A DNA stretch of 62,497 nucleotides from Methylotenera sp. (GTDB lineage Bacteria > Pseudomonadota > Gammaproteobacteria > Burkholderiales > Methylophilaceae): positions 1 to 62,497 of the forward strand of contig JAKFVB010000003.1 of NCBI GenBank assembly GCA_021732405.1, read 5' to 3'. A program made the translations under genes and the position numbers. Positions 1 through 62,497 of this stretch are shown piece after piece. Numbering within the stretch: position 1 is the stretch's first letter; the number at the start of each line of letters is the position of its first letter. The notes under the pieces were generated by a model that was not told the origin of the DNA, made no database searches, and was given only the letters and a program-made list of their open reading frames with translations.

Positions 1-150
1 GAATTAACCGCTTACCAACTTGAATTAAGTCAATTAAAACAGCTGCTTGAGCATGAAGATAGCGCTGGCCTGCAAGCTTTGTTTGAGCGCGCCAGTGTGG
101 CGCGTAATAACTGGGCACGTGACAATGTAGCAAATAGCAAAACAAAATAA
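1..150 (+). CDS. tyrA: Prephenate dehydrogenase, C-terminal end (partial)
   Basis: An open frame enters from the left edge and stops with TAA at 148-150, giving the last 49 residues of a protein. The tail is helical and ends in a phenylalanine-glutamate-arginine-alanine-serine stretch followed by ARNNWA, the usual ending of betaproteobacterial TyrA. TyrA oxidises prephenate toward tyrosine in the cytoplasm. The aroA start lies 18 bases downstream, and tyrA-aroA is a common betaproteobacterial order, so both were probably transcribed together. Identity rests on a short tail plus context, so it is good but not certain. Confidence 0.75.
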
Positions 151-167
151 ATCAAAGAAAATCGTTA

Positions 168-1448
168 ATGGAACAACTTACCCTACCCGCCGCCAGCCAA
201 GCACAAGGCAGCATGACATTGCCCGGCTCCAAAAGTATATCGAACCGCACTTTATTGCTGGCAGCGCTGGCAAATGGCGTTACCGAAATTCATGATTTAT
301 TAGATTCAGACGACACCAGCCGCATGCTGGAATCTTTGGCAATATTGGGTGTTAATTGTGAAAATATTGGCAAAAATACGTGGCATATTAGTGGCTGTAA
401 TGGCAATTTCCCTAATAAAAAAGCGGCGTTATTTTTGGGTAATGCGGGCACCGCTTTTAGGCCTTTGACTGCCGCATTGGCATTTTCAGGCGGGCATTAT
501 CATTTAAGTGGCGTAGCGCGCATGCATGAAAGACCGATTGGCGATTTGGTGGATGCATTACGTCAAGCAGGCGCAAGTATTGAGTATGCAGAAAATGATG
601 GCTTTCCGCCGCTTAATATTTCACCTGCTAAATTAGATTTGAGTAAGCCGATTCAAATTCGCGGTGATGTTTCTAGCCAATTTTTAACGGCATTACTGAT
701 GGCATTACCTTTAAGCGGCAAAGAAGCAACGATTGAAGTGGTGGGCGAGTTGATTTCAAAACCTTATATTGAAATCACGCTTAATTTGATGGCGAAATTT
801 GGCGTAAATGCTCAAAGAGATGGCTGGCAACAATTCACGATTGCCGCAAATAGCCAATATTTAAGCCCTGAAATAATATTTGTTGAAGGTGACGCTTCAA
901 GTGCGTCTTACTTCTTAGCCACTGGCGCAATTGGCGGTGACATCCAAGTTGAGGGTTTAGGCAAAAATAGTATTCAAGGTGATGTGCTTTTTGCGGATGC
1001 CATTGAACTGATGGGCGGCAAAATTAGCTATGGCGAAAACCATATTCAATCGCAGAAAGCACATCAAATTAAAGCCATTGATTTAGATTGCAACCATATC
1101 CCCGATGCGGCGATGACATTGGCGGTTATGGCTTTGTTTGCAGATGGAATAACCACGCTTAGAAACATTGCCAGTTGGCGCGTTAAAGAAACCGATCGCT
1201 TGACTGCAATGGCAACCGAATTGCGCAAAGTAGGTGCAATTGTGATTGAAGGCGCGGATTATTTAACTATTACACCACCAGCACAGTTAACGCCAAATGC
1301 CGTGATTGACACATACGACGATCACCGCATGGCGATGTGCTTTTCATTGGTTTCACTTGGTGGTGTGCCAATTACCATTAATGACCCAAAATGTGTGAAT
1401 AAAACATTCCCTAATTATTTTGACGAGTTTAAAAAGCTGGTTAGCTAA
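168..1448 (+). CDS. aroA: 3-phosphoshikimate 1-carboxyvinyltransferase (EPSP synthase)
   Basis: 426 residues, the normal length. The enzyme joins shikimate-3-phosphate and phosphoenolpyruvate in the sixth shikimate-pathway step, in the cytoplasm. The N-terminal [10 protein letters not shown] phosphate-binding motif, the [14 protein letters not shown] loop with its glycine near residue 96, and the [14 protein letters not shown] segment are all present, placing it in the class I (glyphosate-sensitive type) group. KETDR and DDHRMAM near the C-terminus are further family motifs. It follows tyrA and precedes cmk, separated from cmk by a small opposing membrane-protein gene. Confidence 0.97.
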
Positions 1449-1474
1449 TTAACAATCAAGCAAGTTAAGCTTAA

Positions 1475-1699
1475 TTAGTGCAAATGCAACCAGCCAAAGT
1501 TAACCGCTTTGGCATATTTTTCTGGGTTGTTTTGCTCAAAATTTTTCCACGCTTTTTCATGAAAATAAAAAACAACGGTGTTGCAAGCAGGCTCAATCAC
1601 TGCCAATAAGCCGCCTACCAAAGCGCTACCCGTTAATAAATAACCCACCGTAAAAGCGACGGTAAAGTGTAAAATTGCAAATGAAATTGTTTTAGCCAT
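1475..1699 (-). CDS. DUF2061 small membrane protein
   Basis: 74 residues with two hydrophobic segments (about 5-25 and 28-46) and the family-typical pattern HFTVAFTVGYLLTGSALVGG followed by an FYFHEKAW stretch, which identifies the DUF2061 group. The function of the family is unknown; the protein should sit in the inner membrane. A purine-rich AAGGAGC ribosome-binding site lies just upstream of the ATG. It runs against its neighbours aroA and cmk, so it is its own transcription unit. Confidence 0.8.
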   Translation of the reverse strand: MAKTISFAILHFTVAFTVGYLLTGSALVGGLLAVIEPACNTVVFYFHEKAWKNFEQNNPEKYAKAVNFGWLHLH

Positions 1700-1789
1700 T
1701 TTTTGCTCCTTATGTTTGTGAAGCTATTATTGGCCCATTAATTTTTTTAATCCAATTCATTATTAAAATCCATTTGATAAGTTTTACTT

Positions 1790-2467
1790 ATGACTAGCAA
1801 CCCTTCACTTTCAGTTATTCCAGTTATTGCAATTGACGGCCCTTCTGCCAGCGGCAAAGGCACTGTTGCTCAATTAGTGGCTGAAAGATTAAATTTTAAT
1901 TACCTTGATTCTGGTGCGCTTTACCGCATTGTAGCGTTTGCAGCTTACAAAAATAATACTGCATGGAGCGACGCAGATAAGCTTGGCGAATTGGCAAAAT
2001 GCTTGAAGATTCAGTTTAGTCAAAATGAAATTTACTTGGATGGCGACCGCATTACAGAAGCCGTGAGAAGTGAGGAAATGAGCCGCGGCGCATCTGAAGT
2101 GGCTATTCATCCACCTGTGCGTCATGCCTTATTGGGCTTACAGCGCTCATTCCGTCAAGCGCCAGGCTTAGTAGGTGACGGCCGCGATATGGGTTCAGTC
2201 ATTTTTAAAGATGCCGTGCTTAAAATATTTTTAACCGCCAGCGTACAAATTCGTGCTGAGCGTCGTTACAAACAGCTCACTAATAAAGGCTTAAGCGCTA
2301 ATTACGCACAAATTTTAGCAGATTTGCAAAGTCGCGATGAGCGTGATAGCCAGCGTAGTGCCGCACCGCTTATTCAAACCGCAGACGCATTACTATTAGA
2401 GACCACGGAATACAGTATTGAGCAAGCGGTGCAATTCGTTTTAAACGCTTATCAAAAACATCAATAA
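1790..2467 (+). CDS. cmk: Cytidylate kinase
   Basis: 225 residues, the usual length. It phosphorylates CMP and dCMP with ATP. The P-loop IDGPSASGKGT lies at residues 15-25, the YLDSGALYR acceptor-binding motif follows, and GDGRDMGSVIF and RAERRYKQL match the substrate-binding and lid regions. cmk directly before rpsA is a widely conserved arrangement in proteobacteria and is kept here, with 217 bases between the two that carry an rpsA promoter and leader. Confidence 0.96.
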   Translation: MTSNPSLSVIPVIAIDGPSASGKGTVAQLVAERLNFNYLDSGALYRIVAFAAYKNNTAWSDADKLGELAKCLKIQFSQNEIYLDGDRITEAVRSEEMSRGASEVAIHPPVRHALLGLQRSFRQAPGLVGDGRDMGSVIFKDAVLKIFLTASVQIRAERRYKQLTNKGLSANYAQILADLQSRDERDSQRSAAPLIQTADALLLETTEYSIEQAVQFVLNAYQKHQ

Positions 2468-2517
2468 AAAGCCATGAGAAAATAGTGTGAATTCAGCACA
2501 AAAAATGCATTAAGTCA

Positions 2518-2546
2518 TTGAACACAAGCTATTTTTTGTGTAACAT
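2518..2546 (+). promoter_or_regulatory. Candidate sigma-70 promoter for rpsA
   Basis: TTGAAC (2518-2523) and TAACAT (2541-2546) are separated by 17 bases, a good vegetative promoter arrangement. The spacer also holds an ACACAA...TTGTGT inverted repeat (2521-2540). A transcript starting near 2553 would have a leader of about 130 bases before the rpsA ATG, with a CCCAC/GTGGG hairpin at 2605-2620. In E. coli the rpsA leader is the target of S1 autoregulation; whether that holds here is inference. Confidence 0.45.
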
Positions 2547-2554
2547 GCACGATT

Positions 2555-2564
2555 CGTGTTAAGT
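2555..2564 (+). repeat. Copy of the GTGTTAAGT word (9 of 10)
   Basis: CGTGTTAAGT, one base off the AGTGTTAAGT decamer that recurs through the window. It lies in the rpsA leader. See the finding on this word. Confidence 0.5.
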
Positions 2565-2684
2565 TTAAAACAATATTATTGTTAGCTTAACGTTTAATAA
2601 CTGCCCCACTGCTAGGTGGGAACGCTTAATTAGTTTTTTTATTCAAAATATTGGTTAAGTAATTTTTTTAGGTATCCCAATTTA

Positions 2685-4205
2685 ATGGCTTCTACTTCTA
2701 ACTCTACCCCATCTTCGATGGAATCTTTTGCCGCGCTTTTTGAAGAAAGCTTGGCACGTCAGGAAATGCGTTCTGGTGAGGTAATCACCGCCGAGGTTGT
2801 ATCGATCGATAACGACCACGTGATTGTTAACGCTGGCTTAAAATCTGAAAGCGTCATTGATGCTGCAGAATTCAAAAATGCTCAAGGTGAGCTTGAAGTG
2901 GCCGTTGGCGACTTCGTAAAAGTATGTATCGAAAAATTGGAAGATGGCTTTGGCTCTACCCAACTTTCTCGCGAAAAAGCGAAGAAAATGGAAGCTTGGC
3001 TTGATTTAGAAGATGCAATGAACGAAGGCCGTGTAGTTAAAGGCTTTGTTAGCGGTAAAGTAAAAGGCGGATTGCGCGTTTCTGTAAACGGCATTATGGC
3101 TTTCTTACCAGGTTCATTGGTTGATGTACGTCCTGTAAAAGACACCACACCATTCGAAAACAAAGAGTGGGATTTCAAAGTTATTAAACTAGACCGCAAA
3201 CGTAACAATATCGTCGTTTCTCGCCGTGCTGTGATGGAAGTCAGCATGGGTGCAGACCGCGAAGCGTTAATGGGCACATTGCAAGAAGGCGCAATCATTA
3301 AAGGTATTGTTAAAAACATTACTGATTACGGCGCATTCGTTGATTTAGGCGGCATTGATGGCTTGTTGCATATTACGGATTTAGCATGGCGTCGCGTGAA
3401 GCACCCATCAGAAGTACTAACAGTTGGTGAAGAAGTTGAAGCCAAAATCTTGAAATTCGATCAAGAGAAAAACCGTGTTTCATTAGGTATTAAACAATTA
3501 GGCGATGACCCATGGGTTGCATTAACTCGCCGTTACCCAGTAAGCACACGCTTATTCGGTAAAGTTTCAAACATTACTGACTACGGCGCATTCGTTGAAG
3601 TAGAGCCAGGTATCGAAGGTTTGGTACACGTCTCAGAAATGGATTGGACTAACAAAAATATTCACCCAGGTAAAATCGCTCAATTAGGCGACGAAGTTGA
3701 AGTGATGATTCTTGAGATTGACGAGGATCGTCGTCGTTTATCATTAGGGATGAAACAGTGTAAAGCTAACCCTTGGGATGACTTCTCTGCAACACACGCT
3801 AAAAACGATAAAGTTTCTGGTCAAATCAAATCCATCACAGACTTCGGCGTGTTTATCGGCCTAGCTGGCGGTATTGATGGTTTAGTACATTTATCTGATT
3901 TATCTTGGACTCAAACTGGCGAAGAAGCGATTCGCAACTTCAAAAAAGGTGACGAGTTACAAGCCATTATTTTAGCAATCGATGTTGAGAAAGAGCGTAT
4001 TTCTCTAGGTGTTAAACAACTGACAGAAGATCCATCAGGTGCAACACCTTCATCATCTAGCGATGACAAAGCAGCAAAACCTAAAGCAAAACCTGCTAAA
4101 ACTAAAGCTGAAGATAGCTCAACTAAAGCAGCAGATGACGCAGCAGCAGCGGGTACAACTAACCTTGGCGCTTTATTAAAAGCAAAAATGGATAGCAAGA
4201 AATAA
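2685..4205 (+). CDS. rpsA: 30S ribosomal protein S1, five-domain form
   Basis: 506 residues against about 560-570 in most proteobacteria. It binds mRNA on the 30S subunit and helps unstructured leaders initiate. Five S1 domains are visible at roughly residues 30-96, 115-181, 201-270, 287-356 and 374-444. The last is followed not by a sixth domain but by a 60-residue serine/alanine/lysine tail ending in [17 protein letters not shown]. As recalled, a very similar NLGALLKAK end follows domain 6 in Burkholderia S1, so domain 6 and its linker appear cleanly missing while the extreme end is kept. The frame is uninterrupted. cmk lies upstream and ihfB downstream, the standard order. Confidence 0.96.
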
Positions 4206-4301
4206 ACAGCAGCAAAAAGCTAGTTTGATGTTAATCGATATTAATTTTAAGACGTTTTTACGTTAGATAATTACAAGCTAAATTAAAGGCAACTATAAGC
4301 C

Positions 4302-4586
4302 ATGACAAAATCAGAATTAATTAATTTATTAGCAGAGCGTTTTCCACAACTGGTTGTGAAAGACGCTGAGTTATCTGTTAAAGCCATCTTAGATGCAATG
4401 ACAGATAACTTATCAACTGGCGAGCGCATCGAAATTCGTGGCTTCGGTAGTTTTAGTTTAAATTACCGTCCGCCACGTTTGGGTCGCAACCCTAAAACTG
4501 GCAGCAAAGTACAAGTACCTGCAAAGCATGTACCGCACTTTAAAGCAGGTAAAGAGTTGCGCGATCGCGTTGATTCAGCAACATAA
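4302..4586 (+). CDS. ihfB: Integration host factor beta subunit
   Basis: 94 residues. The HU/IHF fold is recognisable from the N-terminal [12 protein letters not shown] helix, the [17 protein letters not shown] segment and the [20 protein letters not shown] signature with the intercalating proline in the DNA-binding arm. It pairs with IhfA to bend DNA at nucleoid, recombination and promoter sites. The rpsA-ihfB order is conserved in proteobacteria. A strong Rho-independent terminator follows within 30 bases. Confidence 0.95.
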
Positions 4587-4610
4587 AATAGATTTTTGCT
4601 AGCAAATATA

Positions 4611-4646
4611 AAAAACGGCGCTTACATTTTTAAGTGCCGTTTTTTT
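4611..4646 (+). terminator. Rho-independent terminator after ihfB
   Basis: AACGGCGCTT (4614-4623) pairs with AAGTGCCGTT (4632-4641), a 10-bp stem with one G-T pair and an 8-base loop, and runs into a six-T tract. It would end the cmk/rpsA/ihfB transcript. Confidence 0.85.
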
Positions 4647-4728
4647 ACGCCCTTAACTATTAGTCATTGCGCACAAGCTTAGGTAAAATACGTTTAGATA
4701 AAATTTTGAATAAAATAGTTAAATAATC

Positions 4729-5931
4729 ATGATGATTGAATTTGAATATTGGTGGCTTTTAGTGCTCCCACTTTTTTTTACGCTGGGCTGGATTGCTGCA
4801 CGCGTAGATATTAGACAGCTGCTATCAGAATCAACCACCCTGCCTGCCGCCTATTTTAAAGGGCTTAACTTTTTAATTGGCGATCAGCATGACAAAGCGG
4901 TAGAAGCGTTCAGCGAAGCGGTGCAAGCCAATAGCGATTCACTAGAACTACATTTTGCTTTAGGTAGTTTGTTTAGACGAACAGGTGAGACCGACCGCGC
5001 GATTAATCTGCATGTGAATTTGTTGGATAAAAAAGAACTGACTGAGCCACAACGCAACGCGGTAAAAGCAGAGCTGGCGCAAGATTATTTAAAAGCAGGT
5101 TTATTTGACCGCGCAGAAGAGTTATTTAAAGGCTTAGAAGATCAGCGCTATAAGCAGCCTGCTCTGCGCGCTTTATTAGAAATCTATGTACGTGAGCGCG
5201 AATGGGCGCAAGCCATTACCACCGCAACCGAGCTAGAGCGCTTATCTGGCGTGCCTTTTAGAGTGGAGATTGCGCAGTATTATTGCGAATTAGCTATGAA
5301 TTTTATCATCGCACAAAATGCAGATGCCGCGCATAGTCAGCTGGCATTGGCATTAGATGCCAATAAAAATTGTATTCGCGCGAATGTATTATTGGGCGAT
5401 ATTGAAGCCAGCGCAGGCCAGCATCAAACGGCCATTTCTTATTGGAAACGCATTGAGTTTCAACAGCCAGAGTACTTAGGATTAGTCGCAGGCAAAATGC
5501 TCAAAAGTTATCGCGCGGCCAACTTATTGAAAGAAGGCTTAGCGCAACTTAACACCTATATTGAAACCTATAAATTACCTTCTTTAATGTCTGTTCTATA
5601 TGAAGCGACCTTAACTGAAGAAGGCGCTGAAAGTGCAGCCAAACTAGCGCGCAATGAACTAATCCGCCAACCTAGCTTAAACACGCTAGACCAGCTACTA
5701 CAAGCGCGCGCCATGGCAGATGATGTCAATAATCAAGACGTGCAGCTCATGCAGCAAACAGTGCGTAATGCCATTGGTAATCGCGCGGCTTATCATTGTA
5801 ATCAGTGCGGGTTTCGCGCTAAACAATATCACTGGCAATGCCCTGCTTGCAATGCATGGGAATCGTTGCCTGCAGAGCCATCAGAAACCATTAGCCGTGA
5901 AATGACGGTAAAAAAATCTAACCAAAAATAA
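4729..5931 (+). CDS. lapB: Lipopolysaccharide assembly protein B
   Basis: 400 residues. An N-terminal membrane anchor (about residues 5-23) leads into an array of TPR helices, and the C-terminus carries a rubredoxin-like zinc knuckle with paired CNQCG and CPAC motifs around residues 358-375. LapB (YciM) couples LpxC turnover by FtsH to lipopolysaccharide demand at the inner membrane. Two adjacent ATG codons (4729, 4732) are possible starts. In many relatives the small lapA gene lies between ihfB and lapB; there is no room for it here. pyrF follows by 19 bases. Confidence 0.93.
   Translation: MMIEFEYWWLLVLPLFFTLGWIAARVDIRQLLSESTTLPAAYFKGLNFLIGDQHDKAVEAFSEAVQANSDSLELHFALGSLFRRTGETDRAINLHVNLLDKKELTEPQRNAVKAELAQDYLKAGLFDRAEELFKGLEDQRYKQPALRALLEIYVREREWAQAITTATELERLSGVPFRVEIAQYYCELAMNFIIAQNADAAHSQLALALDANKNCIRANVLLGDIEASAGQHQTAISYWKRIEFQQPEYLGLVAGKMLKSYRAANLLKEGLAQLNTYIETYKLPSLMSVLYEATLTEEGAESAAKLARNELIRQPSLNTLDQLLQARAMADDVNNQDVQLMQQTVRNAIGNRAAYHCNQCGFRAKQYHWQCPACNAWESLPAEPSETISREMTVKKSNQK
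5547..5555 (-). repeat. Copy of the GTGTTAAGT word (9-mer)
   Basis: ACTTAACAC on the plus strand, inside lapB. One of eleven copies of this 9-mer in the window; the tenth base differs from the AGTGTTAAGT consensus. Confidence 0.5.
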
Positions 5932-5950
5932 ATAATTAAAAGTTAAATAA

Positions 5951-6652
5951 ATGAATGATTCTAAAGTCATCGTCGCGCTAGATTATGCCGACGCGTCCAG
6001 TGCGCTGAGTCTGGTTAATCAACTTGACCCAAGCTTATGTAAGCTTAAAGTAGGCAAAGAATTATTCACTGCCGCAGGCCCACAATTAATAGAAAAGTTA
6101 ACGTCCAAAAACTTCCAAATTTTTTTAGATTTAAAATTTCATGATATTCCCAATACCGTAGCAAAGGCCTGCGAAGCAGCCAGCAACTTAGGTGTGTGGA
6201 TGCTGAATGTGCATGCCAGCGGTGGCAAAACCATGATGCAAGCGGCACTAGAAGGTGTTGATAAAAGTAAACATTCGCCCTACCTCATTGCTGTAACCGT
6301 TCTCACCAGTATGAGCCAAGCCAATTTAGATGAAATAGGTATTGAAAACAGTATTGAAAATCAAGTGCTTAAATTAGCACAACTCACTCAACTTGCAGGC
6401 TTGCATGGCGTCGTGTGTTCAGCGCTTGAGGCACAGCTATTGAGAAAGCAGCTTGCGCAGGATTTTCTATTGATTACACCAGGCATACGCCCTGCAACTG
6501 CCAGCAAAGATGATCAAACACGTATTTTAACGCCAACACAAGCCTTGACCGCTGGCGCAAGTTATTTGGTGGTCGGTCGCCCTATCACGCAGGCTAATCG
6601 GCCAGTTGAAGCGCTAATTGCGATTAATGCAGAAATACAATCAATAAATTAA
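5951..6652 (+). CDS. pyrF: Orotidine 5'-phosphate decarboxylase
   Basis: 233 residues. It decarboxylates OMP to UMP. VALDYADASSAL with the first catalytic aspartate opens the protein, and FLDLKFHDIPNTV (about residues 59-71) carries the invariant Asp-x-Lys-x-x-Asp catalytic cluster; the phosphate-binding TPGIRP and VVGRPIT loops are near the end. It is closely spaced after lapB, as in many beta- and gammaproteobacteria, and probably shares its transcript. Confidence 0.96.
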   Translation: MNDSKVIVALDYADASSALSLVNQLDPSLCKLKVGKELFTAAGPQLIEKLTSKNFQIFLDLKFHDIPNTVAKACEAASNLGVWMLNVHASGGKTMMQAALEGVDKSKHSPYLIAVTVLTSMSQANLDEIGIENSIENQVLKLAQLTQLAGLHGVVCSALEAQLLRKQLAQDFLLITPGIRPATASKDDQTRILTPTQALTAGASYLVVGRPITQANRPVEALIAINAEIQSIN

Positions 6653-6738
6653 CGTTAAAACTAGTTCAAATTCAACTAAAACAGTACACTTACGTTGATA
6701 ACTTTGTTATCACAAACACTTAAATTAGGAGAAAATAA

Positions 6739-7200
6739 ATGAAAAAAATACTAATCGCATTATTCGCCAGCTTAATACTTAGTTTTAGCGCGTTTGCAGC
6801 CGTTAACTTAAACACTGCAACACAAGCAGAACTAGAGTCTTTAGAGGGTATTGGCCCAGTAAAAGCGCAGGCCATTATTGATTATCGCAAAAAAAATGGT
6901 GGCTTTAAGTCTGTTGATGAGCTTGAAAAGGTAGACGGCGTAGGCGAAGCCACATTAAAAAACGTGCGAAAAAACGTATCTATCAGTGGTAAAACCACAG
7001 CTGTTGCACCTACCGCAAGCAAAGAGGCTAAACCCACTAAAGAAACTAAAGCTGTTGATAAAAAGAAAGACACCAAAGCCGTAAAAGCTGAAGAAGCTGC
7101 TAAGGCAGAGAAAAAAGCTGCCGCAGATGCAAAAAAAGCTGAGAAAAAAGTCGTTGCCGATAAAAAATCAGCAGCTAAATCCGACGTAAAAGCAAAGTAA
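6739..7200 (+). CDS. ComEA-like helix-hairpin-helix periplasmic DNA-binding protein
   Basis: 153 residues. A clear signal peptide (residues 1-20, ending FSAFA) precedes a single ComEA-type helix-hairpin-helix domain (about 21-82) with [20 protein letters not shown] and [13 protein letters not shown] motifs. A lysine/alanine-rich tail with many AKKAEKK-like repeats fills the rest and could bind DNA or cell wall electrostatically. ComEA proteins receive incoming DNA in the periplasm during natural transformation, but secreted helix-hairpin-helix proteins of this size are not always competence proteins. A good GGAGAA ribosome-binding site precedes the ATG, and a terminator follows, so it is likely monocistronic. 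Confidence 0.8.
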
Positions 7201-7231
7201 CACGAATCTTTAATGTCGGTTGATTATCAAA

Positions 7232-7256
7232 AAAGCCCTCTACTTGAGGGCTTTTT
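7232..7256 (+). terminator. Rho-independent terminator after the ComEA-like gene
   Basis: AAAGCCCTC (7232-7240) pairs with GAGGGCTTT (7246-7254) around a five-base loop, followed by a T tract. The A tract before the stem makes it usable from the opposite strand too. Confidence 0.88.
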
Positions 7257-7280
7257 TATATCGTAGCGTTCTAATTCAAA

Positions 7281-7727
7281 TTAATCGTTATGTTTGTCAT
7301 GGCCTTTGCCATGCTTATGTTTTTTATGATGATGTTTTCTTTGGCTACCGCTGCTTGATTTACTTGGCTCATCAATCACTTTGCCAACTACCGCACCACC
7401 AGCGCCACCCAAACCTGCACCAACCACAGCACCTGTGCCACTACCACTTACTTTGCGGCCTACATAAGCACCACCTGCACCACCTGCTGCGCCACCGATT
7501 ACTGCGCCTGCTTGGCCTTCACCTTTGGTCGTAACCGCACCACCTAGGCCGCCACCTACTGCGCCGCCTAATACTTCACCTGTGCTACCGCCTACGACAC
7601 CACCAAGCGCTGTACCTGCTGCGGCTCCCAAGCCACCACCTACTGCGGTTTTAGCGTTGCTGTCTGCAGCCAATGCATGTCCAGATAATAATAAAATTGC
7701 TAATAATGGGGCATGAATATATTTCAT
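7281..7727 (-). CDS. Glycine-zipper protein with histidine/lysine-rich tail
   Basis: 148 residues. A signal peptide (1-20, ending GHALA) is followed by about 90 residues of glycine/alanine/valine repeats of the glycine-zipper type (many GGAVGGGLGG-like units), which form membrane-associated helices. The last 25 residues are strongly basic and histidine-rich (KHHHKKHKHGKGHDKHND), a plausible metal-binding or polyanion-binding tail. Such proteins are usually outer-membrane or periplasmic. Function is not known. It stands alone, convergent with the ComEA-like gene. Confidence 0.75.
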   Translation of the reverse strand: MKYIHAPLLAILLLSGHALAADSNAKTAVGGGLGAAAGTALGGVVGGSTGEVLGGAVGGGLGGAVTTKGEGQAGAVIGGAAGGAGGAYVGRKVSGSGTGAVVGAGLGGAGGAVVGKVIDEPSKSSSGSQRKHHHKKHKHGKGHDKHND

Positions 7728-7837
7728 TACGACTTCCTTTTTTAATCATTTTAATCGTTACAACAAAGCTAATGCTTTATTAGTAATATGAGTTTACAAG
7801 GTTTGATAGATTAGCCAATAAGCTAAAGCTGAAATAC

Positions 7838-7857
7838 CTGTAGGTACTTTCCTACAG
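7838..7857 (-). other. Stem-loop between metG and the glycine-zipper gene
   Basis: CTGTAGG (7838-7844) and CCTACAG (7851-7857) form a perfect 7-bp stem with a six-base loop, about 30 bases beyond the metG stop. There is no clear T tract on either strand, so it may be a weak terminator or an mRNA 3' end stabiliser. Confidence 0.35.
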
Positions 7858-7884
7858 TAAATATGGGCTACAGCTATATATGAA

Positions 7885-9927
7885 TTATTTAACGCGCATA
7901 CCAGGCTGTGCGCCTGAATCTGGAGACAATATAAATGGCCCACCACGCTCATCACTAGCCGCTAGCACCATACCTTCACTCATGCCGAATTTCATTTTTC
8001 GTGGCGCTAAGTTGGCAACCATTACCGTAATGCGGCCAACCAATGTCGCAGGATCATAAGCAGATTTAATACCCGCAAAAACCTGACGTGGCTTATCTTC
8101 GCCGATATCCAAAGTCAGTTTTAATAACTTTTCTGCACCTTCAACATGTTCGGCATTGACGATAGTTGCAATGCGTAAATCCACTTTGGTGAAATCGTCA
8201 ATGCTGATATATTCAGCCTCAGGCAAGGTAGTTGCGGGTTCTGCTTTAGTCTTGGCTTGCGCACTCACTTGCGCTGTTGCTTTCAGGTTTTCTTTATTGC
8301 TTTCTGTCATCGCTTCAATCAATTTTGGGTCAACGCGGGTAATTAAATGGGTGTATTCGTTAATCGCATGTTCTGCACTTAAACTTGTATTTACGCTTGC
8401 CCAATTAAGAGCTTCAATATTTAAAAACTGCTCGATTTCCGCCGCTAACTTTGGCAAAACTGGTTTTAAATATAAGGTGAGCAATCTAAACATTTCTAGC
8501 GCGTCAGAACAAACTTGCTGTAATGACGCATCTTGGCCCTCTTGTTTTGCCATCACCCAAGGTGCGCGCTCAGCCACAAAACCATTCGCCAAATCGCTTA
8601 AACGCATAATTTCGCGTAAAGCACGCCCGTAGTCGCGGGCCGTGTAAGCATCTGCAATGGTTTGAGCGGCGCCTTTCAATTCTGCGATGACTGAATTATC
8701 AGCTGACGGATTAAGTTTGCCAGCAAAACGTTTATTGATAAAACCAGCGGTACGGCTGGCAATATTAATGTATTTACCCACCAAATCACTGTTCACGCGC
8801 GCCACGAAGTCTTCTAAATTCAAATCAATGTCTTCCATGGTGCTATTGAGTTTAGCGGCGTAGTAATAACGCAAATATTCAGGATTTTTAATATGGTCCA
8901 AATAGCTGCGCGCGGTAATAAACGTGCCACGCGATTTGCTCATTTTTTCGCCGTTGACGGTTAAAAAACCATGCGCAAAAATTTGTGTAGGCTTGCGGTA
9001 ACCGCTAAATTCCAGCGTTGCTGGCCAGAATAAAGCATGAAAATATAAAATATCTTTGCCAATAAAATGGTACAGCTCTGTATTGGAATCTTTATTCCAA
9101 TACTCATCAAAGTCTAAACCTTTATCTGCGCATAGCTTTTTAAAGCTCGCCATATAGCCAATCGGCGCATCCAACCACACATAGAAGTATTTACCTGGCG
9201 CATCTGGAATCTCAAAACCAAAATATGGCGCGTCGCGTGAAATGTCCCAATCGTTCAGACCATTCTCAAACCACTCGCCCATTTTGTTGGCGGCTTCACC
9301 CTGCAATGTGCCAGAACGTGTCCAGTCTTTTAAAAACGCTTCACATTCGCTTAATTTAAAAAAGTAATGCTCAGTTTCTTTGCGGATTGGCGCGGCGCCA
9401 GATACCGCTGAATAAGCATTAATCAATTCAGTTGGATTGTATGTTGCGCCACAAACTTCACAATTATCACCGTATTGATCTTTGGCGTGACATTTCGGGC
9501 ATTCACCTTTAATAAAGCGGTCAGGCAAGAACATGTTTTTAACAGGGTCGTAAAACTGTTCAATAGTTTTAGTCGCAATTTTGCCGTTGGCTTTTAATTT
9601 GCGGTAAATGGTTTGTGATAGTTCTTTGTTTTCTGGCGCATTGGTTGAATAGTAATTATCAAATTCCACCAAAAATTCTTTAAAGTCTGCACTGTGCTCT
9701 TTATGCACATTAGCAATCAAGGCCTCTGGCGTAATGCCTTCTTTCTCTGCACGCAGCATAATCGGCGTGCCATGCGTATCGTCTGCACACACATAGTGCA
9801 CAGTGTGGCCCTGCATTTTTTGAAAGCGCACCCAAATATCAGTTTGAATATATTCCACCAAATGGCCAAGATGAATACTGCCATTGGCGTAGGGTAAAGC
9901 GGAAGTGACTAGGATTTTACGTGCCAT
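7885..9927 (-). CDS. metG: Methionyl-tRNA synthetase
   Basis: 680 residues. It charges tRNA-Met, including the initiator. The class I HIGH motif appears as HLGH near residue 19, the KMSKS loop as EKMSKSRG, and a zinc knuckle ([18 protein letters not shown]) near residues 143-160. The C-terminal 110 residues form an OB-fold tRNA-binding domain of the EMAP II type (from about residue 575), as in E. coli MetG. It is divergent from apbC across 161 bases, the same neighbours seen in other proteobacteria. Confidence 0.97.
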
Positions 9928-10001
9928 AAATTGCTTTAAATTGAGGTAAAACGCTATTTTAGCAAATTAAGCTCTAGTTTAAAAAAATTAAGGTGTTTTT
10001 A

Positions 10002-10011
10002 AGTGTTAAGT
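10002..10011 (+). repeat. Exact copy of the AGTGTTAAGT word
   Basis: AGTGTTAAGT preceded by a T-rich run, in the metG/apbC divergent promoter region. One of seven exact decamers in the window. Confidence 0.6.
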
Positions 10012-10088
10012 TTAGTTTAACTTTGCGCATGCATGCTTTAAATACAGCCTTGCGATAAAATAGACTTTTTAAACGAATCGTCAACATT

Positions 10089-11177
10089 ATGCCACTTACA
10101 GACTTAACCATTCAAAACGCGCTAAAAACGCTTATCGACCCAAACACTAGCAAAGATTTTATCACCAGCAAATCGGCCAAGAATATCCAAATCAATGCTG
10201 ATAAAGTCAGCCTGGATGTTGTATTGGGCTACCCTGCTAAAAGTGTGATGGCAGATGTGCAAGCGTTGGTGGTTGAGCATTTAAAATCGCTGGCTGGTGT
10301 GAGTGAAGTGACTGTGAATATTGGCAGCCGCATCGTTGCGCATAAAGTGCAGCAAGGCGTCAATTTACTACCGAATGTAAAGAATATTATCGCAGTAGCT
10401 TCAGGAAAAGGCGGCGTGGGTAAATCCACTACCTCAGTGAATTTGGCTTTGGCGCTGGCGGCAGAAGGCGCAACAGTAGGCTTATTAGATGCCGATATCT
10501 ATGGCCCTAGCCAACCGCAAATGCTAGGCATCAGCGGCCGCCCAGAAAGCACAGATGGCAAAAGCATGCAGCCAATGCTGGCGCACGGCATTCAAGCCAT
10601 GAGTATTGGATTTTTAGTGGATATTGATACGCCCATGGTGTGGCGTGGCCCAATGGTAACTGGGGCATTAGAGCAATTATTGCGCGACACCAAATGGAAC
10701 GATTTAGACTATTTGGTGATTGATTTGCCACCTGGCACAGGCGATATCCAGCTGACCTTAGCGCAAAAAATCCCTGTAACAGGCGCGATTATTGTGACCA
10801 CACCACAAGATATTGCTTTGCTAGATGCAAGACGTGGCTTGAAGATGTTTGAAAAAGTGAATATTCCAATTTTGGGTATTGTAGAAAACATGAGCACGCA
10901 TATTTGTAGTAATTGCGGTCATGAGGAGCATATTTTTGGTGCAGGTGGCGGTGCCCAAATGTGCAATGATTATAAAGTTGATTTACTAGGCTCGCTGCCC
11001 CTAGATATCAGCATCCGCGAACAAACGGATAGCGGCAAGCCCACTGTTATCAACACGCCAGATTCCAAAATCGCCAATATCTACAAAGAAATCGCGCGCA
11101 AAGCCGCCATTAAAATCGCTAATGCTAGCTTAGATCACAGCAGCAAGTTTCCGAATATTGTGATTCAGAATACTTAA
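10089..11177 (+). CDS. apbC: Iron-sulfur cluster carrier protein ApbC/Mrp
   Basis: 362 residues. The N-terminal 90 residues form a MIP18/DUF59-type domain; from about residue 100 the P-loop ATPase begins with VASGKGGVGKSTTSVNLALA (the deviant Walker A with two lysines). A CSNCG CxxC motif near residue 273 is the site where Mrp dimers bridge a 4Fe-4S cluster. The protein passes Fe-S clusters to target apoproteins in the cytoplasm. It starts just seven bases ahead of the next gene on the same strand and is divergent from metG, a classic pairing. Confidence 0.94.
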   Translation: MPLTDLTIQNALKTLIDPNTSKDFITSKSAKNIQINADKVSLDVVLGYPAKSVMADVQALVVEHLKSLAGVSEVTVNIGSRIVAHKVQQGVNLLPNVKNIIAVASGKGGVGKSTTSVNLALALAAEGATVGLLDADIYGPSQPQMLGISGRPESTDGKSMQPMLAHGIQAMSIGFLVDIDTPMVWRGPMVTGALEQLLRDTKWNDLDYLVIDLPPGTGDIQLTLAQKIPVTGAIIVTTPQDIALLDARRGLKMFEKVNIPILGIVENMSTHICSNCGHEEHIFGAGGGAQMCNDYKVDLLGSLPLDISIREQTDSGKPTVINTPDSKIANIYKEIARKAAIKIANASLDHSSKFPNIVIQNT

Positions 11178-11184
11178 TTATCAC

Positions 11185-11796
11185 ATGCGTTATCAAGGGA
11201 AAATCACGACTTGGAAGGATGACCAAGGCTTTGGTTTTATCACACCAAATGGTGGTGGAAAAGATATTTTCATACATGTAAAGTCTTTTAAAAGAAGTAA
11301 AAAACGGCCACTAGGCAATGAATTGGTTAGCTACGAAGTGCAAACGGATAAAAATGGTCGGTTAAGTGCGCAAAACGTGCTTTACGTAAGTGATGCAAAA
11401 GATAAGCCGACGACAATAGGGAAAAGTATTTACCCTGTTTATTTTGCACTGCTATTTTTAGTACTGATGGGCGTTGCAGTTTTTTTAAAAACTCTGCCAT
11501 TGCTTGTGCTAGCTATTTACTTGTGCACCAGCTTACTCACTTTTCTTTTGTACTGGCAAGATAAGCGCGCCGCAAAAGATGGTGCACAAAGGACACCCGA
11601 AAAAAATTTACAGCTTTTAAGCCTAATAGGTGGCTGGCCTGGCGGGCTGTTTGCACAAAGAATTTTTCGTCACAAATCGACTAAACCATCATTTCAATTT
11701 ACTTACTGGGCAACGGTAATTTTGAATATTACCGTATTTTTTATTTTCGCATCGCCACTTGCACGCCGACTATTAGGAAACTTGCTGGGCTCTTAA
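11185..11796 (+). CDS. Cold-shock domain/DUF1294 fusion membrane protein
   Basis: 203 residues in two parts. Residues 1-65 form a cold-shock (OB) nucleic-acid-binding domain with the RNP1-like DDQGFGFI motif and a second FIHV element. After a short linker, residues 85-200 carry transmembrane segments and the DUF1294 block (DKRAAKDGAQRTPEKNL ... GGWPGG). Such fusions are widespread in proteobacteria and of unknown function. The start is seven bases after apbC, so it is probably cotranscribed. Confidence 0.85.
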   Translation: MRYQGKITTWKDDQGFGFITPNGGGKDIFIHVKSFKRSKKRPLGNELVSYEVQTDKNGRLSAQNVLYVSDAKDKPTTIGKSIYPVYFALLFLVLMGVAVFLKTLPLLVLAIYLCTSLLTFLLYWQDKRAAKDGAQRTPEKNLQLLSLIGGWPGGLFAQRIFRHKSTKPSFQFTYWATVILNITVFFIFASPLARRLLGNLLGS

Positions 11797-11829
11797 TTTT
11801 AGGCTTAGATTAATTATCTCACAGTGAAA

Positions 11830-11856
11830 ATGGATTCCCACTTGCGCGGGAATGAC
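11830..11856. repeat. REP-like palindromic repeat unit
   Basis: A TGGATTCCC...GCGGGAATGAC element, with near-palindromic arms around a short centre, sits between the DUF1294 gene and pgl. This word is a well-known dispersed intergenic palindrome in many beta- and gammaproteobacteria. Only one copy was noticed here. It may act as a bidirectional transcript end for the two convergent genes. Confidence 0.55.
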
Positions 11857-11871
11857 AAATAAGGGTTGGAA

Positions 11872-12567
11872 TCAGTTTAGCATTACACCAAAACAATAAA
11901 CATCAACACCGTTTGATGGCGCAATCAAAGTCGCAGGGATTTTCACACCCTTACGCCAATTGTCCACAGCCTCTTGTTTACCTGCGCCAGTCACTAAAAA
12001 CAACACTTCATGTGTATTATTTAAACGATTTTGCGACATGGTCACGCGGTCAGCAGGCGGTTTTGGTGCATCAAAAACTGGCACTACATCGGCGCTATTA
12101 TCTACAACTTGATTAGGGAACAGGCTAGCAGTATGGCCATCCTCACCCAAACCTAAAATCACCAAATCAAACGCACGCACGCCATTTAAGGTTTTTGCAT
12201 AGGCTTTTGCGCCTTCTACATTGCCCAATTCCGTTGGGATATCGTGAATTTGGTTTTGTGGAATCGCCACATGATTTAACCAGACATCGCGCGCCATTTT
12301 ACTATTGCGCTCTACATGGTCTACTGGCAAGCAACGGTCATCATTGTGATATACATGCCAGTTGGCCCAATCGGCTTTTTGCTGGCTTAATAATTGATAC
12401 ACACTTTTAGGTGTGCTACCGCCTGCTAATACCACTAAAAAACCACCATGCTGCTGAATTGCTTCTTCTGCGGCAGCTAAAATGCGCGTAACAGCGGCTT
12501 GGTTAATGGCATCTTGCGATTGAAAAGGATGCCAGCGAGTGTTGTCAAGTGAAGTGTTTTGCGTCAT
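11872..12567 (-). CDS. pgl: 6-phosphogluconolactonase
   Basis: 231 residues, DevB/SOL type. It hydrolyses 6-phosphogluconolactone to 6-phosphogluconate, between Zwf and Gnd. VLAGGSTPKSVYQLL near residue 45, the YHNDDRCLPVDHVERN block, and the GLGEDGHTASLFP phosphate-binding motif near residue 143 are diagnostic. It is divergent from gnd-zwf, so the complete 6-phosphogluconate branch is clustered. In ribulose-monophosphate methylotrophs this branch runs as a cycle that oxidises formaldehyde to CO2. Confidence 0.94.
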   Translation of the reverse strand: MTQNTSLDNTRWHPFQSQDAINQAAVTRILAAAEEAIQQHGGFLVVLAGGSTPKSVYQLLSQQKADWANWHVYHNDDRCLPVDHVERNSKMARDVWLNHVAIPQNQIHDIPTELGNVEGAKAYAKTLNGVRAFDLVILGLGEDGHTASLFPNQVVDNSADVVPVFDAPKPPADRVTMSQNRLNNTHEVLFLVTGAGKQEAVDNWRKGVKIPATLIAPSNGVDVYCFGVMLN

Positions 12568-12663
12568 AAAAACCTAATGGAAACCTTTAAAAAATAAAAA
12601 AGCAGGCTTTAAATTCTCTGCTTTTAAAAATCTATCCCTATATTTTGTTTTGCAGTGCTGCAT

Positions 12664-12692
12664 TTGAGAACTGCTAATGCATTTGCTATAAT
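12664..12692 (+). promoter_or_regulatory. Sigma-70 promoter upstream of gnd
   Basis: TTGAGA (12664-12669) and a perfect TATAAT (12687-12692) with 17 bases between, plus a TG one base before the -10 (extended -10). Transcription would start near 12699, leaving a leader of about 98 bases to the gnd ATG. The leader contains a 9-bp-arm palindrome, ATAATTCTT/AAGAATTAT (12711-12729), followed by a T-rich run, so some leader control is possible. Confidence 0.7.
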
Positions 12693-12796
12693 TATACTTA
12701 ACTCAATTAGATAATTCTTCAAGAATTATTATTTTTTGTTTTCACCACATCACAAGATGGGTGCTTTTATCATCCTCACACCATAGGAAAAACAGC

Positions 12797-13702
12797 ATGA
12801 AATTAGCAATGATCGGCTTAGGCAAAATGGGCGGCAATATGGCTGCACGTTTATTACGTCACAAAATTGAAGTTGTTGGCTTCGATTTCAATACAGAATT
12901 CGTCAACACTCTAGTTAAAACTGAAGGCATGATTGCCGCTAGCTCAGTGGTAGATGCAGTAAGTAAACTTGAAGGACAAAAAATCGTTTGGTTAATGTTG
13001 CCAGCTGGCGAAATTACCGAAAATCAAATTAAAGATTTAATTCCGCTATTAAACAAAGGCGATATTATCGTCGACGGCGGCAACTCAAACTACAAGCACA
13101 GTCAACGTCGTGGCGCGATGTTAGCAGAACAAGGCATCGGCTTTATTGACTGCGGTACTTCTGGCGGCGTTTGGGGCCTGGATAACGGCTATTGCCTTAT
13201 GTACGGCGGCGATAAACAATATGCAGACGTATTAGCACCTTATGCGCAAGCATTGACACATGCAGACCGTGGTTGGGCACATGTAGGCCCAGTCGGTTCT
13301 GGTCACTTCACCAAAATGCTACACAATGGTATTGAATACGGCATGATGCAAGCCTTTGCTGAAGGTTTGGACTTACTAAAAGGCAAAGAAGAATTTGATT
13401 TAGACTTAGCGCAAATTACTGAGTTATGGCGTCATGGCTCTGTTGTGCGCAGCTGGCTGCTTGACCTGACTGCCGAAGCCCTTAAAAACGATCAGGATTT
13501 AGACTCAATCGCGCCGTATGTGGCGGATTCTGGTGAAGGCCGTTGGACTGTAGTTGAAGCTGTTGAACAAGGTGTTGCGGCGCCAGTGTTAACAGTGGCA
13601 TTGCAAGCGCGTTTCAGAAGTCAAGATAAACATGGTTATAGTTACAAACTGTTATCCTTGATGCGCAATGCTTTTGGTGGCCATGCAGTCAAGAAAAACT
13701 AA
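12797..13702 (+). CDS. gnd: 6-phosphogluconate dehydrogenase (decarboxylating), short form
   Basis: 301 residues from the ATG at 12797, chosen because it is preceded by an AGGAAA ribosome-binding site and begins directly with the Rossmann motif MKLAMIGLGKMGGNMA; the frame stays open 12 codons further upstream without such support. This is the compact GntZ/YqeC-like form of about 300 residues rather than the 470-residue enzyme, and this group is often NAD-linked. DCGTSGGVWGL and KMLHNGIEYGMMQ carry the substrate and catalytic lysine signatures. It oxidatively decarboxylates 6-phosphogluconate to ribulose-5-phosphate, the formaldehyde acceptor precursor in the ribulose-monophosphate cycle. Confidence 0.94.
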   Translation: MKLAMIGLGKMGGNMAARLLRHKIEVVGFDFNTEFVNTLVKTEGMIAASSVVDAVSKLEGQKIVWLMLPAGEITENQIKDLIPLLNKGDIIVDGGNSNYKHSQRRGAMLAEQGIGFIDCGTSGGVWGLDNGYCLMYGGDKQYADVLAPYAQALTHADRGWAHVGPVGSGHFTKMLHNGIEYGMMQAFAEGLDLLKGKEEFDLDLAQITELWRHGSVVRSWLLDLTAEALKNDQDLDSIAPYVADSGEGRWTVVEAVEQGVAAPVLTVALQARFRSQDKHGYSYKLLSLMRNAFGGHAVKKN

Positions 13703-13721
13703 ATAGTTAAAAAAATAAACG

Positions 13722-13748
13722 TTTATTGAGGGGTTTTCCCTCAATAAA
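13722..13748. other. Strong stem-loop between gnd and zwf
   Basis: TTTATTGAGGG (13722-13732) and CCCTCAATAAA (13738-13748) form an 11-bp perfect stem with a GTTTT loop. No T tract follows on the plus strand, so it is more likely a processing or stabilising structure, or a partial stop, that sets gnd and zwf at different levels than a full terminator. Confidence 0.6.
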
Positions 13749-13818
13749 TATAGCGACTTAACCCTTTTATTTAACCAAATTTCATATTTTTCAAATTTCA
13801 TACTTTTAAGGTTACGCA

Positions 13819-15309
13819 ATGACTCAAACAATCGACCCCTGTACTCTGGTTTTATTTGGGGCCAGCGGTAATTTAGCGCGTGTAAAGCTTTATCCTGGAT
13901 TATTTAGACTAGATTCAATTGGTCGCTTACCTGCTGAATTGAAAATTTTAGCGGTTGGCCGTCAAGAAGTGACTTTAGAAGCATGGCGTGTTGATATTAA
14001 AAGCATGCTGGATGCTAAGTTTAAGAAAGGCTACGACGCAGCGGCATTTGAACGTTTTATTGCACGTAATTTCTATCAAGCTAATCCGCCAACGGATCCT
14101 GATGCGTTTAGCAAGCTTAAAAATACATTAAGTGATACAAAAATATTCCCACAAAACTTGGCTTACTTCTTATCGGTACGTCCTGTGGATTTCGCACCAG
14201 TGGTGGAATCATTGGCGAAAGTCGGCCTGACGCAAGAAGATAAATTCTGGCGCCGTGTTGTGGTTGAGAAACCATTTGGTACCGATTTAGCCTCTGCAAA
14301 AGAATTGCAATCTGCGCTGACTAAGAACCTGAAAGAAAGCCAGATTTATCGTATCGACCATTATCTGGGTAAGTCTGCGTTACAAAACATCCTGCTACAA
14401 CGTTTTACCAATACCATTTTAGAGCCGATTTGGAATAATCAATATATCGATCATGTACAAATCACCAATACTGAAATGTTGGGCGTTGGCGACCGTACAC
14501 AGTTTTACGATAGCACGGGTGCGTTACGCGACATGATTCAAAGCCATATCCTGCAAACTTTGGCTTTAACCGCGATGGAAATGCCAAAAGATTTAACGCC
14601 AGATGGTGTGCGCGATGCCAAAATTAAAGTGCTTGAGCAAATTCGCCCTATCCCCGTCAATGAGTTAAGCAAGCATGCTTTCCGCGCACAATATAAGGCT
14701 GGTGAAGTCCGTACTTCTGACGGCAAGGGCGAAAAAGTACCAGGCTATTTGGAAGAGTTAGGAAATCCTGACAGCGTAGTAGAAACGTATGCCGCACTAA
14801 AATTGTTTATTGATAATCCACGCTGGCAAGGTGTGCCATTCTATATCCGTACTGCAAAACGTTTGCACGAAGCCGACACCCGCATTTCTATCCGCTTTAA
14901 AAAAGCACCGTTACAAGTGAATGAGCAAGATCAAAACTGGCTGATTATCGGCATTCAACCACGCGAATGCATCAAAATGGAAATTCAAGCCAAAGTACCA
15001 GGTTTAGATATCAACACGCGTACTATTCAATTAGATGCGGCAAACCGTTTGCCTGAAGATGACACGGTTGATGCGTATGAGGCTTTATTGCTGAACTTAA
15101 TGCAAGGCGATAATTCAAATTATCTGCACATTAGTGAAGCCGAAGCCCAATGGCGCTTAGTGGACCCTGTGGTAAAAGCTTGGGCAGCGGATAAATCAAC
15201 TGTGCATCAATACCCTGCTGGTTCACGCGACCCAGAAGCTTCAAAAGTGATTTTTGAAGCAGAAGATCAGTTTTGGCGTTATTCAATTCAATTGGGTGGC
15301 GATCAGTAA
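13819..15309 (+). CDS. zwf: Glucose-6-phosphate 1-dehydrogenase
   Basis: 496 residues, typical length. It oxidises glucose-6-phosphate to 6-phosphogluconolactone. The N-terminal nucleotide-binding LFGASGNLARVKLYPGLF (the G-A-S-G-x-L-A motif), the EKPFGTD segment and the catalytic RIDHYLGK motif near residue 178 are all present. An AAGG ribosome-binding site precedes the ATG. gnd lies 116 bases upstream, with a strong hairpin between them, and pgl is divergent on the other side of gnd. Confidence 0.97.
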   Translation: MTQTIDPCTLVLFGASGNLARVKLYPGLFRLDSIGRLPAELKILAVGRQEVTLEAWRVDIKSMLDAKFKKGYDAAAFERFIARNFYQANPPTDPDAFSKLKNTLSDTKIFPQNLAYFLSVRPVDFAPVVESLAKVGLTQEDKFWRRVVVEKPFGTDLASAKELQSALTKNLKESQIYRIDHYLGKSALQNILLQRFTNTILEPIWNNQYIDHVQITNTEMLGVGDRTQFYDSTGALRDMIQSHILQTLALTAMEMPKDLTPDGVRDAKIKVLEQIRPIPVNELSKHAFRAQYKAGEVRTSDGKGEKVPGYLEELGNPDSVVETYAALKLFIDNPRWQGVPFYIRTAKRLHEADTRISIRFKKAPLQVNEQDQNWLIIGIQPRECIKMEIQAKVPGLDINTRTIQLDAANRLPEDDTVDAYEALLLNLMQGDNSNYLHISEAEAQWRLVDPVVKAWAADKSTVHQYPAGSRDPEASKVIFEAEDQFWRYSIQLGGDQ

Positions 15310-15364
15310 TAGCTAAAATAATTTGCAATCAAAGTGTGATTTATTGTTATTATTTGCACTCATT

Positions 15365-15391
15365 AAAAGCGGGGGTAATACTCCGCTTTTT
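15365..15391 (+). terminator. Rho-independent terminator after zwf
   Basis: AAAAGCGG (15365-15372) pairs with CCGCTTTT (15383-15390) around a ten-base loop and ends in a T run. Confidence 0.7.
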
Positions 15392-15425
15392 ACCTTTTAA
15401 TAGATTAATGAATGAGCCTTAAAGC

Positions 15426-16001
15426 ATGAGTATAAAATCAGATAAGTGGATTCGCCAAATGGCTGAAGAGCATCAAATGATTTCTCCGTTTGAGCCCAAC
15501 CAAGTCAAGATGAATGCCGCTGGTGAGCGCATGGTTTCTTACGGCACCTCTAGCTATGGCTACGATATTCGCTGTAGTAAAGAGTTTAAATTGTTTACCA
15601 ATTTAAATAGCACAATCGTTGATCCAAAAAATTTCGACCCGAATTCGTTTGTAGAAGTGAATGCAGACTACTGCATCATTCCGCCGAATTCATTCGCACT
15701 TGCCCGTACCGTTGAGTACTTTAAAATTCCGCGTAACGTATTAACCATCTGCTTAGGCAAATCTACTTATGCACGCTGCGGCATTATTGTAAATGTAACG
15801 CCATTTGAGCCAGAATGGGAAGGCTATGTGACATTAGAGTTCAGCAATACTACTCCACTGCCAGCCAAAATTTATGCTAACGAAGGCTGTGCACAAGTGC
15901 TGTTTTTTGAGGCCGATGCCGATGACGTTTGCGAAACCAGTTATAAAGACCGTGGTGGTAAATACCAAGGTCAAGTTGGTGTGACTTTACCTAAGATCTA
16001 A
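15426..16001 (+). CDS. dcd: dCTP deaminase
   Basis: 191 residues. The trimeric enzyme deaminates dCTP to dUTP, feeding thymidylate synthesis. [13 protein letters not shown] near residue 40, the catalytic-glutamate block [19 protein letters not shown], and the C-terminal [11 protein letters not shown] lid motif are all seen. It is probably a separate unit between the zwf terminator and the decarboxylase gene, which begins 104 bases downstream. thyA and folA in the same window belong to the same metabolic branch. Confidence 0.96.
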
Positions 16002-16105
16002 TATTAAAAATCTATTACTACAATTCAACAAAATATATTGAGTATTTTTCTCAATTTATATGTCCAAAATCTCATGCTCGCCAAAGATTTAATGAAGGAA
16101 TTTGA

Positions 16106-18346
16106 ATGAAATTTCGTTTCCCAGTCATCATCATTGATGAAGACTTTCGCTCTGAAAACTCCTCTGGTTTAGGTATTCGCGTATTAGCCAAAGCCATCGA
16201 ATCAGAAGGTTTTGAAGTGTTAGGTGTCACCAGTTATGGCGATTTGACCTCATTCGCGCAGCAACAAAGTCGCGCTTCGGCCTTTATTCTATCCATTGAT
16301 GACAATGAATTTATTGAAGAAAATCAAGATGCCTTAGATAACTTACGTAAATTTGTAGACGAAATTCGTTACCGCAATGAAGAAATTCCTATTTTCTTGC
16401 ATGGCGAAACACGCACTTCCCGCCATATTCCAAACGAAATTTTGCGCGAACTTAACGGCTTTATTCATATGTATGAAGATACGCCAGAATTTGTGGCGCG
16501 CTATATACTGCGCGAAGCACGTACTTATTTAGACAGCCTTGCCCCGCCCTTCTTTAAAGCGTTAACAGAATACGCAGCAGATGGCTCTTATTCTTGGCAC
16601 TGCCCTGGCCACTCTGGTGGGGTCGCATTTTTAAAATCACCAGTTGGGCAAATGTTTCACCAATTTTTTGGTGAAAATATGCTGCGGGCAGATGTTTGTA
16701 ATGCAGTAGATGAGCTTGGTCAATTATTAGACCACACTGGCCCAGTGGCGGCTTCTGAGCGTAATGCAGCGCGTATTTATAATTGCGACCATTTGTATTT
16801 TGTGACTAACGGGACTTCTACCAGTAATAAAATGGTTTGGAACAGTACAGTCGCGCCAGGTGACGTAGTGGTGGTAGACCGCAACTGCCATAAATCTATT
16901 CTGCATGCGATTATTATGACAGGCGCGGTACCGGTATTTTTAATGCCAACGCGTAACCATTTTGGTATTATCGGGCCGATTCCAAAAAGTGAGTTTGAAT
17001 GGGAAAACATTCAAAAGAAAATCGACCGCAATCCATTTATCTTAGACAAAAATGCTAAGCCGCGTGTATTAACGATTACGCAATCTACTTACGATGGTGT
17101 TTTGTATAACGTTGAAGAAATCAAGGATATGCTGGATGGCAAAATCGATACCCTGCATTTTGATGAAGCTTGGTTACCACACGCGACTTTCCACGATTTT
17201 TACGGTGATTACCATGCGATTGGTGAAGGACGTCCGCGTTGTAAAGAAAGTATGGTATTTTCAACGCAGTCTACGCATAAATTGCTGGCAGGCCTCAGCC
17301 AAGCCAGCCAAATTTTGGTGCAGGATGCCGAAAACAATAAATTAGACCGCGATATTTTCAATGAAGCGTATTTGATGCACACCTCAACCAGTCCGCAATA
17401 TTCAATTGTGGCCAGTATCGATGTAGCGGCAGCAATGATGGAAGCGCCTGGCGGTACTGCATTGGTTGAAGAAAGTCTGATGGAAGCCTTGGATTTCCGC
17501 CGCGCCATGCGCAAAGTGGATGAAGATTGGGGTACTGACTGGTGGTTTAAAGTTTGGGGACCTGATGACCTAAGTGAAGAAGGTATTGAAGAACGCGATG
17601 CATGGATGCTAAAAGCCAATGACGCTTGGCATGATTTCGGGAACCTAGCTGAAGGCTTTAATATGCTGGACCCAATCAAGGCGACCATTATCACGCCAGG
17701 TTTGGACATCAAAGGTAATTTTTCGGATAAATTTGGTATTCCAGCTGCGATCGTTACAAAATATTTAGCTGAACATGGCGTGATTGTTGAAAAAACTGGT
17801 CTGTATTCATTCTTTATTATGTTCACCATCGGCATTACCAAAGGCCGCTGGAATACCATGGTTGCTGCTTTGCAACAATTTAAAGATGATTATGATAAGA
17901 ATCAGCCACTTTGGAAAGTACTGCCAGAGTTTGTACAAAAGCAACCGCGCTACGAAAAAGTCGGTTTGCGTGATTTGTGCGAAAAAATCCATGCGGTTTA
18001 TAGAGCGAATGATGTGGCTAAACTAACCACTGAAATGTATCTATCAGACATGGTGCCCGCCATGAAACCAACCGATGCATTCGCTAAAATGGCGCACCGC
18101 AAGATTGACCGTGTAGCGATTGATGACTTAGAAGGTCGCATTACAGCCGTGCTGCTAACACCCTATCCACCTGGTATTCCGCTACTAATTCCAGGCGAAC
18201 GATTCAATAAAATCATTGTGAATTACTTAAAATTTGCGCGTGAATTTAACGAAAAATTCCCTGGATTTGAAGCAGATAATCACGGTTTGGTGAAAGAAAT
18301 AGTAGATGGTAAAGCCGTTTATTTTGTAGATTGTGTAGAACAATAA
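16106..18346 (+). CDS. Orn/Lys/Arg decarboxylase, fold type I
   Basis: 746 residues. An N-terminal response-regulator-like wing domain (1-130) precedes the large pyridoxal-phosphate domain and a C-terminal domain, as in LdcC, AdiA and SpeF. The pyridoxal-phosphate lysine is in STQSTHKLLAGLSQAS near residue 390, with SYSWHCPGHSGG and FVTNGTS being other family signatures. It should decarboxylate arginine, lysine or ornithine; the sequence alone does not tell which. As the only such gene here, a role in making polyamines is plausible. A GAAGGAA ribosome-binding site precedes the ATG. Confidence 0.9.
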   Translation: MKFRFPVIIIDEDFRSENSSGLGIRVLAKAIESEGFEVLGVTSYGDLTSFAQQQSRASAFILSIDDNEFIEENQDALDNLRKFVDEIRYRNEEIPIFLHGETRTSRHIPNEILRELNGFIHMYEDTPEFVARYILREARTYLDSLAPPFFKALTEYAADGSYSWHCPGHSGGVAFLKSPVGQMFHQFFGENMLRADVCNAVDELGQLLDHTGPVAASERNAARIYNCDHLYFVTNGTSTSNKMVWNSTVAPGDVVVVDRNCHKSILHAIIMTGAVPVFLMPTRNHFGIIGPIPKSEFEWENIQKKIDRNPFILDKNAKPRVLTITQSTYDGVLYNVEEIKDMLDGKIDTLHFDEAWLPHATFHDFYGDYHAIGEGRPRCKESMVFSTQSTHKLLAGLSQASQILVQDAENNKLDRDIFNEAYLMHTSTSPQYSIVASIDVAAAMMEAPGGTALVEESLMEALDFRRAMRKVDEDWGTDWWFKVWGPDDLSEEGIEERDAWMLKANDAWHDFGNLAEGFNMLDPIKATIITPGLDIKGNFSDKFGIPAAIVTKYLAEHGVIVEKTGLYSFFIMFTIGITKGRWNTMVAALQQFKDDYDKNQPLWKVLPEFVQKQPRYEKVGLRDLCEKIHAVYRANDVAKLTTEMYLSDMVPAMKPTDAFAKMAHRKIDRVAIDDLEGRITAVLLTPYPPGIPLLIPGERFNKIIVNYLKFAREFNEKFPGFEADNHGLVKEIVDGKAVYFVDCVEQ

Positions 18347-18373
18347 GTTGCTTAATTTATTCGTGCATTTTTA

Positions 18374-18383
18374 AGTGTTAAGT
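18374..18383 (+). repeat. Exact copy of the AGTGTTAAGT word
   Basis: AGTGTTAAGT after a T-rich run, in the 45-base gap between the decarboxylase stop and the folA stop. Confidence 0.6.
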
Positions 18384-18391
18384 TTTGCAGA

Positions 18392-18874
18392 TTATTTTCT
18401 AATATAAACTAAATCACTATATTCAAGACCACTCGCTGCGATGTGGTCTTTTTTTTCGCTTAAACTCCAGTCATTCAAATCAATATCTGCAAAAAATGCA
18501 TCGCCTGCAACCGTAGTATTCACTTGAGTTAAATACAGTTTATTCGCCAGCGCGATACCATCTTTATATAGTTCTGCACCACCAATCAAAAACGGCTCGT
18601 TATCTGTTTTACACAATTCAATCGCCGATTTTAGTGAGTGTGCAATTAATGCACTTTCAACATGATAGTTTTTGTTGCGCGTTACAATCACAGTTGTGCG
18701 ATTAGGTAATAAACGCCCTAATGATTCATAGGTTTTGCGCCCCATAATGATGTGGTGACCTGTAGTTAATGCTCTAAAACGCTTTAAATCTTCGGGAAGA
18801 TGCCATGGCAAGGTATTGTTAATACCAATCACATTGTGATGCGCAACAGCGACTATAATAGACAGATTATTCAT
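18392..18874 (-). CDS. folA: Dihydrofolate reductase
   Basis: 160 residues. It reduces dihydrofolate to tetrahydrofolate with NADPH. NVIGINNTLPWHLPEDLKRF carries the substrate-binding aspartate, HHIIMGRKTYESLG the NADPH-binding region and LIGGAELYK the GG motif. folA often directly follows thyA in proteobacteria; here thyA lies about 4.8 kb upstream on the same strand with the methanol dehydrogenase module between, suggesting a split pair. The xoxF terminator lies just upstream. Confidence 0.95.
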   Translation of the reverse strand: MNNLSIIVAVAHHNVIGINNTLPWHLPEDLKRFRALTTGHHIIMGRKTYESLGRLLPNRTTVIVTRNKNYHVESALIAHSLKSAIELCKTDNEPFLIGGAELYKDGIALANKLYLTQVNTTVAGDAFFADIDLNDWSLSEKKDHIAASGLEYSDLVYIRK

Positions 18875-18930
18875 TTCGTTATTATACTTCGACGCTCATT
18901 TTGTATCATCAGTAAAACTTTATCTTTAAA

Positions 18931-18963
18931 ATAAAAACACCCCACATTTCTGTGAGGTGTTTC
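18931..18963 (-). terminator. Rho-independent terminator after xoxF
   Basis: Read on the minus strand, AACACCTCACA pairs with TGTGGGGTGTT around a short loop, with one mismatch, and runs into TTTTTATTTT. It closes the xoxF transcript before folA, supporting monocistronic expression of xoxF. Confidence 0.8.
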
Positions 18964-19009
18964 GTTGGTTGAATTAACCAGTAACTAACTACAATTTAAA
19001 CAATCTAAA

Positions 19010-20881
19010 TTATAGTGAGAATACTGTTAATGCACCGCCGCCAGGAGCAGCGTTGTATTTGGTTAATTCTTTGTAACCACCAGCAGCACCAAGTGCGTCT
19101 GTGTCGTTAGTTAAACCAAGGTTCATCGCAACGCCAGCCCAACCGCCGATACCTGAGAATGTACCAACGTATTGTTTACCTTTGTTACCGTATGTGAATG
19201 CATTACCAATCACGCCAGAACCCACTTGGAATTTCCAAAGTTCTTTACCAGTTTTGGCATCAACCGCTTTTAACCAGCGATCTAAAGTACCATAGAATAC
19301 CAAATCAGTTGACGTAGTTAATACACCACCCCAAGCAGAGAATTTCTCTTTGTTGTACCAAACTTTTTTGTTGGTCATTGGGTTGTAAGCGCCGAAGCCA
19401 CCCATTACACCGTCAGGACCAGCAAACATAGTTAAAGTAGCACCAACCCATGGTTGACCAGCAACATATTTAGACTCAACTGGCTCGTATGTCATACAAA
19501 CATGATTAAGTGGTGAATACATTAAACCAGTTTTTGGTGAGTAAGCAGCTGGTTGTTGATCTTTAGTACCCAATGCAGCTGGGCAGATGCCTTTTGCATT
19601 GTAGTCTTGGTGCGTAGAATAACGGCCGTCTTTAGCTGGAACACCTGTTTCTAAATCCACTTTAGACGCCCAGTTAACGAATGGATGTACTTTCTCAGCA
19701 GCAATCAAACTGCCTGTGTGTGCGTTCCATGTGTAAGCAAAACCGTTACGGTCATGGTGCCAAGCGTATGTTTTGCCACCTTTGTCAAATAGAATCACGT
19801 CATTCACACCATCGTAATCCCACTCATCATGTGGCGTCATTTGCATGCCCCATTTAGCAATACCAGTATCTAAATCACGTGCAAATACTGTCATTGACCA
19901 TTTGTTGTCACCTGGACGTACATCTGGGTTCCAAACTGATGGGTTACCTGTTCCGTAATAAACCAAGTTTGTGCGTGCATCATACGGCCACCAGCCCCAT
20001 GTAGAGCCGCCACCATGTTGCCAGCCATCTTTAACGGCTTGTGGTTTTAACCATGTACGTGTGCCTAATTCTTTTTCGCCACCTTTGATTTGTGATGCTG
20101 GCAAAGCAGTAAATGAACCGCCTTGTTTGTTACCGCCGTTTACATCAGCATATACAGATAGTGCATTGTATTTAGGATTAGCAGCATTAAAATCATTACC
20201 GATTAATACTTCAGCATCTGGGCCTGTTGAGTAAGCTTTCCATGCCAATGAACCGTCTTTAATATAATAAGCAGCTAAGAAACAACGCACGCCGAATTCT
20301 GCACCTGAACAACCTGTTAATACTTTGTCCTTAATTACATGTGCTGCATTGGTGTTAGTTGCGCCTACTTTAGGGTCTGTGTTTCTAACATCCCAGATTT
20401 TTGCGCCCGTTTTAGCGTCAAGGGCCACCAACATACCGTCATTTTGTTGCAAGAATACTTTGCCGTCGCCGTAGCCTAAACCACGTGAAACGTTATCGCA
20501 ACATAAAACAGCTTGTACTGATGGATCTTGTTTTGGGAAATATGACCAAACGATTTTTTGATTGTCGTTTAAATCTAGCGCATACACGTTATTTGGAAAA
20601 GCTGTGTGCAGATACATCATATTACCGACAATCACTGGTGAACCTTCGTGACCACGGTTTACACCAGTAGCGAATGTCCATGCAGCTTTAAGGTTTTTTA
20701 CATTACCTTTGTTGATTTGTGATAATGCACTGTAACCTTGATTATTGTGCTGTCCACGCGGATGCAACCAGTTATTGGCATCTTTCATGGCTAGTTCTTG
20801 ATCTGCTGCGGCAAATGCGATTGTTGGCATAGCCAATGCAACGCTTGCGGCGATACCCATTACACGTTTTTTAGTAAACAT
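19010..20881 (-). CDS. xoxF: Lanthanide-dependent methanol dehydrogenase XoxF
   Basis: 623 residues from the ATG at 20881. An in-frame ATG six bases upstream (20887) sits only two bases from the GGAG ribosome-binding site, while 20881 has proper spacing. A signal peptide ends around the AFAAADQ stretch. The eight-bladed PQQ propeller carries the vicinal disulfide LCCDN (residues 127-128), metal/PQQ ligands Glu195 and Asn313, and Asp355-Tyr-Asp357. The second aspartate of that DYD is the lanthanide-coordinating residue that separates XoxF from calcium-type MxaF. It oxidises methanol in the periplasm, passing electrons to cytochrome c. No xoxG or xoxJ lies nearby. As a Methylophilaceae protein it is probably of the XoxF4 type (inference). 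Confidence 0.96.
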   Translation of the reverse strand: MFTKKRVMGIAASVALAMPTIAFAAADQELAMKDANNWLHPRGQHNNQGYSALSQINKGNVKNLKAAWTFATGVNRGHEGSPVIVGNMMYLHTAFPNNVYALDLNDNQKIVWSYFPKQDPSVQAVLCCDNVSRGLGYGDGKVFLQQNDGMLVALDAKTGAKIWDVRNTDPKVGATNTNAAHVIKDKVLTGCSGAEFGVRCFLAAYYIKDGSLAWKAYSTGPDAEVLIGNDFNAANPKYNALSVYADVNGGNKQGGSFTALPASQIKGGEKELGTRTWLKPQAVKDGWQHGGGSTWGWWPYDARTNLVYYGTGNPSVWNPDVRPGDNKWSMTVFARDLDTGIAKWGMQMTPHDEWDYDGVNDVILFDKGGKTYAWHHDRNGFAYTWNAHTGSLIAAEKVHPFVNWASKVDLETGVPAKDGRYSTHQDYNAKGICPAALGTKDQQPAAYSPKTGLMYSPLNHVCMTYEPVESKYVAGQPWVGATLTMFAGPDGVMGGFGAYNPMTNKKVWYNKEKFSAWGGVLTTSTDLVFYGTLDRWLKAVDAKTGKELWKFQVGSGVIGNAFTYGNKGKQYVGTFSGIGGWAGVAMNLGLTNDTDALGAAGGYKELTKYNAAPGGGALTVFSL

Positions 20882-21212
20882 CGTCATATCTCCAAAATAT
20901 TGATAAAAAATAACTCAACTCCTCATTCAATTGAATTACATCATTTGGCTTAGATAAAACTGGTACTAGGATGGCCAGAATCTTAAAACTTTATTTAAAA
21001 AATTAGATTAAATAAATTGTTTCAATTTGTTAAGCGAATGTTACTGTAACGAAAATTTCAGCATCTTAAGCCATCCTGATTGTTTAATTTTAAGAGGTCC
21101 AGTTTATAGCTTTGTACACCAGTATCGTTTTTTGTTAATATCCTTTTTGTGGATTTAGCCTAGATTTCCATTTAGTAAAAATTATTTTATTTGCTGAATG
21201 TTAAGGAATGCA
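20882..21212. promoter_or_regulatory. Divergent control region between xoxF and the MocR-type gene
   Basis: About 330 AT-rich bases with no gene. AGGATGGC (20968-20975) recurs inverted as GCCATCCT (21070-21077), and each copy has ATCTTAA beside it (20980-20986 and 21063-21069), so the two sites look like matching operator arms about 95 bases apart. On the xoxF strand a TTAACA box (complement of 21028-21033) is followed 15-17 bases on by A/T-rich -10-like sequence. The GGAG ribosome-binding site of xoxF is at 20889-20892. Which protein binds is unknown; the adjacent MocR regulator is the obvious candidate. Confidence 0.45.
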
Positions 21213-22721
21213 ATGCTAAGGCCATGGAATCTTAATATGGAGGTTGTGCGCGGTGCTGCCACACCTATTCATATCCAAATCGCAGAAACGATTATTGATG
21301 AAATTCAGTTAGGTCGTTTTCTACCTGGCAGTGCGCTACCAGGTACACGCGAACTCTCTAATCAGCTCAATATTAATCGTAAAACTGTCGTTCAAGCCTA
21401 CGATGAATTAATTTCTAAAGGTTGGCTTACAACGGAAAGTAAGCGTGGTACTTTTGTTTCATCGCGCGTGTTAATGGTGAACCATCAAGCAAAAACGATT
21501 AAACCTGAATCTATTCAAGTATCGCCAAAAAAACACCGCATGCCTGATGCGATGATGACGAGTCTTGATGATTTACAGCAGATTAATACTTCAGCAACAT
21601 CCGATTACCTATCATTGAGTAACGATGACCCAGATGCAAGACTCATACCCTATCAGATTTTTGCAAGATCAATGCGGCATGCAGTAACCACCTTAACACG
21701 CAATAATAAATTGTATTACTCTGACTCAAAAGGTAGTGTTTTTTTGCGGCAAGCCATATTAAATATGCTTAATATGGAGGGGGGACTGAGCGCAGAATTA
21801 GAAAATATTTGTATATTGCGTGGTAGCCAGATGGGCCTTTTTTTGGCAGCACGTCTGCTTATAGAGGCAGATGACTGTATCGTGGTTGAACAATTAAGCA
21901 ACCCTATAGCACGTGAAACTTTTAAAAACTGTGGTGCCAATTTACTTTACGTTGCACATGATCAAGATGGTATTCATTTAGAAACGCTAGAGAAACTTTG
22001 CATCAACCACCCCGTGCGCGCAATTTATGTAACGCCTCATCATCAAATTCCGACTGGGGTAGTCATGCCGATGGATAATCGAAAAGGACTATTAAAACTT
22101 GCTGAACGTTACAATTTTGCGATTATTGAAGATGCTAATGGTTGTGAATTTAATTATGAAAAGGCAGCGCTTCGGTCATTGATGTGTTTGGATAAATCAG
22201 GACGCGTTATTTACCTTGGTTCATTTTCTAAAATTTTAGCGCCAGGTTTTAGAGTTGGCTATATGGTCGCACCAAAATCTGTCATCAAGCATTCAGAAAG
22301 TGATATTACGATTATTGACCGCCAAGGCAATACACTGGTTGAACTTGCTGTTGCAGAGCTTTTGCAATCAGGCGAGATTAAACGACATATCACTAAGTCA
22401 ATTAAAGTGTATCTTGCCCGCAAGATACATTTAACACATTTAATACAGTCAGAATTGTCTGAGTTTTGTCATATAATACCATCAAGTAGCGGCTTAAGTT
22501 TGTGGGTAAATTTAGCATCAGATATTCAAACTGATTTACTGCTAAAAGACGCAAAAAAACAAAAACTTAAGTTAAATTGCATCAATCACTATTCCGACCG
22601 ACATGACGCTGCTGGTTTACGCCTAGGTTTTGCACACCTAAATCTAGATGAAATCACCTTGGCTGTTCAAAGCTTAAAAAAAGCATTGATGTGCCAATCT
22701 AAAATTTATTTACGCGCATAA
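21213..22721 (+). CDS. MocR-type GntR transcriptional regulator with aminotransferase-like domain
   Basis: 502 residues from the ATG at 21213, favoured over ATG 21198 because AAGGA lies five bases before it. Residues 15-85 form a GntR winged helix (PIHIQIAETIIDEIQLGRF, PGTRELSNQLNINRKTVVQA); the rest is a fold type I aminotransferase-like domain that normally binds pyridoxal-phosphate. GSFSKILAPGFRVGYM holds the lysine. In the usual IIEDDYDSEF block the sequence is IIEDANGCEF: the aspartate to the ring nitrogen stays, but the tyrosine that contacts the ring hydroxyl is asparagine, so cofactor binding may be altered. It is divergent from xoxF and may control it. Confidence 0.85.
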   Translation: MLRPWNLNMEVVRGAATPIHIQIAETIIDEIQLGRFLPGSALPGTRELSNQLNINRKTVVQAYDELISKGWLTTESKRGTFVSSRVLMVNHQAKTIKPESIQVSPKKHRMPDAMMTSLDDLQQINTSATSDYLSLSNDDPDARLIPYQIFARSMRHAVTTLTRNNKLYYSDSKGSVFLRQAILNMLNMEGGLSAELENICILRGSQMGLFLAARLLIEADDCIVVEQLSNPIARETFKNCGANLLYVAHDQDGIHLETLEKLCINHPVRAIYVTPHHQIPTGVVMPMDNRKGLLKLAERYNFAIIEDANGCEFNYEKAALRSLMCLDKSGRVIYLGSFSKILAPGFRVGYMVAPKSVIKHSESDITIIDRQGNTLVELAVAELLQSGEIKRHITKSIKVYLARKIHLTHLIQSELSEFCHIIPSSSGLSLWVNLASDIQTDLLLKDAKKQKLKLNCINHYSDRHDAAGLRLGFAHLNLDEITLAVQSLKKALMCQSKIYLRA

Positions 22722-22840
22722 CTCAAAAAAATGGTGGTTGTGAACAGCCAGTGGTGGTTATTTTAATACTATCAATTCAACAATTTTCAATTAATTAAAT
22801 AAAAAATCATATTAATCAATTACTTAATAAAATTAATATC

Positions 22841-22867
22841 TTGGTACGATAGTTGCTGAAATATAAC
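22841..22867 (+). promoter_or_regulatory. Candidate promoter of the small RNA
   Basis: TTGGTA (22841-22846) and TATAAC (22862-22867), 15 bases apart, slightly shorter than the ideal 17. A start 5-7 bases after the -10 would fall on the GGG at 22871-22873, exactly where the folded RNA begins. Confidence 0.45.
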
Positions 22868-22870
22868 GAT

Positions 22871-22990
22871 GGGAGAGCTATCACTAGGACCTTTATCGTT
22901 ACACAATTTGCAAAAGTTGTATACGATAAAGGGGTAGACTCCCAACTTTATACTGTAAACAAAAAGGCGCTAATTGCGCCTTTTTGTTTA
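22871..22990 (+). ncRNA. Candidate structured small RNA with its own terminator
   Basis: About 115 bases fold into one long arm. UGGGAG (22870-22875) pairs with CUCCCA (22939-22944); CUA (22878-22880) with UAG (22935-22937); CCUUUAUCGU (22890-22899) with ACGAUAAAGG (22923-22932). The tip (22901-22922) is a further mostly paired helix closed by a GCAA tetraloop, a GNRA loop on this strand only, which argues for the plus strand. An asymmetric internal loop, UCACUAGGA against GG, looks like a conserved-site candidate. A tail of about 16 bases leads to the terminator. I do not recognise it as any known riboswitch, 6S or tmRNA. It lies between two genes of the methanol/lanthanide module. Confidence 0.55.
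22961..22986 (+). terminator. Perfect Rho-independent terminator, possibly bidirectional
   Basis: AAAAAGGCGC (22961-22970) and GCGCCTTTTT (22976-22985) pair perfectly around TAATT. It would end the small RNA on the plus strand and the PepSY gene on the minus strand. Confidence 0.88.
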
Positions 22991-23020
22991 ATCTGTTTTA
23001 AAGCTTACATCGGCGCAAAA

Positions 23021-23548
23021 TTATTCTTGGCCAATTTGGTAGACTTCATAGCTCTTCTCAACAATTTTACCTGTTGTTGCATCTACTTCTACTTTAATTT
23101 CTTCTTTATCTGCTTCTAAAATATCAAACTCGTATGATGCTTTACCATCTGGTTCTAGCTCATACTCTGTCTCCACAACAGTACCAGGATGTGCAGCTAA
23201 CGCTGTTGCTTTCGCGTCTGCCTCAGACACTTTAGCTAAAGCTTTAAATTTTGAGTCATCTGCTTTTACTTCTTGCTCAACTTCAGTAATTTTACCTGTT
23301 TTTGCATCGCACTCGATATCCCATGCAGTTCCATCAGCAGATTCAATATCAAACTCGTAAGTCGGTTTTTTATTTTCTGATTTGGTTTCTAATTTGACGA
23401 TTTTACCTTCATGTACGCTTAAAGCTGCCTTTACGCACTTACCTAAACTATCTGCCTTTGTCGGTTTAATGGTTTGATGATCTGCAAATGCTGTATTTGC
23501 TAAAAATACCGTTGCTACCAAAGCAGCACCAATTGTTAAACGAATCAT
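23021..23548 (-). CDS. Double-PepSY periplasmic protein, lanpepsy-like (putative lanthanide binder)
   Basis: 175 residues. A signal peptide (1-22, ending NTAFA) precedes two PepSY repeats: [16 protein letters not shown] ... [14 protein letters not shown] and [16 protein letters not shown] ... [14 protein letters not shown]. The mature part is very acidic, about 35 Asp/Glu in 153 residues. Size, double PepSY layout, acidity and host family match lanpepsy, the lanthanide-binding protein described from Methylobacillus flagellatus (from memory). Location near xoxF strengthens the link. Binding of metal is inferred, not shown; other PepSY proteins are protease inhibitors or have unknown roles. A GGAG ribosome-binding site lies eight bases before the ATG. 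Confidence 0.78.
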
Positions 23549-23716
23549 GATTATCTCCAGAATAAATAAATATAAATTTTAAAAACTACTTCTTAGTTTG
23601 AGCAAGAATTGTACCTAAAAATTTATAGGTCATTGATTAATTACATCATTGTTACAATTTTGGTTTTATACAACCAACTTCTGGCTGAATAAAACCAAAA
23701 GTATAAGTTAACCGCG

Positions 23717-24511
23717 TTAAACAGCTACTTTTGCTTGAATAGCGGGATGTGGATCATAATTTTCTAGCGTAAAATCTTCAAATTTAAATGCAAAAATATC
23801 GTTAACTTGAGGATTTATGCGCATTTGTGGGAGCGATTTTGGTGCACGCGACAATTGCTCACGTACTTGTTCCATATGATTGCTGTAAATATGTGCATCA
23901 CCTAGCGTATGCACAAAATCACCCAATTTTAATCCGCACACCTGCGCCACCATCATGGTTAATAGCGCATAGGAAGCGATATTAAAAGGCACACCCAAGA
24001 AAATATCCGCGCTACGTTGATACAGCTGACAGCTTAATTTACCATCGGCGACATAAAACTGAAAAAACGCATGACAAGGTGGCAATTTCATTTGATCTAC
24101 ATCGGCCACATTCCAAGCAGACACAATCAAGCGACGCGAGTCAGGTGTTTTCTTAATGGCATTGATTACTTGCGTAATTTGATCAATATGCGTGCCATCA
24201 GGTTTTGGCCAATTGCGCCACTGATAGCCGTAAACAGGCCCTAAATTACCGTTCTCGTCTGCCCACTCATCCCAAATGCGTACGCCATTTTCTTTTAAAT
24301 AAGCAATATTAGTACTGCCCTGCAAAAACCACAGCAGCTCATGAATGATGGATTTTAAATGGACTTTTTTAGTAGTGAGTAGCGGAAAGCCTGCATTTAA
24401 ATCAAACCGCATTTGGTAGCCAAACACAGAAGTTGTGCCAGTGCCTGTACGGTCTGTTTTAGCATTACCTTGCGCTAAAACGTGATTCAGTAAATCGATA
24501 TATTGTTTCAT
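23717..24511 (-). CDS. thyA: Thymidylate synthase
   Basis: 264 residues, the standard ThyA length. It methylates dUMP to dTMP using methylenetetrahydrofolate. The catalytic cysteine is in [13 protein letters not shown], with [17 protein letters not shown] and the C-terminal [13 protein letters not shown] tail that closes the active site. It starts five bases after thrC, so the two are cotranscribed. folA, its usual metabolic partner, is not adjacent; see the finding on the thyA-folA split. Confidence 0.97.
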
Positions 24512-24516
24512 AACGT

Positions 24517-25938
24517 TTAAGTATTGTTTACAATAAAATCTTTAATCGCGACTACATCGACATCCATCACTGTGAATTTTTGCGGCAAATTCTCAATGCC
24601 TTTTAGGCTGTCTGGGCGAGGCGGCACTTCGCCTAAGGCTTCTACTAACGCATCTTCAAATTTTGCTGGCAACGCCGTTTCTAGCACCACCATTGGCGTG
24701 TTTTCTTGGCGGTATTCCAGCGCCACTTTTAGGCCATCAGCTGTATGCGTATCAATCACCACTGCATATTTTGCTTCCGATTCGCGTATGGTTTGCATGC
24801 GGTTTTGGTGATTGCTACTGCCAGAAACAAAGCCATAATCGGCTAATTTTGGCATCAAATGTTTGATGTCAAAGGCGCCGCCTTTATCCACACTCGCCCA
24901 CAACTCGCGCACTTTGGCGCTATCGCGACCTACTAAATCAAACACAAAGCGCTCAAAGTTTGATGCTTTGCTAATATCCATAGAGGGGCTGGATGTATGA
25001 TAAGTGTTGGCTGAACCACGCGGCCTGTAAATACCTGTTTTGAAAAACTCATCTAATACGTCGTTTTCGTTAGTAGCAACCACTAGCTTATCAATCGGCA
25101 AGCCCATCATGCGCGCAATATGGCCAGCGCATACATTGCCAAAATTGCCGCTTGGTACAGAAAAATCCACTTTTTGCGCATTATTGTCTGTTACCGCAAA
25201 ATAGCCTTTAAAGTAGTAAACTACTTGCGCAACGATACGGCCCCAGTTAATAGAATTTACCGCGCCAATTTTGTATTGCGCTTTAAATGCGGCATCGTTT
25301 GAAACCGCTTTCACCATATCTTGGCAGTCATCAAACACTCCATTTACTGCGATATTAAAGATGTTTTCATCTTGCAAGCTGAACATTTGCGCACTTTGAA
25401 AGCGGCTCATTTTTTTGTGCGGTGACAGCATAAATACACGCACACCTTTTTTACCACGCATAGCATACTCAGCCGCTGAACCAGTATCACCAGAGGTAGC
25501 GCCTAAAATATTAGTCGTTGCACCTGTTTTATCTAATACATATTCAAATAAATTGCCCAATAACTGCATCGCCATATCTTTAAACGCCAAAGTTGGGCCG
25601 TTAGAAAGGCTTAATAGATACAAATTATTTTCCAACTTAACGGTTGGCGTAATATCCGCCGCGTTTTGGCCTGCGCGCGTAAAACTATACACATCTGCCC
25701 TGTATGTTTTATCAATAATCACTTTTAAATCAGCCGCTGGAATATCGTCAATCAGACGACTTAGAATCGCAAACGCTAAATCGGCATAATTCATGCCGCG
25801 CATCGCGCTTAAGTCAGCATCATTAAATTGCGGATAGTTTTCTGGCAAATACAATCCGCCATCGGGCGCTAAACCACCCAGTAAAATTTCGCTAAAACTT
25901 AAAGCAGGCGATTGCCCGCGTGTAGATATATATTTCAT
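24517..25938 (-). CDS. thrC: Threonine synthase
   Basis: 473 residues from the ATG at 25938, where the family's N-terminus ([17 protein letters not shown]) begins; the frame runs 43 codons further upstream, but that stretch is hydrophobic and unlike ThrC, so it was not included. It converts O-phosphohomoserine to threonine with pyridoxal-phosphate bound to the lysine in [26 protein letters not shown] binds the phosphate. In most betaproteobacteria it follows hom directly. Here a three-gene export operon separates the two by about 5 kb. Confidence 0.95.
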
Positions 25939-25984
25939 TGCAAAAATACGGTTAAAAGATAAGTCGTTATTATAAATTGATTGC

Positions 25985-27865
25985 TTAGCGCGTAGGAGAA
26001 TTAACGTGGTCAAAATTAACGAGGTCGAAATTAACACGGCTATATCCCAGCAAAGTGCCAGTAGCAAATGCCAAGTCTACTTGTGAGGCTTGATAATCAG
26101 TAATCGCTTTAATCTCTCGAACCTGCGCGTCACCTAGTCTGGTTAAAGCTTCCAAAACCTCTGTCATCGTGCGCAAGCCTTCTTTAAATTGTTTTAATTC
26201 AGCTTCGTAGTTGGTGCCAGCAATGGCTACTTGCTGTTTATTGGCAACAATCCGTTGCCAGTTTTGCTCTAGCGTATCGAGCACATCGTAAATTTCGCGC
26301 TGAATGCTTAATTGCTGCAACTCTTTGGTCGATAAACGTTGAAGTCGTTGCTGAACAGCGCGGCTAAGTCTTGCTTTTCGCGCATCATTGCTGACAGGCA
26401 ACTCAAAACGCAGGCCTATGTACCACTCGTTAAAATCAAACTGTCCTAAACTACTGTAAGATCGACTAAATGACGACTCAGAGTCAGACAAAGAACCATA
26501 AGCATAATCTAGCGAAAACAAAGGCAATGTTTGATTTTGCAACACGGCGACTCTCAGCGAATCTTCACTTAATCTGAGTTCGGTTTCTAGCAAATCCAGA
26601 CGATTGGCTTGCGCATTCTTAACCAAATTTTGACGATCAAACTGATAATTGTATAAATCTGGTGATGTAGTAGTAATCAAGTTGGTTTCGTCTGTAACAG
26701 CATATTGTGGGTCATTTAAGAAAAATTTTAATTGTCTTTGCGCCAGACTTAAGTTGGTTTTGGCGATAATTAATTGCTCTAACCTATCATTAACGCCAAT
26801 TTCAGAGCGATTAATTTCAATAGAGGCAGTTAAGCCTTCTTGCACACGCTTGCGTACCATGATCAAATTTTGCACGGCAAACTCATACTGTTGCTGCCTA
26901 ATTTCAAGCTCAGTCCAAGCCTGATTCAAAGCCCAGTAAGCCTTATCTATCATGGCAATAATACGTATCGATTGTAAGCGCGTGCTGGCTAGGCTAGCCT
27001 GTTCATTTATACCTGCAATTTGGATAGAAGCCTCATTAACGCTAAAGCCTGCATCGCGCAATAAAGGCTGGCTAATCGAAAACTTAAGGCCGGTTCGATA
27101 CTGATCAGAAGTAAAATCACCCGTTTTATCAATATTCTCAAATGGCGTAGAAATAGTAACCGTGCCGCCTGTTCGCAATGGAATTGCAATGCTCACATCA
27201 CCCAATATAGATTTGGTACGAAGCGGTGTTTTATTCAGCTTAACTAATTCGTCATCCAAGCTAGGATTATTTGAAGTGAACCGAATATTGTCGCTGCTGA
27301 TTTCAGGCGTATCTTTATCGCCATATTTTAGATTAGCAAAAATAATCTGATCAAACTTAGCGCGCTCCTCATCTAACTGAGTGCGCGCAATTGCGGGGTT
27401 AAAATTAGCAATTTTTAGTGATAGATTTGCGCTTAAAGCCTTGGCACGAATTTCTGCCAAGCTTTGTTTAACGCCTTGTGTTTTTTGTTTAGAGAGCTGT
27501 TGATCAGAAGCTTGCTGATTATCGCTTGCTAAGCCATTTAAAATTAGGCCCGAATCCAGCTTTAAATCTAATGCTTTACGCTGCGCATTGAGTTGCTCAG
27601 TTGCTTGCTCAATATCCATTCCTTTGGCTTGAGATGAAGCATCCAGATTCAAAAATTCATCTTGTTGAAGCCTATGTTTCGCTTTGGCATCTACATCTAT
27701 TTGGATTGCGCTGTCTGTATTATCAGCATAAGTATTGATGCTTGTACATAAGGGCACAATAGCCAGAAAACTTAACCACTTTAAAAGCGGTAAAAATCGT
27801 CTATTATGCAACGGCAATAGATGCAGTTTATTGGACAAACTAAGGATTCGGATTACTGGTTTCAT
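25985..27865 (-). CDS. TolC-family outer membrane efflux protein
   Basis: 626 residues from the ATG at 27865, which gives a plausible long signal peptide (hydrophobic core FLPLLKWLSFLAIVPLC, ending near TYADN). The longer frame from 27907 is possible but less natural. An extra stretch of about 150 residues precedes the paired OEP (outer membrane factor) repeats, making it longer than TolC (about 470 mature residues). It should form the outer-membrane channel of the exporter. It overlaps the upstream HlyD gene by 26 bases, so translation is coupled. Substrate unknown; no RTX-type or other secreted partner is nearby. Confidence 0.85.
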   Translation of the reverse strand: MKPVIRILSLSNKLHLLPLHNRRFLPLLKWLSFLAIVPLCTSINTYADNTDSAIQIDVDAKAKHRLQQDEFLNLDASSQAKGMDIEQATEQLNAQRKALDLKLDSGLILNGLASDNQQASDQQLSKQKTQGVKQSLAEIRAKALSANLSLKIANFNPAIARTQLDEERAKFDQIIFANLKYGDKDTPEISSDNIRFTSNNPSLDDELVKLNKTPLRTKSILGDVSIAIPLRTGGTVTISTPFENIDKTGDFTSDQYRTGLKFSISQPLLRDAGFSVNEASIQIAGINEQASLASTRLQSIRIIAMIDKAYWALNQAWTELEIRQQQYEFAVQNLIMVRKRVQEGLTASIEINRSEIGVNDRLEQLIIAKTNLSLAQRQLKFFLNDPQYAVTDETNLITTTSPDLYNYQFDRQNLVKNAQANRLDLLETELRLSEDSLRVAVLQNQTLPLFSLDYAYGSLSDSESSFSRSYSSLGQFDFNEWYIGLRFELPVSNDARKARLSRAVQQRLQRLSTKELQQLSIQREIYDVLDTLEQNWQRIVANKQQVAIAGTNYEAELKQFKEGLRTMTEVLEALTRLGDAQVREIKAITDYQASQVDLAFATGTLLGYSRVNFDLVNFDHVNSPTR

Positions 27866-29159
27866 CGGTAGTGGTAGTTGCGGCAACCAGATTTGGTGGA
27901 AAGCCATTTAAAATACGCCAGATTTCATAGCCAATTGAAACTTCGTTTAGTAAAACCCAGCCTTGTACCGCACTGCCCTGCCTTAAGAATCGACTGCTAG
28001 GCCATTTCTGCTCGGTTTCATCAGGCACGACCATTACTCTAAAGCGCCCATCGCCAGAGTCAGCTGGGTCAACAAAACTGACCTTACCGCCAAAAGTACC
28101 ATAAGCCATTTTTGGCCAACCAGAAACCTGCACGACTGGCCAACCCTCAAATTGCAGTCGCACTTTGCTACCGGGCGTGATGAGTGGTGCATTTAAGCCT
28201 TGTACTTGCAAAATCACTGCACGCGAATTATTTTCTGGCACGATGGTGAGCAAGGCTTGGCCTCTGGTCACTAATTGCGACGGCGAATTAACAGGCACGC
28301 GAAATACCACGCCATCGGTGGGTGCAAAGACTTTTTGTGCTGTTTGTCTGGCTACATTGGTTTTAGCCGTATTAATGTTATTCGAAATATCAGCATATTC
28401 GCTTTTTAGTTTATTAATTTGCGCCTTAGCTGCCTGAATTGAGCCTTGTGCGTCTGCCCCGAATTGCGATACTTCGGCAAGCGCAGAACTTTCCTCAGCT
28501 TTTGCGGCATTCAGTATCGCTTTGCTGCTGGCTAAGTTACGGCTGGCAATCGTATTGTCGCGCTCCGCTAACTCTACATCGCGCTGCGATACCAAACCAT
28601 CTTTCAGCAGTCTTTGCATACGCTCTAGCTGGAATCTGCTCGCCTCAAAAGTCGCCTCAGCCGCTGCAATGGCTTGTATTGCTGATACCACTTTTTGTCG
28701 TGCCATATCACGTTTAAAGCTAGCCGCGCTGATGCGGCTATCCCGCACTGTCTGATAGTTTTGCACTTGCAGCTCATACGAAGCTAATTCATCTTGTTTT
28801 GCCTGCTGCTTTGCACGGTTATTGTCTAACTGTTCCTGCAAGCGCTTACTAAAATTAGGGTCAACATCGCGAATTTCCAGTAACAAATCACCCGTTTTGA
28901 CCACTGCACCTTCTGTGATATGCCATTTAGACACCAAACCATCAATGGGCGCGTTGATTGTCTGAATGCGATCTGTAGGCTGAAAGGCGGTAATAGTGCC
29001 AGTGCCTTGTATATTTTGCAGCCACGGCAAAAATAGCATTAATAGTGGCAAAACAACGATTGACCAAGCCAGCAGATAAGTTAAACGCCGCACATAAGTG
29101 GGCGTTTTCAATAATTTAAATTTTAAATTCGTTTGCTTAGGCTCGATTATCATGCTCAT
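27840..29159 (-). CDS. HlyD-family membrane fusion protein
   Basis: 439 residues. One transmembrane segment (about 29-48) is followed by a periplasmic lipoyl half-motif (GTITAFQPTDRIQTINAPID), a long coiled-coil region of glutamine/lysine-rich helices (about 115-255), the second lipoyl half (NVARQTAQKVFAPTDGVVF) and a beta-barrel. It bridges inner-membrane ABC protein and TolC. Its ATG overlaps the ABC stop by four bases (ATGA), so the two are translated together. Confidence 0.9.
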   Translation of the reverse strand: MSMIIEPKQTNLKFKLLKTPTYVRRLTYLLAWSIVVLPLLMLFLPWLQNIQGTGTITAFQPTDRIQTINAPIDGLVSKWHITEGAVVKTGDLLLEIRDVDPNFSKRLQEQLDNNRAKQQAKQDELASYELQVQNYQTVRDSRISAASFKRDMARQKVVSAIQAIAAAEATFEASRFQLERMQRLLKDGLVSQRDVELAERDNTIASRNLASSKAILNAAKAEESSALAEVSQFGADAQGSIQAAKAQINKLKSEYADISNNINTAKTNVARQTAQKVFAPTDGVVFRVPVNSPSQLVTRGQALLTIVPENNSRAVILQVQGLNAPLITPGSKVRLQFEGWPVVQVSGWPKMAYGTFGGKVSFVDPADSGDGRFRVMVVPDETEQKWPSSRFLRQGSAVQGWVLLNEVSIGYEIWRILNGFPPNLVAATTTTDETSNPNP

Positions 29160-30853
29160 TGGCTGCCACCTTGCATGCTTGAATCAGTCAACAGTGTGTG
29201 ATGCACTTGTTTAGCATCAGCACCAAAATCATCCCACTTAATGATGCGCGTGAAGTGCTGGGCTATGGCAGTTGAGCGTGTCATCACAACAACCGTGCAG
29301 TCGTTTAGTTCTGACAAAATGCGGCAGACTAATTGTGCCGATGTTGCGTCAATCTCATCAAGCAAGCCATCTAGTATCAATAACTTGGGGCTTTGTAATA
29401 GCGCACGCGCAATCATAATTAACTTCACTTGCACGGTAGAAAGTGGAGTGCCCATCACGGTTAACTCGGTGTCTAAACCCTCTGGAAGATCCAGAATCAC
29501 GTCCAGCAAATCGAGCCACTTTAATAAAGCATTCACTTCTTCGAGTTTAATATTGGGATTATTTAACTGCAGGTTATTCAGGATACTGGTTTGCTGGATT
29601 TCTATTCTGCGTGACAGATTCATTTTTTGACGCAGGTTAGGCAAATTGCACAGGCGCAAGTCTACATCGTTGATAATTATTTGGCCCTCAGTGGGTAGGC
29701 GAAGCCCTGTTATTAACTCAGCCAAAGTGGTTTTACCCATACCAGCATCTGCCAAAATGGCCAACTTTTCATTTGCAGCAATCACCAGTGAAAAATTAGT
29801 AATAGGCTGATTATTCGCATTAAATTGATAACTGACATTTTTTAAGCGTACAGCAAGCGCATGATTTTCAGTAAACTCATGCTTGCCACTGAGTTCAATA
29901 TCGATGGTTTTAACAACTTCTAACTTATCCAAACCAGCCACTAATTCGTAATAATTAGACAACTGCTTGACGAAATTGGAAAAAGATCCCAACACTGTGA
30001 ATATGATTAATTCTGCTGCAACAAACTGACCCAGATTAATTTCTGCCCGCATGACTAACCAGCCACCGATTCCTAGCATCACCGTGCCAGCTAAAGCATA
30101 AACAATGACAGTAATGATATTCTGTTTAAGCAAGATACTAAAATGCGACTGACGTCGATGTAAATATTCAACAATCAGCTTATCTGACCCTTTAATAGCG
30201 TAATTCTCTCCGTCTGAAAATTTAAACAGATTAGAATTATTGGCAATATTTTCTAACCATGCGCCAGTATCATACTTGGCATAAGACTCTGCCACCGCGG
30301 TATTGATAGCCTGCCTGCCCAGCACGCGCACAATAAACCAAGTTGCAAACAACACTAAAAATACAATCACCGCAAAATAAAAACTGTAAATAATCAGCAC
30401 GATACTGCCGATAATTGCATGTAAAACAGCGGTTAGGCCTACGGTAATTAAGCTGTAAAAGGCGGTTTGAACACTGCCTAAATCAAAATAGCGGTTCATG
30501 AGCTCTGCTGGGTAATGGGTGTCGCTGACTTTTAAATCGATTTTAAGAATGCGTTTCGTCATCTGCGTTACGTTGCTGGCATAAATACGGCGCTTGATAT
30601 ACTCAACAATAATCAGCTCAACAACGTAAATCAGGCCTGACAGCACCAATAGTACAAATAAAACAAAACTCACTACAATCAATGGCTTGATGACGCCACC
30701 CATGGTGACAATATTGACCAATGTTTGAACGGCCAGTGGCGTGGCCAGATTAAGAATACCAATTGCCAGCGTGAGCCATAAAATGACGATCAGATCTTTG
30801 CGTTCTAGCGTGAATAAGTGACTAATCGGCGCGAGTATATTTTTGGTTTGCAT
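29156..30853 (-). CDS. ABC exporter with degenerate ATPase domain
   Basis: 565 residues, fused permease plus ATPase. Residues 20-300 hold six hydrophobic segments; the ATPase starts near 335. Its motifs are worn: Walker A is ADAGMGKT (368-375, first glycine lost), the LSGGQ signature is LSTVQ (471-475), the Walker B aspartate in LLILD (491-495) is followed by glycine instead of the catalytic glutamate, and threonine 525 takes the switch-histidine place. The Q-loop glutamine also looks replaced. No peptidase domain precedes the permease. It heads the ABC-HlyD-TolC operon; an active exporter would be unusual with this ATPase. Confidence 0.88.
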   Translation of the reverse strand: MQTKNILAPISHLFTLERKDLIVILWLTLAIGILNLATPLAVQTLVNIVTMGGVIKPLIVVSFVLFVLLVLSGLIYVVELIIVEYIKRRIYASNVTQMTKRILKIDLKVSDTHYPAELMNRYFDLGSVQTAFYSLITVGLTAVLHAIIGSIVLIIYSFYFAVIVFLVLFATWFIVRVLGRQAINTAVAESYAKYDTGAWLENIANNSNLFKFSDGENYAIKGSDKLIVEYLHRRQSHFSILLKQNIITVIVYALAGTVMLGIGGWLVMRAEINLGQFVAAELIIFTVLGSFSNFVKQLSNYYELVAGLDKLEVVKTIDIELSGKHEFTENHALAVRLKNVSYQFNANNQPITNFSLVIAANEKLAILADAGMGKTTLAELITGLRLPTEGQIIINDVDLRLCNLPNLRQKMNLSRRIEIQQTSILNNLQLNNPNIKLEEVNALLKWLDLLDVILDLPEGLDTELTVMGTPLSTVQVKLIMIARALLQSPKLLILDGLLDEIDATSAQLVCRILSELNDCTVVVMTRSTAIAQHFTRIIKWDDFGADAKQVHHTLLTDSSMQGGSQ

Positions 30854-31004
30854 ATCCTAAACTTTGGTACTTTATGTAAAACGGCGCTGATTAATTGAAA
30901 AGAATTAAACTGGCTGATTAATAAGCGTTATGATTTAATTTGTTTACAGCACTTATCTTTAAATCAGATTTCTTAAAGCAGGTTTTTAGAGCAGTTCTCA
31001 CCAT

Positions 31005-31042
31005 ACTTAACACTAAAATTCACCCGAAATTTAGTGTTAAGT
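31005..31042. repeat. Inverted pair of AGTGTTAAGT words
   Basis: ACTTAACACTAAA (31005-31017) and TTTAGTGTTAAGT (31030-31042) are perfect 13-base inverted arms with a 12-base loop, each containing an exact AGTGTTAAGT decamer. It lies just after the hom stop, where a hairpin could end or protect the hom transcript, but no T tract follows. Confidence 0.7.
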
Positions 31043-31070
31043 CATGATTAATTTTTTAAATTAGAATGTT

Positions 31071-32399
31071 CTAACGTGCGAGTGACTCCATACGAATTTT
31101 AACTAATTGTCCTACAATCGCAGGCAGCGCTTCGATTTCAGCGATTCCTGCGTCCATATTTGCCTCTATTGTTTCATGAGTTAGAATCACAATGTCGGCT
31201 TCGGTTTCGTTATCGGCTGGCTCTTTTTGCAACATCGCATCGATTGAAATATTACGGTCTGCTAATATTTTCGTCACACCAGCCAACACGCCAGGCTTAT
31301 CTGAAGCGCGCATGCGCAGATAATAAGCGCTGTTAATTTGTGCAATCGGTAAAATGGGTAAATCATTTAACTGCCCTACTTGAAAGCCCAAATAAGGCAC
31401 ACGTTGTTCTGCAGTCGCGCTACTTAACCTTGCTACATCCATTAAATCCGCCACTACCGCACTAGCGGTTGGTTCGGCGCCAGCACCTGCACCGTAATAC
31501 AAAGTTGGGCCGACTGCATCCCCTTTTACAACCACCGCATTCATTGCGCCATTTACATTGGCCACTAAACGTTTTTCTGGAATCAAGGTTGGATGCACGC
31601 GAAGCTCTACGCCGTTTTCGGTGTGCTTGGTAATGCCTAATAATTTCACGCGATATCCGAGTTCTTCCGCATATTTGATATCAGTTTGTTGAAGCTTGGT
31701 AATGCCTTCAGTATAAGCTTGCTCAAATTTCATCGGCATACCAAAAGCAATCGCCGCCATAATGGTTAATTTATGTGCAGCATCAATACCTTCTACATCA
31801 AAAGTTGGGTCAGCTTCGGCATAACCCAAACGTTGCGCTTCGCCCAGCACATCAGCAAAAGCCAGTCCTTTTTCACGCATTTCAGTCAGAATAAAATTGG
31901 TTGTACCGTTAATAATGCCTGCAACCCATTCAATGCGATTGGCACCTAAACCCTCACGCAATGCTTTGATGATAGGAATGCCGCCAGCTACAGCGGCTTC
32001 AAACGCGACAATGACACCAGCCTGTTGCGCCGCCGCAAAAATCTCATTGCCGTGCAAAGCGATTAACGCTTTATTGGCTGTCACCACATGTTTGCCGTTA
32101 GCAATGGCTTTTAATACTAATTCTTTACTTAAGGTATAGCCGCCAATTAACTCTACAACCACGTCAATTTCTGGATTATTCACTATCGCAAACGCATCAG
32201 TGCTTAATAATGTATTGCCGCCAGTTACCTGCTTTGCGTGGTCAATATTTTTATCGGCCACTTGCAGCACATTAATCGCAACACCTGTGCGGCGCGTGAT
32301 TTCTGCTGCGTTGCGCGTTAATACATTATAAGTGCCGCCGCCAACTGTGCCTATGCCTAAAAGGCCTACGCGCAACTGTTTCAAATTATCTTGCTTCAA
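31071..32399 (-). CDS. hom: Homoserine dehydrogenase
   Basis: 442 residues. It reduces aspartate semialdehyde to homoserine. The N-terminal GLLGIGTVGGGTY dinucleotide motif, the GIINGTTNFILTEM catalytic block near residue 165 and a C-terminal ACT domain (from about 355, RMRASDKPGVLAGVTKIL) for threonine feedback are all present. Its start overlaps the alaA stop by four bases (ATGA), so alaA-hom are translationally coupled. Confidence 0.96.
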   Translation of the reverse strand: MKQDNLKQLRVGLLGIGTVGGGTYNVLTRNAAEITRRTGVAINVLQVADKNIDHAKQVTGGNTLLSTDAFAIVNNPEIDVVVELIGGYTLSKELVLKAIANGKHVVTANKALIALHGNEIFAAAQQAGVIVAFEAAVAGGIPIIKALREGLGANRIEWVAGIINGTTNFILTEMREKGLAFADVLGEAQRLGYAEADPTFDVEGIDAAHKLTIMAAIAFGMPMKFEQAYTEGITKLQQTDIKYAEELGYRVKLLGITKHTENGVELRVHPTLIPEKRLVANVNGAMNAVVVKGDAVGPTLYYGAGAGAEPTASAVVADLMDVARLSSATAEQRVPYLGFQVGQLNDLPILPIAQINSAYYLRMRASDKPGVLAGVTKILADRNISIDAMLQKEPADNETEADIVILTHETIEANMDAGIAEIEALPAIVGQLVKIRMESLAR

Positions 32400-33643
32400 A
32401 CCGTTACTCCATCTAATTTTTTGCTATGTTTTTTTCTGTATCGCGCTAAAAAGCTGGCAATACGTTTAATCGCTTCGGTTAAATCATCCACATTGGGTAA
32501 AAATACCACGCGGAAATGATCAGGCGTTTTCCAGTTAAAGCCTGTGCCTTGCACCAGTAATACTTTTTCTTCCAGCAATAAATCTAGAATAAATTGCTGG
32601 TCGTCTTTAATCGGATACATTTCTGGGTCTAGTTTAGGAAATAGATACATCGCCGCTTTTGGTTTGACGCAAGTCACGCCAGGAATCGCCGTAATCAATT
32701 CATAAGCCAAATCCCGTTGCTTGCAAAGCCTGCCAGCAGGCGCGACTAAATCATCAATACTTTGATAGCCACCAAGAGCGGTTTGGATGGCTAATTGCCC
32801 TGGCACATTGGCACACAAGCGCATTGAGGCCAGCATATTTAAGCCTTCTACATAATCGGTGGCTGCGCTTTTATTACCAGAAACCACCATCCAACCTGCG
32901 CGATAGCCGCAAGTGCGATAGTTTTTGGATAAGCCATTGAATGTGACAAATAACACATCTTCCGCTAGCGACGCCATGGAAATATGTTCGGCTTCATCGT
33001 ACAAAACTTTATCGTAAATTTCATCCGCAAACACCACTAAGCCATGATGACGCGCGATTTCGATAATGCCTTGTAGTGTTTCTTTCGGGTACAAAGCGCC
33101 TGTTGGATTATTCGGATTAATCACCACAATACCGCGCGTGTTGGCGGTGATTTTCGCTTCAATATCTTTTAAATCGGGTAACCAACCTGTGTTTTCATTG
33201 CATAGATAATGGCGCGCTGTGCCACCCGCTAAAGTGACAGCGGCAGTCCACAACGGATAATCCGGCATTGGCACCAACACTTGGTCGCCATTATTCACCA
33301 GCGCTTGCATCGCCATCACAATCAGCTCAGAAACGCCGTTGCCTATAATAATGTCATCCACCGTTACATTGGCAATATGCTTGCTTTGCGTGTAATGCAT
33401 AATCGCTTTGCGTGGCGCGAATAGGCCTTTGGAATCGGTATAACCACCCGCGTCACCCATATTGCGAATCACATCCAGCTGAATCTCTTCTGGTACTTCA
33501 AAACCAAAAGCGGCTGGATTGCCAATATTGAGCTTAATAATGCGCTGACCTTCTTCTTCCATTTGACGCGCTCGCTGCAACACCGGGCCACGAATATCGT
33601 AGCAAACGTTAGCGAGTTTGTTGGATTTGAGTAATGGTTGCAT
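32396..33643 (-). CDS. alaA: Alanine/pyruvate aminotransferase AlaA
   Basis: 415 residues. It closely matches the E. coli AlaA pattern: NVCYDIRGPVL near the N-terminus, IIKLNIGNPAAFGF, IIGNGVSELIVMAMQAL, PDYPLWTAAV and NPNNPTGALYP. The pyridoxal-phosphate lysine is in FNGLSKNYR. It moves amino groups between glutamate and pyruvate. alaA-hom order is common in betaproteobacteria. The gene is divergent from the Mth938-like gene. Confidence 0.93.
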   Translation of the reverse strand: MQPLLKSNKLANVCYDIRGPVLQRARQMEEEGQRIIKLNIGNPAAFGFEVPEEIQLDVIRNMGDAGGYTDSKGLFAPRKAIMHYTQSKHIANVTVDDIIIGNGVSELIVMAMQALVNNGDQVLVPMPDYPLWTAAVTLAGGTARHYLCNENTGWLPDLKDIEAKITANTRGIVVINPNNPTGALYPKETLQGIIEIARHHGLVVFADEIYDKVLYDEAEHISMASLAEDVLFVTFNGLSKNYRTCGYRAGWMVVSGNKSAATDYVEGLNMLASMRLCANVPGQLAIQTALGGYQSIDDLVAPAGRLCKQRDLAYELITAIPGVTCVKPKAAMYLFPKLDPEMYPIKDDQQFILDLLLEEKVLLVQGTGFNWKTPDHFRVVFLPNVDDLTEAIKRIASFLARYRKKHSKKLDGVTV

Positions 33644-33692
33644 AAAATGGATGGTATTAAATGGTTTTAATTAAAAAATTTGGCTTAAAAAA

Positions 33693-33702
33693 CGTGTTAA
33701 GT
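33693..33702 (+). repeat. Copy of the GTGTTAAGT word (9 of 10)
   Basis: CGTGTTAAGT in the alaA/Mth938-like divergent promoter region. Confidence 0.5.
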
Positions 33703-33766
33703 CTAATCCATCAGTTTACCTTAGAAAAAGGTTTTTCTTCAATCAAAGCCACGCTAAAATAGCAGC

Positions 33767-34141
33767 ATGAAATTACATTTAACTACCACTGACAATGAAA
33801 ACTTAATCACTGGATACGGCGAAGATTTTATTGAAATTAACAAAAAGCGATACGCACAAAATCTAATCGTGCTGGCAAATCAGTTAATTTTAGATTGGAA
33901 CGCTACTAGTTTTGCTGAGTTATCAGCGGAAAATTTCATCGTTATTGCCGATATTAAACCTGAGGTTGTGCTGCTAGGCACTGGTTCAACGCATCGTTTT
34001 TTGCATCCCAAAATAACGCAAAGCCTAACAGAAAAAGGCATCCCGATTGAGTGCATGACAACCGCGGCAGCTTGCCGAACCTATAATATTTTAATGAGTG
34101 AGGGCCGCAATGTGGCTGCAGCTTTGCTGGTGCAGGCTTAA
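33767..34141 (+). CDS. Mth938-like domain protein
   Basis: 124 residues. The single compact domain of the Mth938/DUF498 family is recognisable from VVLLGTGSTHRFLHPKIT, IPIECMTTAAACRTYNIL and the C-terminal EGRNVAAALLV. The family is small, widespread and of uncertain function; mitochondrial relatives (NDUFAF3) assist complex I assembly. It is a single gene between alaA and the DUF1439 gene, whose stop lies two bases beyond its own. Confidence 0.88.
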   Translation: MKLHLTTTDNENLITGYGEDFIEINKKRYAQNLIVLANQLILDWNATSFAELSAENFIVIADIKPEVVLLGTGSTHRFLHPKITQSLTEKGIPIECMTTAAACRTYNILMSEGRNVAAALLVQA

Positions 34142-34142
34142 G

Positions 34143-34688
34143 TTATTTTGCAGGTGTCAGTGTTAACTGCAAACCCTTATCGGTAATCTGAATATCTTTA
34201 GGACTGTAGGTAGTGCCGCCAAATTTTAAGTCTTCTGGTTTAACCGTATACAAGGTAATGCCGTTTAACATTTGTTTGCCAAGCGTTTTCGTTAATGCGT
34301 TAACAATTTCGTTATACTGATTATCAGCGCCATCAACATTAAATTGATCAATTTGCGGCTCATCTAACACAATTGACTGACTCGCAGCATCAAAACGTAA
34401 TTTGCCCGAAATACCCAGCTTGCCTGCGACACTTTTACCCAATAACTGACTATTTAAAACCGTATCCAATGTGGTTTGCATGCGACCTGTATGTTGATCA
34501 AATTTAACAACCGAATTACTTAAACTGACATCAAATACTTTTAGTAATTGAATTGGCACTGCCAATTTCTCATTCAGCTTTTGCTGAATTTGCGCCTCGG
34601 TTACATTCACCGTACGGTCGCCTAATATTGCGCAACTTGATAAAAAATCCATCATAAACAATAGACTAATCTGCAAATACATTTTCAT
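34143..34688 (-). CDS. DUF1439 lipoprotein
   Basis: 181 residues. A short signal peptide ends in a LSSC lipobox with cysteine near residue 19, followed by the DUF1439 domain, whose repeated beta-strands (LLKVFDVSLSNSVVKFD, KLRFDAASQSIVLDEPQID) suggest a lipid-binding fold. It should be anchored to the outer or inner membrane. It is downstream of fabB by 29 bases on the same strand, so it may be expressed with the fatty-acid genes. Confidence 0.8.
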   Translation of the reverse strand: MKMYLQISLLFMMDFLSSCAILGDRTVNVTEAQIQQKLNEKLAVPIQLLKVFDVSLSNSVVKFDQHTGRMQTTLDTVLNSQLLGKSVAGKLGISGKLRFDAASQSIVLDEPQIDQFNVDGADNQYNEIVNALTKTLGKQMLNGITLYTVKPEDLKFGGTTYSPKDIQITDKGLQLTLTPAK

Positions 34689-34717
34689 GATTAATCTTTT
34701 AAATGGCAGGTGAATGA

Positions 34718-35959
34718 CTACAAATATTTAGTCGATAAAGTCAGCGTGGCGTTGGTGCCGCCAAAACCAAAGCTATTCGATAACGCAGTTTCAATTTTCA
34801 CATTGTCAATCCGCTCAGTGACAATAGGCAAACCAGCGGCAGCTGGATCAAGCGTTTCAATATTGGCTGACGCGGCGATGAAATTATTTTGCATCATAAT
34901 TAAGGTGTAAATCGCTTCATTCACGCCTGCCGCGCCCAATGCGTGACCTGAAAGTGACTTGGTTGATGCAATAGCTGGTATTGCGCCATATTCGCCACTT
35001 GCGAATACAGCATGAATGGCCTCTAGCTCTTTAGTATCACCCACTGGGGTGCTTGTACCATGTGTATTAATGTAATCCACATGATCAATTTTTTGACCTT
35101 CATGCGTGTGTAAAGCCAGCTTCATGCAACGCTGTGCGCCTTCGCCGCTTGGCGCTACCATATCGTAGCCATCGGATGTTGCACCGTAACCAATCACTTC
35201 TGCATAAATTTTTGCGCCACGGGCTTTGGCATGTTCATATTCTTCCAATACCACAATGCCACCACCACCTGAAATCACAAAACCGTCACGGTTTGCGTCA
35301 TAAGTACGTGATGCTTTATCAGGCGTATCATTGTATTTACTGGACATGGCACCCATCGCATCGAATAGGTAGGATAAACTCCAATGCTCCTCTTCACCGC
35401 CACCAGCAAATACGATATCTTGTTTACCCAATTGGATTTGCTCAACACCAGCGCCTATACAGTGCGCGCTAGTAGAACAGGCTGAACTGATGCCGTAATT
35501 AACGCCCTTGATTTTGGCACCCGTAGCAAGAGTAGCAACGATGCCGCTACACATAGCTTTAGTAACCATATAAGGACCAACACGGCGTATACCTTTTTCG
35601 GCTAGTACGCGGTTGCTTTCTTCGATACTTTCTGTTGAAGGCCCGCCACCGCCAACAATAATACCAGTGCGCACATTTGAAACCAGACTTTCATCCAACG
35701 CTGCATCGGCAATCGCTTCTTGCAATGCAATCCAAGCATAAGCATGGCCTTTAGCCATAAAGCGCATTAATTTGCGATCGATTAATTCCTGCACATCTAG
35801 CTTGACCGAACCCGCAACCTGCGAGCGCATTCCGCGCTCAGCATATTCTGGCTGAAAACTAATACCAGATTTTCCTTCGTACAAGCTTTTCTGTACCTCT
35901 GTTTTATTGTTACCTAGGCTGGATACGATGCCAAACCCGGTGATTACGACACGACGCAT
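34718..35959 (-). CDS. fabB: 3-oxoacyl-ACP synthase I
   Basis: 413 residues. A condensing enzyme with the Cys-His-His triad: [23 protein letters not shown] and [11 protein letters not shown]. As a FabB directly downstream of fabA it elongates the cis-unsaturated chains that FabA makes, so this organism uses the anaerobic FabA/FabB route to unsaturated fatty acids. There are 59 bases between fabA and fabB. Confidence 0.95.
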
Positions 35960-36018
35960 TGCGTGTTCTCCTCAAAAATTTTCTTTATTATGCATTCAAA
36001 ATACGGATAAAAACCGCG

Positions 36019-36534
36019 TTAAAAATTATCTGTTCGCGTAAACAGGCCTACACGCAAATCATTGGCGGCGTATATTTCACGACCATCTAATGACATCGTC
36101 GCATCTGCAATCCCCATCACCAATTTACGCATCATCACGCGTTTTAAATCAATGGTATAAGTGGCCATTTTAGCGGTTGGCAACACTTGCCCGCTAAATT
36201 TCACCTCGCCAGCCCCTAGCGCACGACCACGTCCAGGCCCACCCATCCAACCTAAGTAAAAACCAACCAATTGCCACATAGCGTCTAAGCCTAAGCAACC
36301 TGGCATGACGGGGTCACCTGTAAAATGACAATCAAAAAACCATAAATCAGGGTGAATATCGAGTTCTGCAACAATCTGTCCATGTCCGTATTTGCCATCA
36401 CCCTCAGTAATTTTAACAATACGATCAAACATCAACATTGGCGGCAAAGGTAGCTGCGCATTGCCTGCACCAAACATTTCCCCCCGTCCACACTTTAGTA
36501 ATTCCTCTTTGGTAAAGCTATTTTGTTTAGTCAT
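36019..36534 (-). CDS. fabA: 3-hydroxydecanoyl-ACP dehydratase/isomerase
   Basis: 171 residues, the usual FabA length. The catalytic histidine and aspartate are in [20 protein letters not shown], the hot-dog fold's long helix region. It dehydrates 3-hydroxydecanoyl-ACP and isomerises the product to the cis-3 form, the branch point to unsaturated fatty acids. It leads the fabA-fabB operon. Confidence 0.97.
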
Positions 36535-36643
36535 TTAATTTGGACTTTTAATTATATTAATTAGGATATATGCTATTTTCGCTGGAAATTGCATTTTGCG
36601 AAAGCCTTATCTCTGCGACATATCCAAAAATAATATCATTGCG

Positions 36644-37714
36644 CTAAATATCTGATCGCAATTTACATCGAGTTTTAGTCAAAAGCTTATCGCCTTTTAT
36701 CAGCATTTGTTGTTTAGCAAGGCTTTTTAACTCGATTGGGCTCAGGCCAAAACGTTTTTTAAATGATCGACTAAAATGCGACATATCGTTAAATCCCCAT
36801 TTAAATGCAATGATTGATATTGGATAATTGTTCAAAGCAATTAATTCTTTATAGCATTTTTCTAAGCGGCATGCCCACACATAGCGCATCAATGAAGTAT
36901 GCTCATCTTTAAATAAATCATTCATGTAACGTGCTGAAAATCGCGTTCCTGACGCGATCATGGTGGTATCCAGTTGCGCATCCGCTAAGTATCGGGCTAT
37001 AAAATCTTTAACAATTTTTAACGAAATTGAGCGGCTACGGTAAAGATTAAAATTTTGCGGGCGCACCGATGTAAACGCCATAGTCAGTAAATCTAGCGAT
37101 TGTTGTGACAGCGCACAAAAATCATCTGCTGGCACATTTGCCACTTGATTAACTGCAGATTGAATAAAATGGGTTGCCACAGCGCCCATGCCCGCCTGCC
37201 CTGACACTTTTATCGCTGTGCAATGCTCAATACCTGCAACGCTATCGCGCATTAAGCTGCGTGGAATTGATACCAGTAGCTTAGAAAATCCACGAGAAGA
37301 TTGAATGCGATGTGGCTTAGTCGCATCGTAGATAGTCATATCATTAGGCTGCAGAAACACCTCACGCCCATTCTGTTCAAGCAGATAACTGCCGGTAAGC
37401 AAAATTACCGCTAAATAATTATCTTGGCTGCTGTGAAAAGGCTCACATGACTGCTTTTCGATGGTTAAACCACGCGATTGAATAGAAGACAGACGTAAGT
37501 TTTGCCATGCATAAAAAGTAGTTTCATTAAATAAATCACCATCTGCAGGCGGCGTTACTTCAACGCGTGTGTACTCTTGGCAAATCATGTCTTGCAGCCA
37601 ATCTCGCCTATCACGCGCTCGCACACCCACGGTTGAAAGCTTTAAGCCTTTTGCTGCTGATTTGGCGTGATTTAAATAGGCTGCGCTAGAAAATGACTGG
37701 CTGTGATTAAGCAT
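36644..37714 (-). CDS. AraC-family transcriptional regulator
   Basis: 356 residues from the ATG at 37714, picked because AAAAGG lies nine bases upstream; the frame is open to a TTG at 37753 with another ATG at 37747. The last 100 residues hold two helix-turn-helix units (TTMIASGTRFSARYMNDLF; ISIIAFKWGFNDMSHFSRSF) with the AraC signature ending FGLSPIELK. The N-terminal 200 residues resemble the AraC_binding_2 ligand domain found in FeaR-like regulators. It is divergent from the small membrane protein and the mxa cluster, which it may control, but that is inference. Confidence 0.88.
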   Translation of the reverse strand: MLNHSQSFSSAAYLNHAKSAAKGLKLSTVGVRARDRRDWLQDMICQEYTRVEVTPPADGDLFNETTFYAWQNLRLSSIQSRGLTIEKQSCEPFHSSQDNYLAVILLTGSYLLEQNGREVFLQPNDMTIYDATKPHRIQSSRGFSKLLVSIPRSLMRDSVAGIEHCTAIKVSGQAGMGAVATHFIQSAVNQVANVPADDFCALSQQSLDLLTMAFTSVRPQNFNLYRSRSISLKIVKDFIARYLADAQLDTTMIASGTRFSARYMNDLFKDEHTSLMRYVWACRLEKCYKELIALNNYPISIIAFKWGFNDMSHFSRSFKKRFGLSPIELKSLAKQQMLIKGDKLLTKTRCKLRSDI

Positions 37715-37888
37715 TGCAATAAGCCTTTTCGGATGTCTGTTCACCATTAACAATCATATTAAAAGTTGTTGTTGGGTATGTAAACAAGCAAAACACCGTT
37801 TCAGTCAAGTCATCGCGCCGTTTGGGCACAGCATATTAAAACCAGCCAACTTACACTGCAAAAAAATAGCAACCTAAGGGAGATAGCA

Positions 37889-38329
37889 ATGCAACAAATC
37901 GACAATCATGCTGGCAATATCGTGTTAATTAGAGGCGCCGCCTTGTGGATGCTAATGGCGCTATTACTTGCATGGTGTATGGTAGGCTTAAACTTTGGTG
38001 TAGCGCCGCTTAAAGCTTTATTTGCAGGAAAATTTATGCGTTTGTTGCAAGCGCATATTGATTTCTTGCTAATGAGTGCACTTATTTTAGGCTATTACGC
38101 GGCAAAAATACCATTGCCTAGTAGTGTGCGCTGGGCAATGGTGATAGGCGCATTTACCAACTCCAGCCTGTTTTTACTCATGGCAATATTCCCAATTTTA
38201 GACAATCCTAAACTACCACCGCCGCCAATATTCCAGTGGTACTTATTTGCAAGCCTGATTACAACTAGTTATGGCTTTGGCAAAGGCGCAGTCATTATTC
38301 TTAAATCTACACTTAAAATCCAACCCTGA
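37889..38329 (+). CDS. Small four-helix membrane protein of unknown family
   Basis: 146 residues with about four hydrophobic helices (15-36, 50-70, 78-100, 118-138) and few charged residues in between. The pattern of a helix starting at LQAHIDFLLMSALILGYYAAK recalls hydroxylaminobenzene mutase-like membrane proteins, but I cannot assign it. A strong GGGAGA ribosome-binding site precedes the ATG. It lies between the AraC regulator and the mxa genes, on the mxa strand. Confidence 0.65.
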   Translation: MQQIDNHAGNIVLIRGAALWMLMALLLAWCMVGLNFGVAPLKALFAGKFMRLLQAHIDFLLMSALILGYYAAKIPLPSSVRWAMVIGAFTNSSLFLLMAIFPILDNPKLPPPPIFQWYLFASLITTSYGFGKGAVIILKSTLKIQP

Positions 38330-38371
38330 ACCTAAGCTTGAATAAATCAACTTCTAAGCAAACCAATATTC

Positions 38372-39340
38372 ATGCGCTTTTTAGCTCATATTAAGCGTAA
38401 TCACGAAACTATTTGCTTAGTTTGTGCGCTAATTTTTTTGTTAATTACAATCAGCAAGCCTTACATTAATATCCAGCAGACGTTAAAAAGTACGCTTTTT
38501 ATTGTGGATGTCACGCAAAGTATGAACGTGCCAGATATGCGTTTATCTGGCAAGCCAATTAGTAGGCTGGAATACACCAAGGATTTGTTAAAAAGTACGG
38601 TAAAAAATCTTCCGTGTGGCTCTCAAGTTGGGTTGGGTGTATTTTTTAAAACCACGGCTACACTACTCTATACGCCGATAGAGACCTGCGCCAATTACCA
38701 TGTACTTTGGGATACGATAGACCATTTAGACTGGCGCATGGCGTCACAAGGTAATAGCAATATACGTATAGGTCTTTTATCGATTGAATCGCTTTTAGTA
38801 ACCAATGGTGATGGTATCGCTCAGGTGGTTTTTATGACGGACGGCCAAGAGGCAGCGCCGCTGAATATTTTTACCAAAGTGAGCATGACTAAATGGCAAG
38901 GCAAGCAGCCTTTACTGATTGTGGGCTTAGGCAACGAAAACCCATCACCTATCCCAAAGCTAGATGATAAAAACGCGGTGATTGGTTATTGGTCTACCGA
39001 TGCAATAAAGCTGAACCCCGCTTCAAACATTGATGAAGGCCATAACGGCGGCAGAGATAATTCGATTGCAACTGAGCCTTATGAATATTATTTATCGCAG
39101 CTAGATGAACAATATTTAAAAGAGTTAAGCACAGAAATTGGTGCAAAATACAGTAGAGCTGGCACAGCTAAAGCATTAATCACGGCAATAAATGAGCAGC
39201 CATCCAATAGTCAATTTAGTACCAAACTACCTTTAGATTGGCTATTTGCAACAATCGCATTTTTGTTGGTGATTGCAAGCTATATTCCAGATATGATGTT
39301 TAGGATTGGCAGGCAAAATAATATCCCCCCAAAACCATAA
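38372..39340 (+). CDS. MxaL-like von Willebrand factor A membrane protein (second copy)
   Basis: 322 residues. Transmembrane segments near 14-32 and 280-300 bracket a periplasmic von Willebrand A domain. It is a paralogue of the MxaL protein encoded at 44047-45051: both share LYTPIE-x-C, DTIDHLDWR, VIGYWS and LDE-x-YL at the same places. The metal-site motif is DVTQS (46-50) where MxaL has DISQS, a Ser-to-Thr change that still allows metal binding. It opens the mxa cluster, 151 bases before mxaR. Its separate function is unknown. Confidence 0.8.
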   Translation: MRFLAHIKRNHETICLVCALIFLLITISKPYINIQQTLKSTLFIVDVTQSMNVPDMRLSGKPISRLEYTKDLLKSTVKNLPCGSQVGLGVFFKTTATLLYTPIETCANYHVLWDTIDHLDWRMASQGNSNIRIGLLSIESLLVTNGDGIAQVVFMTDGQEAAPLNIFTKVSMTKWQGKQPLLIVGLGNENPSPIPKLDDKNAVIGYWSTDAIKLNPASNIDEGHNGGRDNSIATEPYEYYLSQLDEQYLKELSTEIGAKYSRAGTAKALITAINEQPSNSQFSTKLPLDWLFATIAFLLVIASYIPDMMFRIGRQNNIPPKP

Positions 39341-39352
39341 ATGCAGCAAAAC

Positions 39353-39368
39353 TATACAAACCTGTATA
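39353..39368. promoter_or_regulatory. Palindrome upstream of mxaR
   Basis: TATACA-AACC-TGTATA, a perfect six-base-arm palindrome 13 bases after the MxaL-like stop. An operator or weak hairpin; no binding protein is known. Confidence 0.3.
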
Positions 39369-39491
39369 CACTTTATTAAAATTCATTTATATTGTTAACA
39401 AATTGTAAGTAATCGTATCTAGCGACGATATTAAATTAAGATTAACGAATTAACCCCCTTTACTGAATCATTTAAATTTAGGAAAAACTCA

Positions 39492-40508
39492 ATGAGTGAC
39501 CGTCTTTTAGCCGACTGGCGTCAACATGCGCTGACTTTAGAAACCGAAGTGAATAAAGTAGTGGTTGGTCAGCATAACCCTGTTCGCTTAATCACAATTG
39601 CGATTTTTGCGCGTGGCCATGTATTGCTTGAGGGCGATGTGGGCGTGGGTAAAACTACTCTGCTACGTGCTTTTACGCGCGGTATTGGCGGCGGTTATCA
39701 GCGTATTGAAGGCACCATTGATTTGATGCCTAACGATTTGGTGTACCACACTTATTTGGGTGAAGACGGTAAGCCGCATGTCAGCGCTGGTCCTTTATTG
39801 ATGTCAGGTGAAAATCTATCCGTATTCTTCTTTAACGAGATTAACCGCGCGCGCCCGCAAGTGCACTCTTTGCTATTACGTGTGATGGCAGAACGCACAT
39901 TATCAGCGTTTAATAAAGAGCACACATTCCCGCATATGATTGTGTTTGCAGACCGCAACCAAGTGGAAAAAGAAGAAACGTTTGAAATTCCATCGGCGGC
40001 GCGTGACCGTTTTATGATGGAAATTCCAATTGTGGTGCCAAACGACGATGACATTATGTCTGGCTTAATGTTTGACACACGTTTCCATAATGTGGATGCA
40101 TTAATCGATACGGTTAAACCTGACGTACTGAAATTTGATGAATTAAATGCGTTTTCTGGCGTGATTCAAAAAAGTGTTGAAGCCTCAAAAACACTGGAAA
40201 AATATGCGTTAAATCTTTGGAAAGCTACACGTAAACCAACTGATTTTGGTGTAAAAGTCACCAATGTCGATATGAATCGCTTAGTGCTTGCAGGTGCCAG
40301 CCCACGCGGCATGAGTATGATGTTACGCGCGGCACGCGTGAATGCTTGGTTGAATGAGCGTACGGCGATTACACCAGAAGATATTCATGCAGTATTTCAC
40401 GAAACAGTTGCGCATCGCCTAGTTTTCAGCCCAGTTTATGAAATGCGCCGCACAGAAATCGCGCGCGAAATGCTGAGCAACATTATCAACGCCGTTGCTG
40501 CGCCTTGA
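39492..40508 (+). CDS. mxaR: MoxR-family AAA+ ATPase MxaR
   Basis: 338 residues. Walker A is GDVGVGKT (48-55). The Walker B block reads VFFFNEINRARPQ (111-123): the glutamate is kept but the usual aspartate is asparagine, which may be a MxaR family trait. The sensor-1 asparagine and GASPRGMSMMLRAARV sensor-2 region are present. MoxR ATPases work with von Willebrand proteins to mature metalloenzymes; MxaR is needed to activate methanol dehydrogenase in Methylobacterium. Here it leads mxaRSACKL. Confidence 0.9.
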   Translation: MSDRLLADWRQHALTLETEVNKVVVGQHNPVRLITIAIFARGHVLLEGDVGVGKTTLLRAFTRGIGGGYQRIEGTIDLMPNDLVYHTYLGEDGKPHVSAGPLLMSGENLSVFFFNEINRARPQVHSLLLRVMAERTLSAFNKEHTFPHMIVFADRNQVEKEETFEIPSAARDRFMMEIPIVVPNDDDIMSGLMFDTRFHNVDALIDTVKPDVLKFDELNAFSGVIQKSVEASKTLEKYALNLWKATRKPTDFGVKVTNVDMNRLVLAGASPRGMSMMLRAARVNAWLNERTAITPEDIHAVFHETVAHRLVFSPVYEMRRTEIAREMLSNIINAVAAP

Positions 40509-40555
40509 CCTGCAACTTAACCATTAAAATCATTGAATAATGGCGACGATTAATA

Positions 40556-41419
40556 ATGTCTATCGAAAACATCAAAGAGTTTAGCTACCACATTGGTTGG
40601 CGTAACCGTGGCCGTCACCCAGGTCGGCACGCCAGTACGCAGCGTGGTATGGGTATGGAGTTTATCGGCCATACTTCGCTGATCAGTTACCCAGACCCGC
40701 GTCGTATCGATTTACGCCAAACCATCCGCGACCCGATGGAACAAGTGTATGTACGCTTATTCAACCAAAAAAGTGCAACACCTGTTTTTGTGATTTGCGA
40801 TTTATCGGGCAGTATGAATTTTGGCGCCAAGGAGCGCAAAATACGTAAAGCAGCCGATATTGCGGAATCGATTGCGCGCTCAGCGACCAGAAATTCTGAC
40901 CCGTTTGGTTTTGTGGGCTTTGACGAAATAGTCCGCGAAGATTGGATTAGCACTGCATCTTTTAAATCGCAGCGCGCAATTGAATTAGCAGAACGCTTAA
41001 AAGAATATCATCCTGAACCTGTTTCTGGCAGCGGCGTTGCTGATGTTTGGCGTTATTTGCCGCGTGAGCGCTCATTGGTTTTTTTGATTTCTGACTTTCA
41101 TATGCCATTAAAAGAATTAGAAAGTTCTTTGGCGAACTTACTGCGCCATCATATTGTGCCAGTGGTTTTGTGGGATGCAGATGAATATAAAAATCTACCA
41201 GAGTTTGGTATTACTGCAGTCACAGACCCTGAAACAGGCGCAAAACGTACCCTATTTTTGCGCAAAGAATATCGCGACAAAATCATTGCTTCATTTGAAG
41301 CGCGCCGTGAGGCGATTTACAAATTGTTTATGCAGTTCGATATGCCACCGTTTTATGTGGAGGGTGACTTTGATGCAGATGCCTTAACTGAATATTTCCA
41401 TCAATTTGTTGCCGCTTAA
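40556..41419 (+). CDS. mxaS: DUF58 protein MxaS
   Basis: 287 residues, with a DUF58/von Willebrand-like fold. The metal-binding DLSGS motif lies at residues 82-86 after PVFVIC, and YHIGWRNRGRHPGRH near the N-terminus is characteristic. It has no signal peptide and should be cytoplasmic or membrane-associated, acting with MxaR. Gene order mxaR-S-A-C-K-L is that of characterised methylotrophs. Confidence 0.88.
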   Translation: MSIENIKEFSYHIGWRNRGRHPGRHASTQRGMGMEFIGHTSLISYPDPRRIDLRQTIRDPMEQVYVRLFNQKSATPVFVICDLSGSMNFGAKERKIRKAADIAESIARSATRNSDPFGFVGFDEIVREDWISTASFKSQRAIELAERLKEYHPEPVSGSGVADVWRYLPRERSLVFLISDFHMPLKELESSLANLLRHHIVPVVLWDADEYKNLPEFGITAVTDPETGAKRTLFLRKEYRDKIIASFEARREAIYKLFMQFDMPPFYVEGDFDADALTEYFHQFVAA

Positions 41420-41458
41420 CAATTATTGCTACTTAACTATCATTTAAGTCTTAAATTT

Positions 41459-42448
41459 ATGACCCAATTAATTAAACTGTATTTGCTGGCAATTGTTTTA
41501 AGTGTGAGTATTCCAGCGCATGCGCTGGAATATGAAACTTTACCCGACATTAAAGAAGGTGTTGTCAGCATACAACTGCAGGAGCCTGAGCGCACTGTGG
41601 GTTACACCGTAGGTGATATTTTAACGCGCCATATCACGCTTAATATTAAAAAACCTTACTTGTTAATTGATGAGTCTTTGCCAATTATCGGCTATGAAAG
41701 ACGTTACAAAGGCCAATTAATCGGCATCGATTTAAGTAATATTAAGCACATTAAAAAAGAAGGTGACAATTCGGTTGAGCACGATTTAACCTTAAGTTAT
41801 CAAGTATTTACTAACAATGTGGTGGCAAAAAACGGTGCATTGCCGGCTGAATATTTACGCATTATTAATACAAAAACTAAAGAAATAGTGCGTTACCGCA
41901 TACCCAGCTGGGACTTCGCGATTTCACCACTTTCAATTTTTGGCGCGGTGAAAGTTGAGTCAGACATGACTGGCTATCGTGGCCCACTGCTATTGGATAA
42001 TAGTGATGAAAAACAACGTCTTAAAATTTTCCTTTCTATTTTAGGCTTAAGCTTACTAGGCTTGTTATATATGCTAGGCAAGCATACTTGGCTACCGAAA
42101 ATGGGTGGCCCTTTTGCTAAAACGTATCGCCTGATTCGCAAATCACCCAACACGCCACAAGGCTTGCAAGATGCGGTTAGCAGCATGCATACTTCACTTA
42201 ACAAAACAGCAGGTTTTAGTTTGTTTAACGGTAATTTAAACCAGCTTTTTGAGCAAAAGCCTGCATTTAAACAAATCGAATCTGAAATTAACCAATTTTT
42301 TGGTTTATCGCGCCAAGTATTTTTTGAGCCAAATGCAAAACACACTGTTGGTGATACGCCAATTCAATGGCTGGCACAGTTTTGTCGTCGCTGCCGTGAC
42401 TGTGAGCGTGGATTGATAACTGACAAACAAAACGTGAACAAGGCTTAA
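41459..42448 (+). CDS. mxaA: MxaA-like periplasmic/membrane protein
   Basis: 329 residues from the ATG at 41459; the frame extends to a TTG at 41426, but the ATG begins a clear signal peptide (MTQLIKLYLLAIVLSVSIPA). A beta-rich periplasmic part (25-190) is followed by one transmembrane helix (about 190-208) and a cytoplasmic helical tail. In Methylobacterium, MxaA is required for calcium insertion into methanol dehydrogenase. The assignment rests mainly on position and layout; the sequence is poorly conserved. Confidence 0.75.
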   Translation: MTQLIKLYLLAIVLSVSIPAHALEYETLPDIKEGVVSIQLQEPERTVGYTVGDILTRHITLNIKKPYLLIDESLPIIGYERRYKGQLIGIDLSNIKHIKKEGDNSVEHDLTLSYQVFTNNVVAKNGALPAEYLRIINTKTKEIVRYRIPSWDFAISPLSIFGAVKVESDMTGYRGPLLLDNSDEKQRLKIFLSILGLSLLGLLYMLGKHTWLPKMGGPFAKTYRLIRKSPNTPQGLQDAVSSMHTSLNKTAGFSLFNGNLNQLFEQKPAFKQIESEINQFFGLSRQVFFEPNAKHTVGDTPIQWLAQFCRRCRDCERGLITDKQNVNKA

Positions 42449-42451
42449 CGC

Positions 42452-43432
42452 ATGTCTTTCTCTCACCCTTGGGTTTTATGGTTGTTGCCGTTGGCGCTGT
42501 TGCCATTGGTGTTTCAACGCGCGCACAGCAAAAGCTATTCTTGGCTAGACATGCTACCAGCTGACCCGTTATCTGATTTAATCGGACTGATTTTAAAAAT
42601 ATTAGCAGTACTTATTTTAACTTTTATTATCATGGGCTTAAGTGCACCACACAGTAACCAGCAATTAGTAGAACGTATTGGTGTGGGCGCTCAAATTACG
42701 CTGGTATTAGACCGCAGCGCCAGTATGGATGACCCTTTTTCTGGCACTTCTGATGGTATTGTTGGCGAGACCAAATCCGCTGCTGCTAGTCGATTGATTA
42801 CGCAATTTGTGCAATCGCGCAAAAACGATATGCTGGGCATGATTACTTTCAGTAATTCGGCGATGTATGTATTGCCATTAACCGAAAATAAAGAAGCTGC
42901 GGTTGCTGCAGTGCGCGCCACTGCTGGTAATGCACTGTTTCAAACTAATATCGGTAGCGGCTTAACTTCTGCCGCTGGCTTGTTCGATAAAGTACCCGAT
43001 TCTGGATCTCGCGCAGTAGTATTGCTATCAGATGGTGCTGGCCGTATTGATGCCAACACGCAACAAAAAATCAAGGACTGGTACGACCGCATGCATTTGA
43101 GTCTATATTGGATTGTGTTAAAGCAACCAGGCGGTTTGAGTATTTTCAATGAAAACTATGTACCACAAGAAGATCAGCCCTTGCCACCAGAAATTGAATT
43201 ACATGATTTCTTCAAAACGTTTAAAACACCTTTTAATGCATATGAAGCTGAAAATCCAAAAACCTTGCAGTTGGCGATTGATGACATTAACCGCAAAGAG
43301 AAAAAGCCGATTAAATATTTAGAAAAAATCCCCGGTAAAGACTTTTCTCATCTTTGCTTCATGATTGCCGCCATCTTGATTGCATTGTTATTGGGCGTAA
43401 AGTATTTAGAAGTAAAAACCTGGAAAAATTAA
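42452..43432 (+). CDS. mxaC: MxaC-like von Willebrand factor A protein
   Basis: 326 residues. BatA-like membrane topology: two N-terminal hydrophobic segments (7-20, 44-62), a von Willebrand A domain with an intact DRSAS metal site (87-91), and a C-terminal transmembrane helix (about 300-320). It starts three bases after the mxaA stop. Part of the MxaRSACKL metal-insertion set. Confidence 0.85.
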   Translation: MSFSHPWVLWLLPLALLPLVFQRAHSKSYSWLDMLPADPLSDLIGLILKILAVLILTFIIMGLSAPHSNQQLVERIGVGAQITLVLDRSASMDDPFSGTSDGIVGETKSAAASRLITQFVQSRKNDMLGMITFSNSAMYVLPLTENKEAAVAAVRATAGNALFQTNIGSGLTSAAGLFDKVPDSGSRAVVLLSDGAGRIDANTQQKIKDWYDRMHLSLYWIVLKQPGGLSIFNENYVPQEDQPLPPEIELHDFFKTFKTPFNAYEAENPKTLQLAIDDINRKEKKPIKYLEKIPGKDFSHLCFMIAAILIALLLGVKYLEVKTWKN

Positions 43433-43462
43433 ATTGAAAAAACCAACACAGTTGAGGCTTGT

Positions 43463-44017
43463 ATGACGTTTGATATTAAATCTTTATTGTCGGTTAAAAA
43501 ACTGACTTGGTTCTTGGTGTTTTTAAGTCTTATTTGTCTGCTTGCAAGCATTTATACCTTTAATCGTATTCGACAAATAGATGCGTTTAATCAAGCCGTT
43601 AGCGTTGGAAAAACACCTGCCACCGATAAACAAAGTTTTGAAGCTAAATTTGCCACTGCGCTTTATTTGGCTAAAAATGAACGCTATAAAGAGGCGACAT
43701 TATTATTTACACAGGCCTTACCTAAGGCTGACCCCAGTCAAAAATCGGCCATCAGTTACAATATTGGCAATATGTTTTTTCTGCGCGGTTTAGCGATTAA
43801 CGGCACCAATAATACCGTGCGTGATGAAGCAGAGTATTTATTACGCCAAGCCAAAGCGGCTTATGTTTCATCGCTAAAAAACGACAACGCTCACTGGGAT
43901 GCGCGCCATAATTTAGATAGACTATTAACGATGTTGCCAGGCTCCCCAACCCCAGGCGTGGGCGAATCTGATACGCCAGGTTTGATTATGGGCAATATTC
44001 CTGTTGGATTACCTTAA
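43463..44017 (+). CDS. mxaK: MxaK-like protein
   Basis: 184 residues with one N-terminal transmembrane segment (about 14-33) and a periplasmic helical, TPR-like part (KFATALYLAKNERYKEA, AISYNIGNMFF, WDARHNLDRLL). Size, topology and place between mxaC and mxaL identify it as MxaK. Its exact job in methanol dehydrogenase maturation is not known. Confidence 0.8.
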   Translation: MTFDIKSLLSVKKLTWFLVFLSLICLLASIYTFNRIRQIDAFNQAVSVGKTPATDKQSFEAKFATALYLAKNERYKEATLLFTQALPKADPSQKSAISYNIGNMFFLRGLAINGTNNTVRDEAEYLLRQAKAAYVSSLKNDNAHWDARHNLDRLLTMLPGSPTPGVGESDTPGLIMGNIPVGLP

Positions 44018-44046
44018 TAAGCGACTAAAGTTAACCACTAATTATC

Positions 44047-45051
44047 ATGAAAAAAATAGTCAATTATTTTCGCCATCGTCGCGATATTACTTTGCTTACT
44101 GTCGCTTTTGTATTGCTTGTTATCGCATTATTTAAACCGACCGTGCCGATTAAGCGTGAGATTTATAGCTATTTATTAGTGGCTGATATTTCACAAAGCA
44201 TGAACGTGGTCGATGAAAGCATTAATGGCAAACCCGTTACACGTATGCAATATCAGCAGTACTTGCTTCACCGTATTATTGGTGAAATGCCCTGCGGCAC
44301 ACAAGTTGGTATTGGTCTATTTGCTGGGGTAAGCGTGGCTGCTTTGTATACACCAATTGAAGTATGCGAAAACTTTGCCGCTATTGAAGATACGATTGAT
44401 CATTTAGATTGGCGTACAGGCTGGTCTGGCAATAGCCGCATCCGCGAAAGCATGGTGACGCTTGCTAAACTGATTCGCAGCTTTCCAGAAGTCGCGCAAG
44501 TGGTGTATTTAACCGATGGTGAAGAAACGCCTGCATTGCACGCATTTAATACGCGCGACTTAACCGATTTTCAAGGTGGAAAAGATTGGCTATTTGTTGG
44601 CATAGGTAGCGACAAAGGCACTGCGATTCCAAAATTAGATGAAAATAATCAGGTCATTGGTTATTGGTCTAGTGAAAGCTTCGCTATGCAGCCTGGTATT
44701 GCACAAATTTCAGAATCAAATATCGGCACCCGTAACGATAGCGTTGCTAGTGGCACTAGCGATCGATTTTTATCCAAGCTGGATGAGAAATATCTGCAAA
44801 CCATGAGCAAAGAAATTAACGCACAATATGTAAACGGCGATAGCGTGCAAGCAGTCTTATCTGCCATGAAAAAACAACCGCCTGCGCGTCGCGACAAAGC
44901 TAAATTTGAGTTGAAGTGGCTGCTTGCAGGTGCTGCTGGCTTATTATTTTTAGCCGCTTACTTACCTAAACATCCTATTAAAGAAACCAAATCAATATGG
45001 AAACAGTGGTTAATGCGTAAAAAACGTCAATCATCTGCTGCCAGCGCTTGA
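44047..45051 (+). CDS. mxaL: MxaL-like von Willebrand factor A protein
   Basis: 334 residues, transmembrane helices near 15-30 and 288-305, von Willebrand A domain with an intact DISQS metal site (47-51). It closes the mxaRSACKL run and is paralogous to the protein encoded at 38372-39340, so the cluster is bracketed by two related copies. Its last 25 bases overlap the end of the opposing ygfX gene. Confidence 0.87.
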   Translation: MKKIVNYFRHRRDITLLTVAFVLLVIALFKPTVPIKREIYSYLLVADISQSMNVVDESINGKPVTRMQYQQYLLHRIIGEMPCGTQVGIGLFAGVSVAALYTPIEVCENFAAIEDTIDHLDWRTGWSGNSRIRESMVTLAKLIRSFPEVAQVVYLTDGEETPALHAFNTRDLTDFQGGKDWLFVGIGSDKGTAIPKLDENNQVIGYWSSESFAMQPGIAQISESNIGTRNDSVASGTSDRFLSKLDEKYLQTMSKEINAQYVNGDSVQAVLSAMKKQPPARRDKAKFELKWLLAGAAGLLFLAAYLPKHPIKETKSIWKQWLMRKKRQSSAASA

Positions 45052-45524
45052 TAAGTTGGTAAATGCGCTTGTTCATTTGTTTTATTTTTAACCATTCGTA
45101 ACCATATCCGCAATCTTCTTAATTCATCTTGCTTATCTGTGTTTTTAAAAAGCAATACTGGCGGCAATGTAAAGTTAAAACTTTGACGCTTAAGATTCAA
45201 AATTACACAGTATTCATGCACAAAAGTTGCAGGCGAGAGCAATGGATTAATACGCTGCTGCCGATTATTCACCAAAGTTAATACTCCTTTTGTGTTGATT
45301 TCTATCTTTTTCCAAGACCAAGGCAACAGCAGCAACGCATCACGTGCAATAAAATAAGCGCTTGATGCCACAATCAATGCAAAACCGCTTAATTTAATCA
45401 ACATAATAATAGGCGCAGTCAGCAAAATCACACTGCTGATGGTTGCAACTACTAGCAACAACCCCAATAATAGTGATGAAGGTAGCAATTGAATGACAAT
45501 CGGTTTGGTAAAAAGCGTTTTCAT
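45027..45524 (-). CDS. YgfX-like membrane protein
   Basis: 165 residues. Two hydrophobic helices (about 12-34, 38-66) lead to a soluble part with LLLLPWSWKKIEINTKG and LLFKNTDKQDELRRLRIWLR, the pattern of YgfX/CptA. In E. coli ygfX forms a cluster with sdhE and ygfZ; here it is divergent from ygfZ by 46 bases and sdhE is absent from the window. E. coli YgfX has been proposed as a toxin on cell division, a claim that is disputed. Confidence 0.7.
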   Translation of the reverse strand: MKTLFTKPIVIQLLPSSLLLGLLLVVATISSVILLTAPIIMLIKLSGFALIVASSAYFIARDALLLLPWSWKKIEINTKGVLTLVNNRQQRINPLLSPATFVHEYCVILNLKRQSFNFTLPPVLLFKNTDKQDELRRLRIWLRMVKNKTNEQAHLPTYQALAADD

Positions 45525-45570
45525 TTAAATCACACACAATATATAAGACTTATACAAGGCAAATAATCGC

Positions 45571-46623
45571 ATGATGGCATCAGATTGGCAATTAGGCTTA
45601 GTGGCGCACGGCGCAGTTATTCAAGATGGTGCAATTAGCCATTATGCGAATCCGCAAACTGAAATATCCTCTGTAAGCAAGGTCAATAGCCTGTGTGACT
45701 TAACGCATCTAGGCTTGTTAGAAGTTGCCGGCGCAGATGCAGTAAGCTTTTTACAAGGCCAAGTAACCAACGATGTGCAACTTTTAGTGAGTAATAATAG
45801 CGCGCATTTCACAGGTTATTGCACCCCAAAAGGACGTTTGCTGGCGCTATTTTTAGCGTTTGCGCATTACGATCATTTGCATCTACAATTTAATCGCACA
45901 CTGCTAGAACCAGTGATGAAGCGCTTAAAGATGTATGTGATGCGCAGCAAAGTAGAAATCAAAGATGTATCGGAAACCATTATTAAATTTGGCTTGAATG
46001 GCCCAAATGCTGCGGAATACTTAACACTTTTTTTTACACAAATTCCTACGCAGGATTACGAATTAGTCAGCCTTGAAAATGGCGCAATCTTAAAATTACC
46101 GACGATTGCAGGTCATGCACGCTTTCAAATTTTCACAGACAGCATCAATGCACCCATTATTTTTAATGCACTTAAAACCAATTGCCAATTGGTTGGAAAG
46201 CCTTGCTGGGATTGGCTGGATATTCAAAGTGGCATACCAGATGTGTTACCAAAAACGCAAGAGCAATTTGTGCCGCAAATGCTCAATTTAGACCTACTAA
46301 ATGGCATTAACTTTAAAAAAGGTTGTTATACCGGCCAAGAAATTGTGGCACGCACCCATTATTTAGGCAAAGTGAAGCGGCGTACTTATTTGGCAAGCAT
46401 TACAACAGAAATTGCCCCAGTTGAAGCAGATACAGTATTAGATGGCGCGAATGCTGATGTTGGTCAAATCGTACGTGTCGCACCGAATAATCAAGCCGGA
46501 TTTGATGTGTTGATTGAGCTGCGTATTGAAGCAAAACAAGCGGGCAATCTGACTTGGCAAGGCTTTGCTATTAACATCAAACCCCTACCTTATGCACTAA
46601 ACGACCAAATAGTTAACGACTAA
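45571..46623 (+). CDS. ygfZ: Folate-binding protein YgfZ
   Basis: 350 residues. The signature K-G-C-Y-T-G-Q-E-I with its reactive cysteine is at about 250-258 (KKGCYTGQEIVARTHYLGKVKRR begins there). Related to the T-protein of glycine cleavage, YgfZ supports some 4Fe-4S enzymes, such as MiaB, using tetrahydrofolate. Two adjacent ATG codons (45571, 45574) are possible. It is a single gene between divergent ygfX and convergent ftsB. Confidence 0.92.
   Translation: MMASDWQLGLVAHGAVIQDGAISHYANPQTEISSVSKVNSLCDLTHLGLLEVAGADAVSFLQGQVTNDVQLLVSNNSAHFTGYCTPKGRLLALFLAFAHYDHLHLQFNRTLLEPVMKRLKMYVMRSKVEIKDVSETIIKFGLNGPNAAEYLTLFFTQIPTQDYELVSLENGAILKLPTIAGHARFQIFTDSINAPIIFNALKTNCQLVGKPCWDWLDIQSGIPDVLPKTQEQFVPQMLNLDLLNGINFKKGCYTGQEIVARTHYLGKVKRRTYLASITTEIAPVEADTVLDGANADVGQIVRVAPNNQAGFDVLIELRIEAKQAGNLTWQGFAINIKPLPYALNDQIVND
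46019..46028 (-). repeat. Exact copy of the AGTGTTAAGT word
   Basis: ACTTAACACT inside ygfZ, coding Tyr-Leu-Thr-Leu. Confidence 0.6.
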
Positions 46624-46643
46624 TCTGCATTAAAAATCGGGCG

Positions 46644-47024
46644 CTAAGGGGCAGAATTTGCTGGAGTAGCTACTGGCGCTACATTTGATTCAGTTTGAGT
46701 ATTTTGAATGGCAGAAATTTCAGGTAATTGATTAGGCTGAACAGTTGGCAAAGGCTGGTCAATCACCTGATAGAACACTTCATCCTCCTTGATCATACCC
46801 AACTCACTACGCGCGCGCTCTTCAATCGCCGCGTTACCCTGTTTTAAGTCACGCACTTCTGCACTTAATGTATCGTTGCGCTGCTTAAGTGATTGATTCT
46901 TTTCTTTTTGACTACTAATTTGCTGGTTAACATTCCATACACGTAACCAGCTACCTTTGCCCAGCCACAGCGGATACTGTAGCAAGGCAATAAGGATAAC
47001 AAAAATTAAGGTTAACGCTTTCAC
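46644..47024 (-). CDS. ftsB: Cell division protein FtsB
   Basis: 126 residues. A short cytoplasmic start, one transmembrane helix (3-18), and a periplasmic leucine-zipper coiled coil (about 30-75) with [10 protein letters not shown] and [21 protein letters not shown], typical of FtsB. The last 30 residues are a proline/alanine-rich tail longer than in E. coli. FtsB joins FtsL and FtsQ at the division site. It follows eno by nine bases, as in most proteobacteria. Confidence 0.92.
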
Positions 47025-47033
47025 TCAAACTGA

Positions 47034-48335
<1,302 letters not shown>

Positions 48336-48381
48336 TTAATCGTTAATTATTAAAATACGTTAATTTATAAAGCTTTTATTT

Positions 48382-49221
48382 TTAAAGCGTTGATTCTATA
48401 AACCCTGCTTTTTTAACCAATTTATCCAAGTCCACCAACAAATGCAATAAATCTTCCATTTTATGCAAAGGCCAAGCATTAGGGCCATCAGACAACGCTT
48501 TTGATGGGTCTGGATGCGTTTCCATAAACACGCCTGCAATACCACTAGCTACCGCCGCACGCGCCAATACAGGCACATGCTCACGCTGACCACCACTCTT
48601 GTCACCCTGCCCGCCTGGTTGTTGCACAGAGTGTGTGGCATCAAACACCACAGGACAATTGGTTTCGCGCATTATTGCCAAACCACGCATATCCGATATC
48701 AACGTATTATAGCCAAAGCTAGCGCCACGCTCACACACCATAATCGTGTCCGCGCCACCATTGGCCTCTTTGGCTTTATTCACCACTTGCAACATATCGT
48801 GAGGCGCTAAAAATTGGCCTTTTTTAATATTCACAGGTTTACCGCAAGTCGCCACCGCCACAATAAAATCGGTTTGGCGGCATAAAAACGCGGGGGTTTG
48901 CAACACATCCACTACCGCTGCCACATGTGGCACTTGCTCTGTAGTATGCACATCGGTCAATACAGGCACACCAATTTGGCTGCGCACTTCATCTAAAATC
49001 CGCAAACCTTCATCCAGTCCAAAACCACGGAACGTCTTGGTAGAACTTCTATTCGCTTTATCGTAGCTAGATTTATAAATAAACGGAATGCCTACTTTTG
49101 CTGCGATTTCTTTTAGCTTGCCTGCTGTTTCAATCGCAAATTCGCGTGATTCAATCACACAAGGGCCAGCGATTAAAAATAAAGGTTTATCTAAACCCAC
49201 CTCAAAACTACATAGCCTCAT
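48382..49221 (-). CDS. kdsA: 3-deoxy-8-phosphooctulonate synthase
   Basis: 279 residues. Condenses arabinose-5-phosphate and phosphoenolpyruvate to KDO-8-phosphate for lipopolysaccharide. [27 protein letters not shown] and [13 protein letters not shown] are family motifs. It begins eight bases after the polytopic membrane protein that separates it from pyrG. Confidence 0.97.
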
Positions 49222-49229
49222 TTTAAACC

Positions 49230-52074
<2,845 letters not shown>

Positions 52075-52120
52075 TCACGCTTAATTAGTGCCAAGTTAAG
52101 AACAAAACATAAGGTAAACC

Positions 52121-52450
52121 ATGATAAAAAATAACAATATTCACTGGCAAGCGATTGAGGCAGATCCACGCTTTCAGGCTTTGCACCGCGATAAAAACCG
52201 TTTTTTGTGGCGCATGATGTTGTTTGCGTTGATTTATTTTTTCTGCCTGCCGATAGCAACCGCTTATTTTCAGCCAATTTTAACCGTTAAGATTTGGGGC
52301 GTGATTAATATTGGACTGTTATTTGCGTTAAGTCAGTTTATTGTGGCTTGGTGTATCGCAGCCATTTACGCCAAACGCGCCAATGCCGAATTTGATGCGC
52401 GCGCAAAGGCATTAATTGACGATGCACACAACATAAAAGGGCTTATCTAA
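52121..52450 (+). CDS. DUF485 membrane protein (YjcH-like)
   Basis: 109 residues with two transmembrane helices (about 32-52, 62-84) and a polar N-terminus. DUF485 proteins nearly always lie upstream of an acetate permease ActP, as here, one base apart. The role is probably to help the symporter; it is not established. Confidence 0.87.
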   Translation: MIKNNNIHWQAIEADPRFQALHRDKNRFLWRMMLFALIYFFCLPIATAYFQPILTVKIWGVINIGLLFALSQFIVAWCIAAIYAKRANAEFDARAKALIDDAHNIKGLI

Positions 52451-52451
52451 C

Positions 52452-54464
52452 ATGAAATTGAAGTCTTTTTTTGGTGCAGTTTTTACTACTTTTTTAGTGT
52501 TAAGTATCCCTGCCCACGCCCAAGGCGCAGTGGCTAGCGAATATCGCTGGCTAACCTTTCTGGTTTTCAGCAGCATTATCGCCGCCACCATGTACATTAC
52601 TTATTGGGCCAGCAAACGTGTTAAATCTACTGCGGATTTTTACGCGGCTGGCAACTCAATCTCTGGCTTGCAAAACGGCTGGGCGATTGCAGGCGATTAT
52701 CTTTCTGCCGCCTCTTTTCTGGGCATCGCAGGGCTAATCTCTTTATACGGCTACGATGGCTTTATGTATTCGGTCGGCTTTTTAATGGGCTATATCGCCG
52801 TGCTATTAGTGATTGCAGAGCCCTGCCGCAACATCGGCAAATACACGCTCGGCGATATTTTATCGTTTCGCAACGACCCCAAAAAAACCCGCGTGATTGC
52901 CGCGCTTTCCACCATCACGGTTTCCATTTTCTACCTTACCGCGCAAATGGTCGGCGGCGGCGTATTGGTCAAAACCTTAATCGGTATTGATTATGAAGTT
53001 TCTGTAATCGTGGTTGGTGCGCTAATGCTGGCTTACGTGGTTTTCGGCGGCATGGTCGCCACCACTTATGTGCAAATCGTTAAAGCCGTTTTATTGGTGA
53101 TTGCCTCTTTGGTATTGGTCACTTTGGTTTGGCCGCCTTATGGATTCAGTCTGCCAGCCTTTCTACAAGCCGTCGTCGATGACCCGAAAATTCAAGCGCA
53201 GGTAGCAAAGTTATTAGGCACAGCAGCCAGCAATATGAGCGCACAAGAACTTGGTCAGCGATTTTTAGAGCCCGGATTATTCTTAAAAGACCCAATTGAC
53301 CAGATTAGTTTAGGCATGGCCTTGGTATTCGGCACCGCTGGTTTGCCGCATATTCTCATGCGCTTTTTCACCGTACCAAACGCGCAAGAAGCGCGCAAAA
53401 GCGTGGTGTGGGCGATGGCAATTATTGGTGGTTTTTATGTGTTAACTTTGTTCTTGGGCTTTGGCGCAGCCATGCATGTTGGCCCAGAAACCATCGGCGG
53501 CATCGATAAAGGCGGCAATATGGCCGCGCCTTTATTAGCGCAATATTTAGGCGGTGGCGAAAATTCGTTATTAGGTAACTTTATGTTGGCATTTGTGGCG
53601 GCAGTCGCATTTGCCACCATCGTCGCCGTGGTCGCAGGTTTAGTGCTCGCTTCTGCCAGCGCGATTGCACATGACTTATACGTAAATGTGATTAAAAATG
53701 GCAACGCCAGCCAGCAACAGCAAATAAAAGCCGCGCGTATTGCCAGCATTGGCGTCGGTATCGTGGCGATTGTGATTGGCATGCTGGCAAAAGGTCAAAA
53801 CGTCGCGCATTTAGTCGGTATGGCTTTTGCAGTCGCGGCCAGTAGCAATCTGCCTGCTATTTTCCTCACACTTTACTGGAAAAAATGCAATACCACCGGC
53901 GTGGTGATGGGCATGCTAATTGGTGCAGGTAGTGCGATTCTATTGGTGCTGATTTCGCCGAATATGACTTACCCTCAAAAAATGGTAGCGGATGCAAAAA
54001 TAGTGCTGGAAGGCGCAACTGGAAAACCTGCCATTGAAGCAAAACCAAGTGAAGGCATCATTTGCGAATTTTTCACCTTCTGCCAAAAAGCAGAACCCGC
54101 CAAACCGGCGTTAGCAGCGCTGGATAGCTTGCCGCTACAAATCATCTTAATCGCCAGCGCAATCGATCACGACACGCCAATTGAAGAATCAAAACAAGCG
54201 CAAATCAAAATAGACGCATTAGAAAAACAAATCGCTAAAGCCAAAGCAGACTTAACACTTTTTTCAGGCCAAAAAACCAGCATGATGGGACTTGAAAAAC
54301 CGCTGTTTCGATTGAAAAACCCAGGCATTATTTCCATTCCACTGGGCTTTTTAATGGTAATTCTATTTTCTCTATTAACGCGCGATAAACGCAGTGAGAA
54401 ATTATGGGAAGAGTTGTATGTAAGGCAAAATACGGGATTGCATGTGGAAGATGTTTCACATTAA
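52452..54464 (+). CDS. ActP-like sodium:solute symporter
   Basis: 670 residues, over 100 longer than E. coli ActP (549). A signal-peptide-like start (to PAHAQGAV) is followed by about 13 transmembrane helices with the sodium:solute symporter pattern (STADFYAAGNSISGLQNGWA, YDGFMYSVGFLMGY). The extra length is a soluble insert at about 500-620, with EGIICEFFTFCQKAEPAKP and a coiled-coil stretch (IDALEKQIAKAKADL), before the last helix. It probably takes up acetate or another small carboxylate. Two exact AGTGTTAAGT words lie inside (52496 and 54250). Confidence 0.88.
   Translation: MKLKSFFGAVFTTFLVLSIPAHAQGAVASEYRWLTFLVFSSIIAATMYITYWASKRVKSTADFYAAGNSISGLQNGWAIAGDYLSAASFLGIAGLISLYGYDGFMYSVGFLMGYIAVLLVIAEPCRNIGKYTLGDILSFRNDPKKTRVIAALSTITVSIFYLTAQMVGGGVLVKTLIGIDYEVSVIVVGALMLAYVVFGGMVATTYVQIVKAVLLVIASLVLVTLVWPPYGFSLPAFLQAVVDDPKIQAQVAKLLGTAASNMSAQELGQRFLEPGLFLKDPIDQISLGMALVFGTAGLPHILMRFFTVPNAQEARKSVVWAMAIIGGFYVLTLFLGFGAAMHVGPETIGGIDKGGNMAAPLLAQYLGGGENSLLGNFMLAFVAAVAFATIVAVVAGLVLASASAIAHDLYVNVIKNGNASQQQQIKAARIASIGVGIVAIVIGMLAKGQNVAHLVGMAFAVAASSNLPAIFLTLYWKKCNTTGVVMGMLIGAGSAILLVLISPNMTYPQKMVADAKIVLEGATGKPAIEAKPSEGIICEFFTFCQKAEPAKPALAALDSLPLQIILIASAIDHDTPIEESKQAQIKIDALEKQIAKAKADLTLFSGQKTSMMGLEKPLFRLKNPGIISIPLGFLMVILFSLLTRDKRSEKLWEELYVRQNTGLHVEDVSH
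52496..52505 (+). repeat. Exact copy of the AGTGTTAAGT word
   Basis: AGTGTTAAGT after TTTTTT, near the start of the actP-like gene. Confidence 0.6.
54250..54259 (-). repeat. Exact copy of the AGTGTTAAGT word
   Basis: ACTTAACACT followed by a T run, near the 3' end of the actP-like gene. Confidence 0.6.
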
Positions 54465-54473
54465 TTGAATAGT

Positions 54474-55115
54474 ATGATTAGCTATAACACTACTCTTTTA
54501 AATCATTACATTGCTCCAGAAATATCCGACTTCAGAGCTTGCGATGCGCCTGATATATCTATGCACCATCCCGAAGCCCCACATTGGCTTTCTAATCATT
54601 TCCTCAACTCAGTTTATAGAAGTTCTTTCAAAAATAAATATCGACAATATGCGGTTAATCAAATATTTAGAGCACAAGTCGCTTATGCTGATTATCATGA
54701 AGCTAGAAACTTAACTATTAAGTTTTTAAGTATAGGGAAACCTGATAATCCATCTATTCGCATTTATTTTCAAGCCGTTTCTCGTTGGGAATCTTGCTTA
54801 TTAAACCTTCAGATATTCATTGATTTAATGAATAAAATGAAGCAAGACTTAAAAGACGAACCTGTATTTAAAGAAAATGATGGTACGTTTGAACAGCGCG
54901 CTTATTTTATGGCTAACACCGTAAAGCATTGGGGTTCAGATGTTTTTGCAGGTCGCCACCGTGATGAACATACTGTACCTTTGTGGCTTACAAATACTGG
55001 TTTAAAAACCTACTCTCATCTAATTACATATTGCGAATTAGCAAAACTCATATCTGAAATTGCTAGTATTGCAAACGAACTACAAGACCCTGTATCTTGG
55101 GGTATACCAACCTAG
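54474..55115 (+). CDS. Hypothetical protein
   Basis: 213 residues from the ATG at 54474; a TTG at 54465, directly after the actP-like stop, is a weaker start. I do not recognise the family. It looks cytoplasmic, mostly helical, with no signal peptide or membrane segment, and is rich in aromatic and histidine residues (HHPEAPHWLSNHFLNSVY, VKHWGSDVFAGRHRDEHTV). Codon use looks more AT-rich than the adjacent symporter gene. It runs from the symporter toward the opposing aldolase gene. Confidence 0.55.
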   Translation: MISYNTTLLNHYIAPEISDFRACDAPDISMHHPEAPHWLSNHFLNSVYRSSFKNKYRQYAVNQIFRAQVAYADYHEARNLTIKFLSIGKPDNPSIRIYFQAVSRWESCLLNLQIFIDLMNKMKQDLKDEPVFKENDGTFEQRAYFMANTVKHWGSDVFAGRHRDEHTVPLWLTNTGLKTYSHLITYCELAKLISEIASIANELQDPVSWGIPT

Positions 55116-55127
55116 CTTGGGATTGGT

Positions 55128-55799
55128 CTACTTAATTGCCCATTGCCCATATCCCTTAAACTGCTCAAACACTTCACGCATTTCAGCTTCACTTAATAAT
55201 GGCGGATTAGAGTTAACCTGTAAAATCCGCCAATATTCCTCACACAGATTTTCAACCTCCACCGTCACCGCCAGCGCATCATCCAAATCATTTCCCAGCG
55301 CAATCATGCCGTGATTAGCTAATAGACAAGCTTTGCGATCCGTTAAAGCAGTTAATGCATAATTCGATAACAGTTGCGAACCAAACAACGCGTATGGCGC
55401 GCAACGAATATTACCGCCGCCCGCAACCGCAATCATGTAATGAAATGGCGGAATGTCTTTATGCAAACAGGCAAGCGTGGTGGCGAACATGCTATGGGTG
55501 TGAATCACCGCGTTGATTTCGGGGCGATGGGCTAAAATATCGCGATGAAAACGCCATTCGGATGATGGCTTTTTAGCAATTGATTTTGCCTGTAGCTCAT
55601 AACTGCCATCAAATTGCATGTTCACCATGCTATCTGCAGTCATTTGCTCTATCGGCATGCCACTTGGCGTGACTAAAAAACCATCACCAAATCTAACGCT
55701 TGCATTACCAGAAGTGCCTTTATTTAAGCCAAGCTGGACTAATTGTTGGCTTATTTTAAGTAAATGTTCACGCTGGTTTTGCATATTATTTTTAGCCAT
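55128..55799 (-). CDS. Class II aldolase, MtnA partner
   Basis: 223 residues, the length of fuculose-phosphate-type class II aldolases. GNASVRFGDGFLVTPSGMP, the zinc-binding HTHSMFATTLA, and a further NHGMIALG histidine are in place. Its start overlaps the mtnA stop by eight bases, so the two are coupled. Pairing an MtnA isomerase with a class II aldolase matches the DHAP shunt, in which 5-methylthioribulose or 5-deoxyribulose phosphate is split into DHAP and an aldehyde (recalled from the literature). No MtnC or MtnD homologue is near, so it is not the classic salvage route. MtnB is an alternative reading. Confidence 0.8.
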   Translation of the reverse strand: MAKNNMQNQREHLLKISQQLVQLGLNKGTSGNASVRFGDGFLVTPSGMPIEQMTADSMVNMQFDGSYELQAKSIAKKPSSEWRFHRDILAHRPEINAVIHTHSMFATTLACLHKDIPPFHYMIAVAGGGNIRCAPYALFGSQLLSNYALTALTDRKACLLANHGMIALGNDLDDALAVTVEVENLCEEYWRILQVNSNPPLLSEAEMREVFEQFKGYGQWAIK

Positions 55800-56865
55800 T
55801 TTTGAGGGTTAAGTTAACCAGTTCGGAAGGCGTAAAAACGCCTTTTTCGGTAATGATTCCTGTGACTAATCTAGCTGGTGTCACATCAAATGCGGGGTTA
55901 GCGGCTTTGGAACCCTCAGGTATTAAACGTACAGTTTGTACGCTGCCATCCACTGTTGAGCCTTGTATGGTAGCAACCTCGCAGCTGTCACGCTCTTCAA
56001 TTACTATATTTTTGTAATCAGCAATTGCCCAATCAATGGTTGGGCTGGGCACTGCTGCATAAAAAGGAATCTGATTATCAAACGCTGCTAGAGCTTTTAG
56101 ATAGGTACCGATTTTATTACAGACATCGCCATTTGCGGTGACACGATCGGCACCGACAATCACCATATCCACCAAGCCTTGCTGCATTAAATGTCCACCT
56201 GCGTTATCCGTAATCACCGTATGCGGAACACCGTGCTGACCCAACTCCCAAGCGGTAAGTGCCGCGCCTTGATTGCGCGGACGGGTTTCGTCTACCCAAA
56301 CATGCACATTCAAGCCAGCATCGTGCGCGGCATAAATCGGCGATAGCGCAGTACCGTAATCCACAGTCGCTAGCCAGCCCGCATTACAGTGTGTCAAAAT
56401 ATTAAACGTTTTATTTTGATAACTTTTCTGGATTACCGCTAAACCATGTTGGCCGATTAGCTGATTCTGCGCGACATCTTCTTCTGCGATTTTTGCAGCT
56501 TCGCGCCAAGCGGTAAAGTTGCGGCGATTTAGTGGCGTTTCTTTTAATATTGCCAACATGCGATTGACTGCCCAAGCCAGGTTAACCGCTGTGGGGCGAC
56601 AATTTTTTAAGGCTTGGGCAGCAAATTGCAAATATTCATCAGACTCATCTTCCAGCATCGCCAGCGCCATTCCATAGGCTGCCACAGCGCCAATTAATGG
56701 TGCGCCGCGCACTTGCATGGTTTTAATCGCATGCGCCATTTGCTCTAATGAATGAATTTGCAGTGTTTTAAATGCAAACGGTAATTGCGTTTGATCGATA
56801 ATGTGCACAAATTTGCAACGCGGGTCTGGCCAAATGGTACGAAACGATTGACTGCCAACTTTCAT
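55792..56865 (-). CDS. mtnA: Methylthioribose-1-phosphate isomerase
   Basis: 357 residues, eIF2B-like fold. Isomerises 5-methylthioribose-1-phosphate to the ribulose form. VRGAPLIGAVAAYGMA, the catalytic cysteine in THCNAGWLATVDYGTAL, and the catalytic aspartate in VIVGADRVTANGDVCNKIGTY are all seen. It is translationally coupled to a class II aldolase. No kinase or phosphorylase gene is in the window. Confidence 0.92.
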   Translation of the reverse strand: MKVGSQSFRTIWPDPRCKFVHIIDQTQLPFAFKTLQIHSLEQMAHAIKTMQVRGAPLIGAVAAYGMALAMLEDESDEYLQFAAQALKNCRPTAVNLAWAVNRMLAILKETPLNRRNFTAWREAAKIAEEDVAQNQLIGQHGLAVIQKSYQNKTFNILTHCNAGWLATVDYGTALSPIYAAHDAGLNVHVWVDETRPRNQGAALTAWELGQHGVPHTVITDNAGGHLMQQGLVDMVIVGADRVTANGDVCNKIGTYLKALAAFDNQIPFYAAVPSPTIDWAIADYKNIVIEERDSCEVATIQGSTVDGSVQTVRLIPEGSKAANPAFDVTPARLVTGIITEKGVFTPSELVNLTLKNG

Positions 56866-57174
56866 TTAGCTCACCCCGCCAAAAAATATTGCTTATGATT
56901 TAATTGCAAGATTTATATAACTTTTTATACAGTTTAATTCGTTAAATAGTATAAATAATTATGAATAATTTTCTTGCAATTTTATTTGTTTTGTTTTTTA
57001 CGTTTTTCCATCCACAAAATCTGTGGATAACTTTGTGGATTGCTGTGTCTTAAATCCGTAACCTACCAATTTATAAGGCTTTTTTTCAAAAGTTCATTTT
57101 TTAATCTATTTTAATAGTTAATAGAATCAATGACTTACGATATGCCATTGGTTTGATACAGTTTTTTACATTTG
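56866..57174. other. AT-rich intergenic region with DnaA-box-like sites
   Basis: 309 bases without a gene between mtnA and tatD. The sequence TGTGGATAA (57022-57030) is the exact complement of the DnaA consensus TTATCCACA. CCATCCACA (57008-57016) and TGTGGATTG (57034-57042) are two-mismatch copies, all within 35 bases and flanked by long A/T runs. It may titrate DnaA or be an origin-like site; dnaA is not nearby. Confidence 0.4.
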
Positions 57175-57990
57175 TTAATGTAGCACTTTAAGTGGTGTGC
57201 ATAAACTGGCTAATTTTGGCAAAATTTGTATAGAATTTTTACCTGTAATTTCAATGATTTGCGATACTGCAATGCCTCTTATATCGGCAAAAACTTGTGC
57301 AATTTTTATCAGTTCTGCAGGACTATTTCTACCTGCTGTACCCAGCCATTCTGGTGGAATATCTGGCGCATCTGTTTCTAATACAATGGCTTCTAAGGGC
57401 AAATTTTTGGCCAATTCTCGAATTTTTAAGGCACGCGTGTAAGTCATCGCGCCACCAAATCCCAATTTAAAGCCTAGTTGAATAAATGCCTCGGCTTGCT
57501 GCGGGCTGCCATTAAATGCATGTGCGATTCCACCCACAACAGGATGACGGCGCAACTGCTTTAACACATCGTCAATCGCGCGTCGCACGTGCAAAATCAC
57601 TGGCAACTCAAAATTTTGCGCAATTTTAAGTTGCTCAATAAAAAAATACTCCTGCGTTTCACGATTTTGTTGCGTGACGAAAAAATCCAGGCCAATTTCG
57701 CCCACTGCGACTATTTTGGGACTTTTGTGTGCTAACTGCTGAGAAATTAGCTGCTTTAATAGGGTTAAGTCGCTGGGGTGCGCGCTATCGACATACATGG
57801 GATGAATGCCCAGCGCCATAAAACAGTGCGCATGCTGATGCGCTAAATCAATCACCGCCTGAAAGTTATCGCGCGCAACGGCTGGCACGACGATTTTATT
57901 GACGCCTGCACGATCAGCGTTGATTGCGACATGGTCGCGATCGGCATTAAATTCAGCTGCATCTAAGTGGCAGTGCGTGTCAATTAACAT
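57175..57990 (-). CDS. TatD-family metal-dependent hydrolase
   Basis: 271 residues, the TatD/YcfH amidohydrolase fold. It opens LIDTHCHLD with the first metal ligands, and GEIGLDFF, HVRRAIDDVL and ETDAPDIPPEW (last metal aspartate) follow. The family includes 3'-5' exonucleases involved in DNA repair; the exact substrate cannot be told. It has its own transcription unit facing ribD downstream on the same strand. Confidence 0.9.
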   Translation of the reverse strand: MLIDTHCHLDAAEFNADRDHVAINADRAGVNKIVVPAVARDNFQAVIDLAHQHAHCFMALGIHPMYVDSAHPSDLTLLKQLISQQLAHKSPKIVAVGEIGLDFFVTQQNRETQEYFFIEQLKIAQNFELPVILHVRRAIDDVLKQLRRHPVVGGIAHAFNGSPQQAEAFIQLGFKLGFGGAMTYTRALKIRELAKNLPLEAIVLETDAPDIPPEWLGTAGRNSPAELIKIAQVFADIRGIAVSQIIEITGKNSIQILPKLASLCTPLKVLH

Positions 57991-58038
57991 GGTTTAATGA
58001 ATATAGCCTAATTTTGCACACTGTTTTTTTAAATTTAG

Positions 58039-59154
58039 CTATGCATAACGAGGTTTGGCACGCACACGAATATCGCAGCCAATTTGGCGCACATCAAATA
58101 CATCTAGCGCGACGGCTTGATTCATTTGTGTAAACGCAGGCATATCAAACAAGCCTTTGGCCTTGCTACCCATCAATTTTGGCGCGTAATATAGCAGCAT
58201 CTCATCAATTAGGTTTAACGACAGCAAGGCGCCATTCAAGCCTTCGCCGCCCTCCACTAGCACTTCATTGATTTGCATATGCGCAAGGTGGCTTAATAGC
58301 GTTTTTAGGCACACTTTATTATCTGCATCGGGAATACAAAGTAATTGTGCGCCTGTTGCCAAAAGTGCATTTGATTGATTGCTTAAATCTTGCGCAAACG
58401 CAATTAAAGTATTGCCGCCCTGCAAAATTTTGGCCTGCGGCAAAATACGCAAATGACTATCCACAATCACACGCGTTGGCTGGCGATTCAGCTCTATGCT
58501 GCGCACTGTCATGCTCGGGTCATCACTTAACACAGTACCAATACCCGTTAATATGGTACACGATTGCGCACGCCAATGCTGCACATCCAAGCGCGCATGT
58601 TCGCTGGTAATCCACTGGCTTTGGTGATTATTAAGCGCGGTTTTACCATCTAAACTGCTGGCGATTTTGCAGCGCACATAAGGCATTTTGCGCGTCATTC
58701 TTGAGATAAAACCTGGGTTAAGTGCTTTTGCTTGCGATTCCATTAAGCCGCTGGCGACTTCAATCTGATTCGCTTTTAAATAAGCCAAGCCGCTACACGC
58801 AACTAAAGGATTGGGGTCTTGCATAGCCGCAATGACTTTGCTGACACCAGCTTTGACTAGCGCCTCTGCACAAGGCGGGGTGCGACCTGTATGACTACAA
58901 GGCTCTAGCGTGACATAAGCGGTCGCGCCTATTGCCTGCTCACCTGCCTGATTCAGTGCAAACACTTCTGCATGCGGCTCACCTGCTTTTAAATGCGCGC
59001 CCTCACCGATGATTTGATTATCTTTAACAATCACGCAACCCACGCGCGGATTGGGCATAGTGCTATATAAGCCCTGCTCTGCCAGTTGCAGCGCACGTGT
59101 CATGTAAACATGGTCGCTGGCAGTAAAGGGCACCTCTATAAATTCAGTCTTCAT
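58039..59154 (-). CDS. ribD: Bifunctional pyrimidine deaminase/reductase RibD
   Basis: 371 residues from the ATG at 59154 (a GTG six bases upstream is also in frame). Residues 1-145 are the zinc cytidine-deaminase-like domain with HAEVFALN and EPCSHTGRTPPCAEAL; the rest is the NADPH reductase. It carries out the second and third steps of riboflavin synthesis. The first codons contain one arm of a 17-base inverted repeat whose other arm lies in the leader (see finding). In the glyA-nrdR-ribD block it follows a small unknown gene. Confidence 0.95.
   Translation of the reverse strand: MKTEFIEVPFTASDHVYMTRALQLAEQGLYSTMPNPRVGCVIVKDNQIIGEGAHLKAGEPHAEVFALNQAGEQAIGATAYVTLEPCSHTGRTPPCAEALVKAGVSKVIAAMQDPNPLVACSGLAYLKANQIEVASGLMESQAKALNPGFISRMTRKMPYVRCKIASSLDGKTALNNHQSQWITSEHARLDVQHWRAQSCTILTGIGTVLSDDPSMTVRSIELNRQPTRVIVDSHLRILPQAKILQGGNTLIAFAQDLSNQSNALLATGAQLLCIPDADNKVCLKTLLSHLAHMQINEVLVEGGEGLNGALLSLNLIDEMLLYYAPKLMGSKAKGLFDMPAFTQMNQAVALDVFDVRQIGCDIRVRAKPRYA
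58525..58534 (-). repeat. Copy of the GTGTTAAGT word (9 of 10)
   Basis: ACTTAACACA in ribD, with a single mismatch to the decamer. Confidence 0.45.
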
Positions 59155-59268
59155 TGTCACACGGCGTTGCTCATAAAAAATAATTCCTTACATATTAACT
59201 ATATGCGGCGTCATTATTTTTTAATCGCGCCTTGTTTGACTTACAAGCTTAATTTTATAGAGGTGCCC
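59128..59268. repeat. Inverted repeat spanning the ribD start
   Basis: GGGCACCTCTATAAATT (59128-59144), inside ribD codons 4-9, is matched by its near-exact inverse AATTTTATAGAGGTGCCC (59251-59268), one extra base, 106 bases away in the leader. A ribD transcript starting upstream of 59268 could fold the two together with the start codon in the loop. Confidence 0.6.
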
Positions 59269-59299
59269 TAAACATATTAAATTAGGTTTTTAGCCACAT

Positions 59300-59689
59300 T
59301 TAGTGAGACGAAATACGGCTTTGCATTAACTGATTATTTTTATCAAAAAATATCAACAAGCCATGATACACATGCATGCACTTGCCCAAATCATATTCAA
59401 TGGCGTTAGACTTTTCGTTGACTTCTTCAATGCTTGGGCGGCCAAGTAAAGCCATGACAGCTTCTTTACGCGCGCCTTTAATCAGAATATTTTGCTGTAA
59501 ATCATAGGCCATATCGCCGCGCTTGCACTCTTGCTCAATAGTTGCCGCATATTGCATCCATTTGGTTTGATCAAACTTTTCAGCACCAAACACCACTTTA
59601 TCTTTAAACGCCCACCAAGTGAAAAATACAATGGTTAACAACACGGTAAACACAGCCAAAGCGATAGAAGAAATATTGATAAATTTCAT
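59300..59689 (-). CDS. Hypothetical single-helix membrane protein
   Basis: 129 residues. An N-terminal transmembrane helix (about 8-28) is followed by a soluble part with VMALLGRPSIEEVNEKSNAI, a pattern that loosely recalls SmpA/OmlA domains (small periplasmic lipoprotein fold) but without a lipobox. Family not recognised. It lies between ribD and nrdR on the same strand. Confidence 0.65.
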   Translation of the reverse strand: MKFINISSIALAVFTVLLTIVFFTWWAFKDKVVFGAEKFDQTKWMQYAATIEQECKRGDMAYDLQQNILIKGARKEAVMALLGRPSIEEVNEKSNAIEYDLGKCMHVYHGLLIFFDKNNQLMQSRISSH

Positions 59690-59716
59690 TTTTTGATGCC
59701 TGCTTAATTAAATAAT

Positions 59717-60160
59717 TTATAAATCACGGATAACATTATTAAAATCATCCACATCTGAAAAACTGCGATATACCGAAGCAAAACGAATATAAGCCACTTT
59801 ATCCATTAACTTGAGTTCTTGCATCACACTTTCGCCCAAATCGCGCGCAGGTACCTCGCGCTCACCCAAGCTCAACATTTTTTGCACAATATGATCTAGC
59901 GCGCGGTCTACATACTCTGTGGGTACAGGCCGTTTATGCAAAGCACGCGTAAAAGATAAGCGCAATTTTTCGCGATTAAACTCTTCTCGCGTACCATTTT
60001 GTTTCACTACTTGCGGCATATGCAACTCAGCTGTTTCATACGTGGTAAAACGTTTATCGCAAGCCACACATTTACGTCTGCGGCGAATAGAGTCACCCTC
60101 ATCATTGACTCTAGAATCAATGACTTGGGTATCGGCATCACCGCAAAAAGGGCATTTCAT
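59717..60160 (-). CDS. nrdR: Transcriptional repressor NrdR
   Basis: 147 residues. An N-terminal zinc ribbon ([27 protein letters not shown]) and an ATP-cone domain from about residue 48. It represses ribonucleotide reductase genes in response to ATP/dATP. Its ATG overlaps the stop of an upstream 53-codon ORF by one base (TAATG), so translation is coupled. It usually follows glyA and precedes ribD. Confidence 0.96.
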
Positions 60161-60321
60161 TAATTATTAACCACAAATGATTTAAAGAATACTAATGCTA
60201 AAAAAACAGCGCCTATCACAATTGTTTTTGTAAAATCACCTTCTACAAATTTGCCCAATAAGCCTTTAAATATGTAAAAAGCCAATAAAAGACTTAAAAT
60301 CCATTGTGCAATTTCTAACAT
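60160..60321 (-). CDS. Small membrane protein between glyA and nrdR
   Basis: 53 codons, too short for ordinary ORF listing. It starts with an ATG at 60321, three bases after the glyA stop, and ends in a TAA sharing its last base with the nrdR ATG. The product has two hydrophobic helices (about 6-20 and 35-47) split by [14 protein letters not shown]. The exact fit into the operon supports a real gene. Function unknown; family not recognised. Confidence 0.7.
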
Positions 60322-60324
60322 TTT

Positions 60325-61572
60325 TTAAATACCATAAACTGGAAACTTAGCAGTTAACGCATGCACTTTTTCTTTAGTTGCTGCAATCAAGGCTTCATCT
60401 GTTGGATTGTCCAATACATCGGCGATCAGGTTCGCGACGATTCTAGCCTCTTCCTCTTTAAAGCCACGTGTAGTGATGGCCGGCGCGCCGATGCGGATAC
60501 CAGAAGTTACAAATGGGCTTTCTGGATCGTTTGGAATCGCATTTTTATTCACGGTGATATGTGCCAAACCAAGTGCAGCATCTGCGGCTTTACCGGTTAA
60601 ACCTTTTGGACGAAGATCCACCATAAACATATGAGATTCTGTACGGCCAGATACCACACGTAAGCCACGCGCAATCAGCGTTTCTGCCATGGCTTGTGCA
60701 TTTTTAATCACTTGTGCCTGATAAGTTTTGAATTCTGGTTGTGCTGCCTCTAAGAATGCAGTCGCTTTACCTGCAATCACATGCATCAAAGGGCCACCTT
60801 GTAAGCTTGGGAACACGTTTGAATTGATTGATTTTTCGAATTCCGCTTTAGCCAAAATAATGCCGCCGCGTGGGCCGCGCAAAGTTTTGTGCGTGGTTGA
60901 CGTCACAAAATCGGCATGCGGTACTGGATTTGGGTAAACGCCGCCTGCAATCAAGCCAGAATAATGCGCCATATCCACCATAAAATAAGCGCCAACTTTT
61001 TTGGCGATTTCTGCCATGCGTGCCCAATCAAAACGCAATGCATAAGCACTGGCGCCGCCAATCAATAATTTTGGTTTGCATTCAACCGCAATGCGCTCCA
61101 TCTCATCGTAATCGATTTCTTCTTTATCATTTAAGCCATAAGGCACAATATTGAATAACTTACCTGACAGGTTGGCAGGGGAACCATGCGTTAAATGGCC
61201 GCCATGACCCAAATTCATACCCATGACGGTATCGCCTGGTTTAAGAATAGAAAAATACACGGCTTGATTAGCTTGCGAGCCAGAATGCGGCTGAACGTTG
61301 GCGTATTCCGCGCCATACAAAGCTTTTAAGCGGTCAATCGCCAATTGCTCAACTTGGTCTACATATTCACAGCCGCCGTAAAAACGTTTGCCTGGATAGC
61401 CTTCTGCATATTTATTAGTCAATTGCGAGCCTTGAGCTTCCATCACAGCTGGGCTGGTGTAGTTTTCAGAGGCAATCAATTCGATATGTTGATGTTGACG
61501 CACAACTTCGGCATCAATCATGGTAGCAAGTGCTGGGTCGGCAATCGCAAGCTTATTGGAATGGCTAAACAT
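60325..61572 (-). CDS. glyA: Serine hydroxymethyltransferase
   Basis: 415 residues. Interconverts serine and glycine with tetrahydrofolate. The pyridoxal-phosphate lysine is in [14 protein letters not shown] near 230, with SHMT signatures [20 protein letters not shown] and [13 protein letters not shown]. It heads glyA-small ORF-nrdR-small gene-ribD. One-carbon chemistry is central in a methylotroph, but in ribulose-monophosphate users the gene is ordinary housekeeping. Confidence 0.98.
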
Positions 61573-61862
61573 GACAGTTAAGGCTTTCTGTTAATTAAAT
61601 TAAGTAATACAACCAAAATAACGCGCTATTTTATCATGCCATTGATGCATCTTAAACTCTGCATCGCTATCTTCGACTAGTCCTCTTGATTGTGTCTTTA
61701 TTCAATTGGTTGCAATATTTGGTTTAATATAGCCACCATTGCTGCAAAAACACCATTTTTAAATCATTTAAAATAGTTAACTATCTGTTTTTATTAATAA
61801 AAATAACAGGCACAGCTATTGCTACTATTATGATGAGCACTATCTCCAGAGTCGCTTCCTTT

Positions 61863-61902
61863 AAGCCCAGCCTTAACTAGATTAAGCGCTGGGCTTTTTT
61901 TA
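61863..61902 (+). terminator. Orphan Rho-independent terminator
   Basis: AAGCCCAGC (61863-61871) pairs with GCTGGGCTT (61888-61896), the stem continued by CTTAA/TTAAG with a bulged C, and runs into a T tract. There is no plus-strand gene between it and at least the glyA start. Confidence 0.85.
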
Positions 61903-61948
61903 ATGATGCATCTTGTATGATTTGCCTATTGGTCTAAAAAGGCGCGTT

Positions 61949-61954
61949 ATAATT
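61949..61954 (+). promoter_or_regulatory. -10 box of the iscX promoter
   Basis: A perfect TATAAT, 25 bases before the iscX ATG. The -35 is weak (TTGGTC at 61929-61934, 14 bases away). Confidence 0.5.
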
Positions 61955-61979
61955 CAATTTTACACATTGAAAGTTAGCA

Positions 61980-62174
61980 ATGAAGTGGACTGATAGCCTT
62001 AGAATCGCTGAAGATTTAGTCGATAAATTCCCTGAGATTGACCCTAAAACCATTCGCTTTACCGATTTAATGGAATGGGTGATGGCATTGGATGGCTTTG
62101 AAGAAGGCCCTGAGCATTGCGGTGAGAAAATATTAGAAGCTATTCAACTGGCTTGGATTGAAGAAGCTGAGTAG
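61980..62174 (+). CDS. iscX: Fe-S assembly protein IscX
   Basis: 64 residues, matching IscX (YfhJ) throughout: MKWTDSLRIAEDLVDKFPEID, RFTDLMEWV and GFEEGPEHCGEKILEAIQLAW. An acidic small regulator that binds IscS and iron. The rest of the isc operon is not here, so the gene is separate. Confidence 0.93.
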   Translation: MKWTDSLRIAEDLVDKFPEIDPKTIRFTDLMEWVMALDGFEEGPEHCGEKILEAIQLAWIEEAE

Positions 62175-62195
62175 CTTAACAACTTACTTAACGCA

Positions 62196-62497
62196 TGTTT
62201 ACCGCTCTTTTTTTATTGTTTATCAAACATTTTATTTGCGATTTTCCATTGCAGGCGTATCCGTGGATGTATCGCAACAAAGGCACCTATCTTCATCCTG
62301 GCGGCATTGTACATGCACTGATTCATGGCATTGGTACTGCCATTGTGCTGTTACCGTTTATTGGCCTTGTTGCTTTAATGTATGGGATAGTTGATTTGTT
62401 TGTGCACTATCATATCGATTGGGCAAAAATGGGTATTAGCAAACACTACGATTTACAGCCCAATAATAGTGAAAAATTTTGGATACTGTTAGGCTTT
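62196..62497 (+). CDS. DUF3307 membrane protein (partial)
   Basis: Starts at an ATG at 62196, 21 bases after iscX, and runs off the right edge after about 100 codons. Hydrophobic segments and the family pattern ICDFPLQAYPWMYRNKGTYL followed by HALIHGIGTAI identify the DUF3307 group of bacterial membrane proteins. Function unknown. Confidence 0.8.

Follow-up and report, generated by a model that had tools for sequence, protein, structure and literature searches.

The analysed stretch of DNA (hereafter the window) comprises 62,497 bp of contig JAKFVB010000003.1 of Methylotenera sp. (GCA_021732405.1). It carries genes encoding (i) a PQQ-dependent dehydrogenase of the methanol/ethanol family (inferred to be xoxF; positions 19010-20887, minus strand), recognized by matches to Pfam and TIGR03075 and by comparison with its paralogues, (ii) a MocR-type regulator with GntR and aminotransferase domains (21198-22721, plus strand), identified by Pfam and family-model matches, and (iii) a protein with two PepSY domains (23021-23548, minus strand), identified by Pfam and by a match to PDB entry 9vy3 ('Propeptide, PepSY amd peptidase M4'; E 5.5e-51). 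We take entry 9vy3 to be lanpepsy, the lanthanide-binding protein of Methylobacillus flagellatus. Lanpepsy is described in the available part of PMC12482762. The name xoxF rests on the TIGR03075 match and on the accessible portion of PMC6028718, and the encoded methanol dehydrogenase is probably rare-earth dependent. The xoxF and mocR genes, and in relatives also the lanpepsy-like PepSY gene, are proposed below as targets of a small RNA.

The putative RNA gene is located between mocR and the PepSY gene. Its transcript (22868-22994, plus strand), predicted from sequence, fold, homologues and compensatory pairs, would extend from a +1 position set by sigma-54 spacing to just past a terminator. 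The long imperfect hairpin and the terminator after it, noted in the preliminary description, were confirmed, the terminator being a strong one: the segment 22841-22990, which includes the terminator, has a predicted folding energy of -55.5 kcal/mol, compared with -28.6 (sd 3.5) for shuffled sequences (z -7.8), and none of 200 shuffles folded as well. The GCAA apical loop described earlier is also present in the minimum-energy fold. The asymmetric element reported as a UCACUAGGA internal loop exists, but it is in fact a one-sided bulge of 7 nt, ACUAGGA (22883-22889, plus strand), which is the proposed pairing site. Similarly, the terminator is where it was placed, but its stem, previously given as a perfect 10 bp, is formed by 15 bp (22956-22990, plus strand). 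The conserved structured core (22871-22945, plus strand) matches covariance model R1 with 88.6 bits (E 8.6e-23), the window being part of the training set of this model. Methylophilus-type copies, such as L036 and L047, also conserve the sequence that joins the hairpin to the terminator (ACTTGCATATTGATCT), a possible second contact site.

The earlier remark that the RNA matches no familiar riboswitch or housekeeping RNA agrees with our search of Rfam 15, in which the window and seven homologous loci gave no match at the gathering score. The best sub-threshold match of the window was Thr_leader (28.7 bits, with a gathering threshold of 55), and several sub-threshold matches fall on the terminator. 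A reading as riboswitch or as cis-acting leader was rejected, since in the window a terminator closes the RNA and the gene beyond it (PepSY) is transcribed towards it. The idea of a CsrA sponge was dropped as well; two GGA sites are recognizable by inspection.

The RNA had been assigned a -35/-10 promoter. This assignment was rejected, since a sigma-70 scan of positions 22300-23500 detected no site (shuffle mean 3.9). A sigma-54 (-24/-12) element, TTGGTACG-ATAG-TTGC (22841-22856, plus strand), was instead identified by sequence and score. Its general form is TTGGTACG-N4-TTGC, and the GG and GC at sigma-54 spacing fit the sigma-54 consensus. For another bacterium, this consensus is given as YGGCR-N6-TTGC in the available part of PMC12403871. 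Counting from the -12 C at 22856 places +1 at 22868, three bases before GGGAG, so that the transcript begins nearly, not exactly, at the first base of the closing stem, as had been suggested for a different promoter. Further upstream there is a putative activator (enhancer) site (22736-22769), composed of GGTTGTGAACAGCC at 22736-22749 and a degenerate second copy starting at approximately 22756.

BLAST searches of 61 genomes revealed two good homologues besides the window, both syntenic. Most matches to the whole stretch shared the terminator alone, which was therefore left out of later searches. A 21-base pattern, allowing up to three mismatches, was found in 27 of 187 genomes of the family, one match (L033, in G019) being spurious; it matches the core, no promoter or fold was seen, and it was dropped. 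The covariance search over the Methylophilaceae that had been recommended as a check was performed with a model built from 19 sequences (genome cutoff E ≤0.1). It located the RNA in 35 of the 187 genomes and in 3 of 24 genera: g1, the genus of the window (3 of 15 genomes), g20 (18 of 22) and g7 (14 of 52). An order-wide search of 399 genomes, which scored 12 candidates per genome under strict filters and may thus miss relatives outside the family, returned family members only and one weak match (G450, E 0.07). A 22-base gapped pattern retrieved 14 records from the genome collection, 13 assigned to Methylophilaceae or its genera, including Methylotenera versatilis 7 and Methylophilus methylotrophus DSM 46235, and one to 'Betaproteobacteria bacterium'.

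The compensatory changes predicted for the stems were observed: among 43 copies (40 distinct), 18 of the 27 base pairs are altered on both sides. The number of cells changed on both sides (165) exceeds that in shuffles (60.9) and in slid controls (≤35), and 89.5% of cells pair; the alignment is a model-fitted one, which favours the model. The bulge motif ACTAGGAC is constant in all 43 copies, the search model itself having contained it. Given the homologues in three genera, their synteny and the compensatory changes, the prediction of a structured small RNA with no Rfam match at the gathering score is well supported.

The synteny was evaluated for 34 first-copy loci, counted without the second copies, without L090 and L103 (a duplicate) and without genomes G109 and G115. 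The mocR gene lies directly upstream of the RNA in 30 of them; at the remaining four (L066, L101, L104 and L107) it is missing on the available stretch. A lanpepsy-like PepSY gene, convergent and directly downstream, is present in 23 of the 34. Of 24 loci inspected over a longer stretch, 20 include the xoxF gene, and where these were compared its product is 83-92% identical to that of the window. The MocR proteins of the RNA loci diverge fast (24-68% identity to that of the window), the adjacent XoxF being at least 83% identical.

A sigma-54 score of at least 18/22 was obtained within 45 nt upstream of 32 of the 43 RNA copies (background, 189 of 20,000 stretches), and these sites end 13-16 nt before the model start. 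The 11 copies below the cutoff comprise nine second copies of g20, L107 (score 17.5) and L066, which lies at a contig end. In the 260 nt preceding each of the 43 copies, a GG[TC]T-N6-A[AG]CC site occurs in 33 cases, and two or more in 13, as raw counts. The site usually lies 75-150 nt upstream of the promoter and has GGTTG-N4-CAACC at its centre. Second or third RNA copies are found in several Methylophilus-type genomes (L091-L094, L096-L100); they retain the same CUAGGAC bulge and have no sigma-54 promoter. The nine g20 second copies lack the upstream site as well, a GGGAA-N4-TCCC-like inverted repeat precedes several second copies, and no common function was detected among the g20 neighbours tested (PilZ, GreA/B, LysR, SLOG/TIR, ArsR-like and others).

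A detailed inspection of the gene leaders revealed possible sites of interaction with the bulge. In the window, a predicted hairpin in the xoxF leader (CTGGCCATCCTAGTACCAG; 20960-20978, minus strand) carries a loop with 7 nt of complementarity to the bulge, and one in the mocR leader (GTGGATTTAGCCTAGATTTCCA; 21149-21170, plus strand) has 5 nt (CCUAG). The match is thus modest in this genome, and the leader of its PepSY gene contains no CCTAG and no match. In the 200-nt leaders of RNA-bearing genomes, CCTAG occurs upstream of xoxF in 19 of 20 cases, of mocR in 27 of 27 and of the PepSY gene in 17 of 23 (the exceptions being G000, which is the genome of the window, G007, G012, G107, G174 and G176). 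Of the 20 xoxF leaders, 19 contain CCTAGT, 63-107 nt before the start codon and within a CTGG...CCAG-like hairpin; G012 carries the RNA and has an xoxF leader without CCTAGT. The background expectation for CCTAG is 0.06-0.08 per 200 nt. Its summed fraction over the three genes is the highest of all 1024 5-mers, and by lowest fraction it ranks second, behind TTTTT. The 6-mer CCTAGT ranks 243rd, because the PepSY leaders carry CCTAGC. On the opposite strand, scored as CTAGG outside CCTAGG, the motif was found in none of 20 xoxF, one of 27 mocR and none of 23 PepSY leaders, i.e. 1/70 in total compared with 63/70 for CCTAG, and this strand bias fits pairing at the RNA level.

The possible stem around CCTAG reaches, on average, the 84th (xoxF), 92nd (mocR) and 88th (PepSY) percentile within its own leader. 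The mean unpaired probability of the motif is 0.64, 0.67 and 0.83, respectively, compared with 0.51, 0.49 and 0.37 for the segments. The flanking hairpin arms vary between and within the three genes, with pairing retained in most. Predicted duplexes of the 13-nt core with eight leaders have energies of -8.6 to -15.1 kcal/mol, two of the eight pairing away from CCTAG. Across the leaders, CCUAG is situated 39-123 nt ahead of the start codon, away from the ribosome site, and repression is therefore not obvious.

CCTAG is also present in three of six thyA upstream stretches. All 38 TCCTAGT sites of G000 were inspected; apart from that of xoxF, one lies 59 nt before a Polyketide_cyc2 gene, following a -10-like box, another 63 nt before a TonB receptor gene (L141, L144), and a further one 11 nt before an ORF nested in another ORF. 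CCTAGG overlaps the likely ribosome site of TonB receptor genes at L250, L251 and L253 (e.g. TCCTAGGGAAAA before ATG), which are possible further targets.

The distribution of these elements was compared with that of the RNA. A sequence model of the xoxF element, built from 19 sequences, gave matches with E ≤0.0021 in 28 of the 187 genomes, all of them RNA-bearing and 10 outside the training set. The next matches had E values of 0.0057 or weaker and include those at the locus in the RNA-bearing genomes G113 (0.0102) and G116 (0.133); the other RNA-bearing genomes with no strong match are G012, G152, G167, G169 and G174. Besides three RNA-linked loci, 27 further xoxF-type loci (20 genomes) were inspected, and CCTAGT was found upstream of two, L204 (G118) and L212 (G154); both are RNA-less and have the motif outside a CTGG/CCAG hairpin. 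The xoxF copies L219, L220 and L221, which are 85-90% identical and reside in RNA-bearing genomes, are not preceded by CCTAGT.

A search for related MocR proteins in 56 genomes (54 RNA-less, plus G167 and G169) yielded 14 loci in 13 genomes, with MocR identities of 42-61% at RNA-less loci (the most distant, 42%, at L296). None of the 13 readable mocR leaders at loci without the RNA contains CCTAG, which differs from the RNA loci with a Fisher probability of 8e-11, relatedness being ignored. L297 was not counted, since the beginning of its gene lies beyond the contig; L290, which belongs to the RNA-bearing G169 and is an additional mocR copy there, has a leader of only 145 nt, L286 has CCTAG on the opposite strand, and the absence of the RNA at L287 and L295 is based on the covariance search, because both end right after mocR. 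Two loci of the genus of the window (L284 and L285) keep the mocR-PepSY-thyA synteny and the terminator and have no RNA. The mocR-leader element therefore follows the RNA and not MocR.

The GGTTG-N4-CAACC motif was also identified at other genes. Upstream of the PepSY gene of the window there is a sigma-54-like promoter, TAGGTACAATTCTTGC (23602-23618, minus strand; score 18.5/22), preceded by tandem activator-like sites, GGTTTTATACAACC and GGCTGAATAAAACC (23662-23696), located at 23662-23675 (1 mismatch) and 23683-23696; in g1, this activator motif belongs to both the RNA gene and the PepSY gene. Such sites are still recognizable by eye before the PepSY gene in the RNA-less G006. Seven genomes contain 2-9 copies of the motif each (backward control, 0-3), and a search of the window's own genome with 2 mismatches gave 13 sites (control, 7), so that single sites may be due to chance.

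In G000, two copies of the motif, 22 bp apart, are followed by a sigma-54-like site (seen by eye) and an operon encoding a TonB receptor and a response regulator of 477 residues, in which Pfam recognizes a sigma-54 activator domain and a DNA-binding domain of the Fis type. This genome encodes seven strong sigma-54 activators among 10 matches. Operons of G012, G114 and G126 resemble that of G000 in gene order, length and start sequence, the Pfam assignment having been made for G000. In G114 and G012 the motif is also found ahead of an ECF sigma factor-FecR-TonB receptor gene set, and in G126 ahead of a FecR gene. In G192, one site is found before a TonB receptor gene and another before a MoxR-DUF58-x-VWA-x-VWA operon, a gene order which we take to be that of mxaRSACKL.

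The preliminary description had guessed at a link to methanol or lanthanide control. This guess gains support from the predicted CCUAG hairpins in the xoxF, mocR and PepSY leaders, as well as from the upstream motif common to TonB receptor genes and to the mxaRSACKL-like operon of one relative. Comparison of the genomes shows the predicted fold, the putative promoter, the shared upstream motif and a strand-specific CCUAG, mostly in predicted hairpins. We consider it likely that the gene specifies a sigma-54-driven, trans-acting small RNA whose bulge would pair with the leader loops and which would spare metal, in a RyhB-like manner, when lanthanides are scarce. In this model an RNA of approximately 125 nt would be transcribed from the sigma-54 promoter, most likely under the control of a sigma-54 response regulator bound at GGTTG-N4-CAACC sites. 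The exposed ACUAGGA bulge may then make loop-loop contacts with the leader hairpins and alter the translation or stability of the xoxF, mocR and PepSY messages. When lanthanide is scarce, the uptake genes and the RNA would be switched on, and the RNA would, in the most likely sense, hold down the lanthanide-dependent dehydrogenase and its partners. The more specific scheme, which we regard as quite possible without being probable, is that one sigma-54 response regulator senses lanthanide scarcity and turns on TonB/FecIR uptake, the assembly genes of the calcium dehydrogenase and the RNA, the bulge of which kisses the CCUAG hairpins and silences xoxF, mocR and the gene of the lanthanide-binding PepSY protein.

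The same RNA and pairing could have the opposite effect, the contact protecting or activating the three messages, so that the RNA would be a co-activator and not a sparing repressor. The position of the leader hairpins well upstream of the start codons, that of the mocR hairpin near the transcript start suggested by -10-like sequences seen by eye, and the activator motif common to the RNA and the g1 PepSY gene all suit such a role. However, the presence of this motif at TonB uptake genes and at the mxaRSACKL-like operon of G192 suits lanthanide scarcity, when xoxF should be low, and we find co-activation rather unlikely. Far less probable, in our opinion, is that CCTAG/CTAGG constitutes a DNA operator of MocR or another regulator near where xoxF, mocR and the RNA gene start, in which case binding to the DNA would account for the conserved bulge. 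A MocR protein is encoded in the locus, the sites would occupy positions usual for repressors, and two RNA-less xoxF leaders contain CCTAGT, but the strand control (CTAGG in 1/70 leaders, CCTAG in 63/70) makes this explanation less likely, the arms around CCTAG differ while pairing is mostly kept, and at RNA-less loci with a MocR of 42-61% identity the mocR leader is devoid of CCTAG (0/13).

Two explanations dispense with a regulatory RNA altogether. In the window, a 22-codon ORF with its ATG at 22869 overlaps the hairpin, and the transcript might be a small mRNA for a 22-residue peptide. Yet this start codon would lie a single nucleotide beyond +1 and has no ribosome site, the other two genera do not preserve the frame (by inspection it is closed or startless in the g20 and g7 copies), and the observed changes preserve base pairs; this possibility is very slight. 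Slighter still, and practically negligible, is a chance hairpin next to a 3' terminator shared by mocR and the PepSY gene. Convergent genes would be expected to have a terminator between them, and most of the first BLAST matches were terminator-only, whereas the covarying homologues and the conserved promoter extend over three genera, and the syntenic L284 and L285 keep the terminator without the RNA.

The proposed trans-acting RNA can be compared with several known systems. Qrr, GlmY/GlmZ and NrsZ are sigma-54-dependent small RNAs. As with these, the gene described here has a -24/-12 promoter preceded by a putative activator site, and ends in an intrinsic terminator; the promoter lies at the right distance (the nine second copies excepted), and a conserved, apparently exposed site is accompanied by complementary sites in the putative target leaders. 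Unlike them, it would pair through a bulge in one long hairpin, its proposed targets are the messages of a methanol-dehydrogenase locus, and it has no Rfam match at the gathering score. RyhB and PrrF are metal-sparing small RNAs, RyhB acting in the case of iron. The RNA is perhaps a RyhB-like metal-sparing RNA, and the proposed logic is the same: when the metal is scarce, its uptake is raised and the enzymes using it are lowered by the RNA. The differences would be another metal (probably), a sigma-54 activator in place of Fur repression and loop-loop pairing with CCUAG hairpins, and in our case the sign of the effect is inferred.

Short loop-loop complementarity with mRNA leaders is likewise a property of Staphylococcus aureus RNAIII, whose contact covers the ribosome site in several cases given in the available part of PMC4691137; the present leader hairpins are placed upstream of that site. 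The regulators of the lanthanide switch named in the accessible text of PMC11845868 (MxbDM, MxcQE, MxaY/MxaB and PedR2/S2) are proteins. The proposed system resembles these in that control of lanthanide and calcium dehydrogenases involves two-component systems, and differs in combining a sigma-54 response regulator with an RNA. Two other small RNAs of a methanotroph are not tied to xoxF in the available part of PMC12403871. Among the matches listed, the titles and abstract openings of the open-access literature revealed no regulatory RNA acting on xoxF or on the lanthanide switch. The present RNA, previously unlisted, suggests an RNA layer in the management of rare-earth metals. With its candidate targets and host strains named, this conserved RNA makes the question of how bacteria change over between lanthanide and calcium methanol dehydrogenases directly testable. 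If the proposal is true, the lanthanide switch has an RNA arm, and metal-sparing RNA control extends to rare earths.

Two additional features were noted by eye. An xoxF paralogue with 72-75% identity (L216 and L222-L228, in g7 and G118) is preceded by a TGGCAY-type sigma-54-like promoter and, upstream of it, by a TGTCACGTGACA / TTGACACAG-like motif, which would represent a different activator site. At L249 (G192:C6, minus strand), a GC-rich hairpin followed by a T-run is located just downstream of the sigma-54 site at approximately 6,053, before the mxaRSACKL-like operon. This hairpin would end the transcript soon after its sigma-54 start, and may therefore mark a second small RNA or an attenuator.
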